Shown: piece after piece, positions 1-64,000 of the stretch | Layout: every line of letters begins with the position of its first letter | Position numbering within the stretch: the stretch's first letter is position 1 | DNA from: Haladaptatus sp. R4 | Lineage (GTDB): Archaea; Halobacteriota; Halobacteria; Halobacteriales; Haladaptataceae | Assembly: GCF_001625445.1 (NCBI RefSeq) | Contig: NZ_LWHG01000032.1 | Coordinates: 1-64,000 of the forward strand | Length of the DNA stretch: 64,000 nucleotides | Direction of reading: 5' to 3' | The notes under the pieces: model-generated | What the model saw: the letters and a program-made list of their open reading frames with translations, nothing else | Database searches by the model: none | What the model was told of the DNA's origin: nothing | Made by a program: the position numbers and the translations under genes

Positions 1-124
1 GTTTGCCGCGCAGTTGGGTGAGCGGGCCACCTGGCAGCAGTCGGATCATGCCGAACGTGAGCGTCACGACCAGCCACAGTGTGAAGATCGCTCGTCCCGT
101 CCGTTTCAAATAATAGTTGACCAT
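1..124 (-). CDS. ABC transporter permease, DppB/OppB type (5' end only)
   Basis: Only the first 41 codons are present; the rest lies beyond the left edge. They encode a short basic start (YYLKR), a first membrane segment at about residues 12-29 and the sequence IRLLPGGP, the usual beginning of DppB-family permeases of peptide/oligosaccharide importers. The ATG is 50 bases downstream of the solute-binding gene on the same strand, so binding protein and permease probably share a transcript. The substrate is not readable here. Family assignment rests on a short N-terminus, and the sugar-enzyme neighbours only suggest a carbohydrate. Confidence 0.75.
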   Translation of the reverse strand, partial: MVNYYLKRTGRAIFTLWLVVTLTFGMIRLLPGGPLTQLRGK

Positions 125-174
125 ATTTTTGATGTAGTAGGCTTCCTAGTATTATAATAGTATGTACCAGTGTG

Positions 175-1998
175 TTACTTGCCCGAATAGTTCATCTTAC
201 CCATCCGTGGGAGCCAGCTCTCGGGCCATCGGACTTTGGACGCATCCGAGCCCTCTTCGGGGATATCCCACACGTCCCCGGTGAGGAACGACTGGGTCTG
301 TTTCTCCGCGATGGGGAGCATCGGAAGGTCCTGGTTCGTCACCCACGCCTGTTCGACGGCGATCGTTTTGACCTTCGAATCCGAGGTCGCGTGTGACATC
401 TCCTTCAGGCGTTCCGACGGATTGACCGTCAACTCGCCCGATCCGCTCCGCTTCGGCACCGTCACCGTCCCGTGTTTTCCGCCGCGGTCCTGATTCGCCG
501 GTGGGTAGTTGTACGTGAACCCGCGGTAGTTCTCCAGCATCATCTGGCGCAACGAGAAGTACGGGAACGTCGCTTGGCCACCACCGGGAAGCCAACTGCC
601 GGAGGCGAGGACGAAGTTGCCGTTCGGCCACACCTGGCCTTGGAGATTGCCGAAGCTCCGACCGTCCATGCTCGACTTGAACCCGAAGCTCTTGAGCTGG
701 TCGACGACGGTCTGGGTCGCCGTCACCCAGTCCGACCAACCGGACGGCACCTGAACGGGGAGGTTGACGATGTCTCCGTCGCTGTCGTGCCACTTGCCAC
801 CCTGTTTCTCGTAGCCCGCGTCCTTCAGGACTTTCGCAGCCTTGTCGGTCTTCGATTCGGCCTTCCCGTAATCCGTAAAGTCGCTCCGCGCGTCGCCGAT
901 CCACTTATCGACCGCAGTCGAGGCGATTCCGGCGGAGAGTTCGGCAGGCTTCTTCGAGGCGGGTCCGGCGTTCTTCACGATAGCGTCGCGGTCGAGGACG
1001 TACGCGATGGCCTGCCGAACCGCCCGGTCGCCCGCGTGTTTATGATCGAACTGCGGCACGAGTCCGTAGCCGACGCCGGATGGGAACTTTATCTGTTGCC
1101 AGCTTTTCGGCAACTGTTGGAGGATGTGCGGTGGCGTGAACGCGGTCGCAACCGAATCGATCCGGTTGGATATCATCGCGTTGTACACCGACTGGTTCCC
1201 GTCCATGTACAGGTACGAGTACGTCTTGAAATTGATCTTGTCCGAATCGGGATGGTCGTCGCGGCGCTCCGTCACCACCTGCTGTTGACTGGTGCTCTTG
1301 AACGCGAACGGTCCGCTCGCGACGGGGTCCCGCCACGCGAAGTTCTGGAGTTTGTGCAGTCCCTGTTTCTCGTCCTTCTCGATTTCGTCCAGATACTTCC
1401 CGAAGACGCTCTTTTTCTGCTGAACGAAGTTGTTGCTGAGCACCTGGAACTTGACGATGGTCTGGTTGACCGGTTGCGAGAAATGCATGACGACGGTTGA
1501 GTCGTCCTTCGCCTCGATGGACTTCGTGTAGTCGCTGTATCCCGAACCGGTCTTCATCCCGAGTTTGAGTTGGGTGACGATGTCGTCGGCGGTCACGTCG
1601 TCACCGTCCGCCCACGTCAGACCCTTTCGGAGTTTCATCGTGAACGATTTGTCGCCGAACGACCAGTCGGAAATCGCGTACGGGACGAATTCGTTCTTCC
1701 CGAGGTTGTACTGTGCGAAGCGGTCGAACAGGAGGTTCTGTGACGCCTGTGCGTAACTCGACGGGTTCGACGGGTTCCACTGGATGTTCGTCGGCACCTG
1801 GTTCACGCGGCTGATGTGCTGGACGTCGTGGATGTTGCTTCCGTCGCCGTCTCCCCCTCCGCTCCCGTCGCCGTTATCACCGTCGTTCGACCCGTTACCA
1901 CTGCATCCTGCCAATGCGGCCGCACCGGCCGTTCCTGCCACCGTAAGAACGTGCCGACGGCTACATACGTCACTATAGCTCATAGAGCGGTCTCTCAT
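175..1998 (-). CDS. Extracellular solute-binding lipoprotein, family 5 (SBP_bac_5)
   Basis: A 607-residue substrate-binding protein of a DppA/OppA-type ABC importer. The N-terminus has a twin arginine (R14-R15) and a lipobox LAGC ending at C32, so it should be exported folded by Tat and lipid-anchored outside the membrane. An Asp/Gly-rich linker follows (about 35-55). The body contains family-5 features such as YAISDWSFGD with TMKLRKGLTWADG and a repeated D-R-DAIV helix region. On the minus strand a TATA-like ATAA stretch lies near 2025, and the permease gene follows 50 bases downstream. It is a close paralogue of the protein encoded at 2440-4259. The substrate is unknown; sugar oligomers are plausible from context. 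Confidence 0.9.
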   Translation of the reverse strand: MRDRSMSYSDVCSRRHVLTVAGTAGAAALAGCSGNGSNDGDNGDGSGGGDGDGSNIHDVQHISRVNQVPTNIQWNPSNPSSYAQASQNLLFDRFAQYNLGKNEFVPYAISDWSFGDKSFTMKLRKGLTWADGDDVTADDIVTQLKLGMKTGSGYSDYTKSIEAKDDSTVVMHFSQPVNQTIVKFQVLSNNFVQQKKSVFGKYLDEIEKDEKQGLHKLQNFAWRDPVASGPFAFKSTSQQQVVTERRDDHPDSDKINFKTYSYLYMDGNQSVYNAMISNRIDSVATAFTPPHILQQLPKSWQQIKFPSGVGYGLVPQFDHKHAGDRAVRQAIAYVLDRDAIVKNAGPASKKPAELSAGIASTAVDKWIGDARSDFTDYGKAESKTDKAAKVLKDAGYEKQGGKWHDSDGDIVNLPVQVPSGWSDWVTATQTVVDQLKSFGFKSSMDGRSFGNLQGQVWPNGNFVLASGSWLPGGGQATFPYFSLRQMMLENYRGFTYNYPPANQDRGGKHGTVTVPKRSGSGELTVNPSERLKEMSHATSDSKVKTIAVEQAWVTNQDLPMLPIAEKQTQSFLTGDVWDIPEEGSDASKVRWPESWLPRMGKMNYSGK

Positions 1999-2137
1999 GG
2001 TCCAATAAAACCAGCACAGTGATTATAGATAAATGTTTCCACACCATCAACCATTATTCTCTTTTCATTGTGGAGAGACGAACTGAAACAGCATGACGAC
2101 CTCATTTGCTTCCCATCGGAACTGTTTGCAAACTTTC

Positions 2138-2154
2138 TTGCCCCGAAGGGGCAA
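2138..2154 (+). promoter_or_regulatory. Perfect hairpin just upstream of the 79-aa membrane protein gene
   Basis: TTGCCCC-GAA-GGGGCAA forms a perfect 7-bp stem with a 3-base loop. It ends 9 bases before the ATG at 2164, and a palindromic GTTTGCAAAC lies just upstream (2124-2133). In a transcript with a leader it would cover the ribosome-binding region. Whether it acts on translation or is an operator cannot be told from sequence. Confidence 0.4.
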
Positions 2155-2163
2155 TACGGTGGT

Positions 2164-2403
2164 ATGAACAGCTACGATCGGTTCTGGGAACTCGTGTACG
2201 GCGCACGAAGATATCTGCAGTTGGTCCTCTTTTTCCTGCTGTTCCTGCTCGTGCTCTCGGGAGTCGCCCTCGTGTTCGGACAGTCGGAGGCGGCGTCGGC
2301 CACGATGCTCCTCTTAGATATCATCCTCGTCCTCGCCCTCGGTGCCGTCACCCTCGTCATGCACTGGTACAGCACCAAACGCCACATCCAGAATCGACAG
2401 TGA
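2164..2403 (+). CDS. Small two-helix membrane protein, unknown function
   Basis: A 79-residue protein starting MNSYDRFWELVYGARR. The start at 2164 was chosen over an in-frame ATG at 2068 because the extra 32 residues look unlike haloarchaeal coding sequence and overlap a hairpin. Two hydrophobic segments (about 17-38 and 49-70) are joined by a short polar loop with GQSEAAS, and the tail is basic (STKRHIQNRQ). It is the only plus-strand gene between two paralogous minus-strand binding-protein genes. I do not recognise a family. Confidence 0.6.
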   Translation: MNSYDRFWELVYGARRYLQLVLFFLLFLLVLSGVALVFGQSEAASATMLLLDIILVLALGAVTLVMHWYSTKRHIQNRQ

Positions 2404-2439
2404 GCGGATTTCGGGGGCGCTTTTCACTGCTCTTCGTTT

Positions 2440-4259
2440 TCACTTCCCTTTGTAGTTCATCTTGCCACGACGCGGAAGCCACGTGTGCGTCCACCGCACC
2501 TTGGAGACGGTCGCTCCCTCCTTCGGAACGTCCCACTGGTCGTCGGTGAGGAACACCTGCGTCTGTTTCTCCGCGACGGGGAGTATCGGGAGGTCCTGGT
2601 TCGTCACCCACGCCTGCTCGGTTGCGATCGTTTTGACCTTCGAATCCGAGGTCGCGTGTGACATCTCCTTCAGGCGTTCCGAGGGGTTGACCGTCAACTC
2701 ACCCGACCCACTCCGCTTCGGCACCGTCACCGTACCGCGCTTCCCGCCACGGTCGGGGTTCGCTGGCGGGTAGTTGTACGTGAATCCGCGGTAGTTCTCC
2801 AACAACATCTGGCGCAGCGAGAAGTACGGGAACGTCGCCTGTACGCCGCCCGGAAGCCAACCGCCGGAGGCGAGGACGAAGTTGCCGTTCGGCCACACCT
2901 GGCCTTGGAGATTGCCGAAGCTCCGACCGTCCACGTTCGATTTGAACCCGAAGCTCTTGAGTTGATCCACGACGGTCTGGGTCGCCGTCACCCAGTCCGA
3001 CCACTCCGACGGGACTTGTACGGGGAGGTTGACGACGTCACCGTCGCTGTCGTGCCACGTGCCACCCTGTTTCTCGTAGCCCGCGTCCTTCAGGACTTTC
3101 GTAGCTTGTCAGTCTTCGATTCGGATTTTCCGTAATCCGTGAAGTCGCTCCGCGCGTCACCCAACCACTTGTCCAGCGTGTCGGACGCGAGTCCGGCGGA
3201 GAGTTCCGCTGGCTTCTTCGAGGCGGGTCCGGCGTTCTTCACGATGGCGTCGCGGTCGAGGACGTAGGCGATGGCCTGTCGAACCGCCCGGTCGCCCGCG
3301 TGTTTATGATCGAACTGCGGCACGAGTCCGTAACCGACGCCGGACGAGAACTCCACCTGTTGCCAGGTATCCGGCAACTGGTCGACGATGCGTTTGGGCG
3401 CGAATACGGCACACGCGTCTATCTGGTTCGACGTCATCTGCTGGTGGACGGCCTCGTTGCCGCCGCCGATGTACCGGAAGACGTACTTCTCGAAGTTGAT
3501 CTCGTCGGAATCGGGGTGGCCGTCACGGCGCTCCGTGACCAACTGCTGTTGACTGGTGCTCTTGAACGCGAACGGTCCGCTCGCGATCGGCTCTTTCCAC
3601 GCGAAGTTCTGAAGCTTCCGCAGACCGTTCTTCTCGTTCTTCTCGATTTCGTCCAGATACTTCCCGAAGACGCTCTTTTTCTGCTGGACGAGGTTGTTGG
3701 CGAGGACGTGAATCTTGACGATCGTCCGATTGACCGGTTGCGAGAAATGCATGACGACGGTCGAGTCGTCCTTCGCCTCGATGGACTTCGTATAATCGCT
3801 GTAGCCGGTTCCGGTGTGCATTCCGAGTTTCAGTTGGGTGGCGATGTCGTCGGTGGTCACGTCGTCACCGTCCGCCCACGTCAAGCCGTCCCGGAGTTTC
3901 ATCGTGAACGATTTGTCGTCGAACGACCAGTCCGTGATCGCGTACGGGATGAACTTCCCTTCCCCGTGGTTGTACTGTGCGAAGCGGTCGAACAGGAGGT
4001 ATTGGGACCACTGTGCGACGCTCGATGGATTGGACGGGTTCCATTGGACGTTCGTCGGAACCTGATTGATGCGACTGACGAGTTGAACGTCGTAAATCCC
4101 GTCGCCGTTTCCGCTGCCGTTTCCATCGCCGGACCCGTTTCCGTCGCCGTTCGAGTTGCCGTTACACCCGGCGAGGGAAGCGACGCCGACGGTTCCCGCC
4201 ATCGTGAGAACGCGCCGACGGCTAACTACGTTACCGTACCTCGTTGATTCGTCTCTCAT
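2440..4259 (-). pseudogene. Second solute-binding lipoprotein, family 5, frameshifted
   Basis: A paralogue of the binding protein at 175-1998, with long near-identical stretches. It has its own Tat twin arginine (R14-R15) and LAGC lipobox at C32. The frame breaks near 3106: the paralogue reads GCAGCCTTGTCGG where this copy reads GTAGCTTGTCAG, one base shorter. Restoring that base gives 606 residues, matching the 607 of the paralogue. The middle (about residues 230-290) is most diverged, including the loop around YIGGGNEAVHQQ, which could change specificity. The break is likely a sequence error, given the many similar ones in this window. No permease or ATPase gene lies next to this copy. Confidence 0.85.
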
Positions 4260-4332
4260 AGCGCATTCGATTCAAAATAGGGAAAGTAGATAAATATTCG
4301 CACGGCACTGGCCGGAACCCCCATTCCGAGAT

Positions 4333-5247
4333 TCATTCCGCCGATGACTCGTCGGCCAGCCAGTCTACCGTCGCGTAAGCGATGGACCGAATATCCTCGT
4401 CGAGCGGCGCGTCGCCGTCGGCGAACTCCCGAAGCGGATCGACGGCTGACGGATCGCCGATGTGACCGAGCGCGGAGACGGCGTGAACTTGCACGGCTCT
4501 ATCCGGCGTCGCCAGTCGATCACACAGCGGCGCAACCGCGTCGGCCACGGCGTCCGGATGCTCCTCGCTGATGAAGCTGATCGCGCCGACGCTCGCCGAC
4601 AGCACCGCCCCGGAACCGTCGCGGACGAGCGAACACAACCGTGATGCGTGCGGAAGGACGGCCGCGGCGTCGATGCTCGCCACCTCGTAGACGACGTTCG
4701 CCACGACGGTTCGCGCGGTGGTCTGTCGTTCCATCTCCTCCCTCGAAACGCTGGCGAGGTGTTCCCGTGCCTGCGTGTTAGGGGCAGCGGTGGCATCCTC
4801 GACCGGGTCCGTCGGCTCCGTCGCCATCACCGCCACGAGTTCGTCGGCGTACGGGACGAACCATTCGGCGTGACCGACCGCCAACACGCGAACGACGTCC
4901 GCCGCCAGCGCCGGGATCAACGGGGTTTCGTGGGTCAGCAGGGAGAGGAGGTCGGGAATCGCGTCCCGAACAGCCGAGGGGGTGTCGTCCGCGACGGCAG
5001 CGAGGATCAACAGCGACTCCCTGAGCACGACGATCCGCTCGTCGTCGAGAACCGTCACGAGCGTCGGAATCAGCGGTTCGACGGTTTCGAGGTCGTCCGC
5101 GGCGAGCGCCGAGACTATTTGCGCCGTGTGGGTCCGCACGAGGTTCTCCTCGCTTCGGAGTCCCTCCCGAAGGGTGTCGATTTCCACGTCGTCGGCCGAG
5201 ACCGTTTCCGGGTCGAGTTCCATCAGTTGGTCGTGATCGCCCGTCAT
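4333..5247 (-). CDS. HEAT-repeat protein
   Basis: 304 residues, strongly acidic, made of helical repeats of about 35-40 residues: ENLVRTHTAQIVSALA, ERIVVLRESLLILAAVA, TPLIPALAADVVRVLAVG, and near the C-terminus QVHAVSALGHIGDPSAVDPL with DIRSIAYATVDWLADE. The last two fit the HEAT/PBS-lyase type repeat common in haloarchaea. No catalytic motif or membrane segment is seen. Such proteins usually act as protein-binding scaffolds. It sits on the minus strand between a binding-protein gene and an esterase gene, and no partner can be named. Confidence 0.8.
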   Translation of the reverse strand: MTGDHDQLMELDPETVSADDVEIDTLREGLRSEENLVRTHTAQIVSALAADDLETVEPLIPTLVTVLDDERIVVLRESLLILAAVADDTPSAVRDAIPDLLSLLTHETPLIPALAADVVRVLAVGHAEWFVPYADELVAVMATEPTDPVEDATAAPNTQAREHLASVSREEMERQTTARTVVANVVYEVASIDAAAVLPHASRLCSLVRDGSGAVLSASVGAISFISEEHPDAVADAVAPLCDRLATPDRAVQVHAVSALGHIGDPSAVDPLREFADGDAPLDEDIRSIAYATVDWLADESSAE

Positions 5248-5301
5248 TCGACCGAATACAACGAACCTCGGGTGAAATACGTGACGGTCGCTCGACTCCG
5301 C

Positions 5302-6392
5302 TCAGTCGAGCAGTTCGTCCAGACGGCGCGCGATTCCCCGTCCGATGGCTTCCATCCCGGCGTCGCCGGGGTGGAGGACGTCGGCCGTCAGCGCCGTCGG
5401 TTCCATCAGGTCCTCGCCCGCGATGACGTGCAAATCGTCGTGCGGCGAGTCTGCGACGATGGCCCGCAGTGTCGAGCGAAACGCCGCCGCGCGCTCCGCA
5501 TCGTCGCCGCGAATCACGTCCGCGTGGTACGGAAACAGCGTCACGCAGGCGACCGGGCGGTTCGGATGTGCGTCGGCGACCGCATTCACGAGCATGCTCG
5601 CACGTTCGCGGAACTGTGCGAGCGTGAACCCTCGGTTCGCCATGTTCACCGAGAGGGCGAGGGTGGCGACGTCCCAGTCGTCGCGCCCGGCGAGGTGCTC
5701 GCCCATCGCGGGTTCGCAGAACGCCGACCCCGAACAGCCCAGGTTCAGCGCGTCGAGGCCGAGCCCTCGGGCGACGCGAGCGACGTACGTCAGATGCGTC
5801 GCCGAAGCCGATGCACCCTCCGTGATGGAGGTTCCGTAGGCGAGATAGCGGCGGTCGGGGAGTTCGTCGGCGTCGGGCGGTCGCAGTCGCCCGAAACGCC
5901 GTGGATGGCGACCGGTACCCACGCCTCGAATCGAAGCCGACAGACGCGGGGGGAGAACGCTCCGGCCCGGGTCGTCGCGTCGTCGAGAAGGGGAATCCGC
6001 TCCGGGATGGCGAACTCGAACGTCGTCGGCGTCGGGCCGAGTTCGAGCGGCTCGGACGGCTGAAATTCGCCCCAGAACGGCCGGAAGACGGTCGTTTCGG
6101 CCGCCGAGAGCGTCACGGAGACGACGGTGTCGTCGCGCTCGGGAACGAACCGAACCTCACAGCCGGTCGGGTGGCGGAGCCGCTCGCGGGCATCGACGTT
6201 CAGGTTCGCTCCGACGGACGCCGGAACGCGGCACAGTCGGTCACCGGTTTCGGTGGTTTCGGCGGTTCCGTCCGTCCCGGCAGTCCCATCGGTTCCCGCT
6301 CCCCCGTCCACCCAGTCGGCGGGGACCGTTTCGGCGACGTTGTGCAACGAGACGCTCGGATACGTATCGGAGTGCATGTGAATTGGTACCAC
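5302..6392 (-). pseudogene. SGNH/GDSL-family esterase with N-terminal beta domain, frameshifted
   Basis: The N-terminal half (about 1-170) is a beta-rich domain resembling the jelly-roll domain that precedes the hydrolase in carbohydrate-esterase-like SGNH enzymes. The C-terminal half begins at YLAYGTSITEG, where the block I nucleophile is the Ser of GTSI. It continues with NLGCSGSAFCEP (block II), LSVNMANRG (block III, Asn) and DVLHPGDAGM (block V Asp/His). The halves are in different frames; adding one base near 5889 joins them to about 363 residues. It probably removes acyl groups from glycans, consistent with the neighbouring beta-mannosidase and mannonate dehydratase, but the substrate is inferred. 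The break is probably a sequence error. Confidence 0.8.
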
Positions 6393-6476
6393 CTTGGTGG
6401 AAGCGGATGATAAGTGTGTGAGAAACGGGTGGCGTTCGCCGGAGGGTTTTTCCTCCCGCTCATCGTGGAGAATAGT

Positions 6477-7235
6477 ATGTCCAGCAGATCACCCGACAGC
6501 GTCGGCGTCCAAAGCGTCGTGTTCAAATCCCGGTCGCTCGCGGACCTCCTCGACGCGCTCGAAGACACCGATATCGACTCCCTCGAACTGTGGGGCCACC
6601 ACCTCTCGCCCGAAAACGACGACGCGACCATCGCGGCGGGGAAGGAACGCATCGAGGATTCTTCCGTGGAGATTTGCGGCTACGGCGTCGTGGACCTCGA
6701 AGACACCGGCGAGGCGCGTGAACACTTCGAGTTCGCCGAGGACCTCGGCGCGGGGTACATTACCGTCAATTACCCGCCAGCGCGGGACGACGTGACCGAG
6801 GAACTCGTCGAACTCGCCGAGGAGTTCGACCTCGACGTCGGCATCCACAACTACTCGACCGTCCACCACGACGACCTCTCGACGGTGTTCTCGGACATCG
6901 ATGACGTTCGGTCGGTGCTCGACCGATACGACCACCCCCGACTCGGCGTCTGCATCGACACCGGCCACTTCCTCGTGATGGACGAGTCGCCGGACGAAGT
7001 GATTTCGGCCTTCGGCGACCGAATCGTCGCCGTCCACCTGAAGGACACCAGCGACGACGAGATCGAGGACCTGCCCGGTGCCGGAACGCTCGACCTCCCG
7101 ACCGTTCTCGGCCTCCTCGACGAACACGCGAACGTGGACGCGCCGCTCGTGATCGAGTACGAACTGCCCGACGACCGCGTGCTCAACGCGCTTCGTGAGG
7201 CCGGGAATAACATCCGAACCGCCGCCGAGCAGTAA
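6477..7235 (+). CDS. Sugar phosphate isomerase/epimerase family TIM-barrel protein
   Basis: A 252-residue protein of the xylose isomerase-like/AP endonuclease 2 superfamily. Typical strands and metal ligands are visible: SLELWGHHLSP, VDVGIHNYSTVHHDD, HPRLGVCIDTGHFLVMDE, IVAVHLKDT and PLVIEYELPDD (the last Glu). The reaction cannot be named; relatives interconvert keto and aldo sugars or epimerise them. The start at 6477 begins MSSRSPDSVG; an in-frame ATG at 6414 would add 21 residues that look like leader. It is transcribed away from the minus-strand esterase gene and faces mannonate dehydratase, so it belongs to the sugar cluster by position. Confidence 0.85.
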   Translation: MSSRSPDSVGVQSVVFKSRSLADLLDALEDTDIDSLELWGHHLSPENDDATIAAGKERIEDSSVEICGYGVVDLEDTGEAREHFEFAEDLGAGYITVNYPPARDDVTEELVELAEEFDLDVGIHNYSTVHHDDLSTVFSDIDDVRSVLDRYDHPRLGVCIDTGHFLVMDESPDEVISAFGDRIVAVHLKDTSDDEIEDLPGAGTLDLPTVLGLLDEHANVDAPLVIEYELPDDRVLNALREAGNNIRTAAEQ

Positions 7236-7243
7236 CCATTCAC

Positions 7244-7249
7244 TTTTTT
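7244..7249 (+). terminator. T6 tract after the TIM-barrel gene
   Basis: A run of six T about 10 bases after the stop codon. Oligo-T in the coding strand is the usual archaeal termination signal. No stem-loop precedes it. Confidence 0.4.
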
Positions 7250-7338
7250 CGAAGGACGACCGCAACGAGCGATGAAAACGATTCCGCGTGGATCACTGAC
7301 AGCGGTCAGCGGTCACAGTCCGTGGTCATAGTCAGCGG

Positions 7339-8313
7339 TCAGCGCTCGGCGCTCTCCAGTAGTCCTTTCATGTAACCGACCGCGAAGAGGCGGCCGTTCA
7401 TCTCGTAGCCGGGGTTTTCGTTGGGTTCGCCCACCATCGTCGGCACGTGATCCGGGCGAATCGGGCCGTCGAAGCCGACGTCCGCGTAGGCTTCCATCGC
7501 GGCGAGCATGTCCGTCGGACCGTCGTCGTGCCACGTTTCCACGAAGCCGTTTTCGGTCCGTTCCACGTCGCGGAAGTGCACGAAGTTGATGCGGTCGCCG
7601 AAGCGGCGGATGGTCGCCGGGATATCGACCCCCATCGCGGCGAAGTTGCCCTGACAGAACGTGATGCCGTTGTATTCGCTGTCGTAGCAGTCGAGCACGC
7701 GCTCGTAGGCGTCGGGGGAGTTGATGATGCGCGGCATCCCGCGAACGTCGGCGATTGGCGGGTCGTCGGGATGCAGTGCCAATTTCACCCCCGCCTCCTC
7801 GGCGACGGGGACGACTTCGGCGAGGAAGGATTCGAGGTTCGTCCAGAGTTCCTCGGCCGTCGTGTCCGCCGCGGCGGGGCGTGGACCGCGCCGCATGAGT
7901 TCGTCGTCGTAGGCGGAGGTGCGCGAGTCGCCACGAGCAGGGACGGTCGTCGACGTCCGCGCCCATCGCAGTCCGGCCATCCAGTCGTAGCAGACGACCT
8001 GGATATCGAGCGTTCCGAGGTTTCGCAGTAGAGTTTTGAACCGAGATATTTCCTCGTCGCGTCCGTCGGTCGCCAGACGCGTCGCGTCCGTGAGCGGGAC
8101 CCCGCCCTCGAACGCGGCGATTTCGAGGCCGTGGTCCTCGAAACGGGTCTTCATCCGCAGGAGTTCGTCGAACTCGTAGGGACGACTCCCGTCGCCGAGT
8201 TCGAGCGTGTGGACCACGACGTGTTCGATTCCGATCTGTGCGGCCTGTTTCCACCGTTCACAGGGTTCGGGCGGAAGCACGAGTGCAGGTTTGATAGGGG
8301 TCACCGGTTTCAA
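7339..8313 (-). CDS. uxuA: Mannonate dehydratase
   Basis: 324 residues. Converts D-mannonate to 2-keto-3-deoxy-D-gluconate in hexuronate breakdown. UxuA signatures are present in order: KLALHPDDPP (about 177), ITFCQGNFAAMG (about 218), NFVHFRDVERT (about 243), RPDHVPTM (about 286) and the C-terminal GRLFAVGYMKGL. The His and Cys metal ligands are therefore intact. It is somewhat shorter than the E. coli enzyme (about 394 residues), as is usual outside enterobacteria. It is convergent with the TIM-barrel gene and divergent from the beta-mannosidase gene, which starts about 100 bases away, so both could be regulated from the 8314-8411 interval. Confidence 0.92.
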   Translation of the reverse strand: MKPVTPIKPALVLPPEPCERWKQAAQIGIEHVVVHTLELGDGSRPYEFDELLRMKTRFEDHGLEIAAFEGGVPLTDATRLATDGRDEEISRFKTLLRNLGTLDIQVVCYDWMAGLRWARTSTTVPARGDSRTSAYDDELMRRGPRPAAADTTAEELWTNLESFLAEVVPVAEEAGVKLALHPDDPPIADVRGMPRIINSPDAYERVLDCYDSEYNGITFCQGNFAAMGVDIPATIRRFGDRINFVHFRDVERTENGFVETWHDDGPTDMLAAMEAYADVGFDGPIRPDHVPTMVGEPNENPGYEMNGRLFAVGYMKGLLESAER

Positions 8314-8411
8314 TACTCGCGGCCGGGACCGAAATAGTATCGATTGGCGGGGGTTTGATAACCGCGGGGAGGGGAAGAATTATATCGTCGCATCGGAATT
8401 CAGTAGCCAGT

Positions 8412-10855
8412 ATGCAGACAGCCACCCTTAGTGGGAGCTGGGAGTTTCGACGCCACGGTAGCGAAAACTGGCACAAGGCAACCGTTCCCGGCGGGATATA
8501 CGGCGATCTACTGAACTCGGATCTGATCGACGACCCGTACGAACGGGACAACGAACTGGACGTGCAGTGGGTCGGGGAATCCGACTGGGAGTATCGCCGG
8601 ACGGTCACCCTCGACGGGGAGTTCTTCGACCACGAACGGATCACCCTCCAGTGTGACGGTCTCGACACCGTCGCGACCGTCACCGTCAACGGCGACGTCG
8701 TCGGCGAGAGCGATAACATGTTCCGGGGGTACGAGTTCGACGTCGCCGACGCCCTGACGGCCGGGGAGAACGAGATTCGCGTTCGATTCCGCTCGCCGGT
8801 GGAGTACGCCGCGAGCGCTCGGCGGCGTTCCCATACGACGTTCCGACGCTCCGCTACCCCGTGGACCAACCCGCCCGGAACTTCATCCGGAAGGCCCAGT
8901 GTCACTTCGGGTGGGACTGGGGGCCGTGTCTCCCGACGGTCGGCATCTGGCGCGACATTCGATTGGTCGCCCATTCCTCGCCGCGAGTCGAGTACGTGAC
9001 GCCGGTACAACGCCACCGACCGGGAGCGGTCGAACTCGACGTTCGGGTCGGCCTCACGGTCCCGACGGCTGGCGAGTACACCGTAACGGCGGCGGTCGAT
9101 GGAGCGGTCGAAACCCGGGAGGTGGCGCTCGATTCCGACGACGAAATCGAACTGTCGCTGACCGTCGAGGACCCCGACTTGTGGTGGCCGTCCACGCACG
9201 GGGACCAACCGCTGTCCGACCTCGACGTGACGGTCGAGGGCGCGGAATCCCACTCGGTGACCGAGCGGATCGGGTTCAGAGAAATCGAACTGGTCCGCGA
9301 ACCGGACGAGGACGGCGATGGCGAGGGGTTCCATTTCCGCGTGAACGGCGAACCGATTTTCGCCCGCGGTGCGAACTGGATTCCGGCGGACGCCCTCTAT
9401 CGAAACGCGACGACCGAGGTCTACGACGACCTGCTGTCGAGCGCCGTGGACGCGAACATGAACGCGATTCGCGTGTGGGGCGGCGGGTACTACGAACGTG
9501 ACGAGTTCTACCGACTGTGCGACGAGAAGGGGTTGCTCGTCTGGCAGGATTTCATGTTCGCCTGTGCGCAGTACCCGGCCGACGACGAGTTCGTGGCGTC
9601 GGTCGAGGCGGAAGCGCGCTATCAGGTTCGTCGCCTCTCCTCGAACCCCTCGGTCGCGCTCTGGTGTGGTAACAACGAACTGGAAGTCGGCGTCGAGAGT
9701 TGGTTCGCGGACAGCGAGAACATCGACCGGTTGGAAGCCGACTACGACCGGTTGTTCCGTGGGACGCTGAAGGACGTCGTGGACGAGGAGGACCCCTCGC
9801 GCCCGTACTGGTCGGCCTCGCCGTCCAGCGGTCCCGACCGTGTCGATCCGGAAAACGAGAACCGCGGCGACATCCACTACTGGGGTGTCTGGCACGAGGG
9901 AAAGCCGTTCTCGGCGTTTCAGGAAACCGAACCGCGGTTCGTCTCCGAGTTCGGCTACCAATCGTTCCCGTCCGTCGAAACCGTAGCCGACGTCGTTCCG
10001 GAGGACCAACACAATCCGACCGCGCCGCTGATGGAACACCACCAGCGCAACGAGGGAGGGAACAAGCGCATCCTGCAACGGATGGCCGACCACTTCCGGA
10101 TGCCGTCGAACTTCGACGATTTCGTCTACCTGAGTCAGATTCAACAGGGGATGGCGATCCGAACCGCGGTCGAACACTGGCGTCGGTTGAAACCCCACTG
10201 CATGGGGGCCATCTACTGGCAGCTCAACGACCTCTGGCAGTGCGCCTCGTGGTCGTCGGTCGAGTACGGCGGCGGGTGGAAAGCGCTCCACCATATGGCC
10301 CGCCGGTTCTACGCCCCGACGCTGCTTTCGATGGTCGAGGACGGGGACGACCTCGAACTGTGGCTCACGACCGACGGCACCGAGTCGTTCTCCGGAACGG
10401 TCGCCGTCGAAGCCGTCACGATGGACGGAAAGCGACTGTTCAAGGGGGAGTTCGACACGGAAGGAGGAAAAAGCGAAAGCGTCCGCATCGGTCGCGTCGA
10501 TATCGAGGACGCGCTCGGCGACGCCTCGCGCGCAGACGTGCTGTTTCGGGCGACGCCGCTCGACTTCGAGGCTCGCCCCGCGTTCCACTTCCTCGTTCCG
10601 TACAAACGGCTCTCGCTGCCGGACGCGGCGGTTGAACTGTCGATGTCGGAGTCGGACGGGGAACTCACCGTCAGCGCGTCGGCCGCCGCGCTCTTCGTCG
10701 AGTTGCAGGACGACCGCGGCGGGCGGTTCGGCGACAACTACTTCCACCTCGCTCCGGGCGAGGAACGGACGGTCGGATACGAAATCGATGGAACCGCCGA
10801 CGGGAAAACGGTCGAGGAATCGATTTCGGTCTGTCACCTCGCGGAAACGTACTGA
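8412..10855 (+). pseudogene. Beta-mannosidase (glycoside hydrolase family 2), frameshifted
   Basis: About 814 residues when repaired, the normal size for GH2 beta-mannosidases, which release mannose from beta-mannosides. The N-terminal sugar-binding-like domain (WEFRRHG, WEYRRTVTLDG, ITLQCDGLDTVATV) is followed after the break by NFIRKAQCHFGWDWGP, a hallmark of the family. The acid/base Glu is in LWCGNNELEVG and the nucleophile Glu in FVSEFGYQSFPS. There is no signal peptide, so it acts in the cytoplasm on imported oligosaccharides. The frame breaks near 8821; one added base gives a continuous AASARAAFPYDVP. The product probably feeds central metabolism with the adjacent sugar-acid genes. The break is likely a sequence error. 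Confidence 0.9.
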
Positions 10856-12337
10856 GTTAGGGCTTCGACAGTCGTGGCGTGGTGACGGAGCGGTCGTCCC
10901 GACTCCGTCTCGGCACTCGGTACTCGGCGCTCCGCGGCAATGTGATCAGTACCGAGATATCCCGTTACGGCTCCGCTACTCCGGAGGATAACGCGCCTGT
11001 GATCACGGAAAGCCATCGTCCGAGGCCGACGGACGACAGTAGCCGCCGTATTTTATGTCGGATTGGGGACAAGATCGTGGCCACGGGACGAATCACGACC
11101 GCCGAATGGGCACGGGATGGAAGCGGAGGAAGTGCCGTACTCACAGGATCGTTTGATTATTTCAAACAACGTGTGGTCGCACAGCCAGCGCCGTCGATTC
11201 GAGGGCGGTATAGCGTGGGAACTGAGGAGGCGACGATACGTACCAAGACCGCTTCGACGGGTTTGTTCGTTCGAAGAGTGGCGAACGGGACGCGTTTCCG
11301 AGACGGGACCCGTGGACGAACGGGGTTTGACATGGTCAACCAAAAGGAGACAATACACGAGTTGGTTTGAGTTGGTCAAACAATACAGATCGAAATCCGG
11401 GACGAAGCGAAGCGCCAGCGGAACAACGAACGGAAGCGTCAGGTGTATTCGGCCGATTAGGAGAGCCAACCGGAAAGCCATTACATAAATATGGTTGTAA
11501 CAGCTGAGATCAGTTGATCAAACGGACGAACGGTATCGAGGCGAATTTCGTTTGATCTGATCAAATATACCGGTCGCACACCGTTGCGTCGGGACAACCA
11601 CTGTCGGTCACGACCGGCATCGATCGCGTGCCCCCACCGATGTTGAAGACGATCGGGATCGAACTGAGCTTTACATTATTATGCTTGTAAATATACGGGT
11701 GGGAACCTCCCACACCAAGGAAACACGAACAGATATTGTATGTTGATTTACATGAAAGGCAATATATGAATTTGGGTAATTATCAACTGCCGTATATTTC
11801 CGGCCGGTACTTGGAACCGAAACCACACCTGACGAAAAGAGAACGACGAAATGATATTACCGATGGACATTCTCACACCACACGAGTGGAGATCTAAATT
11901 TATTATTTGCAGAGCCGTAAGAAGCCACATATAGCGACTTTGAGCGCAGGAGAAGCCCACAACCGGTTCAGGACGTTGGATTCCGAAATTAACGGTAATA
12001 ATAACACCTCGTCGATCGACGGAAACCGTGTGTGTATCACCGATTTTGCCGATTCAAAAACGCGACCGGAAAACACTCCGGGGGATCATCGTGGTCAGCA
12101 ACAGAGAAAAGAAAGGGATCGAACCGGTTATTCCGTCCGTTCCGATTCCGATTGACGGCCGAGCAGTTTCATAAAACCCATGTGCGAAAGATTAGCACGC
12201 GAAAAGTACCGCCGAGCACGTTGCATCCGAAGGGTGACTGAACCGCCGTTGAGAAATGAGCAATATTCTGATAGATTACTTTCGAACCGGTTCGAAAGCA
12301 CGAAAGAGCGGCGGGGTTTCTGCTTCCCTCTCTTGAC
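10856..12337 (+). other. 1.48-kb gap without a convincing gene, between convergent 3' ends
   Basis: Both flanking genes end here, so no promoter for them is needed. Open frames inside are short, arginine-rich and lack the acidic composition of the neighbours, so I call no gene. The region becomes AT-rich after about 11480. It holds a cluster of 17-bp palindromes (listed separately), TATA-like stretches near 11482 (TTACATAAATATGG) and 11672, and a small hairpin GTGGGA-ACC-TCCCAC near 11700. A decayed gene, an RNA gene or a protein-binding locus are all possible. Confidence 0.6.
11151..11566. repeat. Cluster of four GTTTGA-N5-TCAAAC palindromes
   Basis: Four sites share a 6-5-6 geometry: 11151-11167 (perfect, spacer TTATT), 11325-11341 (right arm TCAACC, one mismatch), 11365-11381 (perfect, spacer GTTGG) and 11550-11566 (right arm TCAAAT, one mismatch). 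An additional right half-site TCAAAC lies at 11518-11523. The spacers differ, so only the arms are conserved, as expected for binding sites of a dimeric protein. The second and third sites are 40 bases apart, close to a whole number of helical turns. The protein that binds is unknown. Confidence 0.6.
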
Positions 12338-13810
12338 TTACAGTCGCGACAGGAGGACGTCTTCGTCCTCGATGCCTTCGATGACGTACTCCATGAACTG
12401 GTTCGCTTTCGCTCCGTCCACGAGGCGGTGATCGTAGGAGAGGTGGAGGTCGATCCGCGGGCGGACTTCGACTTCGCCGTCTCGGTGGCGACGGGTTCGT
12501 CTCGGACCCGTCCGATACCCATGATGGCCACCTCGGGGTAGTTGACGATGGGCGTCCCGAACGTTCGGTGTTCGCCGAACGTCGCGAGGTTGGTCACGGT
12601 GAACGTCCCGTCCTGCATGTCGGCGGCGTCGATGGAGCGCTCGCGGGCCCCCTCGGCGAGCGTCTCCAACTCCCGGGCCACCTCCACGATGGATTTGCTG
12701 TCGATGTCCTTGATGACGGGAACCAGCAATCCGTCGTCGGTGTGGGTCGCAAATCCGACGTTGTAGTAGTACTTCTCCACGATTTCGTCGGTCGTGTCGT
12801 CGATGCTGGCGTTCACCATCGGGAACTCCTTGAGCGCCGGGACGACCGCCTTGAGCAGAATCGGCGTGTACGTGATGTGAACGTCGTGTTTCTCGTCCAG
12901 TCGCTCCTTGAGGTCCACGAGTTCGGTGGCGTCGGCCTGGAACCCGGAGGTCAACTGCGGGACGACGGCCGCCGAGCGGGACATGTTTTCGGCGATGCGC
13001 CCGCGAAGCCCCGAGAGGTCGCGTCGCTCGGCGCGCTCCTCGTCCTCGTCGATCGCCACAGGCTCGATTTCGGTCGTCGGATGTTCGATGGCGTAGGCCG
13101 CTCCGCCCTCGGCTTCCGCCGTTCCGCCACCGTCCTCCCCACCACCGCGTCCGGAGACACGCACGTCGATGTCCTCGCGGAGCACGCGTCCGTTCGGCCC
13201 GGAACCGTCGATAGTCGAGAGGTCCACACCCTCCTCGCGGGCGTACGCTCGTGTTCGCGGTGCCGCGAACACTCGCTCGTCGGTCGTCGCCGGGGATTCC
13301 GATTCCTCGCCCTCGGTCTCGCCGTCGGCTTCCTCCTCGGCCTGTACTTCATCATCTTGGCCTTCCGCCGTTTCTTCCTCCGCATCTTCCGCTTCCGTTT
13401 CTTCTTCAGGTTCCTCGGTTTCCTCCGTCTCGCCTTCCTGCTCGGCAGTCTCCGTTTCTTCTTCAGGTTCCGCTTCCTCGGCTTCCGTTTCTTGCTCGGA
13501 GTCGGCGTCTTCTTGCGCTTCTTCGGCGGCTTCGGCCTCCTCCCCGCCGCTCGGCGGGGAGTCGGTTTCGATGACGACGAAGACTTCCCCGACTTGTACG
13601 ACATCGCCGACGTCGGCCTGCCGCTCGGCGACGGTTCCGGGACACGGCGAGGGGACGTCGGTCACGGCCTTGTCGGTCTCGACCTCACAGAGCACGTCGT
13701 GTTCGTCCGATGTCGTCTCCCTCCTCGACGTGCCACTCCACGATTTCGGCCTCCGTCAACCCCTCGCCGGGGTCCGGGAGTTCGAACTCGTAGTCGGTCA
13801 CGGCGACCAC
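12338..13810 (-). pseudogene. 2-oxoacid dehydrogenase E2 (dihydrolipoamide acyltransferase), frameshifted twice
   Basis: Transfers the acyl group from E1-bound thiamine to CoA through a lipoyl arm. The lipoyl domain starts [18 protein letters not shown] and has the lipoylated Lys in [11 protein letters not shown] long Glu/Ala-rich linker follows, then a peripheral-subunit-binding domain ([21 protein letters not shown]) and the catalytic domain ending [14 protein letters not shown] (HxxxDG). The N-terminal piece is in another frame: one surplus G near 13709 separates it. The last 45 residues are in a third frame: one base is missing near 12477. The GTG at 13810 is the best start, preceded by GGGAG. 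It is the last gene of the operon E3-E1-E2. Confidence 0.88.
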
Positions 13811-13891
13811 CTCGCTCCCGCGGCGGGGGAACGAACGGGCGGTTTCGAGGGGCTGTACTGTCGGTTCGTGCCTGTCGAGTCCGTCTGTTGC

Positions 13892-16081
13892 TCAGAATTC
13901 ATAACTCATCACCGCCTCTATCGCGTACTTCGCCCGCTCCGCGTCGGGGAGGTAGTCGTCCTCGATGTCGTTGTTCGGGAAGTGCACGTCGTACCCCGTC
14001 GCGCGCTTGACGGGGGCTTTCAGCCTGTCGAGCGCGTACTCGTTGACGAGCGCCGAGAGTTCGGCCCCGAGACCGAGCGTTCGGCGCGCTTCGTGGAGCA
14101 CGACGCAACGGCCGGTCTTCTTCACCGATTCCAGAATCGTCTCCACGTCGAGCGGCGAGAGCGTCACGAGGTCGATGACCTCCACGTCGGCGTCCACCTC
14201 CTCGGCGGCGCTCTCGGCGTGACGGACCATCGCGCCCCACGTCAGCACCGTCACGTCCGACCCTTCCTCGACGATCCGGGCCTCGTCCAGCGGGAGCGTG
14301 TACTCGTCGGTCGGGACAGGGTCGTCGAAAACGCGATAGATCCGTTTCGGCTCCATGAAGACCACCGGATCGTCACAGCGGATGCTGGACGCCAGCAGTC
14401 CCTTGGCCTGGTACGGCGTGCTCGGACAGAGCACGCGGACGCCCGGCGCGTGAATCTCGAACGTCTCGGTCGATTCCTGATGGTATTCGAGCGCCTTGAT
14501 GCCGCCGCCGTACGGCATGCGGATCGTCATCGGGAGTTCGATATCGCCGCCGGTGCGCTCGTACATCTTGGCGACGGCGTACATGAACTGGCCGAAGGCA
14601 GGGTAGAAGAAACCCATGAACTCGATTTCGGGAACCGGGCGGTCGTCCCGCATCGCCATCCCGACTGCGGTGCCGACGATGCCGTTTTCCGATAACGGCG
14701 TGTCGATCACGCGGTCCGGCCCGAACTCGTCGAGCAGTCCCTCGGTTGCGCGGAAAACGCCGCCGAGCATTCCGATGTCGTAGCCGAGGATGCGAGTGTC
14801 GTCGTCCCGTTCCATCTCCTGGTGGAGTGCTCGGTTCACCGCCGTCACGACGTTCATATCCTCCGTTTCGACGTCGTCGTCGTCCGAATTCAGCGGTTCG
14901 AAATCGACGCCCAAATCGGGACCGTGGTCGTCCCACTGCTCGGTGTCGAACGCGTCGCCGGAGAAATCGGTGAACGGGTTTTCCCCGTTCCGTTCGCGCT
15001 GGAACTCCGCCCGCTGGTGGGCTTCGCGCCACGAAGTGCCGTGCAGGTGGTGGTCGAACATCCGCATCGGGTCGGTCTTCGAAACGCTTCGCGCTTCCTC
15101 CACGGCGTCGTTCACCGCCGCGTCGATTTCGTCCCGAATCTCCTCGCGCCGGTCGTCGTCGAGGAGGTTTCGGTGGCCGAGATACGTCGAAAGCCGCTCG
15201 ATGGGGTCGCGGTCGGCCCATTCCGACTTCAGTTCGTCGTCCCGATAGAGGTCGGCGTTGTCCGACGTGTTGTGGTTTCCCATCCGGTAGGTAACACACT
15301 CGATGAGCGTCGGCCCGCCGCCGTCTCGGGCGCGCTCGACGGCTCTGCTCGCGGCGTCGTACACGGCGAGCACGTCGTTTCCGTCCACGCGTTCGTGCGG
15401 AATCCCGTACGCTTCTGCCTTCTGTGCGAACGTTTCCGCCCCGGTCTGGCGCTCGGACGGTTCCGAAATCGCCCACCCGTTGTTCTGGACGACGACGACG
15501 AGCGGCGCGTCGAAGACGCCCGCGAAGTTTAGCCCGTCGTGAAACGACCCTTCGCTGGTCGAGCCGTCGCCGATGAACGCCATCGAGACGGTGTCGCGGT
15601 CGCGGAAGCGGTCGGTCATGGCCGACCCGGCCGCGTTCGTCACGTTCACGCCGACAGGCGTGTAGTCCGGAGAGAAGTTGACGGGTGACTCCCAGTCGTC
15701 GAGTCCCTCCGCGATGGTTTCGGGTTCCTGTCCGGTCGTCCCGGCGACGATCTTCGCCATCGGTACGTCCCAGTGCAGGAGCGCGGCGTTCTGACGGTAG
15801 GTGTAGAAGATCCAATCGCCCTTCGAGAGGGCGGTGGCGGCACCGAGCGGCGTGGCTTCCTCGCCGCGCTCGCGCGCGACGAGGCTCGCCTCACCGCTCC
15901 GTTGAAGGTTCAGCATCGTGTCTTCGAGCGTTCTGGTCCCCACCATCGTCCGGTATAGACCGAGGAGTTCGTCGTCTCCGAGGTCCGGCACGTCGGCACC
16001 GTCGAGGACGCCGCCGTCGTCGTCCAACAGTTGATGGAAGTCGCGGGACCGGGCCGCTTCGTCCCACGTCTCCTCAGACAT
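13892..16081 (-). CDS. 2-oxoacid dehydrogenase E1, alpha and beta subunits fused in one chain
   Basis: A 729-residue thiamine-diphosphate enzyme that decarboxylates a 2-oxoacid and reductively acylates the E2 lipoyl arm. Residues 1 to about 355 are E1 alpha, with the ThDP motif GDGSTSEGSFHDG (171-183) through QNNGWAIS (199-206). About 360-408 is an acidic linker. About 409-729 is E1 beta (GVFRATEGLLDEFG, PLSENGIVGTAVG, MPYGGGIKALEYHQES, the PSTPYQAKGLLASSIR loop). Haloarchaeal E1 subunits are normally separate; fused forms are known from some bacteria. The linker has normal haloarchaeal codon use, so fusion looks genuine, but an indel that removed a stop is possible in this error-rich sequence. 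Substrate unknown. Confidence 0.85.
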   Translation of the reverse strand: MSEETWDEAARSRDFHQLLDDDGGVLDGADVPDLGDDELLGLYRTMVGTRTLEDTMLNLQRSGEASLVARERGEEATPLGAATALSKGDWIFYTYRQNAALLHWDVPMAKIVAGTTGQEPETIAEGLDDWESPVNFSPDYTPVGVNVTNAAGSAMTDRFRDRDTVSMAFIGDGSTSEGSFHDGLNFAGVFDAPLVVVVQNNGWAISEPSERQTGAETFAQKAEAYGIPHERVDGNDVLAVYDAASRAVERARDGGGPTLIECVTYRMGNHNTSDNADLYRDDELKSEWADRDPIERLSTYLGHRNLLDDDRREEIRDEIDAAVNDAVEEARSVSKTDPMRMFDHHLHGTSWREAHQRAEFQRERNGENPFTDFSGDAFDTEQWDDHGPDLGVDFEPLNSDDDDVETEDMNVVTAVNRALHQEMERDDDTRILGYDIGMLGGVFRATEGLLDEFGPDRVIDTPLSENGIVGTAVGMAMRDDRPVPEIEFMGFFYPAFGQFMYAVAKMYERTGGDIELPMTIRMPYGGGIKALEYHQESTETFEIHAPGVRVLCPSTPYQAKGLLASSIRCDDPVVFMEPKRIYRVFDDPVPTDEYTLPLDEARIVEEGSDVTVLTWGAMVRHAESAAEEVDADVEVIDLVTLSPLDVETILESVKKTGRCVVLHEARRTLGLGAELSALVNEYALDRLKAPVKRATGYDVHFPNNDIEDDYLPDAERAKYAIEAVMSYEF

Positions 16082-16203
16082 GGTCGGACACCTCCGGGGA
16101 GGAAACCGCCGGTACTTCCGAAACGATGCGACTCGGTGCGTTCGCCGTTGGATGTGTCGAGTTCGGTGAGGGTGTCTGGTCGGTCATGGTCCTGTATTCT
16201 CCG

Positions 16204-17626
<1,423 letters not shown>

Positions 17627-17896
17627 GAGATGTGTGTGGGTGGAATCGCGGTCGGTTGGCCGGGCGTTTCGAGTTCGTCGTGTGCGACGGGAAGACGGAG
17701 GATGGATTTGAGCGAATCCGGTCCCTGCTTACACGTCGGACGGGTTGGATACCGGTATCCAGCGGGTAATTTCTAACGGCCCACCCGAGCCCACGAGCGA
17801 ATCGGAGGGAAACCGGAAGCCGACGGGCAGGGGGTAATTACGGTGCTTTCGATAGCAACGATAAGAGACACACCCGTTAGCGACGTAGGGGTAGAC

Positions 17897-18590
17897 ATGG
17901 GACTCCGAGACCACGCCCACGAGGTCGCCAACGACGCCAAAGAGCGGACGATGACGGCGGCGCGAAGAGCGCGTGGTGTCGGAGGAACAGTCGCGCGCAA
18001 AACGGCCGACACGGGGTCGGAAGCGGGCGGCGAAGCGTTGCGAACGGTACGAGAAACAGCCGAGTCCGTCCGTGGCCGCGTGGACGGGAGCGAGGGCGTC
18101 GAAGCCATACCGAAGCCATCGGTCGTCGCGGAGACGACCGGACAGGCGACGACGGCGCTCACAGTCGAAATCCGGCAGTTTCTCGACGAAGTGGATCATC
18201 GATACGCGGCCAAGAGCGCCTTCAACGGCGCTCGGCAGGGGTATGCAGCCGGTCCGTACGGTGCGGTTCTCGGAGCGGGAGCGGGGACGGTGTACGGTGC
18301 GTACAACAGCACCCAGGGACACCTTCGATCCGGAAGCCGCAAACCCGAACGAAGGCATCGACGTCGGGCGGTATCTGGACGGCGTCGGACACGTGAGGAC
18401 GGGATACGAGGCAGGCAAGCGGTTTGGGACGAAGGGAAAGGTCGCCGGAGCGGCCATCGGTGCTGGCGTCTCGGTTCTCCCGTTGGTTCGCGAGCTGTAC
18501 CCGATCGAACGGGCCGACGAACCCTTGTCCCAGTACGTCGATTCGATATCGCTCCCGACCATCGGCGAGATTTCCGCGAGGAGGCGATAA
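17897..18590 (+). pseudogene. Conserved hypothetical protein with Ala/Gly-rich core, frameshifted
   Basis: I do not recognise the family. The repaired product is about 230 residues. The N-terminal third is basic-acidic mixed and probably helical (HEVANDAKERTMTAARRARG). The middle has a small-residue stretch, YAAGPYGAVLGAGAGTVYGA (about 118-137), that could be a hairpin membrane insertion or glycine zipper, and a second one KGKVAGAAIGAGVSVLPL follows. The frame shifts near 18314 in an ACCCAGGG stretch; removing one C reads STRDTFDPEAANPNEG and continues to the stop at 18590. The start ATG at 17897 was preferred over one 54 bases upstream. It lies divergent from the E3 operon. Confidence 0.6.
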
Positions 18591-18799
18591 CGGAATCGGC
18601 GAACACACTCCGAACGGACGACGGACAGGACGGCGATAGCAGCGCGTACGAGGTGATTTTCGGCCGATAGGGCCGGAATGATTTAGTCCTTCGCTGTGTT
18701 GTCGTTTTACCGAAGCGAGATAGAATAGGCACCGGCGGAACGCCGTTTCCACGCGGGAATTTCGCCGGGAAAACGAACGACGCGCGAGAGATTGTACAC

Positions 18800-19814
18800 A
18801 TGGAACTCGGAATAATTGGACTCGGTTCGATCGGTGGGAACTTGGCGAAGCAAGCGACCGAAAAGGACATCGACGTCGTCGGCTGTGATACGGCCGACCG
18901 CCCGGAACTGAAAGACAAGGGCGTGACGGTACTCGACAGCGGGGAGTACGAGGAGCTGGCGAACCGCCTCGATGCACCACGGGTCATCTACCTGTCGCTC
19001 CCGGCCGGAGAGCTGATAGACGAGCAACTGGACGACCTCGGTGAAGCACCTGGACGAAGGCGACGTGGTGATGGACGGCGGCAACTCCTTCTGGCGGGAT
19101 TCGATGCGCCGGGAGGAACGCGTGTGGGAGGACGGCATTTACTACCTCGACACCGGCACCAGCGGTGGCCCGCCGGGTGCGCGCGACGGGGCGTGTTTCA
19201 TGGTCGGTGGGCGGGAGGAAGGGTTCGAAATCGCCGAACCCATCCTCGACGAACTGTCCGTCGACGGCGGACTGCTGCACGTCGGCCCGCCGGGAAGCGG
19301 TCACTTCGTGAAGCTCGTCCACAACGGCGTCGAGTTCGGAATGCTCCAGTCCATCGCCGAGGGAGTCGAACTGCTCGAAGCCGGTGATTTCGACGTCGAT
19401 CTGGAGGACGTGTTCAACAACTGGTCCAACGGGTCGGTTATTCGAAGCTGGCTGGTCGAACTCATGCGCGACCAGATCGGGGAGGACAACTACGAGGACG
19501 TGCCGAACTACATCGAGGACACCGGCGAGGTGAACTGGCTGGTACAGGAGGCGTTCAAGGGCGAAACGCCGATCCCGGTCATCAGCCAGTCGGTCACCGA
19601 ACTGTTCAAGTCGCGTGGCAATCAGGAGCACGCCTACCAGGCCATCGCGGCGATGCGTCACGGTTTCGGGACCCATCCGTTCGGCGAGGACGACGACATC
19701 CTCAAGGAGCGTGTCACCGGACGCGTGGACAACGTGTCCCGCTCGCACCTGGAGAAGGACAAGGAGCGCAAGGAAGCAGTCCGACCGAAAGACCGCATGG
19801 ACCTAGACGATTAA
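18800..19814 (+). pseudogene. gnd: 6-phosphogluconate dehydrogenase (decarboxylating), frameshifted
   Basis: Oxidises 6-phosphogluconate to ribulose 5-phosphate and CO2. The Rossmann motif GIIGLGSIGGNLA starts at residue 4; Asp after the second strand (GCDTADRP) points to NAD rather than NADP. The substrate signatures VVMDGGNSFWRDS, TGTSGGPPGA and GHFVKLVHNGVEFGM (catalytic Lys/Asn) are present. At about 338 residues it is the short GndA-type form used by archaea and Gram-positive bacteria. The frame shifts near 19040, where one extra G separates QLDDL from VKHLDEGD. The gene ends 3 bases before rpiA, so the two are almost certainly one operon. Confidence 0.92.
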
Positions 19815-19817
19815 ACC

Positions 19818-20690
19818 ATGGCAAAACAGTTCAGCTACCGGCAAGGAGGCCACGACGTCAGCGTCTGGGCGGAAACCGAGGAGGAGACCGTCGAGGAGGC
19901 GAAGGACGAACTCGCGGACCGCGATTTCGACTTGGACGAGGACGAAATCCGCGACAACATCCGCGTCATCCCGTCGCCGCGCCGGATCAAGAGTTCGGCC
20001 GAGGACGTGTTGATGGACAAGCGCCGCCGCGGCGGGATGGAGGCCGCCGAAGTGGTCGAGGACGGGATGGACGTCGGCCTCGGTACGGGAAGTACCACCG
20101 CGTGGGCCATCGCCAAAATCGGCTGGAAGATAGACGAGGGGACGCTCACGAACGTTCGAGGCGTCGCGACGTCGCTCCAATCTCACGAACTGGCGAAGGA
20201 AGTCGGGATTCCGCTCATCAACGTGGACGAGGTGACGGAACTGGACGTCGCCATCGACGGCGCGGACCAGTGGGACCCCGAGAACCCGCACGTCGTCAAG
20301 GGCGGCGGGGCCTCCCACGCACGGGAGAAACTCATCGACTCGATGGCGGAGAAACTCGTCATCGCCACGGACGACCAAAAACGATCGACGCCGTTGTCGT
20401 ATCCCGTCCCGCTCTCGATCCTGCCCGAATCGCGGGAGGTCGTCAAGGAGTGGATTCGGGAGCAGGGCGGCGACCCGTCGGTGCGGTACGCGGAAAAGAA
20501 GGACGGCCCGCTGTTCACCGCGAACGGCAACCTCATCGTGGACTGTGATTTCGGCGACATCGAAAATCCGGAGGAGCGGGCGACGGAGTTGGCCCGAATC
20601 CCCGGCGCACAGGAACACGGCCTGTTCGTGAACATGGTCGACGAAGTCGTCTACGGCACCGACGACGACGTGAAGACGGTCCGGTTCTGA
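19818..20690 (+). CDS. rpiA: Ribose-5-phosphate isomerase A with an N-terminal extension
   Basis: Interconverts ribose 5-phosphate and ribulose 5-phosphate, the product of the upstream Gnd. RpiA motifs are complete: GLGTGSTTAWAI (phosphate loop, about 88), VAIDGADQWDP (catalytic Asp pair), VKGGGASHAREK (catalytic Glu/Lys region), PLFTANGNLIVDC and the C-terminal EHGLFVNMVDEVVYG. The protein has 290 residues against about 220-230 for ordinary RpiA. The first roughly 60 residues (SVWAETEEETVEEAKDELADR onward) form an additional acidic module of unknown role. Translation is probably coupled to gnd, which ends 3 bases upstream. Confidence 0.92.
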   Translation: MAKQFSYRQGGHDVSVWAETEEETVEEAKDELADRDFDLDEDEIRDNIRVIPSPRRIKSSAEDVLMDKRRRGGMEAAEVVEDGMDVGLGTGSTTAWAIAKIGWKIDEGTLTNVRGVATSLQSHELAKEVGIPLINVDEVTELDVAIDGADQWDPENPHVVKGGGASHAREKLIDSMAEKLVIATDDQKRSTPLSYPVPLSILPESREVVKEWIREQGGDPSVRYAEKKDGPLFTANGNLIVDCDFGDIENPEERATELARIPGAQEHGLFVNMVDEVVYGTDDDVKTVRF

Positions 20691-20836
20691 ACCGCATCCC
20701 GACGACGCGGTTTCGCTCTTCTCGCGGCGGATTCGTTTCGGGCGACACCGTATCCGATCACGATTCGATCTCACAACTCGTTTGTGAGTTCGGGAACGAC
20801 CGCCGGATTCCACAATATCCCGATTCTACGCGTTCC

Positions 20837-20865
20837 CGAAATCGCGCCGAGACGGCGCGATTTCG
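20837..20865. terminator. 13-bp perfect inverted repeat between convergent genes
   Basis: The arms CGAAATCGCGCCG and CGGCGCGATTTCG surround a 3-base loop AGA, with no mismatch. It lies in the 232 bases between the 3' ends of rpiA and the FAH-family gene and could block read-through from either side. Another copy of the arm start, CCCGAAATCGC, recurs near 20899. There is no adjacent T tract, so a role in termination is inferred from position. Confidence 0.45.
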
Positions 20866-20922
20866 AAACCACACCGTCCCCCGGAACCACATCGTTTCCC
20901 GAAATCGCACCACTTCCCGGAA

Positions 20923-21788
20923 TCACTCCGTCTCGACGTGATTCCGGAGCGTTCCGATGTTCTCGATGTCGATCTCGATGCTGTCACCCTCCGCGAGCGT
21001 GAAGTCGTCCGGGGGAACGAGCGACGTGCCCGTCAACAGCACCGCGATGTCGGGAACTTCGTTGTGATCATTCAGATACGAGACGAGTTCCTCGCAGGGA
21101 ACGGGCCATCTTCGACGTCGAAGTCGAACCGTCGAAGACGGTCTCGTCGTCGCGCCGGATGCGCATCGACAGTTCCAGTTCGCGCGGGTCGCCGACCGTC
21201 TCCGGCGAGGCGATACACGGACCGATGGCACAACACTTTTCGAAGACTTTGGCCTGCGGGAGGTACAGCGGATTTTGGCCTTCCAACGACCGACTGCTCA
21301 TGTCGTTGCCGACGGTGTACCCGACGATGTCGCCGCGCGCGACGACCACGGCCAGTTCGGGTTCCGGCACGTCCCACTCGGAGTCGGCGCGGATGCCGAT
21401 GGCGTCGCCGGGGCCGACCGTCCGACTCGGCGTGGCTTTGAAGAACAGTTCTGGGCGCTCGTTCTCGAACACGGCCTGATACATCGACCCCCGGCCGCTC
21501 TCCTCCTCGCGCGCGACGTGCTGGTCTCGTAGGTGACACCGGCCGCCCACACCTCGTCGGGGACGGTCGGACGGGGTGCATCCGTGGCAGTCGGTTCGTG
21601 TCGAGCAAGGGCGCGTCGTCCAGATGAATCCGCGCCACGTCGTCGAGTCCCCCCTGAGTCGCACTCGCGGCGAGCGCCAACTCGCGAACGGAGGCGATAC
21701 CCGAGGCGGTCGTGAGGTCGTACACCTTCCGTCCCTCCTGTGCGAGCAGGCGGGGACCGTCGTCCGAAGGAATGCGATGGTATCGCAT
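20923..21788 (-). pseudogene. FAH-family 2-keto-3-deoxypentonate dehydratase-like protein (XacE-like), frameshifted three times
   Basis: Fumarylacetoacetate-hydrolase fold protein of about 288 residues when repaired. The start reads MRYHRIPSDDGPRLLAQEG. The core has VWAAGVTYETS, FKATPSRTVGPGD, GYTVGNDMSSRSLEGQNP and AKVFEKCCAIGP; the end has VLLTGTSLVPPDDFTL. In Haloferax volcanii an enzyme of this family (XacE) dehydrates 2-keto-3-deoxypentonate to 2-oxoglutarate semialdehyde in xylose/arabinose oxidation. The divergent neighbour is the matching semialdehyde dehydrogenase, which supports that role. Breaks are near 21596 and 21510 (one base missing each) and 21104 (one base extra). The shared intergenic region carries a palindrome. 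Confidence 0.8.
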
Positions 21789-21846
21789 GGGAAAATATTC
21801 GCCCTTGAACCACATAGCTCCGACGGCGAAACCGAGGAGAAAAAGG

Positions 21847-21863
21847 CCACAAGAGTATTGTGG
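21847..21863. promoter_or_regulatory. Palindrome CCACAA-N5-TTGTGG in a divergent promoter
   Basis: A perfect 6-5-6 inverted repeat midway between the divergent FAH-family and aldehyde dehydrogenase starts. A further half-site GGCCACAAGA recurs at about 21899-21908. It is a good candidate for the operator of a pathway regulator; in Haloferax the equivalent genes are controlled by an IclR-type regulator, XacR. No such regulator gene is in this window. Confidence 0.5.
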
Positions 21864-21937
21864 GGAGAGATTCGACCGCACGACCGAGCGACGGTTTGGC
21901 CACAAGAACGGAGTACCCCACGCACGTACTTTCTCCG

Positions 21938-23401
21938 ATGCCCGAAACGTACAGCAATTACGTAGACGGAGAGTGGAGAGAATCGGAATCGGGCGAAACG
22001 TTCGAAGTTCGCAACCCCGCGGACACCGACGAGGTCGTCGCGGAGTTCCAGCTATCGACCGCGGAGGACGCACGCGGAGCGGTCGAGGCGGCCGCCGCCG
22101 CACAGGAGGAGTGGGCCGACACGCCCGGCGCGACCCGCGGCAAACTGCTGCGTTCGACCGCGAAACGCATGGACGACCGCGAGGAGGAACTGACCGAGAC
22201 GCTGGTTCGGGAGGAAGGAAAGACCCGAAGCGAAGCCAACGGCGAGGTCAACGCGCCATCGACATCTTCTACTACTACGCCGAGCGAGCGATGGACTACG
22301 CTGGGGAGCGAAAACAGCCCAGTTCGCAGGGCCAGAACCTGTACACGGTCCGTGAGCCGATGGGCGTGGCCGGACTCATCACCCCGTGGAACTACCCCAT
22401 CGCCATCCCGTCGTGGAAGAGCGCGCCCGCGCTGGCGACCGGCAACACCGTCGTCCTCAAACCCGCGATGGACGCGCCGACCGTCTTTGCGAAGGTAGTC
22501 GAGTGCATCGACGAAGCGGCCGACGAGGTCGGTGCCCCGGACGGCGTGTTCAACTTCGTCGTCGGGAGCGGCGAGGACGTCGGGAGCGCCATCATCGACC
22601 ACGAGGAGGTCGATACCGTCTCCTTTACGGGAAGCCGAGCGGTCGGCGAGATGGTGTACGAGCAGGCCACCGACCAGCACAAGCGCATCCAGACGGAGTT
22701 GGGGAGCAAGAACCCGACCGTCATCGGCCCCAGCGCCGACCTCGAAGAGGCGGTGAACGTCGTCGGTTCCGGCGCGTTCGGCGTCACCGGACAGGCGTGT
22801 ACCGCGACCGAGCGAGTCATCGTTCACGATTTCGCTGTACGACGACTTCGTGGACCAGTTGGTCGAGTTCGCCGAGGACCTCGACATCGGCCCCGGACTG
22901 GATGACCCCGGCATGGGACCGCACGTCTCGGAGAGCGAACTCGAATCCACGCTGGAGTACGTCGAAACCGGGAAAGAAGAGGGCGCGACGCTCGAATACG
23001 GTGGGGAACGGCTGGAGGACGGCGAGCACGAGAACGGCTACTTCGTCACGCCGACGGTTTTCACCGACGTGAAAAACGACATGCAGATCATGCAGGAGGA
23101 GGTGTTCGGCCCCTTCGTCGGCGTCACCTCCTACAGCGACTTCGACGAGGCCGTCGAACTCGTCAACGACGTGGAGTTCGGCCTCGCGGCGGGTATCGTC
23201 ACGCAGGACCACTCGGAGGCGAACCGGTTCATCCAGGACGTGGACTTCGGTATCGTGAAGGTCAACGAGGCCACCACCGGCCTCGAACTGCACGTCCCGT
23301 TCGGCGGCATGAACGCCTCCTCCAGCGAGACGTACCGAGAGCAGGGTGAGGAAGGCATGGACTACTTCACCATCATCAAAACCGTCTACGACAACTACTA
23401 A
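21938..23401 (+). pseudogene. Aldehyde dehydrogenase, probably 2-oxoglutarate semialdehyde dehydrogenase (XacF-like), frameshifted twice
   Basis: NAD(P)-dependent aldehyde dehydrogenase of about 488 residues when repaired. The start is MPETYSNYVDGEWRESESG. Motifs: ITPWNYPIAIPSWKSAPAL (coenzyme), SFTGSRAVGEM, ELGSKNPTVI (general-base Glu), FGVTGQACTATER (catalytic Cys) and EEVFGPFVGV. One base is missing near 22250 (between EVN and RAIDIFYYY) and one T is extra near 22831 (HDSLYDDFVDQL). It is divergent from the FAH-family dehydratase with a shared operator-like palindrome. It would yield 2-oxoglutarate, the last step of oxidative pentose breakdown; that assignment is from context. Confidence 0.85.
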
Positions 23402-23451
23402 CGCGACCACGACCCTTCGAACAAGGGGTGTTTTTCTCGTCGTATAATGGC

Positions 23452-24215
23452 GAACAGGCGTGTTTGGGAGTTTTGCGATTGCAACTACTGAGAAGACCGC
23501 CCCAAAAGCCCCCGCCCGCTCGCGGTCGTTGCACGGGATATTTTGCCCTCTCAGCAACGCCCGGTCAAAATACTGGCCCGTGCAAGCGACCACGGTAAAC
23601 GCGAGCGGGCGGCCCCTTTCATCCCCGCGAGGAACGAGCGGGGAGTTGAAAGACTTCGTCTTTCAGAAGTCCCACCCCGACCGCACCGCGACAGCCACAC
23701 CCTCCCCAGCCGATTCCTCCGGGAGAGCTTCGCTCTCCCGTGCTCTCGTTCACTCCTTCGTCGTTCACGAGAACTCCGCTCGTCGCTAGCGCTCCTCGGT
23801 CGTCATCCCTCGCACGATTCTGACGAGGCGGTCGGCCGACCCACCTCGTCAGCGCGCGCCACCCGGTTGAACGGATTGTGCACTACTTGGCCAACCGCGC
23901 GAGGGGCGACGAGCGTCGGCGAGGAGTCGGTTGGGGAGGGGATTCTGGTGCGGTGCTGTCGTCTGGGTGGGTTGAAAGGGGCCGTTCGTTCGCGCTTGTT
24001 TTAGTCGTCTGTACGAGCCACTATTTTGTCCGTCCGGTGCGGAGAGGGCAAAATATCTCGAACAGCGACCGCGAACAGACGGGGTCTTTCAACGTAGTCT
24101 CCCCGGTAACTGTACTCACAAACCTACCAAATACCGCTCTGTGTAGCGAGCGTTCGGGGGCTTTCGAGGAAGTCTGCTTCTCGGCAACTGCAACGACACA
24201 CCAACCAAAATCATC
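23452..24215. repeat. Inverted-repeat intergenic element, copy A (long form, about 0.76 kb)
   Basis: The left end (23452-23528) is, read on the other strand, closely similar to the right-end unit: GGGGGCTTT then AGT.GTTGCAATC and CCAAACAC. The right side carries two tandem units (from about 24081 and 24154), each starting GGGG(C/T)CTTTC. The interior holds strong hairpins at 23647-23665 (TGAAAGAC-TTC-GTCTTTCA) and 23721-23741 (9-bp stem CGGGAGAGC, loop TTC). An interior stretch beginning GACGAGCGTCGGCGAGG is shared with copy C. No transposase or convincing gene is inside. It separates the aldehyde dehydrogenase from the dehydratase of the same pathway and leaves a normal TATA-like leader (24216-24348) before the latter. 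Confidence 0.7.
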
Positions 24216-24348
24216 AATTCGTATCGAACTGTCGAGGTATCACCACAGTTTCCTCGCAACACCTACTATCGAACCGGAATCAAATATCTCTCTTCGCCGC
24301 CGAAGTTCGGCTACAAATTTTACCACGCGGGAAACCGTCGATAGTCGT

Positions 24349-25512
24349 ATGCAGATTTCGAGAATCGAGTCCACGGAGTTCTCGTATCCCATCGAGGACG
24401 TGGGGTCGGACGCCGGGTACAACCTCGTGTACGAACCGGGGGCGACGACGGAGCGCAAACTGTTCGGGCTGAGGATCGAGACGGACGAGGGCGTCACCGG
24501 GGAGTTCGTCGGCGGGAACTCACCCGCGTTTGCGCAGATCAACACGCTCGCGGACAACCTCATCGGGCGGAACCCGCTACGCCGCGAGCGGTTGTGGTCG
24601 GAGATGAAGCGCGCGCTCCGGAAGTACGACCGGATGGGCATCGGACCGGTCGACATCGCGCTGTGGGACCTCGCCGGGAAACACTACGACGCGCCGATTC
24701 ACGAACTGCTGGGCACCTACCGAACGCGACTCCCGGCCTACGCCTCGACGTACCACGCCGACGACAACGGCGGGTTGGACTCCCCGCACGCGTACGCCGA
24801 TTTCGCGGAGGAATGCCTCAAAATTGGATTCCCCGGCTTCAAAATCCACGGTTGGGGCGGGACCGACGAACGGCGTGACATCGACCGCGAAATCGAGACC
24901 GTCCACGCGGTGGGCGAACGCGTCGGCGACGAGATGGACCTGATGATAGACCCGGCCTGCGAGTACGAGACGTTCGGCGACGCGCTGAAGGTCGGGCGCG
25001 CGTGCGACGAGGAGGAGTTCTTCTGGTACGAGGACCCGTACCGCGACGGCGGCATCTCCCAGTACGCGTACAAAAAACTGCGCCAGCAGTTGGACACGCC
25101 GCTGTTGCAGACCGAACACATCCGCGGGTTGGAACAGCACACCGACTTCCTGCGAAACGAGGCGACGGATTTCCTCCGGGCCGACCCCGCCTACGACGGT
25201 GGAATCACCGGCGCGATGAAAATCGCGCGCATGGCCGAAGGGTTCGGAATCGACGTGGAAATCCACTCGCCGGGTCCCGCCCAACGCCACTGCATGGCCG
25301 GGATGCGCAACACCAACTACTACGAGATGGCGCTGGTCCACCCGGAGTGTTCGAACACGACGCCGCCGGTGTACGAGGGCGAGTACGTGGACGATATCGA
25401 CGCCATCGACGACGAGGGAACCGTGCCGGTCCCCGACGGGCCGGGATTGGGCGTCGAGTACGACTGGGACTACATCGAGGAGAACAGGACGGGCGGACGA
25501 ACCTACGAGTGA
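24349..25512 (+). CDS. Enolase-superfamily sugar-acid dehydratase (mandelate racemase type)
   Basis: 387 residues. The capping domain is about 1-125 (FSYPIEDVGSDAGYN, GEFVGGNSPA) and the barrel follows (GIGPVDIALWDLAGKH). Metal ligands are in LMIDPACEY (Asp), WYEDPYRDGG (Glu) and LLQTEHIRG (Glu); FPGFKIHGWGG supplies the candidate base Lys, and VEIHSPGPAQRH the late His region. Members dehydrate aldonic acids such as xylonate, arabinonate or galactonate to 2-keto-3-deoxy acids. Beside XacE-like and XacF-like genes a pentonate is the likely substrate, but galactonate or rhamnonate cannot be excluded. ACAAATTTTA about 35 bases upstream may be the TATA region. Confidence 0.85.
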   Translation: MQISRIESTEFSYPIEDVGSDAGYNLVYEPGATTERKLFGLRIETDEGVTGEFVGGNSPAFAQINTLADNLIGRNPLRRERLWSEMKRALRKYDRMGIGPVDIALWDLAGKHYDAPIHELLGTYRTRLPAYASTYHADDNGGLDSPHAYADFAEECLKIGFPGFKIHGWGGTDERRDIDREIETVHAVGERVGDEMDLMIDPACEYETFGDALKVGRACDEEEFFWYEDPYRDGGISQYAYKKLRQQLDTPLLQTEHIRGLEQHTDFLRNEATDFLRADPAYDGGITGAMKIARMAEGFGIDVEIHSPGPAQRHCMAGMRNTNYYEMALVHPECSNTTPPVYEGEYVDDIDAIDDEGTVPVPDGPGLGVEYDWDYIEENRTGGRTYE

Positions 25513-25594
25513 CGACACGCCGGGTAGCAAGGCAACGGAACGTGACGGCTGACGACACGCCGAATACCGACCCGACGGAATTTCAGCGAACGCG

Positions 25595-25825
25595 TTACGT
25601 CTTCCGTTTCTCGAAGAGACGGTAACTCAGAAGCGCGAACCAGACGCCGACGCCGCTAGCGAGGAGTGCATCGAACGTGGTCGTCTGAAGCCACAGTCCC
25701 GTCGCGAACACGGTTTCGCCGAGGAGTATCGCGACGACCGACGGAAGGTATCGGGCGGTCCGGTCACTGAGGGCGGCTTTGACGCGTGATTCCGATTCTG
25801 CGTCGGTGGATGGAAGGGGTTTCAT
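25595..25825 (-). CDS. Small two-helix membrane protein, unknown function
   Basis: 76 residues. A charged N-terminus (ESESRVKAALSDRTARYLP) is followed by two hydrophobic segments at about 28-46 and 52-69 and a basic end (FEKRKT). This layout places both ends in the cytoplasm. It is convergent with the enolase-superfamily gene and divergent from the glycosyltransferase gene about 390 bases away. I do not recognise a family. Confidence 0.55.
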   Translation of the reverse strand: MKPLPSTDAESESRVKAALSDRTARYLPSVVAILLGETVFATGLWLQTTTFDALLASGVGVWFALLSYRLFEKRKT

Positions 25826-26216
25826 TGGATGGGTTGGTGTCGCAGTTATGACAGGGAGGGGACGGCGTAGGGACGGACAGCAACGCGGAAATCGAGGGAA
25901 TATCGTGCGGCAGAATCGGACAACATCACTCTTGTCTACCCGATTCAGGTGGTTATTTCGCCATGAACCTTGCTATGAGTTCTCAATACCTGAACGTACG
26001 TCACATACTCCTCGCCATTACTCCCCGGTATTTCACGACGCCACGACCGGACGTGTCGGATCCCCGCTCAGCGGATCGAAAAGGCGGTAGCCGGTCGAAT
26101 CGGCCGTCCGAATTATTGCCTCCCACGGAGTAGTACACAGCTATCCCGTGCCAACAATATTCCTCATTAGAATCGGAGCAAAAAACCTTTGAGAGCCGGT
26201 CAAGGGACGTATACCA
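25826..26216. other. 391-base intergenic region between divergent genes
   Basis: No convincing gene is seen. The part nearer the glycosyltransferase is AT-rich and includes AATATTCC at about 26156 and GCAAAAAACC at about 26168, the latter a possible promoter element. No repeat or stable hairpin stands out. Confidence 0.5.
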
Positions 26217-27590
26217 ATGGAAGTGACAACAGTTCAAGAACAGTCCTCGTCGCGGAGAGCCGTTCTACTCTACTGTCTCATCACGTCGATGTTCGTCGTC
26301 GGAGTGCTGGCCCCGGTTTACTTTTCCGTTCCCTATCTCCGCGTCCTCAAGACGGTCGTCCTCCTCGTCGTGGTCGCACAGGTCGGTCGGCTGTTCGTCT
26401 CGGCGCTCGTCTCGATACCGGCATCACACGCCACTCCGTCGTTCCCCTCGGACGATGACGAGCTTCCCACGGTGAGCGTCGTCATCCCGGCGTACAACGA
26501 AGCGAGCGTCCTGGAGGGAACCATCGACGCGTGTCGGGCGGTCGATTATCCCGAGCATAAACTCGAAGTGGTCGTCTGCTACGAAGCCGACTCGACGGAC
26601 GAAACCGCCGCTATCGCACGGCGGGCGGCCGCGGACGACGACCGAATCGTCGCGGTCGAGCGCGACGAACCGGGCGGCGGGAAGGCGAAGGCGACGAACT
26701 ACGCGCTCAGCTACGCGACCGGCGAGATAATCGCGAGCATCGACGCCGACCATCAGTTCGATCCGACGGCGCTCCGGCGAACCGTCGGGTGGTTCGAGGC
26801 TGACGACGATATCTGGTGCGTGAAAGGCCGATGCTACGGCCGAAATCCGGACGACTCGCTCATCTCGCTCCACGCGACCGTCGAACGCCACGTCACGGAG
26901 CGGGCCGACCTCGTCGCGCGCTCACTCTGGAACGGGTTCAGCATCTTCGGCGGGGGACAGGCGTTCTTCCGCCGGGGCGTGTTCGAGCGACTGGGTATGT
27001 TCGACGAATCCGTGCTGGTGGAGGACATCGACATGTCCACGCGGATCCATCTCGCCGGGAAGGAGATAGTCGTCGATCCGTCCATCATCACGTTCGAGGA
27101 ACACCCCGCGACGGTGACGTCGTGGTGGAGTCAGCGAAAGAGATGGGCGCGCGGATGGTTACAAGTGAGCAGTCGCTATCTCGCCTCGGTCGTTACCTCG
27201 CCACAACTCTCGTGGCGAAAGCGTCTCGACGGCGTCTACACCTTTTCGAACACGCTCGTCCTTCCGTTTCTCGTCGTGGGGCTTCCCCTCCCGTTCATCC
27301 AGTTGTTCCTTCCGGTTACGTCGTACGTCCCGTACAGTCAGGTCATCTGGACGGTGCTCGGTGCCTTTCCGATACTCACCGTCCTCGCCGTCTTACTTCG
27401 GGACAGACGCGAGGGACTGCCACACTCCCGATGGGAGTATGCCGCCGCGTTCACCCTCGGCGCGTATCTCATCCTGAACTCCGTCGTGTACATCGTCGCG
27501 TTCATCGACGAGTACGTCCTCCGCAAACCGGCGGTGTACGTAACGACGAGCCGAACCGACGATACCGTTAGCCCGACCAACGCCGACTGA
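26217..27590 (+). CDS. Membrane glycosyltransferase family 2, processive type
   Basis: 457 residues. Two N-terminal membrane segments (about 15-37 and 44-68), a GT-A catalytic domain (about 85-310) and three or four C-terminal membrane segments (about 335-440). The catalytic set is complete: SVVIPAYNE (89-95), DAD at 176-178, ED at 269-270 and QRKRW at 306-310. The last is the QxxRW motif of cellulose-, chitin- and hyaluronan-synthase-like enzymes that build and extrude polysaccharide. The sugar donor and product are unknown. It stands alone, with a phosphate regulator gene downstream, and may make an exopolysaccharide. Confidence 0.88.
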   Translation: MEVTTVQEQSSSRRAVLLYCLITSMFVVGVLAPVYFSVPYLRVLKTVVLLVVVAQVGRLFVSALVSIPASHATPSFPSDDDELPTVSVVIPAYNEASVLEGTIDACRAVDYPEHKLEVVVCYEADSTDETAAIARRAAADDDRIVAVERDEPGGGKAKATNYALSYATGEIIASIDADHQFDPTALRRTVGWFEADDDIWCVKGRCYGRNPDDSLISLHATVERHVTERADLVARSLWNGFSIFGGGQAFFRRGVFERLGMFDESVLVEDIDMSTRIHLAGKEIVVDPSIITFEEHPATVTSWWSQRKRWARGWLQVSSRYLASVVTSPQLSWRKRLDGVYTFSNTLVLPFLVVGLPLPFIQLFLPVTSYVPYSQVIWTVLGAFPILTVLAVLLRDRREGLPHSRWEYAAAFTLGAYLILNSVVYIVAFIDEYVLRKPAVYVTTSRTDDTVSPTNAD

Positions 27591-27709
27591 TCGAACGGGC
27601 GGAGTTCGCCGTTGAATGGCCCTGAAAGGACCAACACATGTCGACCGCTGTGGGGACGACGTCGATGAATATATCCTCGCACATATAACCATATTGGACA
27701 ATATATATC

Positions 27710-27732
27710 TACCAATCTATGTACTAGTGGTA
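27710..27732. promoter_or_regulatory. Inverted repeat TACCA-N13-TGGTA at the PhoU-like gene promoter
   Basis: The palindrome ends against AAAATTTATT (27733-27742), which lies about 27 bases before the ATG and should be the TATA element of a leaderless transcript. A bound factor would therefore contact the transcription-factor-B recognition region. The related site before phoD is TACTAT-N13-ATAGTA. Both may be phosphate-response sites; no proof is available here. Confidence 0.45.
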
Positions 27733-27764
27733 AAATTTATTGTGGTAGTCGCGAAGGGGACGAT

Positions 27765-28759
27765 ATGGAGACACGGAAAGTACAGGTCACCGGAGGATCA
27801 ACGTACACGGTTTCCCTGCCGAAGGACTGGGCGAACGAAAACGACGTCGCGGTTGGGAGTTCGATCTCGTTTTTCTCCCACGAGTACGGACTGGTTCTGA
27901 CGCCGCGTCGTGGCAGGAAGGGCATCGAAGGACGGCTCGATATCGCCACGCGGAGCGACGATGAACTGATGCGCGCCATCATCGCGATGTACGTGAACGG
28001 TTTCAACACGATCACGATCGAAACTCACCACATCACACCCGGCAAACGGCGTGCCATCCGCACGACCACACAGAACCTCGTCGGGCTGGAGATAGTCGAG
28101 GAAACGGACAAGAAGATCGTCGTGCAGGACCTGCTCAACGCCTCGCAGATGTCCATTCACGATGCGATTTCACAGATGAAGGTCATCGCGATGGCCATGC
28201 TGGAAGACGCTGTCTCCGCCCTCGCCGAGACCGACGAGGACGCCGCTCGGAACGTCATCGAACGGGACGACGACATGGACCGACTGTGGTTCGTCGTCTC
28301 CCGGACGTTTCGAAGGACGTTACGGACGCCAGCGGTGGCGGAAGAACTCGGATTCCCCCGCGAGACGTGCTTCGATTTCTACACGTGCGGGCGTCAACTC
28401 GAACGCATCGCCGACCACGCGGCGAAGATCGGTCAGGTCGCCATCGAACTCGATGCGATACCCGAACGCGTGGTCGAGGCAGTTTCCGAACTGCACGCCG
28501 AAGCCGCCGCGTCGTCACCACCGCGATGGAGGCGTTTCTCACGGACGACCGGAAGCGAGCCACCCGACTCGCCAACGAAGCACGGGAATCGATCTTCGGG
28601 ATAACCGAATCCGGCCGCAGTATCGACGACCTCCTTCGTGACCTCGAACCGTATCAGGCCCATCAGCTACGGCTCAGCATCGATTCGCTTTCGAGGTGCG
28701 CCGACTACGGCGGCAACATCGCCGAGACGGCGCTCCAGAATGCGGCCCCTCGACCGTAA
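27765..28759 (+). pseudogene. PhoU-domain regulator with N-terminal AbrB-like domain, frameshifted
   Basis: About 331 residues. Residues 1-50 are a swapped-hairpin AbrB/SpoVT-like domain (VQVTGGSTYTVSLPKDWA). The rest carries two PhoU helical repeats (LNASQMSIHDAISQMKVIAMA and FDFYTCGRQLERIADHAAKIG, the latter containing the metal-binding E-R-D-H type motif). Haloarchaea use such proteins to sense phosphate supply and modulate Pst uptake and transcription. One base is missing near 28507; adding it reads EAARVVTTAMEAFLTDD and continues to the stop. It lies 260 bases upstream of phoD on the same strand, supporting a phosphate role. Confidence 0.85.
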
Positions 28760-28973
28760 GATCGGTCGTTTTCGGGAACCGTCCGAACGTCGCTATCGCC
28801 AGCCCACACGAATCGTCTCGTTCTCGCGGAAGTTCCCCGCCCCCGTCGTAACCGTTCGCCGTACTCCGATATCGTTCGGCACTGCATCCGATATCGATGA
28901 AGAAAGATCCAGATCGTATTCACCATCATATTTCTCCTATAGTGTGGAACGTATCGTCCCGTGATTCAATATA

Positions 28974-28998
28974 TACTATGTCCATCAAATATATAGTA
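28974..28998. promoter_or_regulatory. Inverted repeat TACTAT-N13-ATAGTA at the phoD promoter
   Basis: The right arm overlaps AAATATATAG, the likely TATA element, about 27 bases before the phoD ATG at 29019. Its spacing equals that of the palindrome before the PhoU-like gene, and the arms share TAC(C/T)A. Binding here would affect TATA recognition. It is a candidate phosphate-responsive operator. Confidence 0.45.
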
Positions 28999-29018
28999 CA
29001 TCATTATGATTCTCAAAT

Positions 29019-30770
29019 ATGGTTTCCAAGAATAACAGTTATCGTGGAGAAATCAACCGTCGTGGATTCTTCCGTAGCGTGGCCGGAACGACCGCGGCCG
29101 GTGGGCTTTCCGCGCTTCTCGCCAAGCGAGCTATCGCACAGCCGACGACACCACTTCGAGACGGTTCAGCGGACGTCTTTTCGTACGATGCGGCGGCGGA
29201 TGCGGACGCGACGTTTCCGCAGTCGGTCATGAGCGGCGGACCGACCGATTCGGGTGCCATCGTCTGGACTCGAATCACCGAGGAAGCGTATCGAGAGGGG
29301 CAGTCCGTGGGGGTTCAGGTCGCGAGCGACGAGACGTTCGACGACCTCGCTTTCGAAGGGGTGGTCGACGCGTCGGCGGTGTCGGCAACGCACGATTACA
29401 CCGTCAAAGTGGACCTCGACGGCGAACTCGACGCCGACCGCTTCTACTACTACAGGTTCATCTACGACGGGACGGCGAGTCGGACGGGACGACTCCGGAC
29501 GATGGCGAGCGCCGACCAGCACGTCGATGACCTCTCGTTCGGCGTCGTGACCTGTCAGGACTATCAGAACGGCTATTACGGCGCGTTCCACCACATCGCG
29601 AACGAATCCATCGACTACGTCGTCCACCTCGGCGATTTCATCTACGAGTCGTCGGACGGCGCGTACGTCTCGCCCACGGGCGAAATCAAACCCGAACGGG
29701 ATTTCGACCTCCCGAGCGGGGCATCGCTCGCCGAATCCCTCGACGACTTCCGCTTTCTCTACAAGAAATACAAATCCGACCCGCTGTTGCAGGAGGCCCT
29801 CGAACGCCACACGCTCATCGCGGGGTGGGACGACCACGAGATCGGAAACAACCGGTACTGGGACTACGCGACGGATACACCCGTCCTCCCGAACAAGGAC
29901 GACGGGTCGGATCCATCGGTCGCGATGGAGATCACGGCGAGCGGAATCCAAGCGTGGATAGAACACATGCCGATGCGGGTCGAGTACGACCCGTCGGAGG
30001 AGGACCTTCACGAACAACTTCGCCTGTGGCGGCGGTTCGAGTTCGGCGACCTCGTGGACCTCGTCATCACCGACGAGCGCCTCTTCCGCGACGGCCCGCC
30101 GTGTGAAGACCGAACGCTCACCTGTACCAACGAGGACGACCCGGACCGGACGATGTTGGGGTCCGAGCAGAAATCGTGGTTCGTCGACTCGCTCTCGGAA
30201 TCGAGCGCCCGCTGGACGACGTGGGCGAACGAAGTACTCACGATGCCGCTGACGGCGGGCGAAGACTGGTATCAAGTGGAATTTCTGGAGGACTCCTGGG
30301 ACGGGTTCCAGGCCGAGCGTGCGGAACTGATGAACGCCGTCGATGACGCATCCCTCCGGAACTTCATCACCCTCACGGGGGACCTCCACTGCTCGATGGC
30401 TGGCTACCAGCACGCGGGGTACGGCGAAGTCTCGTGGAACCGGGATACCGTCGGCATCGAATTCATGACGCCGTCGATTACGAGCGTGTGTGCCGCCGAC
30501 GTCGTGGACTTCCCGGGAGACTGGGACAGGGAGGCGTTGGCCGCAATTGCGAAAGCGGAGAACGAACATCTCGAATACATCAACTGGTACGAACACGGCT
30601 ACTCCGTGATCGAGTTCACCGAGACGGATTGTGAGTTCACCGTTTACGGGGTCGATGCGGACGAGAACTCGGCCGACGCCGAGAAACGAACGCTGGCACA
30701 GTACCGCGTTCCGGACGGCGAACTGTCGCTCGAAGCGCTGTCGGAACCGCAAACGGCGTCGAGGTCGTAA
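29019..30770 (+). CDS. phoD: Secreted alkaline phosphatase, PhoD family
   Basis: 583 residues. A Tat signal with NRRGFFRSVAG (R14-R15) and an Ala-rich hydrophobic stretch ends near AIAQP (about residue 41). An N-terminal PhoD domain (FPQSVMSGGPTDSGAIVWTR) precedes the metallophosphatase domain, which has GVVTCQDYQNGYYGAF, VHLGDFIYE, AGWDDHEIGNN and TLTGDLHCSMAG, the metal ligand motifs of PhoD. It hydrolyses phosphate mono- and diesters outside the cell with calcium and iron. The position after a PhoU-like gene and the promoter palindrome suggest induction by phosphate starvation. The ATG at 29019 is supported by a TATA element 27 bases upstream. Confidence 0.93.
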   Translation: MVSKNNSYRGEINRRGFFRSVAGTTAAGGLSALLAKRAIAQPTTPLRDGSADVFSYDAAADADATFPQSVMSGGPTDSGAIVWTRITEEAYREGQSVGVQVASDETFDDLAFEGVVDASAVSATHDYTVKVDLDGELDADRFYYYRFIYDGTASRTGRLRTMASADQHVDDLSFGVVTCQDYQNGYYGAFHHIANESIDYVVHLGDFIYESSDGAYVSPTGEIKPERDFDLPSGASLAESLDDFRFLYKKYKSDPLLQEALERHTLIAGWDDHEIGNNRYWDYATDTPVLPNKDDGSDPSVAMEITASGIQAWIEHMPMRVEYDPSEEDLHEQLRLWRRFEFGDLVDLVITDERLFRDGPPCEDRTLTCTNEDDPDRTMLGSEQKSWFVDSLSESSARWTTWANEVLTMPLTAGEDWYQVEFLEDSWDGFQAERAELMNAVDDASLRNFITLTGDLHCSMAGYQHAGYGEVSWNRDTVGIEFMTPSITSVCAADVVDFPGDWDREALAAIAKAENEHLEYINWYEHGYSVIEFTETDCEFTVYGVDADENSADAEKRTLAQYRVPDGELSLEALSEPQTASRS

Positions 30771-30854
30771 TCGGAGTTAGTTCCCATCGCCGCGCTACGA
30801 TCACCCGAAACGGCGACCACCGTTAAGCGGCTTCACGGATTATTTCACGCCGTC

Positions 30855-31718
30855 ATGGTGCATTCGACGTGGGGCGATTGGTTCGTTCGTGACGAAGTCG
30901 AGTCGGTTGACGTGGACGGGATGTCGATCTGGTATCTCGGCTGTAACGGGTACATCGTTCGAACACCCGAAACCACCATCTATCTCGACCCGTACTTCGG
31001 CGACGGGTCGCCGCCGCGGACGGTGCGGATGATCCCGATACCCGTGGACCCGACGGCCGCGACGATGTGTGATGCGGTATTCGTCACCCACGAGCACATC
31101 GACCACATGCATCCACCATCGTACGGCCCGCTCGTGGAAGACCTCGGGGCGCACCTCTACGCGCCGGACGAGGCGTTCGAGAACCCCGCCTACGACGGCG
31201 ACCTGCGAGCGCCGGACGACCGGCGCACCGTCGTTTCCGCTGGCGACGATATCTCCGTCCGCGACGTCGACGTTCACGTCCGCGCCGCGAACGACCCCGA
31301 TTCGGGTGGGCCGGTGAGCTACGTCGTCGAACACGAGTCGGGGACGTTCTTCGCGCCGGGCGACTCGCGCCCCGCCGACGCGTTCACCGACATCGCCGAC
31401 GAGTTCGACATCGACCTCGGCGTGCTCGCCCACGGAACCGTCGGCAACATCTATCACACCGAGGACGGCGAGACGTACCCCACCGACTGGTACAACGACG
31501 GCGAACAGGTCTCCGAGGCCGTCGCCGACCTCGAACTCGACCGGTTCGCCCCAGTCCACTTCGACATCTGGAAGGGGGTCGAGGCCGACCCGAAGGCGCT
31601 CCGGGAATCGCTCGCCTCCTACGAGTACCCGTACGTCTTCGAGGACGTCCGGATCGGCGACCGACTCGTCATCGACCGGCCCGGCGTCGTTCCGGCGAAG
31701 GCGCTTCGGGAGCACTGA
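30855..31718 (+). CDS. MBL-fold metallo-hydrolase, UlaG-like
   Basis: 287 residues. The metal motif is TYPICAL HxHxDH: FVTHEHIDHMHP (about 75-86). Further ligands are in FAPGDSRPAD (Asp) and APVHFDIWKG (His). YLGCNGYIVRTPETTIYLDPYF at the start matches the L-ascorbate-6-phosphate lactonase (UlaG) branch of metallo-beta-lactamase proteins, which open lactones of sugar acids. There is no signal peptide. The genomic position offers no clear pathway; a lactonase acting on sugar lactones made by the adjacent SDR enzyme is one possibility. Confidence 0.8.
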   Translation: MVHSTWGDWFVRDEVESVDVDGMSIWYLGCNGYIVRTPETTIYLDPYFGDGSPPRTVRMIPIPVDPTAATMCDAVFVTHEHIDHMHPPSYGPLVEDLGAHLYAPDEAFENPAYDGDLRAPDDRRTVVSAGDDISVRDVDVHVRAANDPDSGGPVSYVVEHESGTFFAPGDSRPADAFTDIADEFDIDLGVLAHGTVGNIYHTEDGETYPTDWYNDGEQVSEAVADLELDRFAPVHFDIWKGVEADPKALRESLASYEYPYVFEDVRIGDRLVIDRPGVVPAKALREH

Positions 31719-31803
31719 GACGACCATCCGACATCGAGGAAGGTTCCTGCTTGCAAATGCGGCGAGTACACTTAACCCGGATTTGTCCGTAGTTTCGCGG
31801 GCA

Positions 31804-32589
31804 ATGGGAAGCCTTCACTTCGATTACGACGGCGAGACGGTCATCGTCACGGGTGCGAGTTCGGGTATCGGTCGCGCGATAGCCCTCCGGTTCGGCGAGG
31901 CGGGGGCGACCGTCATCAACGCCGACGTGCGCGAGGAGCCAAAATCGGACGGCGAACCAACCCACGAGAAGATTCGGGACGAACACGAGGGGAGCGCCGA
32001 GTTCGTGGAGACCGACGTGTCCAAGCCCGGCGAACTGGAGGCCGTGGTCGAGGCCGCCCGCGACTACGGCGGCGTGGACGTCATGGTCAACAACGCCGCG
32101 ATGCAGCACAGCGAGGATTTCCTCGACGTGGATCAGGAGGACTTCGACGACCTCCACCACACCAATATCCGGGGCTACTTCTTCGGTATTCAAGCCGCCG
32201 CCAAGGACATGATCGACCGCGACGAACCGGGCTGTATCGTCAACACCGCCTCCATCAGTTCCGAGGTCGCCCAGCACGATCAGGTCCAGTACGATTCCAC
32301 GAAGGGCGCGATAAAGATGATAACGCGCGGCACGGCGCTCGAACTCGCCGAACACGACATCCGAGTCAACGCCGTCGCCCCCGGTCAGATCGCCACCGAG
32401 TTCACCGAGGGGTGGAGCGACGAAGCCGAGGACGCCGCCGGTGAAGGCGGCTTCATCAAACCGGTCCCGATGGGACGGGCGGGCTACCCCGAGGACATCG
32501 CCGGTCCCGCGTTGTTCCTGGCCAGCGACGACGCGGATTATATTACGGGCGAACTGTTGTACATCGACGGCGGTTGGACGGCGATTTAG
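31804..32589 (+). CDS. Short-chain dehydrogenase/reductase, glucose-1-dehydrogenase-like
   Basis: 261 residues. The Rossmann motif TGASSGIGRAIA (about 17-28) is followed by NNAA, the catalytic Ser in NTASISSE and the YDSTKGA motif (Tyr and Lys). INADVREE after the second strand suggests NAD preference. The C-terminal GRAGYPEDIAGPALFLASDDADYITG and YIDGGWTAI are classical SDR features. Start at 31804 was chosen because the preceding seven residues lie over the promoter region. Substrate likely a sugar or 3-oxoacyl compound; it follows the UlaG-like gene by 85 bases on the same strand. Confidence 0.85.
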   Translation: MGSLHFDYDGETVIVTGASSGIGRAIALRFGEAGATVINADVREEPKSDGEPTHEKIRDEHEGSAEFVETDVSKPGELEAVVEAARDYGGVDVMVNNAAMQHSEDFLDVDQEDFDDLHHTNIRGYFFGIQAAAKDMIDRDEPGCIVNTASISSEVAQHDQVQYDSTKGAIKMITRGTALELAEHDIRVNAVAPGQIATEFTEGWSDEAEDAAGEGGFIKPVPMGRAGYPEDIAGPALFLASDDADYITGELLYIDGGWTAI

Positions 32590-32772
32590 CGTTTATCGTT
32601 CTGGACGGCCGTTTTACGAGGGATTTCTCGAACCCTTTTCAATCGATACTGGCGTGTGCAGGCACGTCGCTTAACATCGTACCCATGGTAGGCGGTTCCA
32701 AGCGGTGGCGGTAGTTGCGGTTGCGGAATCGACGCGAAACCGACGACGAACGACGATTTACGAGGTACATAC

Positions 32773-33987
32773 ATGTCACGGAAAATTGCCGTCCTCGGCT
32801 CGGGATACGCCGGGGTCGCGGCCCTACAGAGTCTCGAAGAGGAATTGGAAGGGGAAGCGGACATCACGTGGGTATCGGAAACCGACTATCACCTCCTGTT
32901 GCACGAGGTGCATCGCTGTATCCGGGACCCGTCGGTCCGGGAGAAGGTCGTCATTCCGGTGGAGGAACTCAAGGACGACGACACCGAGTTCGTGCAGGCG
33001 CGGGTCACCGGACTCGACGTGGACGAGCGCGTGGTCCATCTGGACGAGGGCGACGACGTCGAGTACGACTACTGCGTGGTCTGTCTCGGCAGCCAGACCG
33101 CCTTCTACGGCATCGACGGGTTGGAGGAACACGCGCTCACGCTGAAGAGCCTGGGCGACGCGATGACCATAAATCAGAAACTCTCGGCGGCGGTTTCGGA
33201 CGCGACCGACGACGATCCAGCACAGGTCGTCATCGGCGGGGCCGGACTGTCCGGCATCCAGACCGCGGGCGAGGTGGCCGCGTATCGCGACGAACGTGAC
33301 GCGCCCGTCGAAATCCACCTCATCGAGATGGAAGACGAGATTTTCCCCGGCCACGATCACGAGTTTCAGGGGGCGATTCGGAACAAACTGGATGCGAAGG
33401 ACATCGAAATTTCGACCGGCACGGTCGTCTCTGAGGTCGACGAGGCGAAGATTTACTTCGAGAACGGCGACCCGCTCCAGTACGACGCCTTCGTCTGGGC
33501 GGGCGGCGTAACCGGAGAGGACGCGCTGTCCGACGCCGACATCGAGAAGGACCACAACCGCGCCTATTCGAGTTCGACGTTCAAGACGAGCGACGACCGG
33601 GTGCTGGCCATCGGCGATGCGGCGCTCGTGGACCAGGACGCGGAGGGGGGTCCGCTCTCCGAACAGGACGCCTGGGAGGCAATCGTCCATCCCGACACGG
33701 ACGACGTGCCGCCGCCGACGGCCGAAGCGGCGATGGAGGAGGGCGAGCACGTCGGGAAAAACGTCGCTCGGATGATCGACGGCCGCGAACCCGTCCACTG
33801 GTCGTACATCAACAAGGGCACCGTCGTCTCCGTCGGGGAGGAGGCGGTCGCACACGACGTCATCGGGATTCCGCTCAACACGTTCAGCGGGCCGGGCGCT
33901 CGCGTCCTCAAGAAGGTCATCTCGGCTCGATGGATCGGCGAGTCATACTCGTGGCCAGCAGCGGCGAAAGCATGGACGGACATGTGA
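32773..33987 (+). CDS. NAD(P)/FAD-dependent oxidoreductase, type II NADH dehydrogenase family
   Basis: 404 residues. FAD-binding motif VLGSGYAGVAAL at residues 7-18, second nucleotide motif VVIGGAGLSGIQTAGEVA (about 155), and FAD contact VLAIGDAALVD (about 276). The arrangement matches NDH-2, a peripheral membrane enzyme that passes electrons from NADH to menaquinone without pumping; C-terminal residues around SARWIGESYSW would form the membrane-contact surface. Sulfide:quinone reductase is less likely because the conserved Cys pattern is absent. Its stop overlaps the start of the HAD-family gene. Confidence 0.85.
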   Translation: MSRKIAVLGSGYAGVAALQSLEEELEGEADITWVSETDYHLLLHEVHRCIRDPSVREKVVIPVEELKDDDTEFVQARVTGLDVDERVVHLDEGDDVEYDYCVVCLGSQTAFYGIDGLEEHALTLKSLGDAMTINQKLSAAVSDATDDDPAQVVIGGAGLSGIQTAGEVAAYRDERDAPVEIHLIEMEDEIFPGHDHEFQGAIRNKLDAKDIEISTGTVVSEVDEAKIYFENGDPLQYDAFVWAGGVTGEDALSDADIEKDHNRAYSSSTFKTSDDRVLAIGDAALVDQDAEGGPLSEQDAWEAIVHPDTDDVPPPTAEAAMEEGEHVGKNVARMIDGREPVHWSYINKGTVVSVGEEAVAHDVIGIPLNTFSGPGARVLKKVISARWIGESYSWPAAAKAWTDM

Positions 33988-34651
33988 ATCCCGAGGAATC
34001 GACCGTGGCCGTCTACTTCGACATCGACGGAACGCTGCTCGAACGGCGGCGCGAGGAGGAGGAAGTCGTACCGACGGCCGCCGAGTTCGGCATCGACCTG
34101 CGCGACGAGCAGGTAGAGACGTTCGACCAGTTCGTCCGGCAGTACTTCCGTCGGAACGTCGAGGACGGCTACCGCGAAGCCGTGAAGACGTTCACGAAAC
34201 ATCTCGGCCTCGATGTCGATTCCGACGGCGTTCACCGCCTCGCTCAAGCGTCGGAAGGTGGAAAACACCCGACTCGTGGACGGTGTCGAGGGCGTTCTCG
34301 ACGAATTCGCGGAATCGACACGTCTCGGCATCATCACGAACGGCGAGGGCGACATCCAGCGCGAGAAGCTAGCGACACACGGTATCGACGGCTACTTCGA
34401 GCACGTCCTCATCTCGGGGGAGCGCGAGACGATGAAGCCGAAGGACGAGATGTTCGAGATGACGAAACGAGAGTGGGTGGCGGACGGGTACGTTTACGTC
34501 GCGGACCGCTCGCCGACGACATCGTCCCGCGAGGGGAAACGGGTTCGCCACCGTCTGGGTGTCCGACGAGTCGTCGCCGATTCCGGACCTCGTGGTGCCG
34601 TCGCTCGCCGACCTGTCCGTGGACGGCGTCATGGACGTGGTGTACCGGTGA
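33972..34651 (+). pseudogene. HAD-family hydrolase, frameshifted three times
   Basis: Haloacid-dehalogenase phosphatase of about 227 residues. Motif I is YFDIDGTLLE with nucleophile Asp; motif II is GIITNGEG; the Lys is in GERETMKPKDEMF; motif III is YVYVADPLADDIV after repair. Breaks: one base extra near 34247, one missing near 34511, one missing near 34540; the last frame gives NGFATVWVSDESSPIPD and the stop at 34649-34651. The ATG overlaps the end of the NADH dehydrogenase gene by 16 bases. A GTG at 33984 overlapping the upstream stop is an alternative start. The phosphorylated substrate is unknown. Confidence 0.75.
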
Positions 34652-34780
34652 CCGAACGCAGTGTGAGGACACGCGGATTCGAACGACTGAAGGGAAATCG
34701 AATGAGAACGACTATGGACGGAACCGTCGGTTCTCGCCCAACGGCGAGAATCGCGGACGAACGGGGAGGAACGGACACGG

Positions 34781-36686
34781 ATGAGTGAATTCACGCCGAT
34801 TTCGGAACACGGTCTCATCGGGAATCTGGAGACCTGCGCGCTCGTGGACAAGACCGGTGCGGTCGATTGGTGTTGTTTCCCACATATGGAATCCCCGAGC
34901 GTGTTCGGATCGATACTCGACGCCGAACGGGGCGGGGAGTTCGCCATCGCGCCGCTCACCGAGTACGACGCCCACCAACAGTATTTCGACCGGACGAACG
35001 TCCTCCAGACGACGTTCGAGACGGCGTCCGGCGAGTTGACCGTCACCGATTTCATGCCGGTCATCGGCGAAGCGGTCGCCGACGAGCATCCGGACCAGGC
35101 TATCTATCGGAAGGTGACCTGTACCGAGGGGACGGTGGACGTGGAAGCGACGTTCGCGCCTCGGTTCGATTACGCCCGTTCCGAGACGTCGCTGGAATCG
35201 ACGTCCGGCGGGATTCGCGCGACCGGAGACGGGGACGGCGAGAGCGCGTTCCTCTCGACGCCGACTTCGATGGTCATCGAGGACGGCGCGGCCCACGCCT
35301 CGTACTCGCTCGACGCGAACGAGACTCACTGGTACGTGTTCCAGTACGACAGCCACGAACCGATGGGAGGGAGTTCCTGCCGCGAGTTGCTCGACGAGAC
35401 CATCGAGTACTGGCACGACTGGAGTCACAGTTGTAGCGGGTCGGACTGTCCGTTCGAGGAGATAGGCCACGACCACGTCATCCGATCCGGTCTCGTGCTC
35501 AAACTGCTCACGCGGATGGACACCGGGAGCATCTGTGCGGCACCGACGACCTCCCTTCCGGAGAACATCGGCGGGGTTCGAAACTGGGACTATCGGTTTA
35601 GCTGGATTCGGGACAGCGCGTTCACCGTGCAGGCGCTGACGCATCTCGGCTACACGACGGCGGCCGACGAGTATCTCAACGACTACATGGAACTAAGCCG
35701 TTCGACGGACCCCGAGGACCTCCAACCGCTGTACGGACTGGATCACCGTTCGGACCTCGAAGAGGAGACGCTCGACCATCTCGCGGGCTATCGCGGTTCC
35801 AAGCCCGTCCGAGTCGGGAACGACGCGTCGAGCCAGTTCCAACTGGACATCTACGGCGAACTCGTTCAGACGGTTTACCAGATGGCGCTGTCGGACGAGG
35901 GGGTCGTCGACGAAGATTTGAGCACCGTCAGGGACATCGCCGAGTTCGTCTGTGAGACGTGGGACGACCCGGATTCGGGGATTTGGGAACCGCGGCGGGA
36001 ACCGACCCACTACGTCTACTCGAAGGTGATGTGCTGGTCAGCAACTCGACCGCGCCATCGACCTGGCCGAACGGGAAGGCCTCGACGCACCGCTCGGCAG
36101 TTGGCGGGAACAGCGGGAGGAGATACGGGACGTGGTGATCGAACGGGGATTCGACGAGGAGTACGACAGCTTCACGCAGACGTTCGATGGTGATCGAATC
36201 GACGCGACCGGACTCCTGATCCCACAGACCGGATTCCTGCCGATAGACGACGAGCGAGTCCAAGGAACAATCGAGGCCGTCAGGGAACACCTCACGACGC
36301 CCGACGGGTTCGTGTATCGGTATCAGGAAGGCGGCGACCAGATGCCCGGAAAGGAGGGCGCGTTCATCCTCTGTTCGTTCTGGCTCGTCTCCGCGCTCGC
36401 CCAATCCGGGGAGGTGGAGCGCGCCGAGGAGATATTCGAGAACGTCTTGGAAACCACGAGTTCGGTCGAACTGTTCTCGGAACAGGTCGACGTCGAACGG
36501 GAGGAACTCCTCGGGAACTACCCGCAGGCGTTCAGTCATATCGGCCTCATCAACAGCGCGCTCTACATCGCGGAGGCCAAGCGGGACGACTTTTCGGTCG
36601 AATCGATGGGAATGAACGGGACACAGCAAGGGTCACGGACGGGTGACGACTGGACGGGCGAACATCGAACGGCCGAGACGGAATAG
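34781..36686 (+). pseudogene. Glycoside hydrolase family 15 (glucoamylase/trehalase-like), frameshifted
   Basis: About 634 residues when repaired. The N-terminal beta-sandwich domain starts ISEHGLIGNLETCALVDKTGAVDWCCFP, the standard GH15 opening. The (alpha/alpha)6 catalytic barrel has LPENIGGVRNWDYRFSWIRD, where WDYR binds substrate, and later DHLAGYRGSKPVRVGN. The second catalytic Glu region is beyond the break, near GKEGAFILCSFWLVSAL. The frame shifts near 36048: one extra base before QLDRAIDLAEREG. No signal peptide, so it should cleave glucose from intracellular maltodextrins, isomaltosides or trehalose. It lies after the HAD hydrolase and convergent with the SDR at 36690. Confidence 0.88.
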
Positions 36687-36689
36687 TCC

Positions 36690-37478
36690 CTACTCCCCGT
36701 CGAGGACTTCCGCGGAGTTGTCCCGCGGTTTGTAGTCGATGGACCGGAGCGTGTGCGTGAGCGAGAGACAGCGGTCGTCGTTGCGCGAAATCGCGTGAAC
36801 CGCGACCGGGTTCTCCTTCAGTTCGGAAAGCGCGGCGGCGCGCAGCGCCCTGTGACAGTCGGGCTTGCTGAGCCACATCGCACGGGCGAAGCGCGCGTTC
36901 GCCTCCGGATAGTCGGTCTCGGGGTTCTCCTGTGAGTCGCGCAGTTCGTCGCGCGACATCAGCCACCCGATCCTGAGGTTCACCGTTTCGATGTCGTGCT
37001 GGTAGGCGAATCGGTTGCCGATAGCCTCGCTCGATACTTTCGTCACGCCGTACCACGAATCCGGGTGCGGCGGTGCGTCGTGCTGGAGTGCAGGCGCGTC
37101 CTCGTACATCGTCTCCGGTTCGTCGGGGGCCACGGTCTCTCGGCCGTTGATGGCGTGATTCGAACTCGCGTACACCACTCGGTCGAGTCCGTTCTCGATG
37201 GCCGCCGTGTACGCGTTGTAGGTTCCTTGGATGTTCACCGGGGTCAAATCGTCCCACTCGGCGTACGGCGAGGGATTCGCCGCGAGGTGAATCAGAACGT
37301 CCTCGTCCGAGAGCGCATCGACGAACGCGTCTCGGTTCGTCACGTCGACCGGGATGCTGTCCATGTCGTCCTGTTCCGTGCGCGTGATGAGGGTGAGTTC
37401 GTGTGGAGTGTCGTCGAACGCTTCGATGACCTCCCGACCCACGTTTCCGGACGCGCCGGTAACCGCAATACGTGCCAT
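36690..37478 (-). CDS. Extended SDR, possibly NAD-dependent glucose-6-phosphate dehydrogenase (Azf-like)
   Basis: 262 residues. Nucleotide motif AVTGASGNVGREV at residues 5-17, LAANPSPYAEWDD (NAD ribose/substrate loop), YASSNHAINGRE with the catalytic Ser, and the active-site WYGVTKVSSEAI (Tyr and Lys). The SSNHA motif is typical of the uronate dehydrogenase/Azf branch of extended SDRs. In Haloferax volcanii Azf is the glucose-6-phosphate dehydrogenase of the oxidative pentose phosphate pathway and is of similar size. gnd and rpiA in the same window would complete the route, but a uronate or other sugar dehydrogenase is equally possible. Confidence 0.7.
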   Translation of the reverse strand: MARIAVTGASGNVGREVIEAFDDTPHELTLITRTEQDDMDSIPVDVTNRDAFVDALSDEDVLIHLAANPSPYAEWDDLTPVNIQGTYNAYTAAIENGLDRVVYASSNHAINGRETVAPDEPETMYEDAPALQHDAPPHPDSWYGVTKVSSEAIGNRFAYQHDIETVNLRIGWLMSRDELRDSQENPETDYPEANARFARAMWLSKPDCHRALRAAALSELKENPVAVHAISRNDDRCLSLTHTLRSIDYKPRDNSAEVLDGE

Positions 37479-37584
37479 ATCGACAGGTCATGGGCCAACG
37501 GGACATATGTGGTGGCCGCCATAGCCAGCAGTTTTTATGTCACTGATGGAAACTGATTTACAATAGTTGAAACGAATTGCGGAC

Positions 37585-37809
37585 ATGCCCTCCGACGAAC
37601 CGTACTTCTCGCGCCGCCAACTGATCGGTGTAGGGACGGTTGCCGCCCTCGGCGCGTGGTACGTTCGCCCCTCCCGATTCACGAGCGAGCAGTCGCTCGA
37701 CCGACCGATTCCGCGGAAAACGTGGCCGACTTTCGGCCGAGATGTCTCCCGGTCGGAATACGTGCCGACGCTGTTCGCCTACGTGCTGGTCGTGCGAACC
37801 GACTGGTGA
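37585..37809 (+). CDS. Short Tat-exported protein, possibly a truncated PQQ-repeat protein
   Basis: 74 residues. It has a Tat signal (SRRQLIGVGTVAALGAW, twin Arg at 11-12). The mature part includes RKTWPTFGRDVSRSEYVPT, which resembles the start of haloarchaeal PQQ-binding beta-propeller proteins (WPxFGRD). The protein then ends after a few hydrophobic residues. The last 31 bases overlap the 3' end of an antisense frame encoding an Asp/Ser-rich protein. It may be the remnant of a larger exported protein. Function unknown. Confidence 0.45.
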   Translation: MPSDEPYFSRRQLIGVGTVAALGAWYVRPSRFTSEQSLDRPIPRKTWPTFGRDVSRSEYVPTLFAYVLVVRTDW

Positions 37810-37973
37810 GCGTCCGAATCGCTGTCACCGTCGGAGTCGGAATCGTCGTCGCGGTCCGAATCCCCGTCGTCCCGGTCGCTGTCGGAATCGCCATCGAGTC
37901 CGGCGGAGTACGTCTCGTCGTATTTTACCAGGTCCGCCCATCCGTCGTCCCCGTGGGCGCAGTGTTGACACAT
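37779..37973 (-). CDS. Small Cys/His plus Ser-Asp-rich protein, unknown
   Basis: 64 residues. The start MCQHCAHGDDGW has a CxxC with interspersed His (C2, H4, C5, H7) that could hold one metal ion with a partner. The second half is a low-complexity run of Ser-Asp and Arg-Asp pairs (DGDSDSDRDDGDSDRD). Such SD runs are usually disordered. It ends convergently over the last codons of the plus-strand Tat protein, so one of the two may be wrong. The composition is haloarchaeal, which favours translation of this strand, but no family is recognised. Confidence 0.35.
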   Translation of the reverse strand: MCQHCAHGDDGWADLVKYDETYSAGLDGDSDSDRDDGDSDRDDDSDSDGDSDSDAHQSVRTTST

Positions 37974-38095
37974 GGTATCGGAGAACGTCGGACGAAAGGA
38001 TAAGGCTTTGTGTGAAAGCGGCCGTTTCAGCGAGAGGAGACGTTCAAACAACGACCCCGGTCTTTATTCTCTTGTGGTGTGTACATCGGTTTGTC

Positions 38096-38680
38096 ATGGT
38101 AGACGTAGCAGTCATCGGCGGCGGCCCCGCCGGTCTGAGCGCGGCGCTGTTCACACAGAAGAACGGGCTCGAAACGATGGTGTTCGACACCGACGAGACG
38201 TGGATGCACAAGGCACACCTGTTCAACTACCTCGGGATTCGGAGCATCAAGGGAACCGAGTTCATGTCCATCGCTCGCGGACAGGTCGAGGACCGTGGCG
38301 CGACCATCGAGCAAGGAGAAGAAGTCACGAGCGTCGAGGAGAACGGCGACGGCTTTACCGTCACGACCGACGACGGCGGGTACGATGCGATGTACGTCGT
38401 CTTCGCGACGGGCAACGACCACAGTCTCGCCGAGTCGCTCGGCTGTGAGTTGACCGACGACGACGTCGTGGATGTCGACGTGACGATGAGAACCAGCGTC
38501 GAGAACGCCTACGCGACAGGTGCGATGGTCCGTACCGGGGAGTACGAGGCCGTCATCTCGGCCGGTGACGGCGGCGCGGCGGCGCTCAACATCCTCTCGA
38601 AGGAGAAGGGCGAACACTTCCACGACTTCAACGTCCCCGGCGACGTGCCAACGCTCGGTGACGACGAGGCGTCGGACTGA
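38096..38680 (+). CDS. Small FAD/NAD(P)-binding oxidoreductase, thioredoxin-reductase-like fold
   Basis: 194 residues. FAD motif VAVIGGGPAGLSAAL at residues 4-18 and VVFATGNDHSLAESLG (ATG motif, about 100), then TSVENAYATGAMV in the place of the usual FAD-contact VFAAGD. It lacks both the central NAD domain and the CxxC disulfide of thioredoxin reductase, so it is a single-domain relative. Such short proteins are common in haloarchaea and uncharacterised. AT-rich TCTTTATTCTC before 38096 may include the TATA element. A redox role is inferred from fold only. Confidence 0.75.
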   Translation: MVDVAVIGGGPAGLSAALFTQKNGLETMVFDTDETWMHKAHLFNYLGIRSIKGTEFMSIARGQVEDRGATIEQGEEVTSVEENGDGFTVTTDDGGYDAMYVVFATGNDHSLAESLGCELTDDDVVDVDVTMRTSVENAYATGAMVRTGEYEAVISAGDGGAAALNILSKEKGEHFHDFNVPGDVPTLGDDEASD

Positions 38681-38772
38681 CGGGACGAGTTCCGCTTCCG
38701 AACGTCCGATAGCACTCATTCAATAGCACTCATCCAATACCACTATTTCCGTTGCCCGCGTTGGGGGAACCG

Positions 38773-39224
38773 ATGTACGATTCGATCCTCGTTCCGACGG
38801 ATGGAAGCGGCGGAGAACAGCAGTTTGTCGAGGAGGCGATTTCGCTCGCAGAGCTGACGGGCGCGACGGTGCACGTCGTCCACGTCGTCGATAGCGGCCT
38901 CGCGGAGTCGCTCTCGAAATCGACCCGATCGATGGTGAACGACGACCTGAAAACATCGGGCGAAACGGCGATCGGGTCGATAGTCGGGGCGGCCGAGCGC
39001 GCGGACTCGAAACCGAGTCGACTGTCCTGCACGGTAACCCCGCCGAGGAAATCGTCGAGTACGCCGAGGAGAACGACATCGACGCCATCGTCATGGGAAC
39101 CCACGCGAACAAGGGCGTCAGCCATCTCGTCCTCGGGAGCGTCACCGAACGCGTCATTCGGCTATCGACGGTGCCGGTGCTGGCCGTCAACCTGACCGAG
39201 CACCACTCGTCCGAGCACCACTGA
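38773..39224 (+). pseudogene. Universal stress protein (UspA family), frameshifted
   Basis: About 150 residues when repaired. Starts YDSILVPTDGSGGEQQ, with VHVVHVVDS as the second strand. The second half, in another frame, gives LHGNPAEEIVEYAEENDID and the ATP-binding signature MGTHANKGVSHLVLGSVTERV, an G-x2-G-x9-G-S/T pattern. One base is missing near 39004 (most simply a G in GCGGGACTC). ATP-binding UspA proteins respond to energy and osmotic stress; haloarchaea have many. It lies 27 bases before the MFS transporter gene on the same strand and may share its transcript. Confidence 0.88.
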
Positions 39225-39251
39225 TTAGGTCCTCGGCGACGAAGGAAATCC

Positions 39252-40706
39252 ATGACGAACCGGCGGGTTGCGACGCTCGGCGTCCTGCTCGGGATTTCCT
39301 CGGCGGCAATCGACGGCACCATCGTCAGCACGGCGATGCCGACCGTCGTCCAGTCGCTGGGCGGACTGCAACTGTACGCGTGGGCGTTCGCGGCCTACAT
39401 GCTGTTCGCGGCGGTGTCGATGCCGCTGTACGGCCGCCTCGCCGACATCTACGGGCGAAAGCGGTTGTTCTTCGTCGGAGCGGGCATCTTCGTCGGCGGG
39501 AGCGCGCTGTGCGGCGCGGCGGGAAGCATGCTCGAACTGGTCGCGTTTCGCTCCTTGCAAGGGATCGGTGCGGGCGCGATGTTCGCCATCCCGTACACCA
39601 TCCTCGGCGTCGTGTACCCGCCCGAAGAACGCGGCCGTGCCATCGGCCTCGGGAGCACGGTCTGGGGAATTTCGAGCGTCATCGGTCCCCTGCTCGGGTT
39701 CCTCATCGTCTCGACCATCGGGTGGCGCGGCGTGTTCTATCTGAGCGTGCCGGTCGGACTGCTGGCCGTCCTCCTCGTCTGGGTTTCGCTGGACGAATCG
39801 ACCGGGAGCGCCGAGCGCGATATCGATTTCCTCGGCGCGGCCGTCCTCTCCGTGGCCGTCGGAACGCTCCTCGTCGGACTCCAACTGCTCGAAACGACGA
39901 GTTCGTGGGCACTACCGTTAATCGTCGTCGGAATCGTCGGCTTCGGCGCGTTCTACGCCGTCGAGAAGCGGGCGAGCCAACCCATCGTCCCCCTCTCGAT
40001 GTTCGACGACACGGTGTTCATCACGACGAACGTGACCGGATTCCTCACGAGTTTCGTCCTCTTCGCGGCGATCACGTACGTTCCGCTGTACCTCCAGAGC
40101 GTCCAAGGCGGTGCCGAAAGCGCCGCGCTGGCCGTCTTCCCCATCTCCATCGGGTGGTCGGGGACGAGTTTCCTCTCCGGACGACTGGTGAACCGAGTCG
40201 GCGTGCAACGACTCGCCACCGTCGGGAGTAGCCTGCTGGTCGTGAGCTTCGGCGTCGCAACCGTCCTCTGGACGGCGACGACGCCGGTTCCGGTGGTCGT
40301 CGTCAACGTGTTCGTGATGGGCGTCGGGATGGGGATGGTGACGCCGCCGCTACTGACGGCGATTCAGAACCACTTCGGCACCGAACTGATGGGCGTCGTC
40401 ACCTCCTCCCAACAGTTCTTCCGTAACCTCGGCGGGACGATGGGCGTCGCGCTGCTCGGCTTCGCGCTGAACCTCGTCATTCAAAATCGGCTCGCGGCAA
40501 CGTCCAACATCGCCAACGTCGGCGAACTCCAACAACGGTTGCTCGGGTCGGCCACACCGCCCGCCGGGTTGGCCTCGATTCTAACGGACGGCCTGACGAC
40601 CGTGTTCGGGCTTTCGGTGGTCGTCTCGATACTCGCAGTCGGTTTCGCGTACTATATTCCCAGAAAGCGCGCCGAGTCGTCTGGACAAGCGACGGCCGGA
40701 GACTGA
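39252..40706 (+). CDS. MFS transporter, DHA2 (EmrB/QacA-like) drug:proton antiporter family
   Basis: 484 residues with about 14 membrane segments, the DHA2 pattern. Motif A is GRLADIYGRKRLFFVG (about 61-76); motif C-like sequence GSTVWGISSVIGPLLGFLI marks an antiporter; motif D1-like DGTIVSTAMPTVVQSLGG is at about 21-38. These proteins export lipophilic drugs, dyes or metabolites in exchange for protons. Its stop is followed closely by repeat element copy B, whose inverted end begins about 15 bases later. The substrate is unknown. Confidence 0.9.
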   Translation: MTNRRVATLGVLLGISSAAIDGTIVSTAMPTVVQSLGGLQLYAWAFAAYMLFAAVSMPLYGRLADIYGRKRLFFVGAGIFVGGSALCGAAGSMLELVAFRSLQGIGAGAMFAIPYTILGVVYPPEERGRAIGLGSTVWGISSVIGPLLGFLIVSTIGWRGVFYLSVPVGLLAVLLVWVSLDESTGSAERDIDFLGAAVLSVAVGTLLVGLQLLETTSSWALPLIVVGIVGFGAFYAVEKRASQPIVPLSMFDDTVFITTNVTGFLTSFVLFAAITYVPLYLQSVQGGAESAALAVFPISIGWSGTSFLSGRLVNRVGVQRLATVGSSLLVVSFGVATVLWTATTPVPVVVVNVFVMGVGMGMVTPPLLTAIQNHFGTELMGVVTSSQQFFRNLGGTMGVALLGFALNLVIQNRLAATSNIANVGELQQRLLGSATPPAGLASILTDGLTTVFGLSVVVSILAVGFAYYIPRKRAESSGQATAGD

Positions 40707-40720
40707 ATGCGGAATCGACG

Positions 40721-40948
40721 GCGACGAGACGTGTTTGATGGCTTTGTGATTTCCGCAACTACGAACATGACCCCGAAAGCCCCCGCCCGTTCGCGGTCGC
40801 TGTGCAGGATATCCACGCTCTCCACAACGCCCGCGCGAATAGAGCCTCCACAGCGACTAGAGCAAGCACGAGCGGGCGGGGGCTTTCGAGGTAGTCTACG
40901 TTCCAGTAACTGCAATCATACACCAGCCAAACACCGTTTTTCGAAGCG
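40721..40948. repeat. Inverted-repeat intergenic element, copy B (short form, about 0.23 kb)
   Basis: The ends are inverted repeats of about 75-80 bases: the left end contains CCCCGAAAGCCCCCGCCCG and the right end CGAGCGGGCGGGGGCTTTCG, followed outward by AGTAACTGCAATCA and CCAAACACCG. Only about 60 bases separate the arms, so nearly the whole copy can fold back. It is a deletion form of copy A. It starts just after the MFS gene and ends about 90 bases before the MaoC gene. Confidence 0.75.
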
Positions 40949-41039
40949 AGTACAGTCGGAGCGAAACTCCAAGTGTTGACGGGTCTCCAAAATTTCCCAA
41001 GCCCGCGGCTATTTGTGCCATCTCCCCAAACCACCATCC

Positions 41040-41494
41040 ATGTCAGACCGCGCTTCGAGGACCTCGTCGTCGGCGACCGACAGACGTTCGGCAGTTACAC
41101 CGTCACCGAGGAGGAAATCCTCTCATTCGCCGAGCAGTACGACCCGCAGGAGTTTCACGTCGATCTGGAGGCCGCCGAGGAGTCGATGTTCGGCGAACTC
41201 GTCGCCAGCGGGTGGCACAGCACGGCCATCTCGATGCGAATTCTCGTGGATAACTTCTTTGCGAACAGCGGGAGTTTGGGTTCGCCCGGCGTCGAATCCG
41301 TGACGTGGCCCGCTCCGGTCAAACCAGGTGAAACGCTCTCGCTGACGCTGGAAGTCACCGACAAGCGTACGCTGGAGAGCGACCCGAGTCGCGGCCTCGT
41401 CACGTTCTCCCTCGAAATGCAGAACGAGGACGGGGAGACGAAACTCACGATGGACCCGAAGGTGTTCTTCGCGCGGCGGGAGAACGGTAAGTAA
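41040..41494 (+). CDS. MaoC-family dehydratase (hotdog fold), start uncertain
   Basis: About 151 residues. RPRFEDLVVGDRQTFGSYTVTEEEI is the family start; FAEQYDPQEFHVD holds the catalytic Asp/His of the (R)-hydratase motif, followed by ESMFGELVASGWHSTAI. MaoC proteins hydrate enoyl-CoA thioesters in fatty acid or polyhydroxyalkanoate metabolism. The ATG at 41040 is one frame off: one missing base near 41047 would give MS-x-PRFEDL directly. Without repair the frame has no ATG close to the domain. ACP/CoA genes are not adjacent, so the substrate is open. Confidence 0.8.
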
Positions 41495-41548
41495 AGCGGT
41501 TATTTGTCCCTTGGGAACATATTTGCTCGCAACGACGAAAGGGAGGAT

Positions 41549-42895
41549 ATGGCTCCCACCCGCCGCCAAACGCTCGCCCTCGCGAACGCGCTCGCCGCCG
41601 GGGCGCTCCTCCCCGGTTGTCTCGGGTCGTTCTCGATGGAAAAACCGAACCCGAAGGGAGGACTAATGACCGAAACGCCGGAAAAGACCGTGACAGGAAC
41701 GGAGAACCCGAATCCCGCGTCGGCGGACGAGAAAGCCATCCGAACGCTCGCCCGGGGAAACACCGCGTTCGGACTGACCCTGCTCTCGTCGCTCGCGGAC
41801 AATTCTCCGGGGGAAAACCAGTTTTTCTCCCCGTACAGCATCTCCGTCGCGCTGGCGATGACCTACGCGGGCGCTCGCGGCGAGACGCGGAGCGAGATGC
41901 ACGACGTCCTCCAGTTCCCGCTTGACGGCAACTCGCTTCACGCCGCGTTCGGGAAAACCGACGACGAAATCGAGTCCACGGCGGAGCGGTCCACGGCCGA
42001 CTCCGACGAAGGGACCCCGTTCCAGTTGACGACGGCGAACGCGGTCTGGGGACAGGACGGCTATCCGTGGCGCGATGACTATCTCGGAACGCTCCTGACG
42101 TACTACGGCGCGGGATTGCACATCTGCGATTTCGAGCACGACGCCGACGGGGCGAGGAACGCCATCAACAACTGGGCCGCCGAACGGACGGCGGACAAAA
42201 TCACGGACCTACTACCCGAGGGTTCGCTCGACGCGATGACCCGCCTCGTGCTCACCGACGCCATCTACTTCAAAGCGACGTGGGACGAGACGTTCTCCGA
42301 AAAGCGCACGGAACGGAAACCGTTCACCACGCTCGACGGCACGGAAGCGACGGTGCCGATGATGTCCCAATCGAGTTCCTTCCCGTACGCGACGGTCGAT
42401 GGTCATCAACTCATCGAACTGCCGTACGTCGGCGGCGAAGTCGGCATGGTCGTCGTCCTGCCGAAGGAGGGCACGTTCGAGGAGTTCACGGACTCGCTCG
42501 ACGCGGACGAACTGACGACGACGGTGGACGAGTTGGAAACGGAGCACGGGTCGATTTCCCTTCCCAAGTTCACCGTCGAATCGTCGTTCGAACTCGGAAC
42601 GACGCTCTCCGCGCTCGGGATGGAGCGCGCGTTCTCCTCGAACGCCGATTTCGGCGGCATGGCGAACCTCGAAAAAACGGGCGAGGACCTCCGGATAGGG
42701 GACGTCTTCCACGAGAGCTACATCGACGTCGACGAGAAGGGGACGGAAGCGGCGGCCGCGACGGCCGTCAAGGTAGTCGCGACGGGGGCACCGATGAACC
42801 CGTTCGAGATGACGGTCGATAGGCCGTTTTTGTTCCTGATTCGCCACAAACCGACGGATACGACGCTGTTTCTGGGTCGTGTCGTCAGTCCCTGA
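41549..42895 (+). CDS. Serpin-family serine protease inhibitor, exported lipoprotein
   Basis: 448 residues. Twin Arg at 5-6 and lipobox LPGC (C24) mark a Tat-exported lipoprotein; a short linker of about 40 residues precedes a full serpin domain. Landmarks: NQFFSPYSISVALAMTYAGARGET (helix B shutter), LVLTDAIYFKATWDETF, ELPYVGGEVGMVVVLP and the C-terminal DRPFLFLIRHKPTDTTLFLGRV. The reactive-loop hinge EKGTEAAAATAV (about 396-407) has small residues, as in inhibitory serpins; the exposed bond should lie in VVATGAPMNP. It would trap a secreted serine protease such as a halolysin. The start at 41549 is preceded by GGAGG. Confidence 0.92.
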   Translation: MAPTRRQTLALANALAAGALLPGCLGSFSMEKPNPKGGLMTETPEKTVTGTENPNPASADEKAIRTLARGNTAFGLTLLSSLADNSPGENQFFSPYSISVALAMTYAGARGETRSEMHDVLQFPLDGNSLHAAFGKTDDEIESTAERSTADSDEGTPFQLTTANAVWGQDGYPWRDDYLGTLLTYYGAGLHICDFEHDADGARNAINNWAAERTADKITDLLPEGSLDAMTRLVLTDAIYFKATWDETFSEKRTERKPFTTLDGTEATVPMMSQSSSFPYATVDGHQLIELPYVGGEVGMVVVLPKEGTFEEFTDSLDADELTTTVDELETEHGSISLPKFTVESSFELGTTLSALGMERAFSSNADFGGMANLEKTGEDLRIGDVFHESYIDVDEKGTEAAAATAVKVVATGAPMNPFEMTVDRPFLFLIRHKPTDTTLFLGRVVSP

Positions 42896-42902
42896 TTCGA
42901 AC

Positions 42903-43385
42903 TCACGCCGTTCGCCTGCGTCGCATCCTCTCCACGAGTCGCTTTGCCGACCCCGAAACCGACTCACGTGTATTGGGTTTCGTCCAGACGTAGCGCGCGC
43001 TCCCGTCCTCGAATCGCTGTACTTCATCCAACTGCCAGCCCCGCCGCTCCAGCACCCGCTCGATGGTTAGATAGGGGAAGTGTTCCTCGATGTATCCCAC
43101 TTCGGTTCCGTAGATGTCGGACGCGTACAGTTGCGAAACCATCCCCTCGTGTTCGACGTCCCATTTGATGTGGTAGTACCAGTAGCTGATATATGTCGGA
43201 AGGTCGAGTTTCGGTAGTTGTCCCCGTCGTAGCGTCCCCTCCTGATTGTGCTCCGGCCCGTTCCATGAGAGGGACGAGACGGCATCGTACTCCTCCCCAC
43301 GTGCTGGCGAATCGTTGAACGTCTCCAACCACTGATGCTCCCCGCACTCCCGAATCACGGTTTCCACGACAATTCTCCGTGGCAT
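42903..43385 (-). CDS. Conserved hypothetical protein
   Basis: 160 residues from the ATG at 43385, chosen because AT-rich CATCATTATTTTT lies about 26 bases upstream, fitting a leaderless start; an in-frame ATG at 43427 would overlap that element. The sequence has many aromatic residues (ISYWYYHIKWDVEHEG, HFPYLTIERVLERRGWQLDEVQRF) and ends with an Arg-rich tail (VERMRRRRTA). No signal, membrane segment or known motif is visible. It is convergent with the serpin gene, ending 8 bases from it. I do not recognise a family. Confidence 0.55.
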   Translation of the reverse strand: MPRRIVVETVIRECGEHQWLETFNDSPARGEEYDAVSSLSWNGPEHNQEGTLRRGQLPKLDLPTYISYWYYHIKWDVEHEGMVSQLYASDIYGTEVGYIEEHFPYLTIERVLERRGWQLDEVQRFEDGSARYVWTKPNTRESVSGSAKRLVERMRRRRTA

Positions 43386-43810
43386 GTCGGAATGTACGTC
43401 CCGAAAAATAATGATGTTTTTGTGCATCGATCATGCACGATGGGATGGAAGGCGATGTGGAGCAGTGAAATGAGAACGGAGAAGCACGGAGCGATGCGAT
43501 GAGAGATGAAGCGATGCGGTGCGGAATGAAACGGTGTGGGGAAACCACACCGGTTTCGGAAGTCAGAGGCATGTGGCGGTGATACGATGAGCGGACGTCC
43601 CGCCCTTTTCCGGTGACGACCACCAGTCGTCACTTTTCAACCGCAGTCGTAGCCGCCACAACTATTGGATTTACTGAATCTTCCAAATGCTTTGTGGCAG
43701 ATCGTCACCAGGCGAAATCCGGTGAACTAGCCGTGTTTTCGGTAGAAATTCCCCGCCGTCTGGTGATTCGATGCGGAAGTTATTTATCATAAATGCATAA
43801 AAATCAACTC
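43386..43810. other. 425-base divergent intergenic region
   Basis: It separates the hypothetical gene and the acetyltransferase gene. It contains degenerate tandem repeats (next entry), a moderately AT-rich stretch, and the likely TATA element TTATTTATCATAAA just before the acetyltransferase start. No gene is convincing here. Confidence 0.5.
43451..43530 (+). repeat. Degenerate 20-bp purine-rich tandem repeats
   Basis: Two adjacent 20-base units, GCGATGCGATGAGAGATGAA (43491-43510) and GCGATGCGGTGCGGAATGAA (43511-43530), differ at four positions. A weaker unit starting GCGATGTGGAGCAGTGAAAT lies about 40 bases upstream. The strand is almost free of C outside CpG-like steps. Function unknown; replication slippage is a simple explanation. 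Confidence 0.45.
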
Positions 43811-44353
43811 ATGCCCGGTGCACGAATCACGGCAGGAGAGCGAGTCACGCTCCGAACGCTCGAAAAAGAAGATCTCCCGTTTCTCCAGCGGGCATACACC
43901 AACCCCGAGATACGCTATCCGCTCGGCACGCCGCTCAAGAACCGAGATCAACTCGAAACGTGGACCGAAGACGAGGGGACCGACCAGTTCCTCGTCTGTC
44001 TCGACGGCGAGGACGAAGGCGATGAGGACACGCGACCCATCGGTGCCGTGTTCGTCGAGGATGCGAGTTGGCGGCGACCCGAACTCGTCTACTGGTTGAT
44101 TCCGGACGTTCAGGGCAACGGATACGGAAAGGAAGCCGTTTCCCTCGTCATCGACTACATCTTCCGCGTGTACGACACTCCCGCCGTGGGTGCCGGAGCC
44201 TACGCGTTCAACGACGCCTCGCTCGGTCTGCTCGAATCCCTCGGTTTCGAGGAGGAGGGACGAATTCGTATGGATCGGTTCGTCGACGGTCGGTACGTCG
44301 ATCGGATCGTGTGCGGTCTGCTCCGGGAGGAATGGCGCGAGCGAACCGAATAG
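43811..44353 (+). CDS. GNAT-family N-acetyltransferase, RimJ/RimL type
   Basis: 180 residues from MPGARITAGERVTLR; TTATTTATCA lies about 27 bases before this ATG, so it fits a leaderless start better than the ATG 18 bases upstream. The acetyl-CoA loop is LIPDVQGNGYGKEA (the Q/R-x2-G-x-G/A motif), and AYAFNDASLGLLESLGFEEEGR is the usual RimL C-terminal pattern. Such enzymes acetylate ribosomal protein N-termini, amino acids or small amines. The target is not readable. It is monocistronic by spacing. Confidence 0.85.
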   Translation: MPGARITAGERVTLRTLEKEDLPFLQRAYTNPEIRYPLGTPLKNRDQLETWTEDEGTDQFLVCLDGEDEGDEDTRPIGAVFVEDASWRRPELVYWLIPDVQGNGYGKEAVSLVIDYIFRVYDTPAVGAGAYAFNDASLGLLESLGFEEEGRIRMDRFVDGRYVDRIVCGLLREEWRERTE

Positions 44354-44420
44354 AAACATAATTTCCCCCCTTTGAGCATTCAGCCATCGAATTTATGCCG
44401 TTCCGGAATCAGGTTCGCCC

Positions 44421-44867
44421 ATGAGCAACTCCGATCTGGAGAACGAGTTCGATTTCGACGGCGAGTTGCCGCCGACGGTCGACCGCGCGGCGATCGACCG
44501 AATGCGAACGATTGCGCACGTCTTCGACGACTTCATGCGAATTCCGTTCACCGACATGCGCGTCGGTCTCGACCCCATCCTCGGCGCTATTCCGGTCGTC
44601 GGCGACGTCATCAGCGCCGGGCTTTCGCTGTACATCGTCCTCGAAGCGGCCCGGTTGGGTGTCTCGTTCACCACCCTCCTCCGGATGATAGCGAACGTGA
44701 GCATCGACGTCGTCGGCGGTTCGGTGCCGGTCGTCGGCGGCATCATCGACGCCGTCTGGAAGGCCAACAAACGCAACGTCGAACTGGTGCTGGAGGACCT
44801 CGCCAACGACCCGCTGGACGACGATTTCGACGGCGAAACCGAGGTCGTCGAAATCGAGATCGAGTAA
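44421..44867 (+). CDS. DUF4112 family membrane protein
   Basis: 148 residues. The conserved core is RIPFTDMRVGLDPILGAIPVVGD (about 40-62) with hydrophobic helices at about 53-78 and 95-117, and the second GGSVPVVGGIIDAVWKANKRN. This is the DUF4112 pattern. The ends are highly acidic (DDDFDGETEVVEIEIE). The function of the family is unknown; no partner gene is linked closely, and the next gene starts about 100 bases downstream on the same strand. Confidence 0.85.
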   Translation: MSNSDLENEFDFDGELPPTVDRAAIDRMRTIAHVFDDFMRIPFTDMRVGLDPILGAIPVVGDVISAGLSLYIVLEAARLGVSFTTLLRMIANVSIDVVGGSVPVVGGIIDAVWKANKRNVELVLEDLANDPLDDDFDGETEVVEIEIE

Positions 44868-44964
44868 CGGTTGGTGACGCTCCGAGATACGTCCGTTTCC
44901 ATTCACTTTCGAAGTCGAAAGTTTCTCGATGCGGTGGTGCGAGGGATAGTTCGTCTACGACTCC

Positions 44965-45873
44965 ATGTTCGAGACGACTTTCGGTGTCCTCCAGAAATCG
45001 CCGCTCGCAATCGTCCCGCTCGTCGCCATCGGTTGGTTCGTCGCGCTGGGCGTCCGTCGGAGTAAACTCGTTTCCCGAGTCGCGCGATACGTTTTCGTCC
45101 TCGGCGTGATTCCGCCGTTCTGCCTCTTCGTCCTCGCCGACTTCTTCGGGAGTCAATCGAGTCGAGGTCTCGCGCGAACCCTCCTCGATAGCGAAGTTCG
45201 ACTGGTCGTCGGCATGCTCGACACTGCCGACAGGCTGACGGCGGCGGTGCTCCGAGCGTTCCTCCAACTTGTGTCCGGGGTCACCCCGGGCGACCCCCTC
45301 GCGGGAGTCACGTCGATGCTACCGTCGTGGGACCCGTTCGCCGCCATCTCCGCCGTCGGGTTTCTCGTCGCGGTGTTCGTCGTCCATTTCGTCGCGGGTA
45401 TCGTCGTGATTCGGATTACCCGGTGGGAGAACGGCGCGTCCCTCGCCGACGAATGGCTGAGCGCCGCCGGTGTGGTGCTGTTCGTCTCCGGAATGGTGTG
45501 GATGTTGCTCCAGTTCGACCCCATCGGGTTCGGGAACTTCGAACTCCGGGCGTCAGTGCTGGCCTCCTCGATGGGGTTGGTCACCGGCATCACCGTGTCG
45601 AACCTCCCCGTGAACCTCCCGGCGTGGTGGCCGGACGGTGTGATGGGGAGCGGCGAGACGGAAGACGCCGACTCCAAGGCCGACACCGCGACGACACGGG
45701 AACGGACGCGACGCACATCGCGTTCGGATACCCGGTCCCCCCGAGCCTCGGCGACCGAACCAGCAACGGGGGACGCTTCGGCGGCCGAATCCACATCGAG
45801 CGGCGAAGCCGCCGATTCGAATCCCTCGTTCGAGCGGCTACAGAAAACGGTCGAGTCGCTCCTCCGTCGGTAG
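44965..45873 (+). CDS. Hypothetical membrane protein with disordered acidic C-terminus
   Basis: 302 residues. Membrane segments at about 13-29, 40-60, 127-150, 166-184 and perhaps 195-212. The last 90 residues are a low-complexity Ser/Thr/Ala/Glu/Asp tail (GDASAAESTSSGEAADSN) ending in a short helix FERLQKTVESLLRR. I do not recognise the family. The gene is on the same strand as the DUF4112 gene, 97 bases downstream, and convergent with the isochorismatase gene, 7 bases away. Confidence 0.65.
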   Translation: MFETTFGVLQKSPLAIVPLVAIGWFVALGVRRSKLVSRVARYVFVLGVIPPFCLFVLADFFGSQSSRGLARTLLDSEVRLVVGMLDTADRLTAAVLRAFLQLVSGVTPGDPLAGVTSMLPSWDPFAAISAVGFLVAVFVVHFVAGIVVIRITRWENGASLADEWLSAAGVVLFVSGMVWMLLQFDPIGFGNFELRASVLASSMGLVTGITVSNLPVNLPAWWPDGVMGSGETEDADSKADTATTRERTRRTSRSDTRSPRASATEPATGDASAAESTSSGEAADSNPSFERLQKTVESLLRR

Positions 45874-45880
45874 GAGACGA

Positions 45881-46450
45881 TTACCCGCTCGCCTGTTCGG
45901 CCAGAGCGGCCGCCCGCCATCCCTCGATGAGTTCGTCCGCGCTCGTTATCTCCGCGTTGTACACGTCCTGCAGGTACTCCAACCCGCCACGGTGGGCCTC
46001 CTCGCTGAACGCCTCAACGCAGTCCTCCGGGACGGCGATGTGGTAGCCGCGGAAGAGCGCCCCAGCGGAGGCGTGCCGGATGCACATGTTCGTGTGGAGG
46101 CCGGTCAGAATCACGCGGGAGACGCCCAGACTCCGGAGGTGTTCGTCCAGCCCCGTCCCGTAAAACGCGTCGTACGTTCGCTTCTCGAAGAGGTGGTCGT
46201 CCGGGCCGGGTTCGAGTTCGGGAATCACTTCCGCGCCCTCGGTTCCGCGCATGGCGTGTTCGCCCCACACGTCCAACTCGAAGTCCTCCGGTCGGTGGGC
46301 GTCGTTCACGTAGACGACCGGAACCCCGGTTTCGCGCGCGGCGGCGATGAGTCGGTCGAGTTCCGGGATGATGTGCTCGGCGCGCTCGGCCGCGATTTTT
46401 CCGGTCACGAAGTCGTTCAGCATGTCGATGACTAGCAGTGCGTCGGTCAT
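45881..46450 (-). CDS. Isochorismatase-family cysteine hydrolase
   Basis: 189 residues. Catalytic triad positions are visible: ALLVIDMLNDFV (Asp9), HLFEKRTYDAFYGT (Lys) and LTGLHTNMCIRHAS (Cys). The fold covers nicotinamidase, N-carbamoyl hydrolases and isochorismatases. VYVNDAHRPEDFELDVWGEHAMRGTEGAEVI is the nicotinamidase-like metal/substrate region, so an amidase of the nicotinamidase type is the best guess. Alone by context; copy C of the repeat element lies about 80 bases upstream of its start. Confidence 0.85.
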   Translation of the reverse strand: MTDALLVIDMLNDFVTGKIAAERAEHIIPELDRLIAAARETGVPVVYVNDAHRPEDFELDVWGEHAMRGTEGAEVIPELEPGPDDHLFEKRTYDAFYGTGLDEHLRSLGVSRVILTGLHTNMCIRHASAGALFRGYHIAVPEDCVEAFSEEAHRGGLEYLQDVYNAEITSADELIEGWRAAALAEQASG

Positions 46451-46529
46451 TGTTCTCCCCCGAATCGAGATAGGGAGTCAGCGAAGAAAACGGTTGCAGT
46501 CAGTAGAAGGGAGATTCTCCTCACCAATC

Positions 46530-47140
46530 GGAGTTTCGTTGAACACAGCAACTGCGATGAAGACATAAGAAACCCTCGCACACTATCAGCACCGACCGCT
46601 GGCCTCCGGCCGGTACCAGCGCGCGCCATTCGGAAGGACGGACAGATACTGATCAACCTCACGGCGCGCGAGGTCTTCGTGAGTGACACAGGAGCGAGCG
46701 AACGGCTCGTCAGAGCTATGCTCTGACGGTGGACGACGAGCGTCAGCGAGGAGTCGGTTGGGGAGGCGTGTGGCGCGGTGCGGTTTGGGTGAACTGAAAG
46801 GGGCCGTCCGCTCGTGTTCATCGTGGTCGTCTGCGCGAGCTACTATCCGCGCGGGTTGTGTCGCCGCGAGCGACGCAGGAGCGAGGGGCTGCTCGGAAGA
46901 GCTTCGCTCTTCCGGCGCGGAGAGCGCGGATATCTCGCGTCAGCGACCGCGAGCGGGCGGGGGCTTTCGAGGTAGTATCCTCGGGAGCTGCACTCGCAAA
47001 ATGACCAAATACTCCGTTTCGTAGCGGACGGGGACCTTCGAGGCAGTCTGCTTTGTAGTAACTGCAATCACAACAGTACCAGACACTGCTGTTCGTCGTG
47101 AGTGGGGATTTCTTACGTCTTCATCGCAGTTGCTGTACTT
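46530..47140. repeat. Inverted-repeat intergenic element, copy C (about 0.6 kb)
   Basis: The outer arms are at 46545-46562 (ACAGCAACTGCGATGAAG) and 47119-47136 (its exact reverse complement); with one mismatch the match extends to about 27 bases. The right side has the two tandem units also found in copy A, beginning at about 46957 (GGGCGGGGGCTTTCG) and 47030. The interior has 9-bp hairpins at 46708-46728 (CGTCAGAGC-TAT-GCTCTGACG) and 46894-46914 (CGGAAGAGC-TTC-GCTCTTCCG). An internal stretch (GACGAGCGTCAGCGAGGAG) matches copy A. No gene is convincing inside. Confidence 0.7.
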
Positions 47141-47215
47141 GCGGAGGAAGGAAGAAGTCATTCACATCCAGTGTGAGATGTGGGAGGAACCGATGACTGG
47201 CGACGATAACCCCGT

Positions 47216-48106
47216 TCAGAAGTCGAGCGAATCCGGCGAAATGCCGACGAATCCGGCGCTCACGTCCCACAGCCGCTTTCGCACCTCCGCATCGTGTGAT
47301 TCGTCGGAGGATTCGGCGACGTCGCCGTCGCTGAAGTACTCGCCCGTCACGCCGTCGTACTCGGGCGACGCGGCGGCGCGGATGACGGTTTCGGCACCCT
47401 CCTCGACGCTCTTCGTGAACGGCAGGGGAAGGATCGAGAACAGGCCGAGCGTCAGTCGTCCGCGAATCGACGCCTCGCGCGTGAACGCGGTTTCGGGCAC
47501 GAATCCGGGGTTGGCCGTGGTTGCGGTCACGCCGGTTCCGTCCAGTCGTCGCGCCAGTTCGTCGGTGAAGAGGACGTTCGCCAGTTTGGACTGGCTGTAG
47601 GCCGCCATGTCCTCGTAATCGCGCTCGCGCTCCAAATCGGCGAAGTCGATGGTCCCGTTCTCGTGCAGTTCCGAGGTCGTCGTGACGACGCGGGCGGGCG
47701 CGCTCTCGACCAACAGATCGATCAGCAGATGCGTGAGCAAGAAGGGAGCGAGGTGGTTGATGGCGAACGTGGCTTCGATGCCGTCCACGGTCTCGCTTCG
47801 CTGATGGCGGAACGTCCCCGCGTTGTTGACCAGCAAATCGAGTCGGTCGTGGCGGTCCTCGAACTCCGCTGCGAGATTCCGGACGTTGTCTTTGGACGCG
47901 AGGTCCCCGACGTACAGTTCGGCCCAACCGTCGCCGTTCCGGGCCTCGATTTCCTTTGCGACTTTGCGGCCGCGTTTGCGATTCCTGCCGACGATGGCGA
48001 CCGAGGCACCGTACTCGGCGAGTTTGAGTGCGGTCTCGCGGCCGATGCCGCTGGTGCCGCCGGTGACGAGGGCCACTTGATTTCTGAGGTCGGGTTTTGT
48101 GGACAT
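47216..48106 (-). CDS. Short-chain dehydrogenase, retinol dehydrogenase/WW-oxidoreductase-like
   Basis: 296 residues. ALVTGGTSGIGRETALKLAE (about 12-31) binds the coenzyme; the Arg pair in VGRNRKRG after the second strand favours NADP. LLVNNAGTFRHQ, the catalytic Ser in TTTSELHENG and AYSQSKLANVLF (YxxxK with Tyr and Lys) are present. The ending IILPLPFTKSVEEGAET-like region matches the retinol dehydrogenase 11-14 branch. Substrate unknown. It starts 109 bases from the divergent DUF2270 gene. Confidence 0.85.
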   Translation of the reverse strand: MSTKPDLRNQVALVTGGTSGIGRETALKLAEYGASVAIVGRNRKRGRKVAKEIEARNGDGWAELYVGDLASKDNVRNLAAEFEDRHDRLDLLVNNAGTFRHQRSETVDGIEATFAINHLAPFLLTHLLIDLLVESAPARVVTTTSELHENGTIDFADLERERDYEDMAAYSQSKLANVLFTDELARRLDGTGVTATTANPGFVPETAFTREASIRGRLTLGLFSILPLPFTKSVEEGAETVIRAAASPEYDGVTGEYFSDGDVAESSDESHDAEVRKRLWDVSAGFVGISPDSLDF

Positions 48107-48215
48107 GATTGGGTGGAGGGAACGGGAGGGGAAGTCAGTGGTGGAACTCTCGACACGACACTCTCTCAGCCATTTTCACCGAACGACAGTTGGTACCACA
48201 GGACAACTATCAACC

Positions 48216-48926
48216 ATGGGGGAGCCAAACGACGAGTTTAATCCTGAAGAACCGGATGCCCGCGACGTCGCCGCGGAAGTGGCCGAGGAGCGCTCCGAGT
48301 TCATGTCGCTGATGCCGCACTACTACCGGGGCGAGGTATCGCAGATGTCCACACGGTTGGACAGGTTGGATCTCACCATCGATTGGGCCATCGCGGTCAT
48401 CGTGGCGATGCTGGCGCTGTCGTTCCAGAGCACGGGCAGTCCGCCGTACTTCCTGTTGATCGGAATGTTCGCGCTGGTGATGTTCCTGTTGTTCGACGTG
48501 CGGCGGTATCGCACCTACGACGCGACGCGGTCACGGGTGCGGATGATCGAGGAGAACGTGTTCGCCAACGCGTTCGATCCAAAGGGGTCGGTTCACCGCG
48601 ATTGGCGGCAAAAACTCGGTCACGACCTTCGGACGCCGACGCTGAAGGTTTCGGTGTGGGAGGCGCTGTCCCGCCGACTCAAACACATCTACTTCCCGCT
48701 GGAGACGGTGCTGGTCGTGGCGTGGCTGTTCCGTATCACGGCCTTCGTGCCGAAGGAGACGCCGGTCGAAACCGCCGCCGTTCCGGGGATTTCGGGGGAG
48801 TTCGTCATCGTCGGCGTGCTCTGTTTCTACGTCGCCACTGCCCTCCTGACGTTCTGGCCGACGACGCGGGAAGCCAAGGGCGAGTTCCACGGCGAGAAAC
48901 CCGGCGAGTGGAAGGTCGAAAAGTAA
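48216..48926 (+). CDS. DUF2270 family integral membrane protein
   Basis: 236 residues. An acidic N-terminus (EPNDEFNPEEPDARDVAAE) precedes FMSLMPHYYRGEVSQMSTRLDRLDLT, the DUF2270 signature, then paired helices at about 52-70 and 76-92. FDVRRYRTYDATRSRVRMIEENVFA and two C-terminal helices (about 165-182 and 200-220) follow. The family is common in haloarchaea and functionally unknown. The ATG at 48216 was chosen at the start of the acidic segment; upstream codons look like leader. It is divergent from the SDR gene. Confidence 0.88.
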   Translation: MGEPNDEFNPEEPDARDVAAEVAEERSEFMSLMPHYYRGEVSQMSTRLDRLDLTIDWAIAVIVAMLALSFQSTGSPPYFLLIGMFALVMFLLFDVRRYRTYDATRSRVRMIEENVFANAFDPKGSVHRDWRQKLGHDLRTPTLKVSVWEALSRRLKHIYFPLETVLVVAWLFRITAFVPKETPVETAAVPGISGEFVIVGVLCFYVATALLTFWPTTREAKGEFHGEKPGEWKVEK

Positions 48927-49032
48927 TGTATCCTTTGTCGTTCCGTTTCCGCGCGTCGATTACCATCGATATCGAGACGAGCGCCGCCGGAATTCGGGCT
49001 ACGGCACGCGAACGAGACGGCGTACGATACCT

Positions 49033-49140
49033 TCACCCTAAGAGCTGAATTTCGACGATGTGCTCTTCGCCCCACTCTTCGGTGTGTTCCTCGTCGAGGG
49101 CCAACGCTTCCGATAGCTCCTCCACTTCCCGTTCGAACAT
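49033..49140 (-). CDS. Very short acidic protein (35 aa)
   Basis: The frame encodes MFEREVEELSEALAL then DEEHTEEWGEEH and ends IVEIQLLG. It has haloarchaeal codon use and composition (about 40 percent Glu/Asp), and starts 34 bases after the stop of the DUF7344 gene on the same strand, so it may be co-transcribed. No family is known to me. It might also be a leftover C-terminus of a larger gene. Included at modest confidence. Confidence 0.35.
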   Translation of the reverse strand: MFEREVEELSEALALDEEHTEEWGEEHIVEIQLLG

Positions 49141-49173
49141 GCAGATTGAACAACTGACCTGGTATGGCAAGAG

Positions 49174-49536
49174 TCACCTCCGCTGACGGACCCCATCCAC
49201 CTCTTCGGCAAGTAGTAAGTGGGAAACGAGCGGTTCGGGTAGTTCGTGGATTACGATGTGGTCCTCTCCAAACGTGTACTCGATGATCCCGCTATCGGAG
49301 AGTCGTGGGAGATGGTTGTGGTACAGCGACAGTTCGATTCGATCGCGGGACTCGACTCCCTCCGACTCGACGAGTTCGGCGACGAGAGCACCGATCTGTA
49401 TCGGACCGCTACGCGCCCGGATCGCGTGCAGTATCCGCCGACGTCGGTCGTCGCCAAGCAGTCGAAAGATTTCGGTAAGAGAGGAGCGCTCCATCGTGAC
49501 ACAGTTGCCGGTGTTTCGAGACTGCGGTTTACTCAT
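49174..49536 (-). CDS. DUF7344-type winged-helix regulator
   Basis: 120 residues. SLTEIFRLLGDDRRRRILHAIRA (about 19-41) is the start of the haloarchaeal DUF7344 winged helix, and ELSLYHNHLPRLSDSGIIEYTFGEDHIVIHE (about 68-98) is the recognition helix and wing region with the LYHxHLPxL pattern. Such proteins are thought to be DNA-binding regulators, often beside their targets or beside Bat-like sensors. The Bat-like sensor gene starts about 2 kb away and is transcribed on the same strand, ending 98 bases upstream. Target unknown. Confidence 0.85.
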   Translation of the reverse strand: MSKPQSRNTGNCVTMERSSLTEIFRLLGDDRRRRILHAIRARSGPIQIGALVAELVESEGVESRDRIELSLYHNHLPRLSDSGIIEYTFGEDHIVIHELPEPLVSHLLLAEEVDGVRQRR

Positions 49537-49634
49537 TGTCTACTTCCACTTTGTTCGGAGTTTGAAAAGTAAAGGGAGCCTCGATGCCTAGTGTCACTCC
49601 GACCATAAACCGCGGGGGAGGCTAGACTACTAGG

Positions 49635-51581
49635 CTAGGGCGATGCATCGCTTCCCGTGACGAGTTCCGCCAGGACCTTTCGGGTTCCCTTCCGGATGTG
49701 TTGATAGAACGTCGCCGACGAGATTCCCAGCGTCGCGGCCAACTCTTCGCCCGTGACGTCTCGCGGGGAGTTGAAGTATCCCGCGTGATACGCCACTTCG
49801 AGGATTTCCCACTGGCGGTCGGTCAGTCGGTCGTCGAGGTTCTCGGCAGTCCCGACGTTCCCTCTCGAACGATCTGTCGACTGTTTGGATCGAAATTCGG
49901 TCGCGGGGAACTCCCGTCGGAGACCTTCGATGATGCCCCGCGTATCCGCCTCCGGCGCGACTTCCGCGACCAACGTCGCGCCCCCTCGTTCGACTTCCAC
50001 CGTCCGTATCGTCGCCCCGTACTCGGTGAGAGTGAGAAGTGGAGAGTTGCCAGACAGGAGACATTCGATCGTTCCGCTGCTCCCCTGTTCACGGAGGACA
50101 CGAGCGTCGTCGATACTCGGGTTCCGACCGAGATGCTCGCATACGCTAGTCGGCGGCGTGTCGGTCACTTCGAGATACGAGACGAAGGCACCGTCAGCCG
50201 TCGGCGTTAACTTGGATATGGAGAGCGAACAGTCTAACCGCTCGGAGACATCGACGAAGACGGCGTTCGGATCCGTACACCGAAATTCGAGTTCGACGAC
50301 CGTATCAGCATGGAGGAGTCGCTGGTTTTCGGCGGCGTGAATCGTATGACCGATACGCTCGCCGACCTCCTGAAGGAGGAGTTGCTCGTGCTCGTCGAAC
50401 GCAAACTGACGGCTCGAACACAACACCAAGACACCGTAGACGGTGTCCCGGTACACCAGCGGAACGGCCGCCGAACTCCGATAGCCACACTGAACCGCGC
50501 GTTCGTGCCACCGCTCGTACGTCGGATCGGAGAGAATGTCCTGGACGGCGTGGACGGTCCCGGACTGGAGCGCCCGACCGGCGGGACTGTGTTCAAGGTC
50601 GCTATCGTCGGTCGTAATCGTGACGTCCGAGAGTCGTTCGTCCTCGATACCCGCCCAGGTATGTGGCACGATTTCGTTCCCGGGACCGTTGTTGGCGATC
50701 CAGGCGAAGCGGTACGCTTCGGAACTGGCGAGGCGATCACAGACCAACTGTTCGGCTTCATTTCGGGTCGATGCCCGTGTCAGGACCCGATTTAACGAAC
50801 GGAGGCTTTCGGTGATCTGATGGTGTCGTTCGAGTTCGTTGCGCTGCCGACGAAGCGTTCGTTCACGTTCTTTGCGTTCCGAGACGTCGGTGTTGATGGT
50901 GACGAAGCGTTCGATGCTGTTTTCGGCGTTTTTGATCGGTGCTGTCGTCTGGTGAACGGTATAGGTTTCGCCCGACTTTCGCCGATTAACGACTTCGCCG
51001 ATCCAAACGTCCCCTCCATGAATCGTCCGCTGGAGGTCCCTGTAGAAGTCGGCGGTGGTATCGTCGGCCTTCAGGAATCGGGGGTCCTCGCCGATAGCTT
51101 CCTCGGCGGTGTAGCCCGTGATAACCTCAAACGCGGGATTGACGTACTCGATCGTGCCGTCCCTGTTCGTGAAATAGATCGAGTGCCTCGACTGTTCGAT
51201 CGCCTTCCGAAAGGCACGCAAGTGGAGTTCGTGCTCACGGCGTTCGGTGAGGTCCCGCGTCACCTTCGTGAAACCCTTGAGTGATCCTTCGTCGTCGAAG
51301 CGGGCAGTGATGTTGACGTGGGCCCAGAAACGAGTGCCGTCGTTCCGAACACGCCATCCCTCGTCCTCGAAGCTACCGTTCTCGACCGCCAATTCGAGTT
51401 CCCTGTCCGGCCAGTTCACCGCTCTGGCAGCCTCGGGATAGAATACCGAAAAATGCTCGCCGACGATGTCGGTCTCCCGATACCCTTTGAGGTTCTGCGC
51501 ACCGCGATTCCAACTGACGACGGTGCCGTCCGGATCGAGCTGGAAGATAGCGTACTGTTCGACTGACTTGGTAAACGACAT
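49635..51581 (-). CDS. PAS-PAS-GAF sensor with HTH_10 output (bacterioopsin-activator type)
   Basis: 648 residues. PAS 1 at about 5-115 (VVSWNRGAQNLKGYRETDIVGEHF, then FTKVTRDLTERREHE), PAS 2 at about 125-240 (IEYVNPAFEVITGYTAEEAIGEDPRFL), a coiled linker, GAF at about 265-410 (SSAAVPLVYRDTVYGVLVLCS), a Bat-associated domain (about 420-570) and a C-terminal HTH_10 (LTDRQWEILEVAYHAGYFNSPRD, EELAATLGISSATFYQHIRKG). It should sense small molecules, redox or light through PAS/GAF and bind DNA directly; no kinase domain. Regulated genes are not evident. It is divergent from the CPBP protease gene. Confidence 0.92.
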   Translation of the reverse strand: MSFTKSVEQYAIFQLDPDGTVVSWNRGAQNLKGYRETDIVGEHFSVFYPEAARAVNWPDRELELAVENGSFEDEGWRVRNDGTRFWAHVNITARFDDEGSLKGFTKVTRDLTERREHELHLRAFRKAIEQSRHSIYFTNRDGTIEYVNPAFEVITGYTAEEAIGEDPRFLKADDTTADFYRDLQRTIHGGDVWIGEVVNRRKSGETYTVHQTTAPIKNAENSIERFVTINTDVSERKERERTLRRQRNELERHHQITESLRSLNRVLTRASTRNEAEQLVCDRLASSEAYRFAWIANNGPGNEIVPHTWAGIEDERLSDVTITTDDSDLEHSPAGRALQSGTVHAVQDILSDPTYERWHERAVQCGYRSSAAVPLVYRDTVYGVLVLCSSRQFAFDEHEQLLLQEVGERIGHTIHAAENQRLLHADTVVELEFRCTDPNAVFVDVSERLDCSLSISKLTPTADGAFVSYLEVTDTPPTSVCEHLGRNPSIDDARVLREQGSSGTIECLLSGNSPLLTLTEYGATIRTVEVERGGATLVAEVAPEADTRGIIEGLRREFPATEFRSKQSTDRSRGNVGTAENLDDRLTDRQWEILEVAYHAGYFNSPRDVTGEELAATLGISSATFYQHIRKGTRKVLAELVTGSDASP

Positions 51582-51881
51582 GGGTTGGTGAGTGCTGTAT
51601 GGATTCGTTCTCGAACTGTCTCGGCGACTTCTCGGTCACCCGTTACTCGATCGGGGCGATTATCCGCGACCGAACACGATCGCTCTCCGTTTCGAGAACG
51701 CAGGCTTCTTACCTAAAACGACAGTGTTTCGTTCAATTTCTCGATATTTTTGAGGGCAGGAGGGATGAGGAAGCGACGAAACAGGTTCGCCGCCACGGGT
51801 TTCGAACTCAAGGATTAACAGTCGGGTCGCCGTACTGTATTCACAGTGCTCACTTCGATAAAAGCGGTGTTCTGGAACGGG
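51582..51881. other. 300-base divergent region with a tRNA-like remnant
   Basis: Lies between the Bat-like gene and the CPBP gene. Apart from a degenerate tRNA-like stretch (next entry) it has AT-rich TTCAATTTCTCGATATTTTTG near 51735, probably part of the Bat-like gene promoter, and TTCGATAAAAGC near 51855, a possible TATA element for the CPBP gene. Confidence 0.45.
51786..51834 (-). other. Degenerate 3' fragment of a tRNA-Asn-like sequence
   Basis: Read on the minus strand it has CCGACTGTTAATC, the anticodon arm with loop CTGTTAA (anticodon GTT), then AGTTCGAAACCCGTGGCGGCG, a T-loop and acceptor-like 3' end. The anticodon and T stems no longer pair properly, and the 5' half is missing, so it is not a functional tRNA. 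Duplicated tRNA 3' ends are common scars of integrated elements. The match is partial and may be coincidence. Confidence 0.3.
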
Positions 51882-52816
51882 ATGGACCGGCGGCTTCGGC
51901 TCCCGTGGCGGTTCGTCGTCGCCGAATCGTCCTCGCCATCCTCTCGTTCGGGGTGATACTCGCGTTCAGGCCGATCCTCCGCCCCGTATTCGTCGTATTG
52001 GGACTCGGATCGTTCGGGCCCGAAGGGCGGTTGTTGGTCCGGGTCGTCGTCGAACTGATCGTGGTGTGTTCGTTCACGTACCTGGTCGGGCGGTTTCTCG
52101 ACCGCCGCCGGTTCGCCGACTTCGGGTTTCATCTCTCGCGGTCGTGGTGGTTGGACCTCGGGTTCGGCCTCGTCCTCGGCGTGGCGCTCATGACCGCGAT
52201 ATTTTTCGCCGAAGTCGCGTTCGGCTGGGTTCGAGTCGTCGGCTATCTCCGAACCGCGCCGAACGTGTCGTTCGTCGGCGCGTTCCTCCTCTCGATGCTG
52301 CTCTTCGTCTTCGTCGGAATCAGCGAGGAGTTGCTGATACGCGGCTACCTGCTCACGAACCTCGCCGAGGGGTTCCGCTGGTTTCGATGGGTATCCGCGG
52401 ACGCGGCGGTTGCGGCCGCGACGCTCTGTTCGTCGGTGGTGTTCGGCGTCCTGCACGTCTTCAATCCGAACGCGACGCTCACGAGTACGCTCGTCGCCGT
52501 CCTCGCCGGTGTCATGCTCGCGTCCGGGTACGTGCTCACCGGCGAGTTGGGTATCTCCATCGGGTTGCACATCTCGTGGAACTTCTTCCAGACGAGCGTG
52601 TACGGGTTTTCGGTGAGCGGCCTTCGACTCCCGGTGACGCTCGTCGCCACTCGGCAGGTCGGTCCGCGCGTCGTCACCGGCGGACCGTTCGGTCCGGAGG
52701 CGGGCCTCGTCGGCGTCGCCGCGATCTGTCTCGGCGTGGCGGCCATCGTCTGGTGGGTTCGGTTACGCGGGACGGACGGGGCGATTTCGTCCGTCTCGAC
52801 CCCCGAACTCCGCTGA
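51882..52816 (+). CDS. CPBP-family intramembrane glutamic protease, frameshift near the start
   Basis: About 311 residues with eight membrane segments. The CPBP (Abi/Rce1-like) motifs are GISEELLIRGYLLTNLAEG (catalytic Glu pair and Arg), FGVLHVFNPNAT (His) and LHISWNFFQTSVYG (His/Asn). The true N-terminus appears to be MDRRLRLPWRFVVA, in another frame; one missing base near 51929 joins it to IVLAILSFGVILAF. The start ATG at 51882 is the simplest choice, with a GTG at 51867 as alternative. The family cleaves prenylated or membrane peptides, and in prokaryotes has roles in bacteriocin immunity or stress. Substrate unknown. Confidence 0.85.
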
Positions 52817-52821
52817 ACGGC

Positions 52822-53185
52822 TCAGACGCCCGGAATCCCCAGCGCCCCCAGCGGTGATGATGTCGAACAGCGCGAAGATGTAGAGGACGATGGCAGCCGC
52901 GAACCACGCGACCAATCCGATGACGATGGCCGTTCCCCAGCCACCGGGATAGCGCCAGTTGATGACGCCGATCCACGCGATGAGCGCGAGCAGCGCGCCG
53001 ATGATGGGAATCCACCCGACGAAGAAGCTGATGATTCCCCACACTATCGACCCGATAAGTGCGGTGATGATGGCGTGGCCGTAGCTTCCCGCGCGGTCCG
53101 TCGTCACCCTCGCACCGACGTAGATGCCGAATCCGCCGATGAGCAGGCTGACGAGGAAGATGATTATCGTATCTATCCACGCCAT
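52822..53185 (-). CDS. Small polytopic membrane protein, unknown function
   Basis: 120 residues if one G is removed from a five-G run at 52845-52849, giving the C-terminus ITAGALGIPGV and a stop at 52822; as it stands the frame runs on over the CPBP gene end. Four membrane segments (about 4-20, 36-55, 60-76, 88-105). WRYPGGWGTAIVIGLVAWFAA and GARVTTDRAGSYGHAIITALIGSIVWG are typical of a haloarchaeal family I cannot name. Its 3' end is convergent with the CPBP gene. Unknown function. Confidence 0.7.
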
Positions 53186-53406
53186 CCTACAGCCCTCCTC
53201 CGTTCCGCCGGAGTTCGGTTTCGAGACGGCCAACTGTCGTGTTATATCGTTCCACTGTGTTCCCCCCGAGGCTCATAACGTTCCCATCCATCGTGTGTCT
53301 GTCGGTTGTTCAGTTCGAGTCGCCGACATACGGGATAATCCGACGTGTGCGGACGGCGGTTTCCTCGCCACTTATACCGACGGTTGCCGAATACCGACTA
53401 ACCACG

Positions 53407-54026
53407 ATGAACGAGCAGCGAGGAACGGAACAACGAATCAGGGAGGCCGCGTTTCGGGCGCTTGCGAAGCACGGATACGCGGACCTCTCGATCAAGATCA
53501 TCGGCGAGGAGTTGGGACAGAGTCCGTCGCTCATCTACCACTACTTCGAGGACAAAGACGAGTTGCTCCTCTCACTGCTGGACGTGTTTTCGGAGAAGTT
53601 CGTCGAGAAGCAACTTCGGGAACGGACGGGCGACCCCGAAGCGGACCTCCGCTCCGTCGTCGATACGTTTCTCGACCCGACGCGACCGGAATCGGAGTCG
53701 GTCGTGATATCGTCGTCGGGGGACGAACCGGCAGTGTCGTCGGTTTTCATCGAACTGTGGGCACAGGCGGCACGGAACGACGCGTATCGGGAGAAACTCA
53801 CGGAGATAGATACCGAGTTACGGGACATACTCGTCCGAATTCTCGATTCGGGCATCGAGGACGGCACCTTCCGCGATGTGGATACGGAAACGACGGCGGA
53901 ACACATCCTCGCCCTCCTCCTCCACGGGATGCACACCCGGACGACGACGAACAGGGGCGGTGTGCCGGACACGATGCGGAACTGATCGACGACATCATCG
54001 AGAACGACCTGCTCCGAAAAAACTGA
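53407..54026 (+). pseudogene. TetR/AcrR-family transcriptional regulator, frameshifted at the C-terminus
   Basis: About 206 residues. DNA-binding domain: IREAAFRALAKHGYADLSIKIIGEELGQSPSLIYHYFEDKDELL (about 10-53), a clear TetR helix-turn-helix. The ligand-binding domain follows. The present frame ends at 53985; one missing base near 53972 would extend it with HDAELIDDIIENDLL to a stop at 54026. It is convergent with the acyl-CoA synthetase gene, with 19 bases between stops, and may regulate it or the fatty-acid metabolism nearby; the operator was not identified. Confidence 0.85.
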
Positions 54027-54045
54027 AATCCGATAGCTTGGACGA

Positions 54046-55642
54046 CTACCCCTGGCCGATGAGTCGGTCCTCGTCCTCCCAGAACTCCTGCCGGAGTTGG
54101 TACTTCTGGACTTTGCCGGTCGCAGTTTCCGGCAGGTCGTCGTCCACGATGATCTTGCGCGGAATCTTGTAGCCCGCCATCCGCTCGCGGCAGAAGTCCT
54201 CCACGTCCGCATCGGACAGTTCGACGCCGGGTTTCGGGACGACGACGGCCGTCACGAGTTCGCCCCACTCGTCGCTCGGCGTGGGAATGACCGCCGCCTT
54301 GGCGATGTCGGGATGGTCGTACAACACGTCCTCGACTTCGATGGACGAGACGTTCTCGCCGCCCGAGATGATGATGTCCTTCTTGCGGTCCTGAATCGAG
54401 ATCATCCCGTCCTCGTCGATGGTCGCGAGGTCGCCCGTGTGGAAGTAGCCCGGTAGTCGGTCGTTGAACGCCTCGTCGGTCGCCTCCGGTTTGTTCAGGT
54501 AGCGGTCCATCACCTGATTGCCGCGGACGACGACCTCGCCCATCGTCTCTCCATCCGGGGGGACGTCGCTGCCGTCGTCGTGAACGACGCGAACGTCGGT
54601 GCAGATGACCTCGCTCCCCTGTTTGACCTTCAGGGAGCGTCCGCGTTCGGCGAGGAGCGCGGCGAGTTCGACGTGGTGATGATGGGTGCGGTCTCGGTCA
54701 ACCCGTAAATATGGATGATGCGCCACCCGATGTCGTCCTCGACGGTTTCGATGGTCGCCGTCGCGGGAGCGCTTCCGGCCGTGGCGATGCGCAGTTCGCG
54801 GTCGCCCGTCGTCCCCACGTCGGGGTTGTTCTCGTTGAACGCGATGACGCGGTTGAGCACCGTCGGCGCGCCGCACATGAACGACACGTCGTAGTTTCGA
54901 ATCTTTTCGAGCGTGCGCTCCGGGGTGAACTTCCGGAGACAGACGTGCGTAGCGCCGGTTCCGGTGATGGCGTAGGTGTGGCCCCACCCGTTGCAGTGGA
55001 ACATCGGGAGCGTCCAGAGGTAGGTGTCGTCGTCCCGAATCTCCATGTGCTGGTTGAGCACGATGGCGTGCCAGTGTTCGGTGCGGTGGGTTCGAACGAC
55101 GCCCTTCGGGTCGCCCGTGGTTCCGGACGTGTAGTTGATGCTCGCGTCGTCGTCCTCCGAGATATCCGCCCGCTCCGGCGCGTCGGCCGACGCTCGTCCA
55201 CGAGGGTCATGTAGTCCTGCCAGTCGCCGTCGATTCTGTCCGCTTCGTAGCCGATGAAAAACTCGGCCGGGACCGAATCCCGAACCGCTTCGACCTTTTC
55301 GGCGAAGTCGTAATCCGCGATGACGACCGACGCCTCGCAGTCGTTGAGGATGTACTCGTAGTTAGCGGGCACGAGTCGGTAGTTCATCGGGACGTACACC
55401 GCGCCCAGATGGTTGGTCGCGTACAACGCTTCGAGGAAGTAGTGGGTGTTCGACGCCAGCATCGCCACGCGGTCGCCCTGTTCGACCCCGAGATCCGCCA
55501 GAACGTTCGCGAATCGGTCGACCCGCTCGCTGAATTCTTCGTAGGTGTACTCCGTACCGTCGTCCGCGATGACGCCGACCACGTCATCGTAGCAGTCAAC
55601 GGCGCGGTCGAGGAAATCCAACGTCGTCATTTCCTTCTTCAT
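54046..55642 (-). pseudogene. Acyl-CoA synthetase, AMP-binding family, frameshifted twice
   Basis: About 532 residues when repaired. Motifs: INYTSGTTGDPKGVVRTHR (ATP P-loop), IIHIYGLTETAPI, FHTGDLATIDEDGM (ATP/ribose Asp) and RKKDIIISGGENVSSIEVEDV and the Lys in ATGKVQKYQLR. These define an adenylating fatty-acid/short-chain acyl-CoA ligase. One base is missing near 55194 (between VDER and SADAPERADI) and one near 54670 (SNSPR-LLAERGRS). Start ATG at 55642, with an alternative at 55630. It lies convergent with the TetR gene. Chain-length specificity is not evident. Confidence 0.88.
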
Positions 55643-55861
55643 GAACTGTCATGTAGATGGTTTTCGGAAGAGGGGGTAAAGATTTCGACTCTTGGTAGCA
55701 CCCCACAGAGAAAATCAGTGGACCTTTGGTGTCAAAGATGCATTTTTCCGAGAACTTGGCAGTGGGCTGTTTTAGGCAGAGTGTGAAAAACAGATGGCCC
55801 AATTCCCTGCCCGAAATGAAAGTAAGCAAAGAATTAGATTTGACGAGAATATAGAGATAGT

Positions 55862-56077
55862 ATGGGTCCCAGCAATTCGCTCACCTCCACACAAAACACC
55901 ACATCGACACTGGTGAGTAAGAAACGGTTACTATTCGCAGTAGTTTTTGGTCTTATAGCAATCGCACTTAGTTATTTGCTCGGTCAAGCAAACACAACTA
56001 ATCAATTCGTCACACAGTATATTATCGCAACTACCGCAATATATATCGTTTTGACACCATTTAGAGTGCTCCGATAA
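55862..56077 (+). CDS. Small AT-rich membrane protein
   Basis: 71 residues: a Ser/Thr/Asn-rich start (SNSLTSTQNTTST), a helix at about 24-40 (LLFAVVFGLIAIALSYLL) and a second at about 50-66 (YIIATTAIYIVLT). Base and codon use differ from all neighbours: the region 55645-56110 is much more AT-rich, with AGT, TTT and TTA codons. It therefore looks recently acquired, perhaps from a plasmid or virus. ATAGAGATAG upstream may serve as promoter. Family unknown. Confidence 0.55.
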   Translation: MGPSNSLTSTQNTTSTLVSKKRLLFAVVFGLIAIALSYLLGQANTTNQFVTQYIIATTAIYIVLTPFRVLR

Positions 56078-56170
56078 TATATCCAGAATATACTACTTCA
56101 AGCTGAGAACGAACGGAGTACTCCGTGCCGTCGTCCGCGATGACGCCGAACGAAAATCGAACCCTTTTTG

Positions 56171-56188
56171 TTTTAGGCCACCCTAAAA
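56171..56188. promoter_or_regulatory. Iron-box-like palindrome TTTTAGG-CCAC-CCTAAAA
   Basis: A perfect 7-4-7 palindrome, 7 bases before the ATG of a 54-residue protein. Its centre, TTAGG-N4-CCTAA, matches the TTAGG/CCTAA operator of DtxR-family metalloregulators (Idr/SirR in haloarchaea). Two sites with the same geometry lie within 1.1 kb. In such a position binding would repress directly. Confidence 0.7.
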
Positions 56189-56195
56189 ATCTCCG

Positions 56196-56360
56196 ATGGC
56201 TGTCAACTCACGGGCCGTTGACGGAACGACCACCCCCTCCCGATCGACGACTCCGGATATCGATCTCTGCGAAACACGGCCCGAGCGGTTCGTTTTCATC
56301 GAGGACGGAAACACGGATGGCTGGATCGCAACGGATACTGTCGTCTCGTCGTTGCGGTAA
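56196..56360 (+). CDS. Small conserved haloarchaeal protein, DUF7331-like
   Basis: 54 residues; the end RFVFIEDGNTDGWIATDTVVSS resembles a family of very short haloarchaeal proteins, which I recall as DUF7331; its function is unknown. The first 25 residues are Ser/Thr-rich and poorly conserved in composition. The ATG is 8 bases after an iron-box palindrome, so expression should depend on iron. It is convergent with dpsA. A gene of this size is easily missed. Confidence 0.55.
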   Translation: MAVNSRAVDGTTTPSRSTTPDIDLCETRPERFVFIEDGNTDGWIATDTVVSSLR

Positions 56361-56406
56361 TACTCGACAATTCTTCGAAAACGAAACGAATAGAAGAGCG
56401 ACGGAA

Positions 56407-56952
56407 TCAGTGCGTCGCGGATTCGAGGACGAGCGTGTCGTCTTCGAGGTAGTGGGCGATGGTGTGTGCGTACTCCTCTAGCTCCACCAGTTGTTCCCGA
56501 AGCATTTCTTCGGTCGCGTAGTCGCCGAGACCGTTGGCGAGCTCGATGTGGTCGCGGTAGCTCTCGATGATGTCACCGTACATTCCGAGGTCGTGGCGGA
56601 ACGAGGTTCGGATGTCGTACACGTCCTCGTCCTCGGGTTCGACCGTCGCGGCCGCCGAGAGCGCCGCCATGCTGGCGTGCGGGACGCCACCGATCGCCTG
56701 GACGCGCTCCGCGACCGCATCCGCGGCCTCCTCGACTTCCTCGTACGCTTCCTGAAGGAAGAGGTGGATGTCGTGGTGTTCGGCCCCTTCGACGTTCCAG
56801 TGGTGCTTGTGTAGCTGATGGTAGAGCACGTACGCGTCCGCGAGGTCCGTGTTCAACGCGTCGATGATCTGTTCTGCCTTCGCCTCTTCGAGGCGAAGCG
56901 GGTTCTCCTCGACCGTACCGGCCTTCTGCCGGACTTCCTCTTGAACACTCAT
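56407..56952 (-). CDS. dpsA: DpsA, ferritin-like iron-storage and DNA-protection protein
   Basis: 181 residues from MSVQEEVRQKAG, close to the length of the Halobacterium protein. The ferroxidase and helix motifs are LYHQLHKHHWNVEGAEHHDIHLFLQEAYEEVEEAAD, with HWNVEGAEFHD-type ligands, followed by VQAIGGVPHAS and DLGMYGDIIESYRDHIEL. DpsA forms dodecamers that oxidise and store iron. The start at 56952 is better than one 42 bases upstream, since AAAGATATATG at about 56980 is the TATA element. An iron-box-like site lies just upstream of it at 57007-57024, which implies iron-dependent control. Confidence 0.93.
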   Translation of the reverse strand: MSVQEEVRQKAGTVEENPLRLEEAKAEQIIDALNTDLADAYVLYHQLHKHHWNVEGAEHHDIHLFLQEAYEEVEEAADAVAERVQAIGGVPHASMAALSAAATVEPEDEDVYDIRTSFRHDLGMYGDIIESYRDHIELANGLGDYATEEMLREQLVELEEYAHTIAHYLEDDTLVLESATH

Positions 56953-57006
56953 TGCAACTACTACTCCGTTGGGGAGCCACATATATCTTTTCAAAGGAAA
57001 ACAATT

Positions 57007-57024
57007 TTTTTGGATGCCCTAAAA
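57007..57024. promoter_or_regulatory. Imperfect iron box TTTTTGG-ATGC-CCTAAAA upstream of dpsA
   Basis: Same 7-4-7 layout as the other two, with one mismatch in the left arm. It lies upstream of the dpsA TATA element, about 55-72 bases before the ATG. Sites placed upstream of the basal promoter often serve activation; so iron could raise dpsA while repressing genes with sites over or after the promoter. That contrast is inference. Confidence 0.55.
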
Positions 57025-57050
57025 TTATTTGGACGCTGTCGGCGTCGATG

Positions 57051-57140
57051 CCCCCGTTTTCGAGGGGGTCACAACCACCGTTTTCGACGGTTTCCAGGTC
57101 TCTGACGGTGGTAAACCGATCAAGATGACGAAAACGGTGG
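57051..57140. promoter_or_regulatory. Three copies of CGAAAACGG(T/G)GG forming alternative stems
   Basis: The 12-base motif lies inverted at 57051-57062 and 57075-57086 and direct at 57129-57140. The second and third copies form a perfect 12-bp stem. Inside it CGGTTT (57088-57093) can pair with AAACCG (57113-57118). Alternatively ACCACCGT (57074-57081) pairs perfectly with ACGGTGGT (57105-57112). The copies could be binding sites or an RNA switch; both lie between dpsA and the next gene. Confidence 0.4.
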
Positions 57141-57208
57141 GGTGGTGAAATCGTCCGAATCGTGTCGAGATACGCACCATTTATGCATCGAACAAAACAC
57201 TTTTAGGT

Positions 57209-57226
57209 TTTTAGGCTAGCCTAAAA
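57209..57226. promoter_or_regulatory. Iron-box palindrome TTTTAGG-CTAG-CCTAAAA
   Basis: An 18-base perfect palindrome 2 bases before an ATG at 57229, with an extra left half-site TTTTAGG at 57201-57207. The core TTAGGCTAGCCTAA agrees well with DtxR/IdeR-type operators. It lies about 110 bases upstream of the larger protein gene at 57336 and presumably controls it. Confidence 0.75.
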
Positions 57227-57228
57227 CC

Positions 57229-57342
57229 ATGGAACAGGGCAACGATGAAACGGTGAACACGCGTAGCACTTCCGCCTCACACCGCCGGAGAACCCCCACG
57301 AACCCCGATAGCGCGGGAACGCGACGGACACACGCATGGTAG
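57229..57342 (+). CDS. Possible 37-aa leader peptide
   Basis: The frame from the ATG directly after the iron box encodes MEQGNDETVNTRSTSAS then an Arg/Pro/Thr-rich tail and ends with TAG inside ATGGTAG, overlapping the ATG at 57336. This overlap suggests translational coupling. The sequence is basic and low in complexity, unlike most haloarchaeal proteins, and no family is recognised, so it may be only leader RNA. Confidence 0.25.
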   Translation: MEQGNDETVNTRSTSASHRRRTPTNPDSAGTRRTHAW

Positions 57343-58243
57343 GACACACGCTCCACGACATTCGCCGAAGTGTCGAATCGCTCGAAACGGACGACGGTGC
57401 ATATCACATCATCTGCGCCCGAACGGGAACCAGTCCGGTTCCCATCGCGGGACGACGGTTCGACAGTCGACACACCGCACGGGCGGCACTCCGCTTCGCC
57501 GAACAGTATCGAGCAGCGCTTCGTCGGTACGACCCACAGCTACCGTACCACGACCTCATCGTCTGCGAGGCACCGGAAACGTACACCTCGTCGGAGAGAC
57601 GGCCGGAGACACGACAGCGCTGGCGCGACGGAAGGACGAATCGACTGCGGACGGTTCGGTTACCGACCGACAGCCGCTCATCGATTTCTGTCACGACGTT
57701 ACCGGCGCGCTCTTCGAGACGCTCGCGGACGAGGGATACGAGCGCGTAGAGCGTGCGGTGATGGACGTGTATCTGGACGCCGCGGAGTCGGTTGCGGACC
57801 GGGACGAGTTCTGTCTCGTGCTGCTCGAAAGCATGGTCGTCGAGTTGACCGACCAGTTGTCCGCGGACGAACAACACCACGTCCTCGAAGCCGCGTCGAG
57901 ACGAATGCCGCCGGTCGAAGACGACGGGAGGACGATAGAAACCGCCCTTCAGCGTCTGGTTTCGGTGTCCATCGCGGCCGACTATCACCTCACTCCGCTG
58001 GACGACACGTCGTCATCCCGCGGATGGCTCGTTACGCTCTCCGAATACGCGCTCGACGGTGACGAACGCTACCTTCCGACGCTTCCGCTCGCCATCGAAC
58101 TCAACCGAATCCTTCCCGATCCGGTGTCGATAGAGTGGGCCCGGGCGGTCGATACCCACGATTGGGAGCTACGATTGTCGACGCGCGACCCGACGAAATC
58201 CACCGACACCGGCCTCCTTCGAGCGGCGATCAGGGATACCTGA
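57336..58243 (+). pseudogene. Conserved haloarchaeal protein, DUF7551/DUF7552-like, frameshifted
   Basis: About 302 residues when repaired. An N-terminal domain (about 1-85) has GHTLHDIRRSVESLETDDGAYHIICARTGTSPVPIAGRRF and RYDPQLPYHDLIVCEAPE. The C-terminal domain has LIDFCHDVTGALFETLADEGYERVERAVMDVYLDAAE and ELNRILPDPVSIEWARAVD. Both resemble a widespread haloarchaeal family of unknown function. One base is missing near 57597, between YTSS and ETAGDTTALAR. The iron box upstream suggests a link to iron homeostasis. It is convergent with a universal stress protein gene, 16 bases away. Confidence 0.7.
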
Positions 58244-58259
58244 CGACGGGCGGAACCGA

Positions 58260-58730
58260 TCACTTGACGATCAAGACCGGAACCGATGCCCGGCGCGTGA
58301 CCGTCTCGGCGACGCTCCCGAGTACGAGACGGGTCGCACCGGACCGACCGTGGCTTCCGAGGACGATGCGGTCCATGTCGTGTTCCTCCGCGTATTCGAC
58401 GATGACGTGTTTCGGGTCGCCGAATTCGACGGCGGTCGCCAGCGTGACGTCGAACTCGTCCGCGAGTTCCTGTGCCGCGTCGAACAGGTCGTCGGCTTTC
58501 TCGTGGGCGGATTCGTACCACTCGTTCCAGTACTCCATCGAAACGGACCCCGGCGGGGCACCGTCCGTGAACTTCGGTCGCATGACCTCGACGATGTTGA
58601 ACCCGGACCCGATGGGGTCCATGACGTACAACGCCGTGACCGTGGTATCCGGATAGTCCGAAAGAGCGACTTCGAGCGCTTTCGAGGACAGCGGGGAACC
58701 GTCTATCGGGACGAGGATTCGTTGTGCCAT
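58260..58730 (-). CDS. Universal stress protein (UspA family)
   Basis: 156 residues. Start RILVPIDGSPLSSKALEVALS, strand VTALYVMDPIG, and the ATP-binding loop LGSHGRSGATRLVLGSVAETVTRRASVPVLIV (G-x2-G-x9-G-S). An insertion around APPGSVSMEYWNEWYESAHEKADDLFDAA is typical of haloarchaeal UspA proteins. It lies 72 bases from the P-type ATPase gene end, on the same strand, possibly in the same transcript. Partner and signal unknown. Confidence 0.9.
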   Translation of the reverse strand: MAQRILVPIDGSPLSSKALEVALSDYPDTTVTALYVMDPIGSGFNIVEVMRPKFTDGAPPGSVSMEYWNEWYESAHEKADDLFDAAQELADEFDVTLATAVEFGDPKHVIVEYAEEHDMDRIVLGSHGRSGATRLVLGSVAETVTRRASVPVLIVK

Positions 58731-58802
58731 GGGGTCTATACGGGACCGTTTAGGATAAGCGATAGCGGCGGGGAAAACCGACGGTCGGGGCCTATCGTGA
58801 GT

Positions 58803-61547
58803 TCATCCGAGCGTTCGTTCGACGACCGTCGTGACGATGACGAACGCGACGGTGCCGAGTGCGATCCAGACCCAGTGAGCGGCAGAGACCGGAAACACGT
58901 CGAACAGGGCGTTCAGCGGCGTGTAGAGCACGAGCAGTTGAAGACCGAACGACACGGCGACGGCGGCGATCAGCCACGGATTCGAGAACGGGGATTGGTT
59001 GTATCGGGACCGGATGACCTGGATGACGACCATCTCGACGGTGACGATGAACGTGAACAGCAGGGTCTGTGCCGTGACGAGTTCGCGGACGGCCGCCAAT
59101 CCGTAGAAGAAGACACCCAACCCGATGACCGTCATCGTGAGACCGATCGAGATGATGGAGAACACCATGCGACGGTCGATGACACCCTGCCCGTCGTTTC
59201 GCGGGGGTCTGTCGAGGATGTTGGGCGCTTTGGGGTCGGTTCCGAGGGCGAGCGCCGGGAGGCCGTCGGTCACGATGTTGATCCAGAGCAGCATGACCGG
59301 CGTCAGGATGAGCGGATCGGCTTCGGCCGCGAACAGGTCCGGAAAGAGGAGCGTGCCGACGAAGACGCCGAAGAAGACGGTGAGGACCTCACCGGCGTTC
59401 GCGGACAACAACAGGTTCACGAACTTTCGAATGTTGTCGAAGATGGCACGCCCCTCGGCGACGGCGTCGCGGATGGTGACGAAGTTGTCGTCCAGTAACA
59501 CCATGTCCGACGCCTGTTGGGCGACGTCGGTGCCACGGATGCCCATCGAGATGCCGACGTCGGCGTTCCGGAGCGCCGGTGCGTCGTTGACCCCGTCACC
59601 CGTCATGGCGACGGTGTGTCCGTTCCCCTGAAGGGCCCGAAGGATTCGGACTTTGTGCTGCGGCGATACGCGAGCGAAGACGTCCACGTTCTCGACGACA
59701 TCGCGCAGTTCGTCGTCGGAAAGGGCTTCGACGTCCGCGCCGACCATCGCCGTCTCCGAATCGAACCCGATGTTCCGACCGATGGCTTTCGCCGTGTCGA
59801 GGTTGTCGCCCGTCGCCATGACGACCCGTATTCCTGCGTGCTGACAGTCCTCTATTGCTTCCGGGACTTCGTCCCGAGGTGGGTCGATCATCCCTTGGAG
59901 ACCGAGAAACACCATGTTTCGTTCGATGTCCTCCGGGTCCGCCTCGGTGTTATCGACCGAGCGAGCGGCGAAGCCGAGCACTCGGAGCGCGTTCGAAGCG
60001 AACGTCCGGTTCCGTTCGAGGATTTCCTCCCGTTTCGCGTCCGTGAGTTCCCGAACTTCCCCGTCTTCGAGGAATCGATCACAGCGTTCCAGAACCACCT
60101 CGGGTGCCCCTTTCATGTAGGCGGTCAGGTCCGAATCGACGCCGACGGAGTCGCCGCGCGAAAGGACGGAAAGTGATTCCCGGGCGACGACGGTCATCCG
60201 CTTTCGTTCGGAGGAGAACGGGATTTCACGGAGACGCTCGTGAGCGGGAGCGACGTTCGACTTCGCGGCGGCAACCAGAAGGGCGACCTCGGTCGGGTCG
60301 CCGTAATACTCGTCGTCCGCGGAGTTCGGCGTTCGTTCGGCGTCGTTACAGTACGCCCCGCAGGAAAGGAGGGGCGTGAGTTCTTCGGGATTCGCACGTT
60401 CACCGTCGCGTCGAAACTCGCCGTCCGTCGAAAGGCCCGACCCGGTGACGTCGTAGGCAGCGCCGTCGAAGTACACCCGCTTGACCGTCATCTGGTTCTC
60501 GGTGAGCGTCCCCGTCTTGTCGCTCACGATGACCTCGACGGAGCCGAGACTTTCGACCACCGGGAGTCGCCGGACCAGCGCGTCGCGGTCGAGTATCTTT
60601 CTCGACCCCAGCGCCAGCGTCAACGTCACGACCGCCGGTAACCCCTCGGGGACCGCCGCGACTGCCAGCGTGATTCCGGTCAGCAGTATCGAGAGCCACC
60701 CCGCGGCAGTGAACACGAATTGGGTGGCCGCGATCACGAGAATCAACGCGACGATACCGAACCCGATCCGTTTTCCGAGTTCGTCCACCTCCTTCTGGAA
60801 CGGTGTTTCCCGCGGTTCGGCCTCCTGAATCTCGGTCGCGATATCGCCCACTTCGGTGTCCATCCCCGTGGCCACGACGACGGCCCGTCCCCGGCCTTTG
60901 ATCGCGGTCGTGCTCATGAATACCATGTTGTCCCGCTCGGCCAACGGCGCGTCCGCGTCGACGGTTCCCGATACCTTCGTGACGGACGTGCTCTCGCCGG
61001 TGAGGGCGGCCTCGTTCGTCTCCATCGCCGTCGCGTCCACGAGGCGCGCGTCCGCCGGAATCACTGACCCCTGCTCGATGACGACGATGTCGCCGGGAAC
61101 GACGTCCGCGGCGTCGACGGTGACGGTCTCCCCGTTTCGGAGCACGGTCGCGTTCGGCGTTGAGAGTTCCTGCAGGGATTTGATGGACATCTCGGCTCGG
61201 TAATCCTGCACGAACCCGAAGAGACCGTTCGCCAGCAGGATAAGCAGTATCAGGGCCGCCTCCTCGTATTTTGGGGCCGTCCCGGGGAGCACCCCGACCG
61301 CGACCGAGAGGAGGGCGGCGAATATCAGCAGGTAGATGAGGAAATCCTGAAATTGGGAGAGAAACAGTCTGTATGGTGAAACCCCGGCCTCCTGCTCCAG
61401 TTCGTTCGGTCCGAACTCCGCTCGCCGGTCCGTTGCTTCGTCGTCGGTCAACCCCTCCTCGTCCGAATCCAGTCGCTCGAAGACGCGTTCGAGCGGTTCG
61501 CTATACCACTCGGTCGGTCCTTCTTCCGAGAGTTCAACGGCGTTCAT
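58803..61547 (-). CDS. P-type cation-transporting ATPase, P2 (calcium-type) subfamily
   Basis: 914 residues, full length. N-terminal cation_ATPase_N domain ([20 protein letters not shown]), M1-M2, actuator domain with TGES (183-186), M4 with AVPEGLP (299-304), phosphorylation motif DKTGTLT with D343, nucleotide-binding [12 protein letters not shown] and hinge [11 protein letters not shown], then M5-M10 with [19 protein letters not shown] plus the M6 N-x3-D pattern matches Ca-ATPase/Mn-ATPase (PMR1/SERCA-like) rather than proton or sodium pumps. It should export a divalent cation using ATP. TTTTGTATCC and ATATATG lie about 50-65 bases upstream on the minus strand. Confidence 0.92.
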
Positions 61548-61589
61548 CGGTCACGGACGGTGGGAAACGGCGCGTTCGACTGTCGATAT

Positions 61590-61625
61590 CCGTCGGATAC
61601 AAAACATATATCACCGCACGTTTGC
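61590..61625 (-). promoter_or_regulatory. Putative promoter of the P-type ATPase gene
   Basis: On the minus strand GGTGATATATGTTTTGTATCC contains an ATATATGTTTT stretch, the likely TATA region, about 50-65 bases before the ATPase ATG. It lies between the ATPase gene and the true end of the MFS gene, which argues that the two genes are separately transcribed. Confidence 0.4.
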
Positions 61626-61684
61626 GGTCGTGAAAGAGCTTTGGTGGTTTCTCGGGAGGTGATTCCCATCCAACTGCATGAAAC

Positions 61685-62964
61685 TCAGTCGTCGCTCGGG
61701 ACGGCAATCGGACGTTGGGTGTCGTTGTCGCGAGCAACGTGAGCGCGCCGACGAGAGCCGTTGCGACGACCAGTAGCACGCAGACGAGGTACTCCGTGGT
61801 GTAACTGAACTGGACGGCGAACGGGAGGGCGACGAGCGGGCCGACCGTCGAGCCGAAGTCGCCGAAGACGTTGTAGACGCCCCCGAGTTTACCCACGTCG
61901 TTTTCGGGGCTGATGTCGCCAAGATACGCGAGCAGGGGGATGTTCACGGCTTCGACGCCGATGCCGATGACAGCCACGCCGACGAACGTCCCGGCGAGCG
62001 TCGGAACGAAGGCGAGAAGGCCGAAACCGACGGCGAGGAAACCGAGCGACGGAATCGAGACGAACGCACGATTCGACACGCGGTCGGACGCCGGACCGGC
62101 GACCAGCGTCGTGGCGCTGGAGAACAGCACGCTGACGGCCATCACGACGCCGCTGATCCCGGTCGCGTCGAGAAAACCGATGTGGATGCCGACCGCCGCG
62201 GCGTACTCCACGACCGTCGAGAGGAGCACCCCGGCGAACAGAAATCGGACGACGAAGTTCACGAGTCCGACCGAGAGGATGCGAACGTCGGAGGTGACGA
62301 TGCTCGGTATCTCGCGCAGTCCGGTGTTGGTTTCGACGGCGGGATGGAGGTCGGGCAGGACGAGGAAGGCGACGAACGCGGCGAACAATCCGGCGACGCC
62401 CGCGACGAGGAAGGCCGGGGTGAACCCGTAGACGTTCGCGACGAGTCCGCCGACGACGAGTCCGGTCGGGAAACCGAGGCTCTGCCCGCCGCGCAGGTAG
62501 CCCGTCCATTTGCCGCGGTTTTCCGTCGTCGTGACCTTCGTCACGGTGCTGAACGCGCCGACGAAGACGAACGCCGACCCGATTCCCCACAGCACGCGCG
62601 ACCCGGCGAACGTCGTGGCGCTCACGGCGGTCGCCGTCAGCGGAAGCGCACCCGCGAGACCCTTCGTCCACGCACCCGTCAACCCGAGGACGTAGCCGAA
62701 CGGCGCGAGTCCTTGCAGGACGAATCCGACGAGCATGGGTCGTCGAGTGCCGAAGCGGTCGAGGATCGTTCCGGCGGGTGTGTTCAGCAGCATTCGGGTG
62801 AATCGGTTGATGGCGAGGATGATGCCGACGGTTAGTGCCGAGAAACCGAGTAGCGTGCCGAGTCGTGGCAAGGTCGGGAAGGCGACGCCGCCGCCGATGC
62901 CGCCGAAGAAGACGCCCGCGATGAGGCTGAGAACGACGGTTTTCGTGTCGTGGTCGGAACTCAC
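61685..62964 (-). CDS. MFS transporter, 12 membrane segments
   Basis: About 426 residues after repair, 12 membrane segments. Motif A is NTPAGTILDRFGTRRPMLVG (about 59-78) and the second half has LVAGPASDRVSNRAFVS. GGQSLGFPTGLVVGG resembles the antiporter motif C. In the uncorrected frame the protein extends 50 residues with a basic, Pro-rich tail that overlaps the ATPase start; one missing base near 61735 gives a normal acidic end NDTQRPIAVPSDD and the stop at 61685. Substrate unknown, probably a drug or metabolite exporter. Its start faces the hemoglobin 3' end. Confidence 0.85.
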
Positions 62965-63143
62965 TCCGCGATCACCGTCACGTACGTCTCCGGGGTCGGT
63001 TCGTATCGGGAAAACGAATCATCGGTCATACCTAAACTGAGCCGATTGAGAGAGATAAACGGATGGTTTACGGCAGATTGGTCGGACCGATACCGTGTGG
63101 AGAATGAGGGGAGTGGACGGTGTATTCGAACACCACACCCGCG

Positions 63144-63203
63144 GAGTTCGTCCCCGAGGAGTCCATCCCCGAAGCATCCGTCCCCCAGAATCCATCCCCG
63201 AGA
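63144..63203 (+). repeat. 15-bp tandem repeats, four units
   Basis: Units with consensus GAGTCC(A/G)TCCCCGAG: 63144-63158, 63159-63173, 63174-63188 and about 63189-63203, each differing at two to four positions. They lie in the space between the truncated hemoglobin stop and the MFS start. The period is a multiple of three, so they might once have coded; today no gene is convincing here. Confidence 0.5.
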
Positions 63204-63209
63204 AGTCCG

Positions 63210-63569
63210 TTATCGACCGAGGATGGGGTCTTTGAGCGCGACGACTTCCGCCATGATCGCCTCGACGTTGTCGTCATCGACGCCGTTCGTTCGAAGCGCG
63301 GTTTCGAGATGTTCGCCGACGGCATCGAAGTCGGGTTCGTCGATGTCGAGATGGTCGTGTGCTTCCCGCATGTCCGCACCCGTGTACTCGACCGGACCAC
63401 CGGCAACCGCGCTGATGAACTGGATTTGATGGGCGCGTAGTTCCTGCATGTCCATTCCCTCGAAGTAGGGGACGAGTCGCTCGTCGGACAACACGTGGTC
63501 GTAGAAGTCCGTGACGACCGCTTCGACCGCATCGTGACCGCCGATTTCCTGATACACTGATTGAGACAT
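63210..63569 (-). CDS. Truncated hemoglobin, group I (trHbN)
   Basis: 119 residues. YQEIGGHDAVEAVVTDFYDHVLSDERLVPYF starts the 2-on-2 globin fold; Tyr23 (DFYD) is the B10 residue, Gln48/Gln50 may be the E7/E11 pair, and MREAHDHLDI carries the proximal His71 (F8). Group I globins bind oxygen and detoxify nitric oxide. It is soluble and single-domain. TTAAATAAAC at about 63630 on the minus strand is the probable TATA element. There is no reductase partner next to it. Confidence 0.9.
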   Translation of the reverse strand: MSQSVYQEIGGHDAVEAVVTDFYDHVLSDERLVPYFEGMDMQELRAHQIQFISAVAGGPVEYTGADMREAHDHLDIDEPDFDAVGEHLETALRTNGVDDDNVEAIMAEVVALKDPILGR

Positions 63570-63772
63570 CGTGTCGATACGATAGTCGGCGGGGATTTCG
63601 CATACGGTTGATCACTACCATACTCGGGTTTATTTAAGCCCGTGAGAACAGATGCCAAGAGGGATGTGAACGAGGGACACCGTTCACGATTCCTGGCTCA
63701 CCCCGACGGATTCGCCGATTCTCAGACCGGTGATTCACCCACGGACCGATAGTTCATCCGTCGACGGCGGTT

Positions 63773-64000
63773 TCAGGACGAGAGGATTTGGTCGAGCAGT
63801 TTCGTCTGTGCGACCGAGAGGTGTTCGAGGAACGTGGCGACCGAAATCCCGAGTTCGGTCGCGACCTCCTCGGCGGTCGCCCCCTTCGGCGATGCGAAGT
63901 ATCCCATCTCGTGGGCCGTTTCGAGCGCCTCGTACTGGCGGTCGGTGAACGCCGTACGGTCCACGAACAGCAACGACCGCTCGTCGCGGCCGCCGACCGT
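63773..64000 (-). CDS. HTH_10 domain regulator (bacterioopsin-activator type), 3' end only
   Basis: The last 76 codons of a gene that starts beyond the right edge. The reading frame is open to position 64000. TAFTDRQYEALETAHEMGYFASPKG and AEEVATELGISVATFLEHLSVAQTKLLDQIL are the HTH_10 helix-turn-helix that closes Bat-family regulators. Upstream residues (GGRDERSLLFVD) probably belong to the Bat-associated domain. It is the second such gene in the window; sensory domains, if any, are outside. Confidence 0.85.
   Translation of the reverse strand, partial: TVGGRDERSLLFVDRTAFTDRQYEALETAHEMGYFASPKGATAEEVATELGISVATFLEHLSVAQTKLLDQILSS

Follow-up and report, generated by a model that had tools for sequence, protein, structure and literature searches.

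The three iron boxes around dpsA in the 64-kb stretch of Haladaptatus DNA analysed here (the window) are best explained, with a probability of about 75 %, by iron-dependent regulation in which a DtxR-type protein would repress a small gene convergent with dpsA and a DUF7552–DUF7551 gene and would activate dpsA itself, an explanation drawn from comparative sequence analysis. Within the haloarchaeal iron regulon, each box would act as a DtxR/IdeR-type operator for a single dimer, bound when Fe(II) is plentiful by an Fe-loaded DtxR-family protein, most likely of the Idr type. At the small gene and at DUF7552–DUF7551, binding between the TATA element and the start codon would block initiation, so that both would be made in iron shortage only. 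At dpsA, binding just upstream of the BRE/TATA would help initiation, so that the iron store would be made when iron is plentiful. The opposite box positions would thus have dpsA and its convergent neighbour switched oppositely by the same signal. Repression of two genes and activation of dpsA had been proposed in a preliminary description of the region and are both predicted by the geometry; we infer binding, the identity of the binder, the direction of the effect (from position only) and the function of the small protein. Among IdeR targets, repressed genes carry boxes over the promoter or start, whereas activated ferritin genes carry them upstream (PMC10317159).

Iron boxes in the window and the genome

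The motif TTTTAGG-N4-CCTAAAA (18 bp, 7-4-7 geometry) was found exactly at the coordinates given in the preliminary description: perfectly at 56171..56188 (+, box 1) and 57209..57226 (+, box 3), and with one mismatch at 57007..57024 (−, box 2), where the dpsA strand reads TTTTAGGGCATCCAAAAA. These were the only matches in the 64 kb when up to three mismatches were allowed. Box 1 lies at −25 to −8 of the small gene, in the gap between TATA and ATG, and ends 7 nt 5′ of the ATG of the 54-residue ORF; box 3 lies 2 nt 5′ of an ATG at 57229, before the leader of the DUF7552–DUF7551 gene. Both are repressor positions. Box 2, at −72 to −55 from the dpsA ATG and upstream of its TATA element, is placed as an activator site would be. 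All three placements agree with those first described.

In the whole Haladaptatus genome, 30 sites were found at two or fewer mismatches (10 of them perfect), compared with seven for the reversed motif, and many formed tandem pairs 35–37 bp apart. This spacing was seen at uptake promoters (loci L003–L006, L010, L013 and L015), and a spacing of 26 bp at many small-gene promoters. Genes directly behind boxes encoded four siderophore-type ABC binding proteins of the Peripla_BP_2 family (periplasmic-binding-protein family 2), a family 5 (oligopeptide-type) solute-binding protein, a class-III aminotransferase, a DUF7260 protein followed by a DtxR-type protein, and a second DUF7552 protein. Crystallographic and binding studies of IdeR led to TTAGGNNNNCCTAA being proposed as the minimal IdeR/DtxR site, 14 bp in length (PMC8464063); this operator core was exact in boxes 1 and 3 and had one mismatch in box 2. 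This core, together with a regulon rich in siderophore-uptake genes, bears out the description of the boxes as DtxR/IdeR-type; the window boxes are therefore ordinary members of an iron regulon.

Four clear DtxR-family proteins (strong PF01325 matches) are encoded in the genome. One of their genes sits behind tandem boxes and the DUF7260 gene (G000:C21:1027895-1027948, L003), and the regulator may thereby control itself. Of the earlier proposal of a single metalloregulator, the DtxR-type boxes stand; control by one regulator is less secure, given four such proteins and a distinct sub-motif at dpsA.

The dpsA promoter and its variant box

The dpsA gene (56407..56952, −) encodes a Dps-like ferritin (NCBIfam NF041388, 287.8 bits against a cut-off of 170) whose best PDB match is Halobacterium DpsA (1moj). 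Judged by named relatives of this gene, the window falls within Haladaptatus or beside it. Its BRE (AA, −37/−36) and TATA (ATATAT) elements, at 56980..56989 (−), follow a pattern conserved in dpsA promoters: 80 non-redundant examples had a conserved A at −37 and a TTTAAG-like element at −33 to −28. The dpsA box is therefore upstream of both elements, the usual site for archaeal activators. It was found at a fixed −73 to −65, upstream of the BRE/TATA, in 46 of 90 dpsA loci, and within 150 bp upstream of dpsA in 47 of the 90 (shuffle mean 0.81, maximum 4); among 80 named dpsA loci, a box lay within 150 bp of dpsA in 60. That box 2 belongs to the divergent gene was rejected, as the box keeps its distance from dpsA irrespective of the gene next to it. 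The remaining 44 of 90 loci, including most of family f13, had no box at three or fewer mismatches, so not every dpsA would be activated in this way; the small-gene box stays in loci that lack the dpsA box.

Across the order, dpsA boxes formed an asymmetric sub-motif of their own, TTTTAGGNNNN(C/A)C(G/A)AAAA, in which the distal half remains TTTTAGG and the half nearer the TATA reads CGAAAA or CCAAAAA. Position 14 was G or A rather than T: T occurred in 4 % of dpsA boxes compared with 100 % of small-gene boxes, both sets having been selected at three or fewer mismatches. The mismatch in the dpsA box of the window is of this sub-motif kind and is not random decay. The identical 7-4-7 geometry first reported holds for all three boxes, but with this sub-motif at dpsA they are not wholly equivalent.

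The sub-motif also bears on which protein reads the box. IdeR binding was lost when T3 was changed to G in every repeat, and the dpsA site has the same change in one half, so that it may be bound more weakly or be read by another paralogue. That a SirR-/TroR-like DtxR paralogue, or an oxidative-stress regulator recognising a related site, reads it, leaving dpsA and the small gene without a single controller, is a minority possibility, to which the asymmetric sub-motif and the four DtxR-type proteins lend some weight. Against it, the distal half-site TTTTAGG is common to both kinds of box, the DtxR gene syntenic with dpsA is of the Idr type, and the IdeR targets of Actinobacteria include both ferritin and uptake genes (PMC10317159). 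A DtxR-type gene lay within 3 kb in 42 of the 80 named dpsA loci. In 41 of these it was of the Idr type, closest to one paralogue of the present genome, that behind the DUF7260 gene, and in many cases it immediately preceded the small gene.

Somewhat less probable again is that the dpsA box serves to repress dpsA, or to lift repression of a chromatin-like kind, instead of recruiting the transcription machinery. IdeR does induce bfrB mostly by displacing Lsr2 (PMC10317159), but the fixed distance to the BRE/TATA in 46 loci suggests contact with the basal machinery, and the fall of DpsA in iron deficiency in Halobacterium (PMC3600143) is the opposite of what Fe-dependent repression would give. 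Partial matches can arise in AT-rich promoters, but the origin of the boxes as chance or low-complexity palindromes has next to no probability and was ruled out by dinucleotide shuffles of the window (mean 0.32 matches, three never reached; chance expectation at the genome-wide site density, 0.006 sites per 1056 bp) and by the reversed-motif controls, with offsets fixed across the order and the content of the regulon pointing the same way.

Genes behind boxes 1 and 3

Iron-dependent repression by a DtxR-type protein is the reading preferred for both of these genes. The small gene (56196..56360, +), convergent with dpsA, encodes a 54-residue member of a conserved unnamed family and, judged by comparison with its relatives, is a real conserved gene, although public records call the protein hypothetical or omit it. 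Its TATA-like element, CTTTTTG at −32 to −26 (56164..56170, +), is T-rich in orthologous promoters: among 34 non-redundant examples, 82–94 % had T at −30 to −28, the T-rich TATA abutted the box and the box ended about 8 nt 5′ of the ATG. Because the box fills the space of the initiation complex, a bound DtxR protein should repress. A box was found upstream of the small gene in 70 of 74 orthologue rows, compared with 7 of 74 when the motif was reversed; 44 rows had it between −23 and −26 relative to the ATG, usually at −25, and 20 had one at −49 to −54. Among the 80 named dpsA loci, 56 had the small gene, each with a box before it. Just upstream of the small gene in the window, a 35-bp stretch (56115–56149) is 94 % identical to 55544–55578, at the start of an AMP-binding gene. 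The preliminary description had named orthologous promoters as the place where its proposal might fail; when these were searched, boxes were present at the small gene, at dpsA and at DUF7552–DUF7551.

The family profile matched in 95 of 117 genomes sampled evenly across the order. In 70 of the 90 dpsA loci the small gene was present, convergent with dpsA in 68 of the 70 and within 500 bp of the dpsA stop in 63. Both genes occurred in 94 of the 117 genomes and neither in 14, with nine discordant (eight with dpsA only, one with the small gene only; two genomes without a match were assigned by elimination), giving a Fisher P of ~1e-11, uncorrected for relatedness. The eight dpsA-only genomes all belong to the window's own family, and their dpsA is at most 59 % identical to that of the window. 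The DUF7260–DtxR gene order recurs on plasmids: a Halostagnicola plasmid carries DUF7260, a DtxR gene, a hypothetical gene, the small gene and then convergent dpsA, and a Haladaptatus plasmid carries DUF7552–DUF7551, DUF7260, a hypothetical gene, a DtxR gene, the small gene and then a convergent iron ABC transporter.

The small protein has the conserved core PGxxVFxExxNTDGWIxxD. It resembles DUF7331 (PF24018) in length and in its C-terminal half, but direct assignment was rejected, as the window protein scored 14.2 bits and the best of four relatives 22.3 against a cut-off of 27; the genes for canonical DUF7331 proteins in this genome had no box nearby. Structure prediction gave a β-hairpin only (mean pLDDT 71.8, pTM 0.36) for the small protein and a poor model (59.3) for DUF7552–DUF7551, and profile searches of the PDB returned no useful match for either. 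Bfd is likewise a small protein encoded beside an iron store, bacterioferritin, and made in iron shortage, as is predicted for the small gene. However, Bfd-like iron-release ferredoxins have four conserved cysteines for a [2Fe-2S] cluster, a pattern missing from the small family; no cysteine was invariant among 34 aligned members, so the family is without an iron–sulfur site, and its partner is a Dps-like ferritin. A tentative proposal, with the odds somewhat against it, is that DpsA has in the small protein a partner dedicated to low iron, acting for instance in iron release or in blocking loading and made exactly when dpsA is off through two mirror-image uses of one box, and that the pair forms a near order-wide haloarchaeal module.

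The gene behind box 3, at first described as DUF7551-like, is instead a DUF7552–DUF7551 fusion that is frameshifted in this assembly. The DUF7552 part (57336..57749, +; PF24422, E 6e-35) and the DUF7551 part in another frame (57602..58243, +; PF24420, E 8e-59) were joined by tblastn with an intact Haladaptatus protein; the split falls between about 57575 and 57602, whereas most relatives have one reading frame of about 300–350 codons. An AMP-binding (acyl-CoA synthetase-like) gene at 54046–55642 (−) is also split, over three frames, and assembly indels are therefore as likely as decay for the DUF7552–DUF7551 frameshift; the two split genes suggest either indel errors or local gene decay. A box lay within 300 bp upstream of DUF7552–DUF7551 in 35 of 54 rows, a few genomes being counted twice, compared with three for the control; within the window's family, genus g2 has it directly against the ATG. 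In the window itself, box 3 is followed by a short leaderless frame of 38 codons (57229..57345, +), which overlaps the DUF7552 start at 57336. It was rejected as a conserved protein, its sequence being unconserved, and is probably an upstream ORF retained for its position: at the same place, other Haladaptatus carry frames of unrelated sequence, 23, 24 and 42 residues long, two of which overlap the next start as ATGGTAG, and translational coupling with DUF7552 is possible. Elsewhere in the genome, a short DUF7552 protein without DUF7551 has tandem boxes at −39 and −18 (G000:C2:85731-85748, L011), which are conserved in four other genomes.

Relation to known iron regulons

The IdeR/DtxR regulon of Actinobacteria has the same core operator, TTAGGNNNNCCTAA, and the same layout, with uptake-gene boxes at the promoter or start and ferritin-type boxes upstream (PMC8464063, PMC10317159). 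The haloarchaeal sites differ in being mostly 18-bp single-dimer sites rather than 19-bp double sites, in their tandem copies (spaced by 35–37 bp before uptake genes and by 26 bp before many of the small genes), in their TATA/BRE promoters and in the dpsA sub-motif with one altered half. The Idr1/Idr2/SirR/TroR network and the FerR regulon signal (Martinez-Pastor 2017, 2024; Leyn and Rodionov 2015), as far as they are presented in the papers citing them (PMC6978704, PMC11349517), concern the same organism group and regulator family, with the signal before siderophore ABC genes.

The DtxR regulator family and regulon are already known, as are the box and the response of DpsA to iron. The preliminary description had regarded the iron link as new; iron dependence of dpsA was already known in Halobacterium, whilst links of the small gene and DUF7552–DUF7551 to iron were unreported in the literature searched. 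That literature, whose scope did not extend to the main haloarchaeal regulon papers, mentions none of these DUFs by name. As far as it shows, three things are new: the conserved, boxed small partner of dpsA, the membership of DUF7552–DUF7551 and DUF7260 in the iron regulon, and the sub-motif of the dpsA boxes.

For families that have had no described function, namely the small protein, DUF7552–DUF7551 and DUF7260, these results provide an order-wide link to iron at the sequence level. How IdeR activates genes, and its role at single-dimer sites, are open questions (PMC10317159). The dpsA locus offers a natural pair of operators, one in an activator and one in a repressor position, for probing DtxR-type activation, and as archaeal TBP/TFB systems work in vitro, both this activation and the role of single-dimer sites are directly testable. 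The arrangement of dpsA and the small gene likewise presents a testable iron-linked protein pair.
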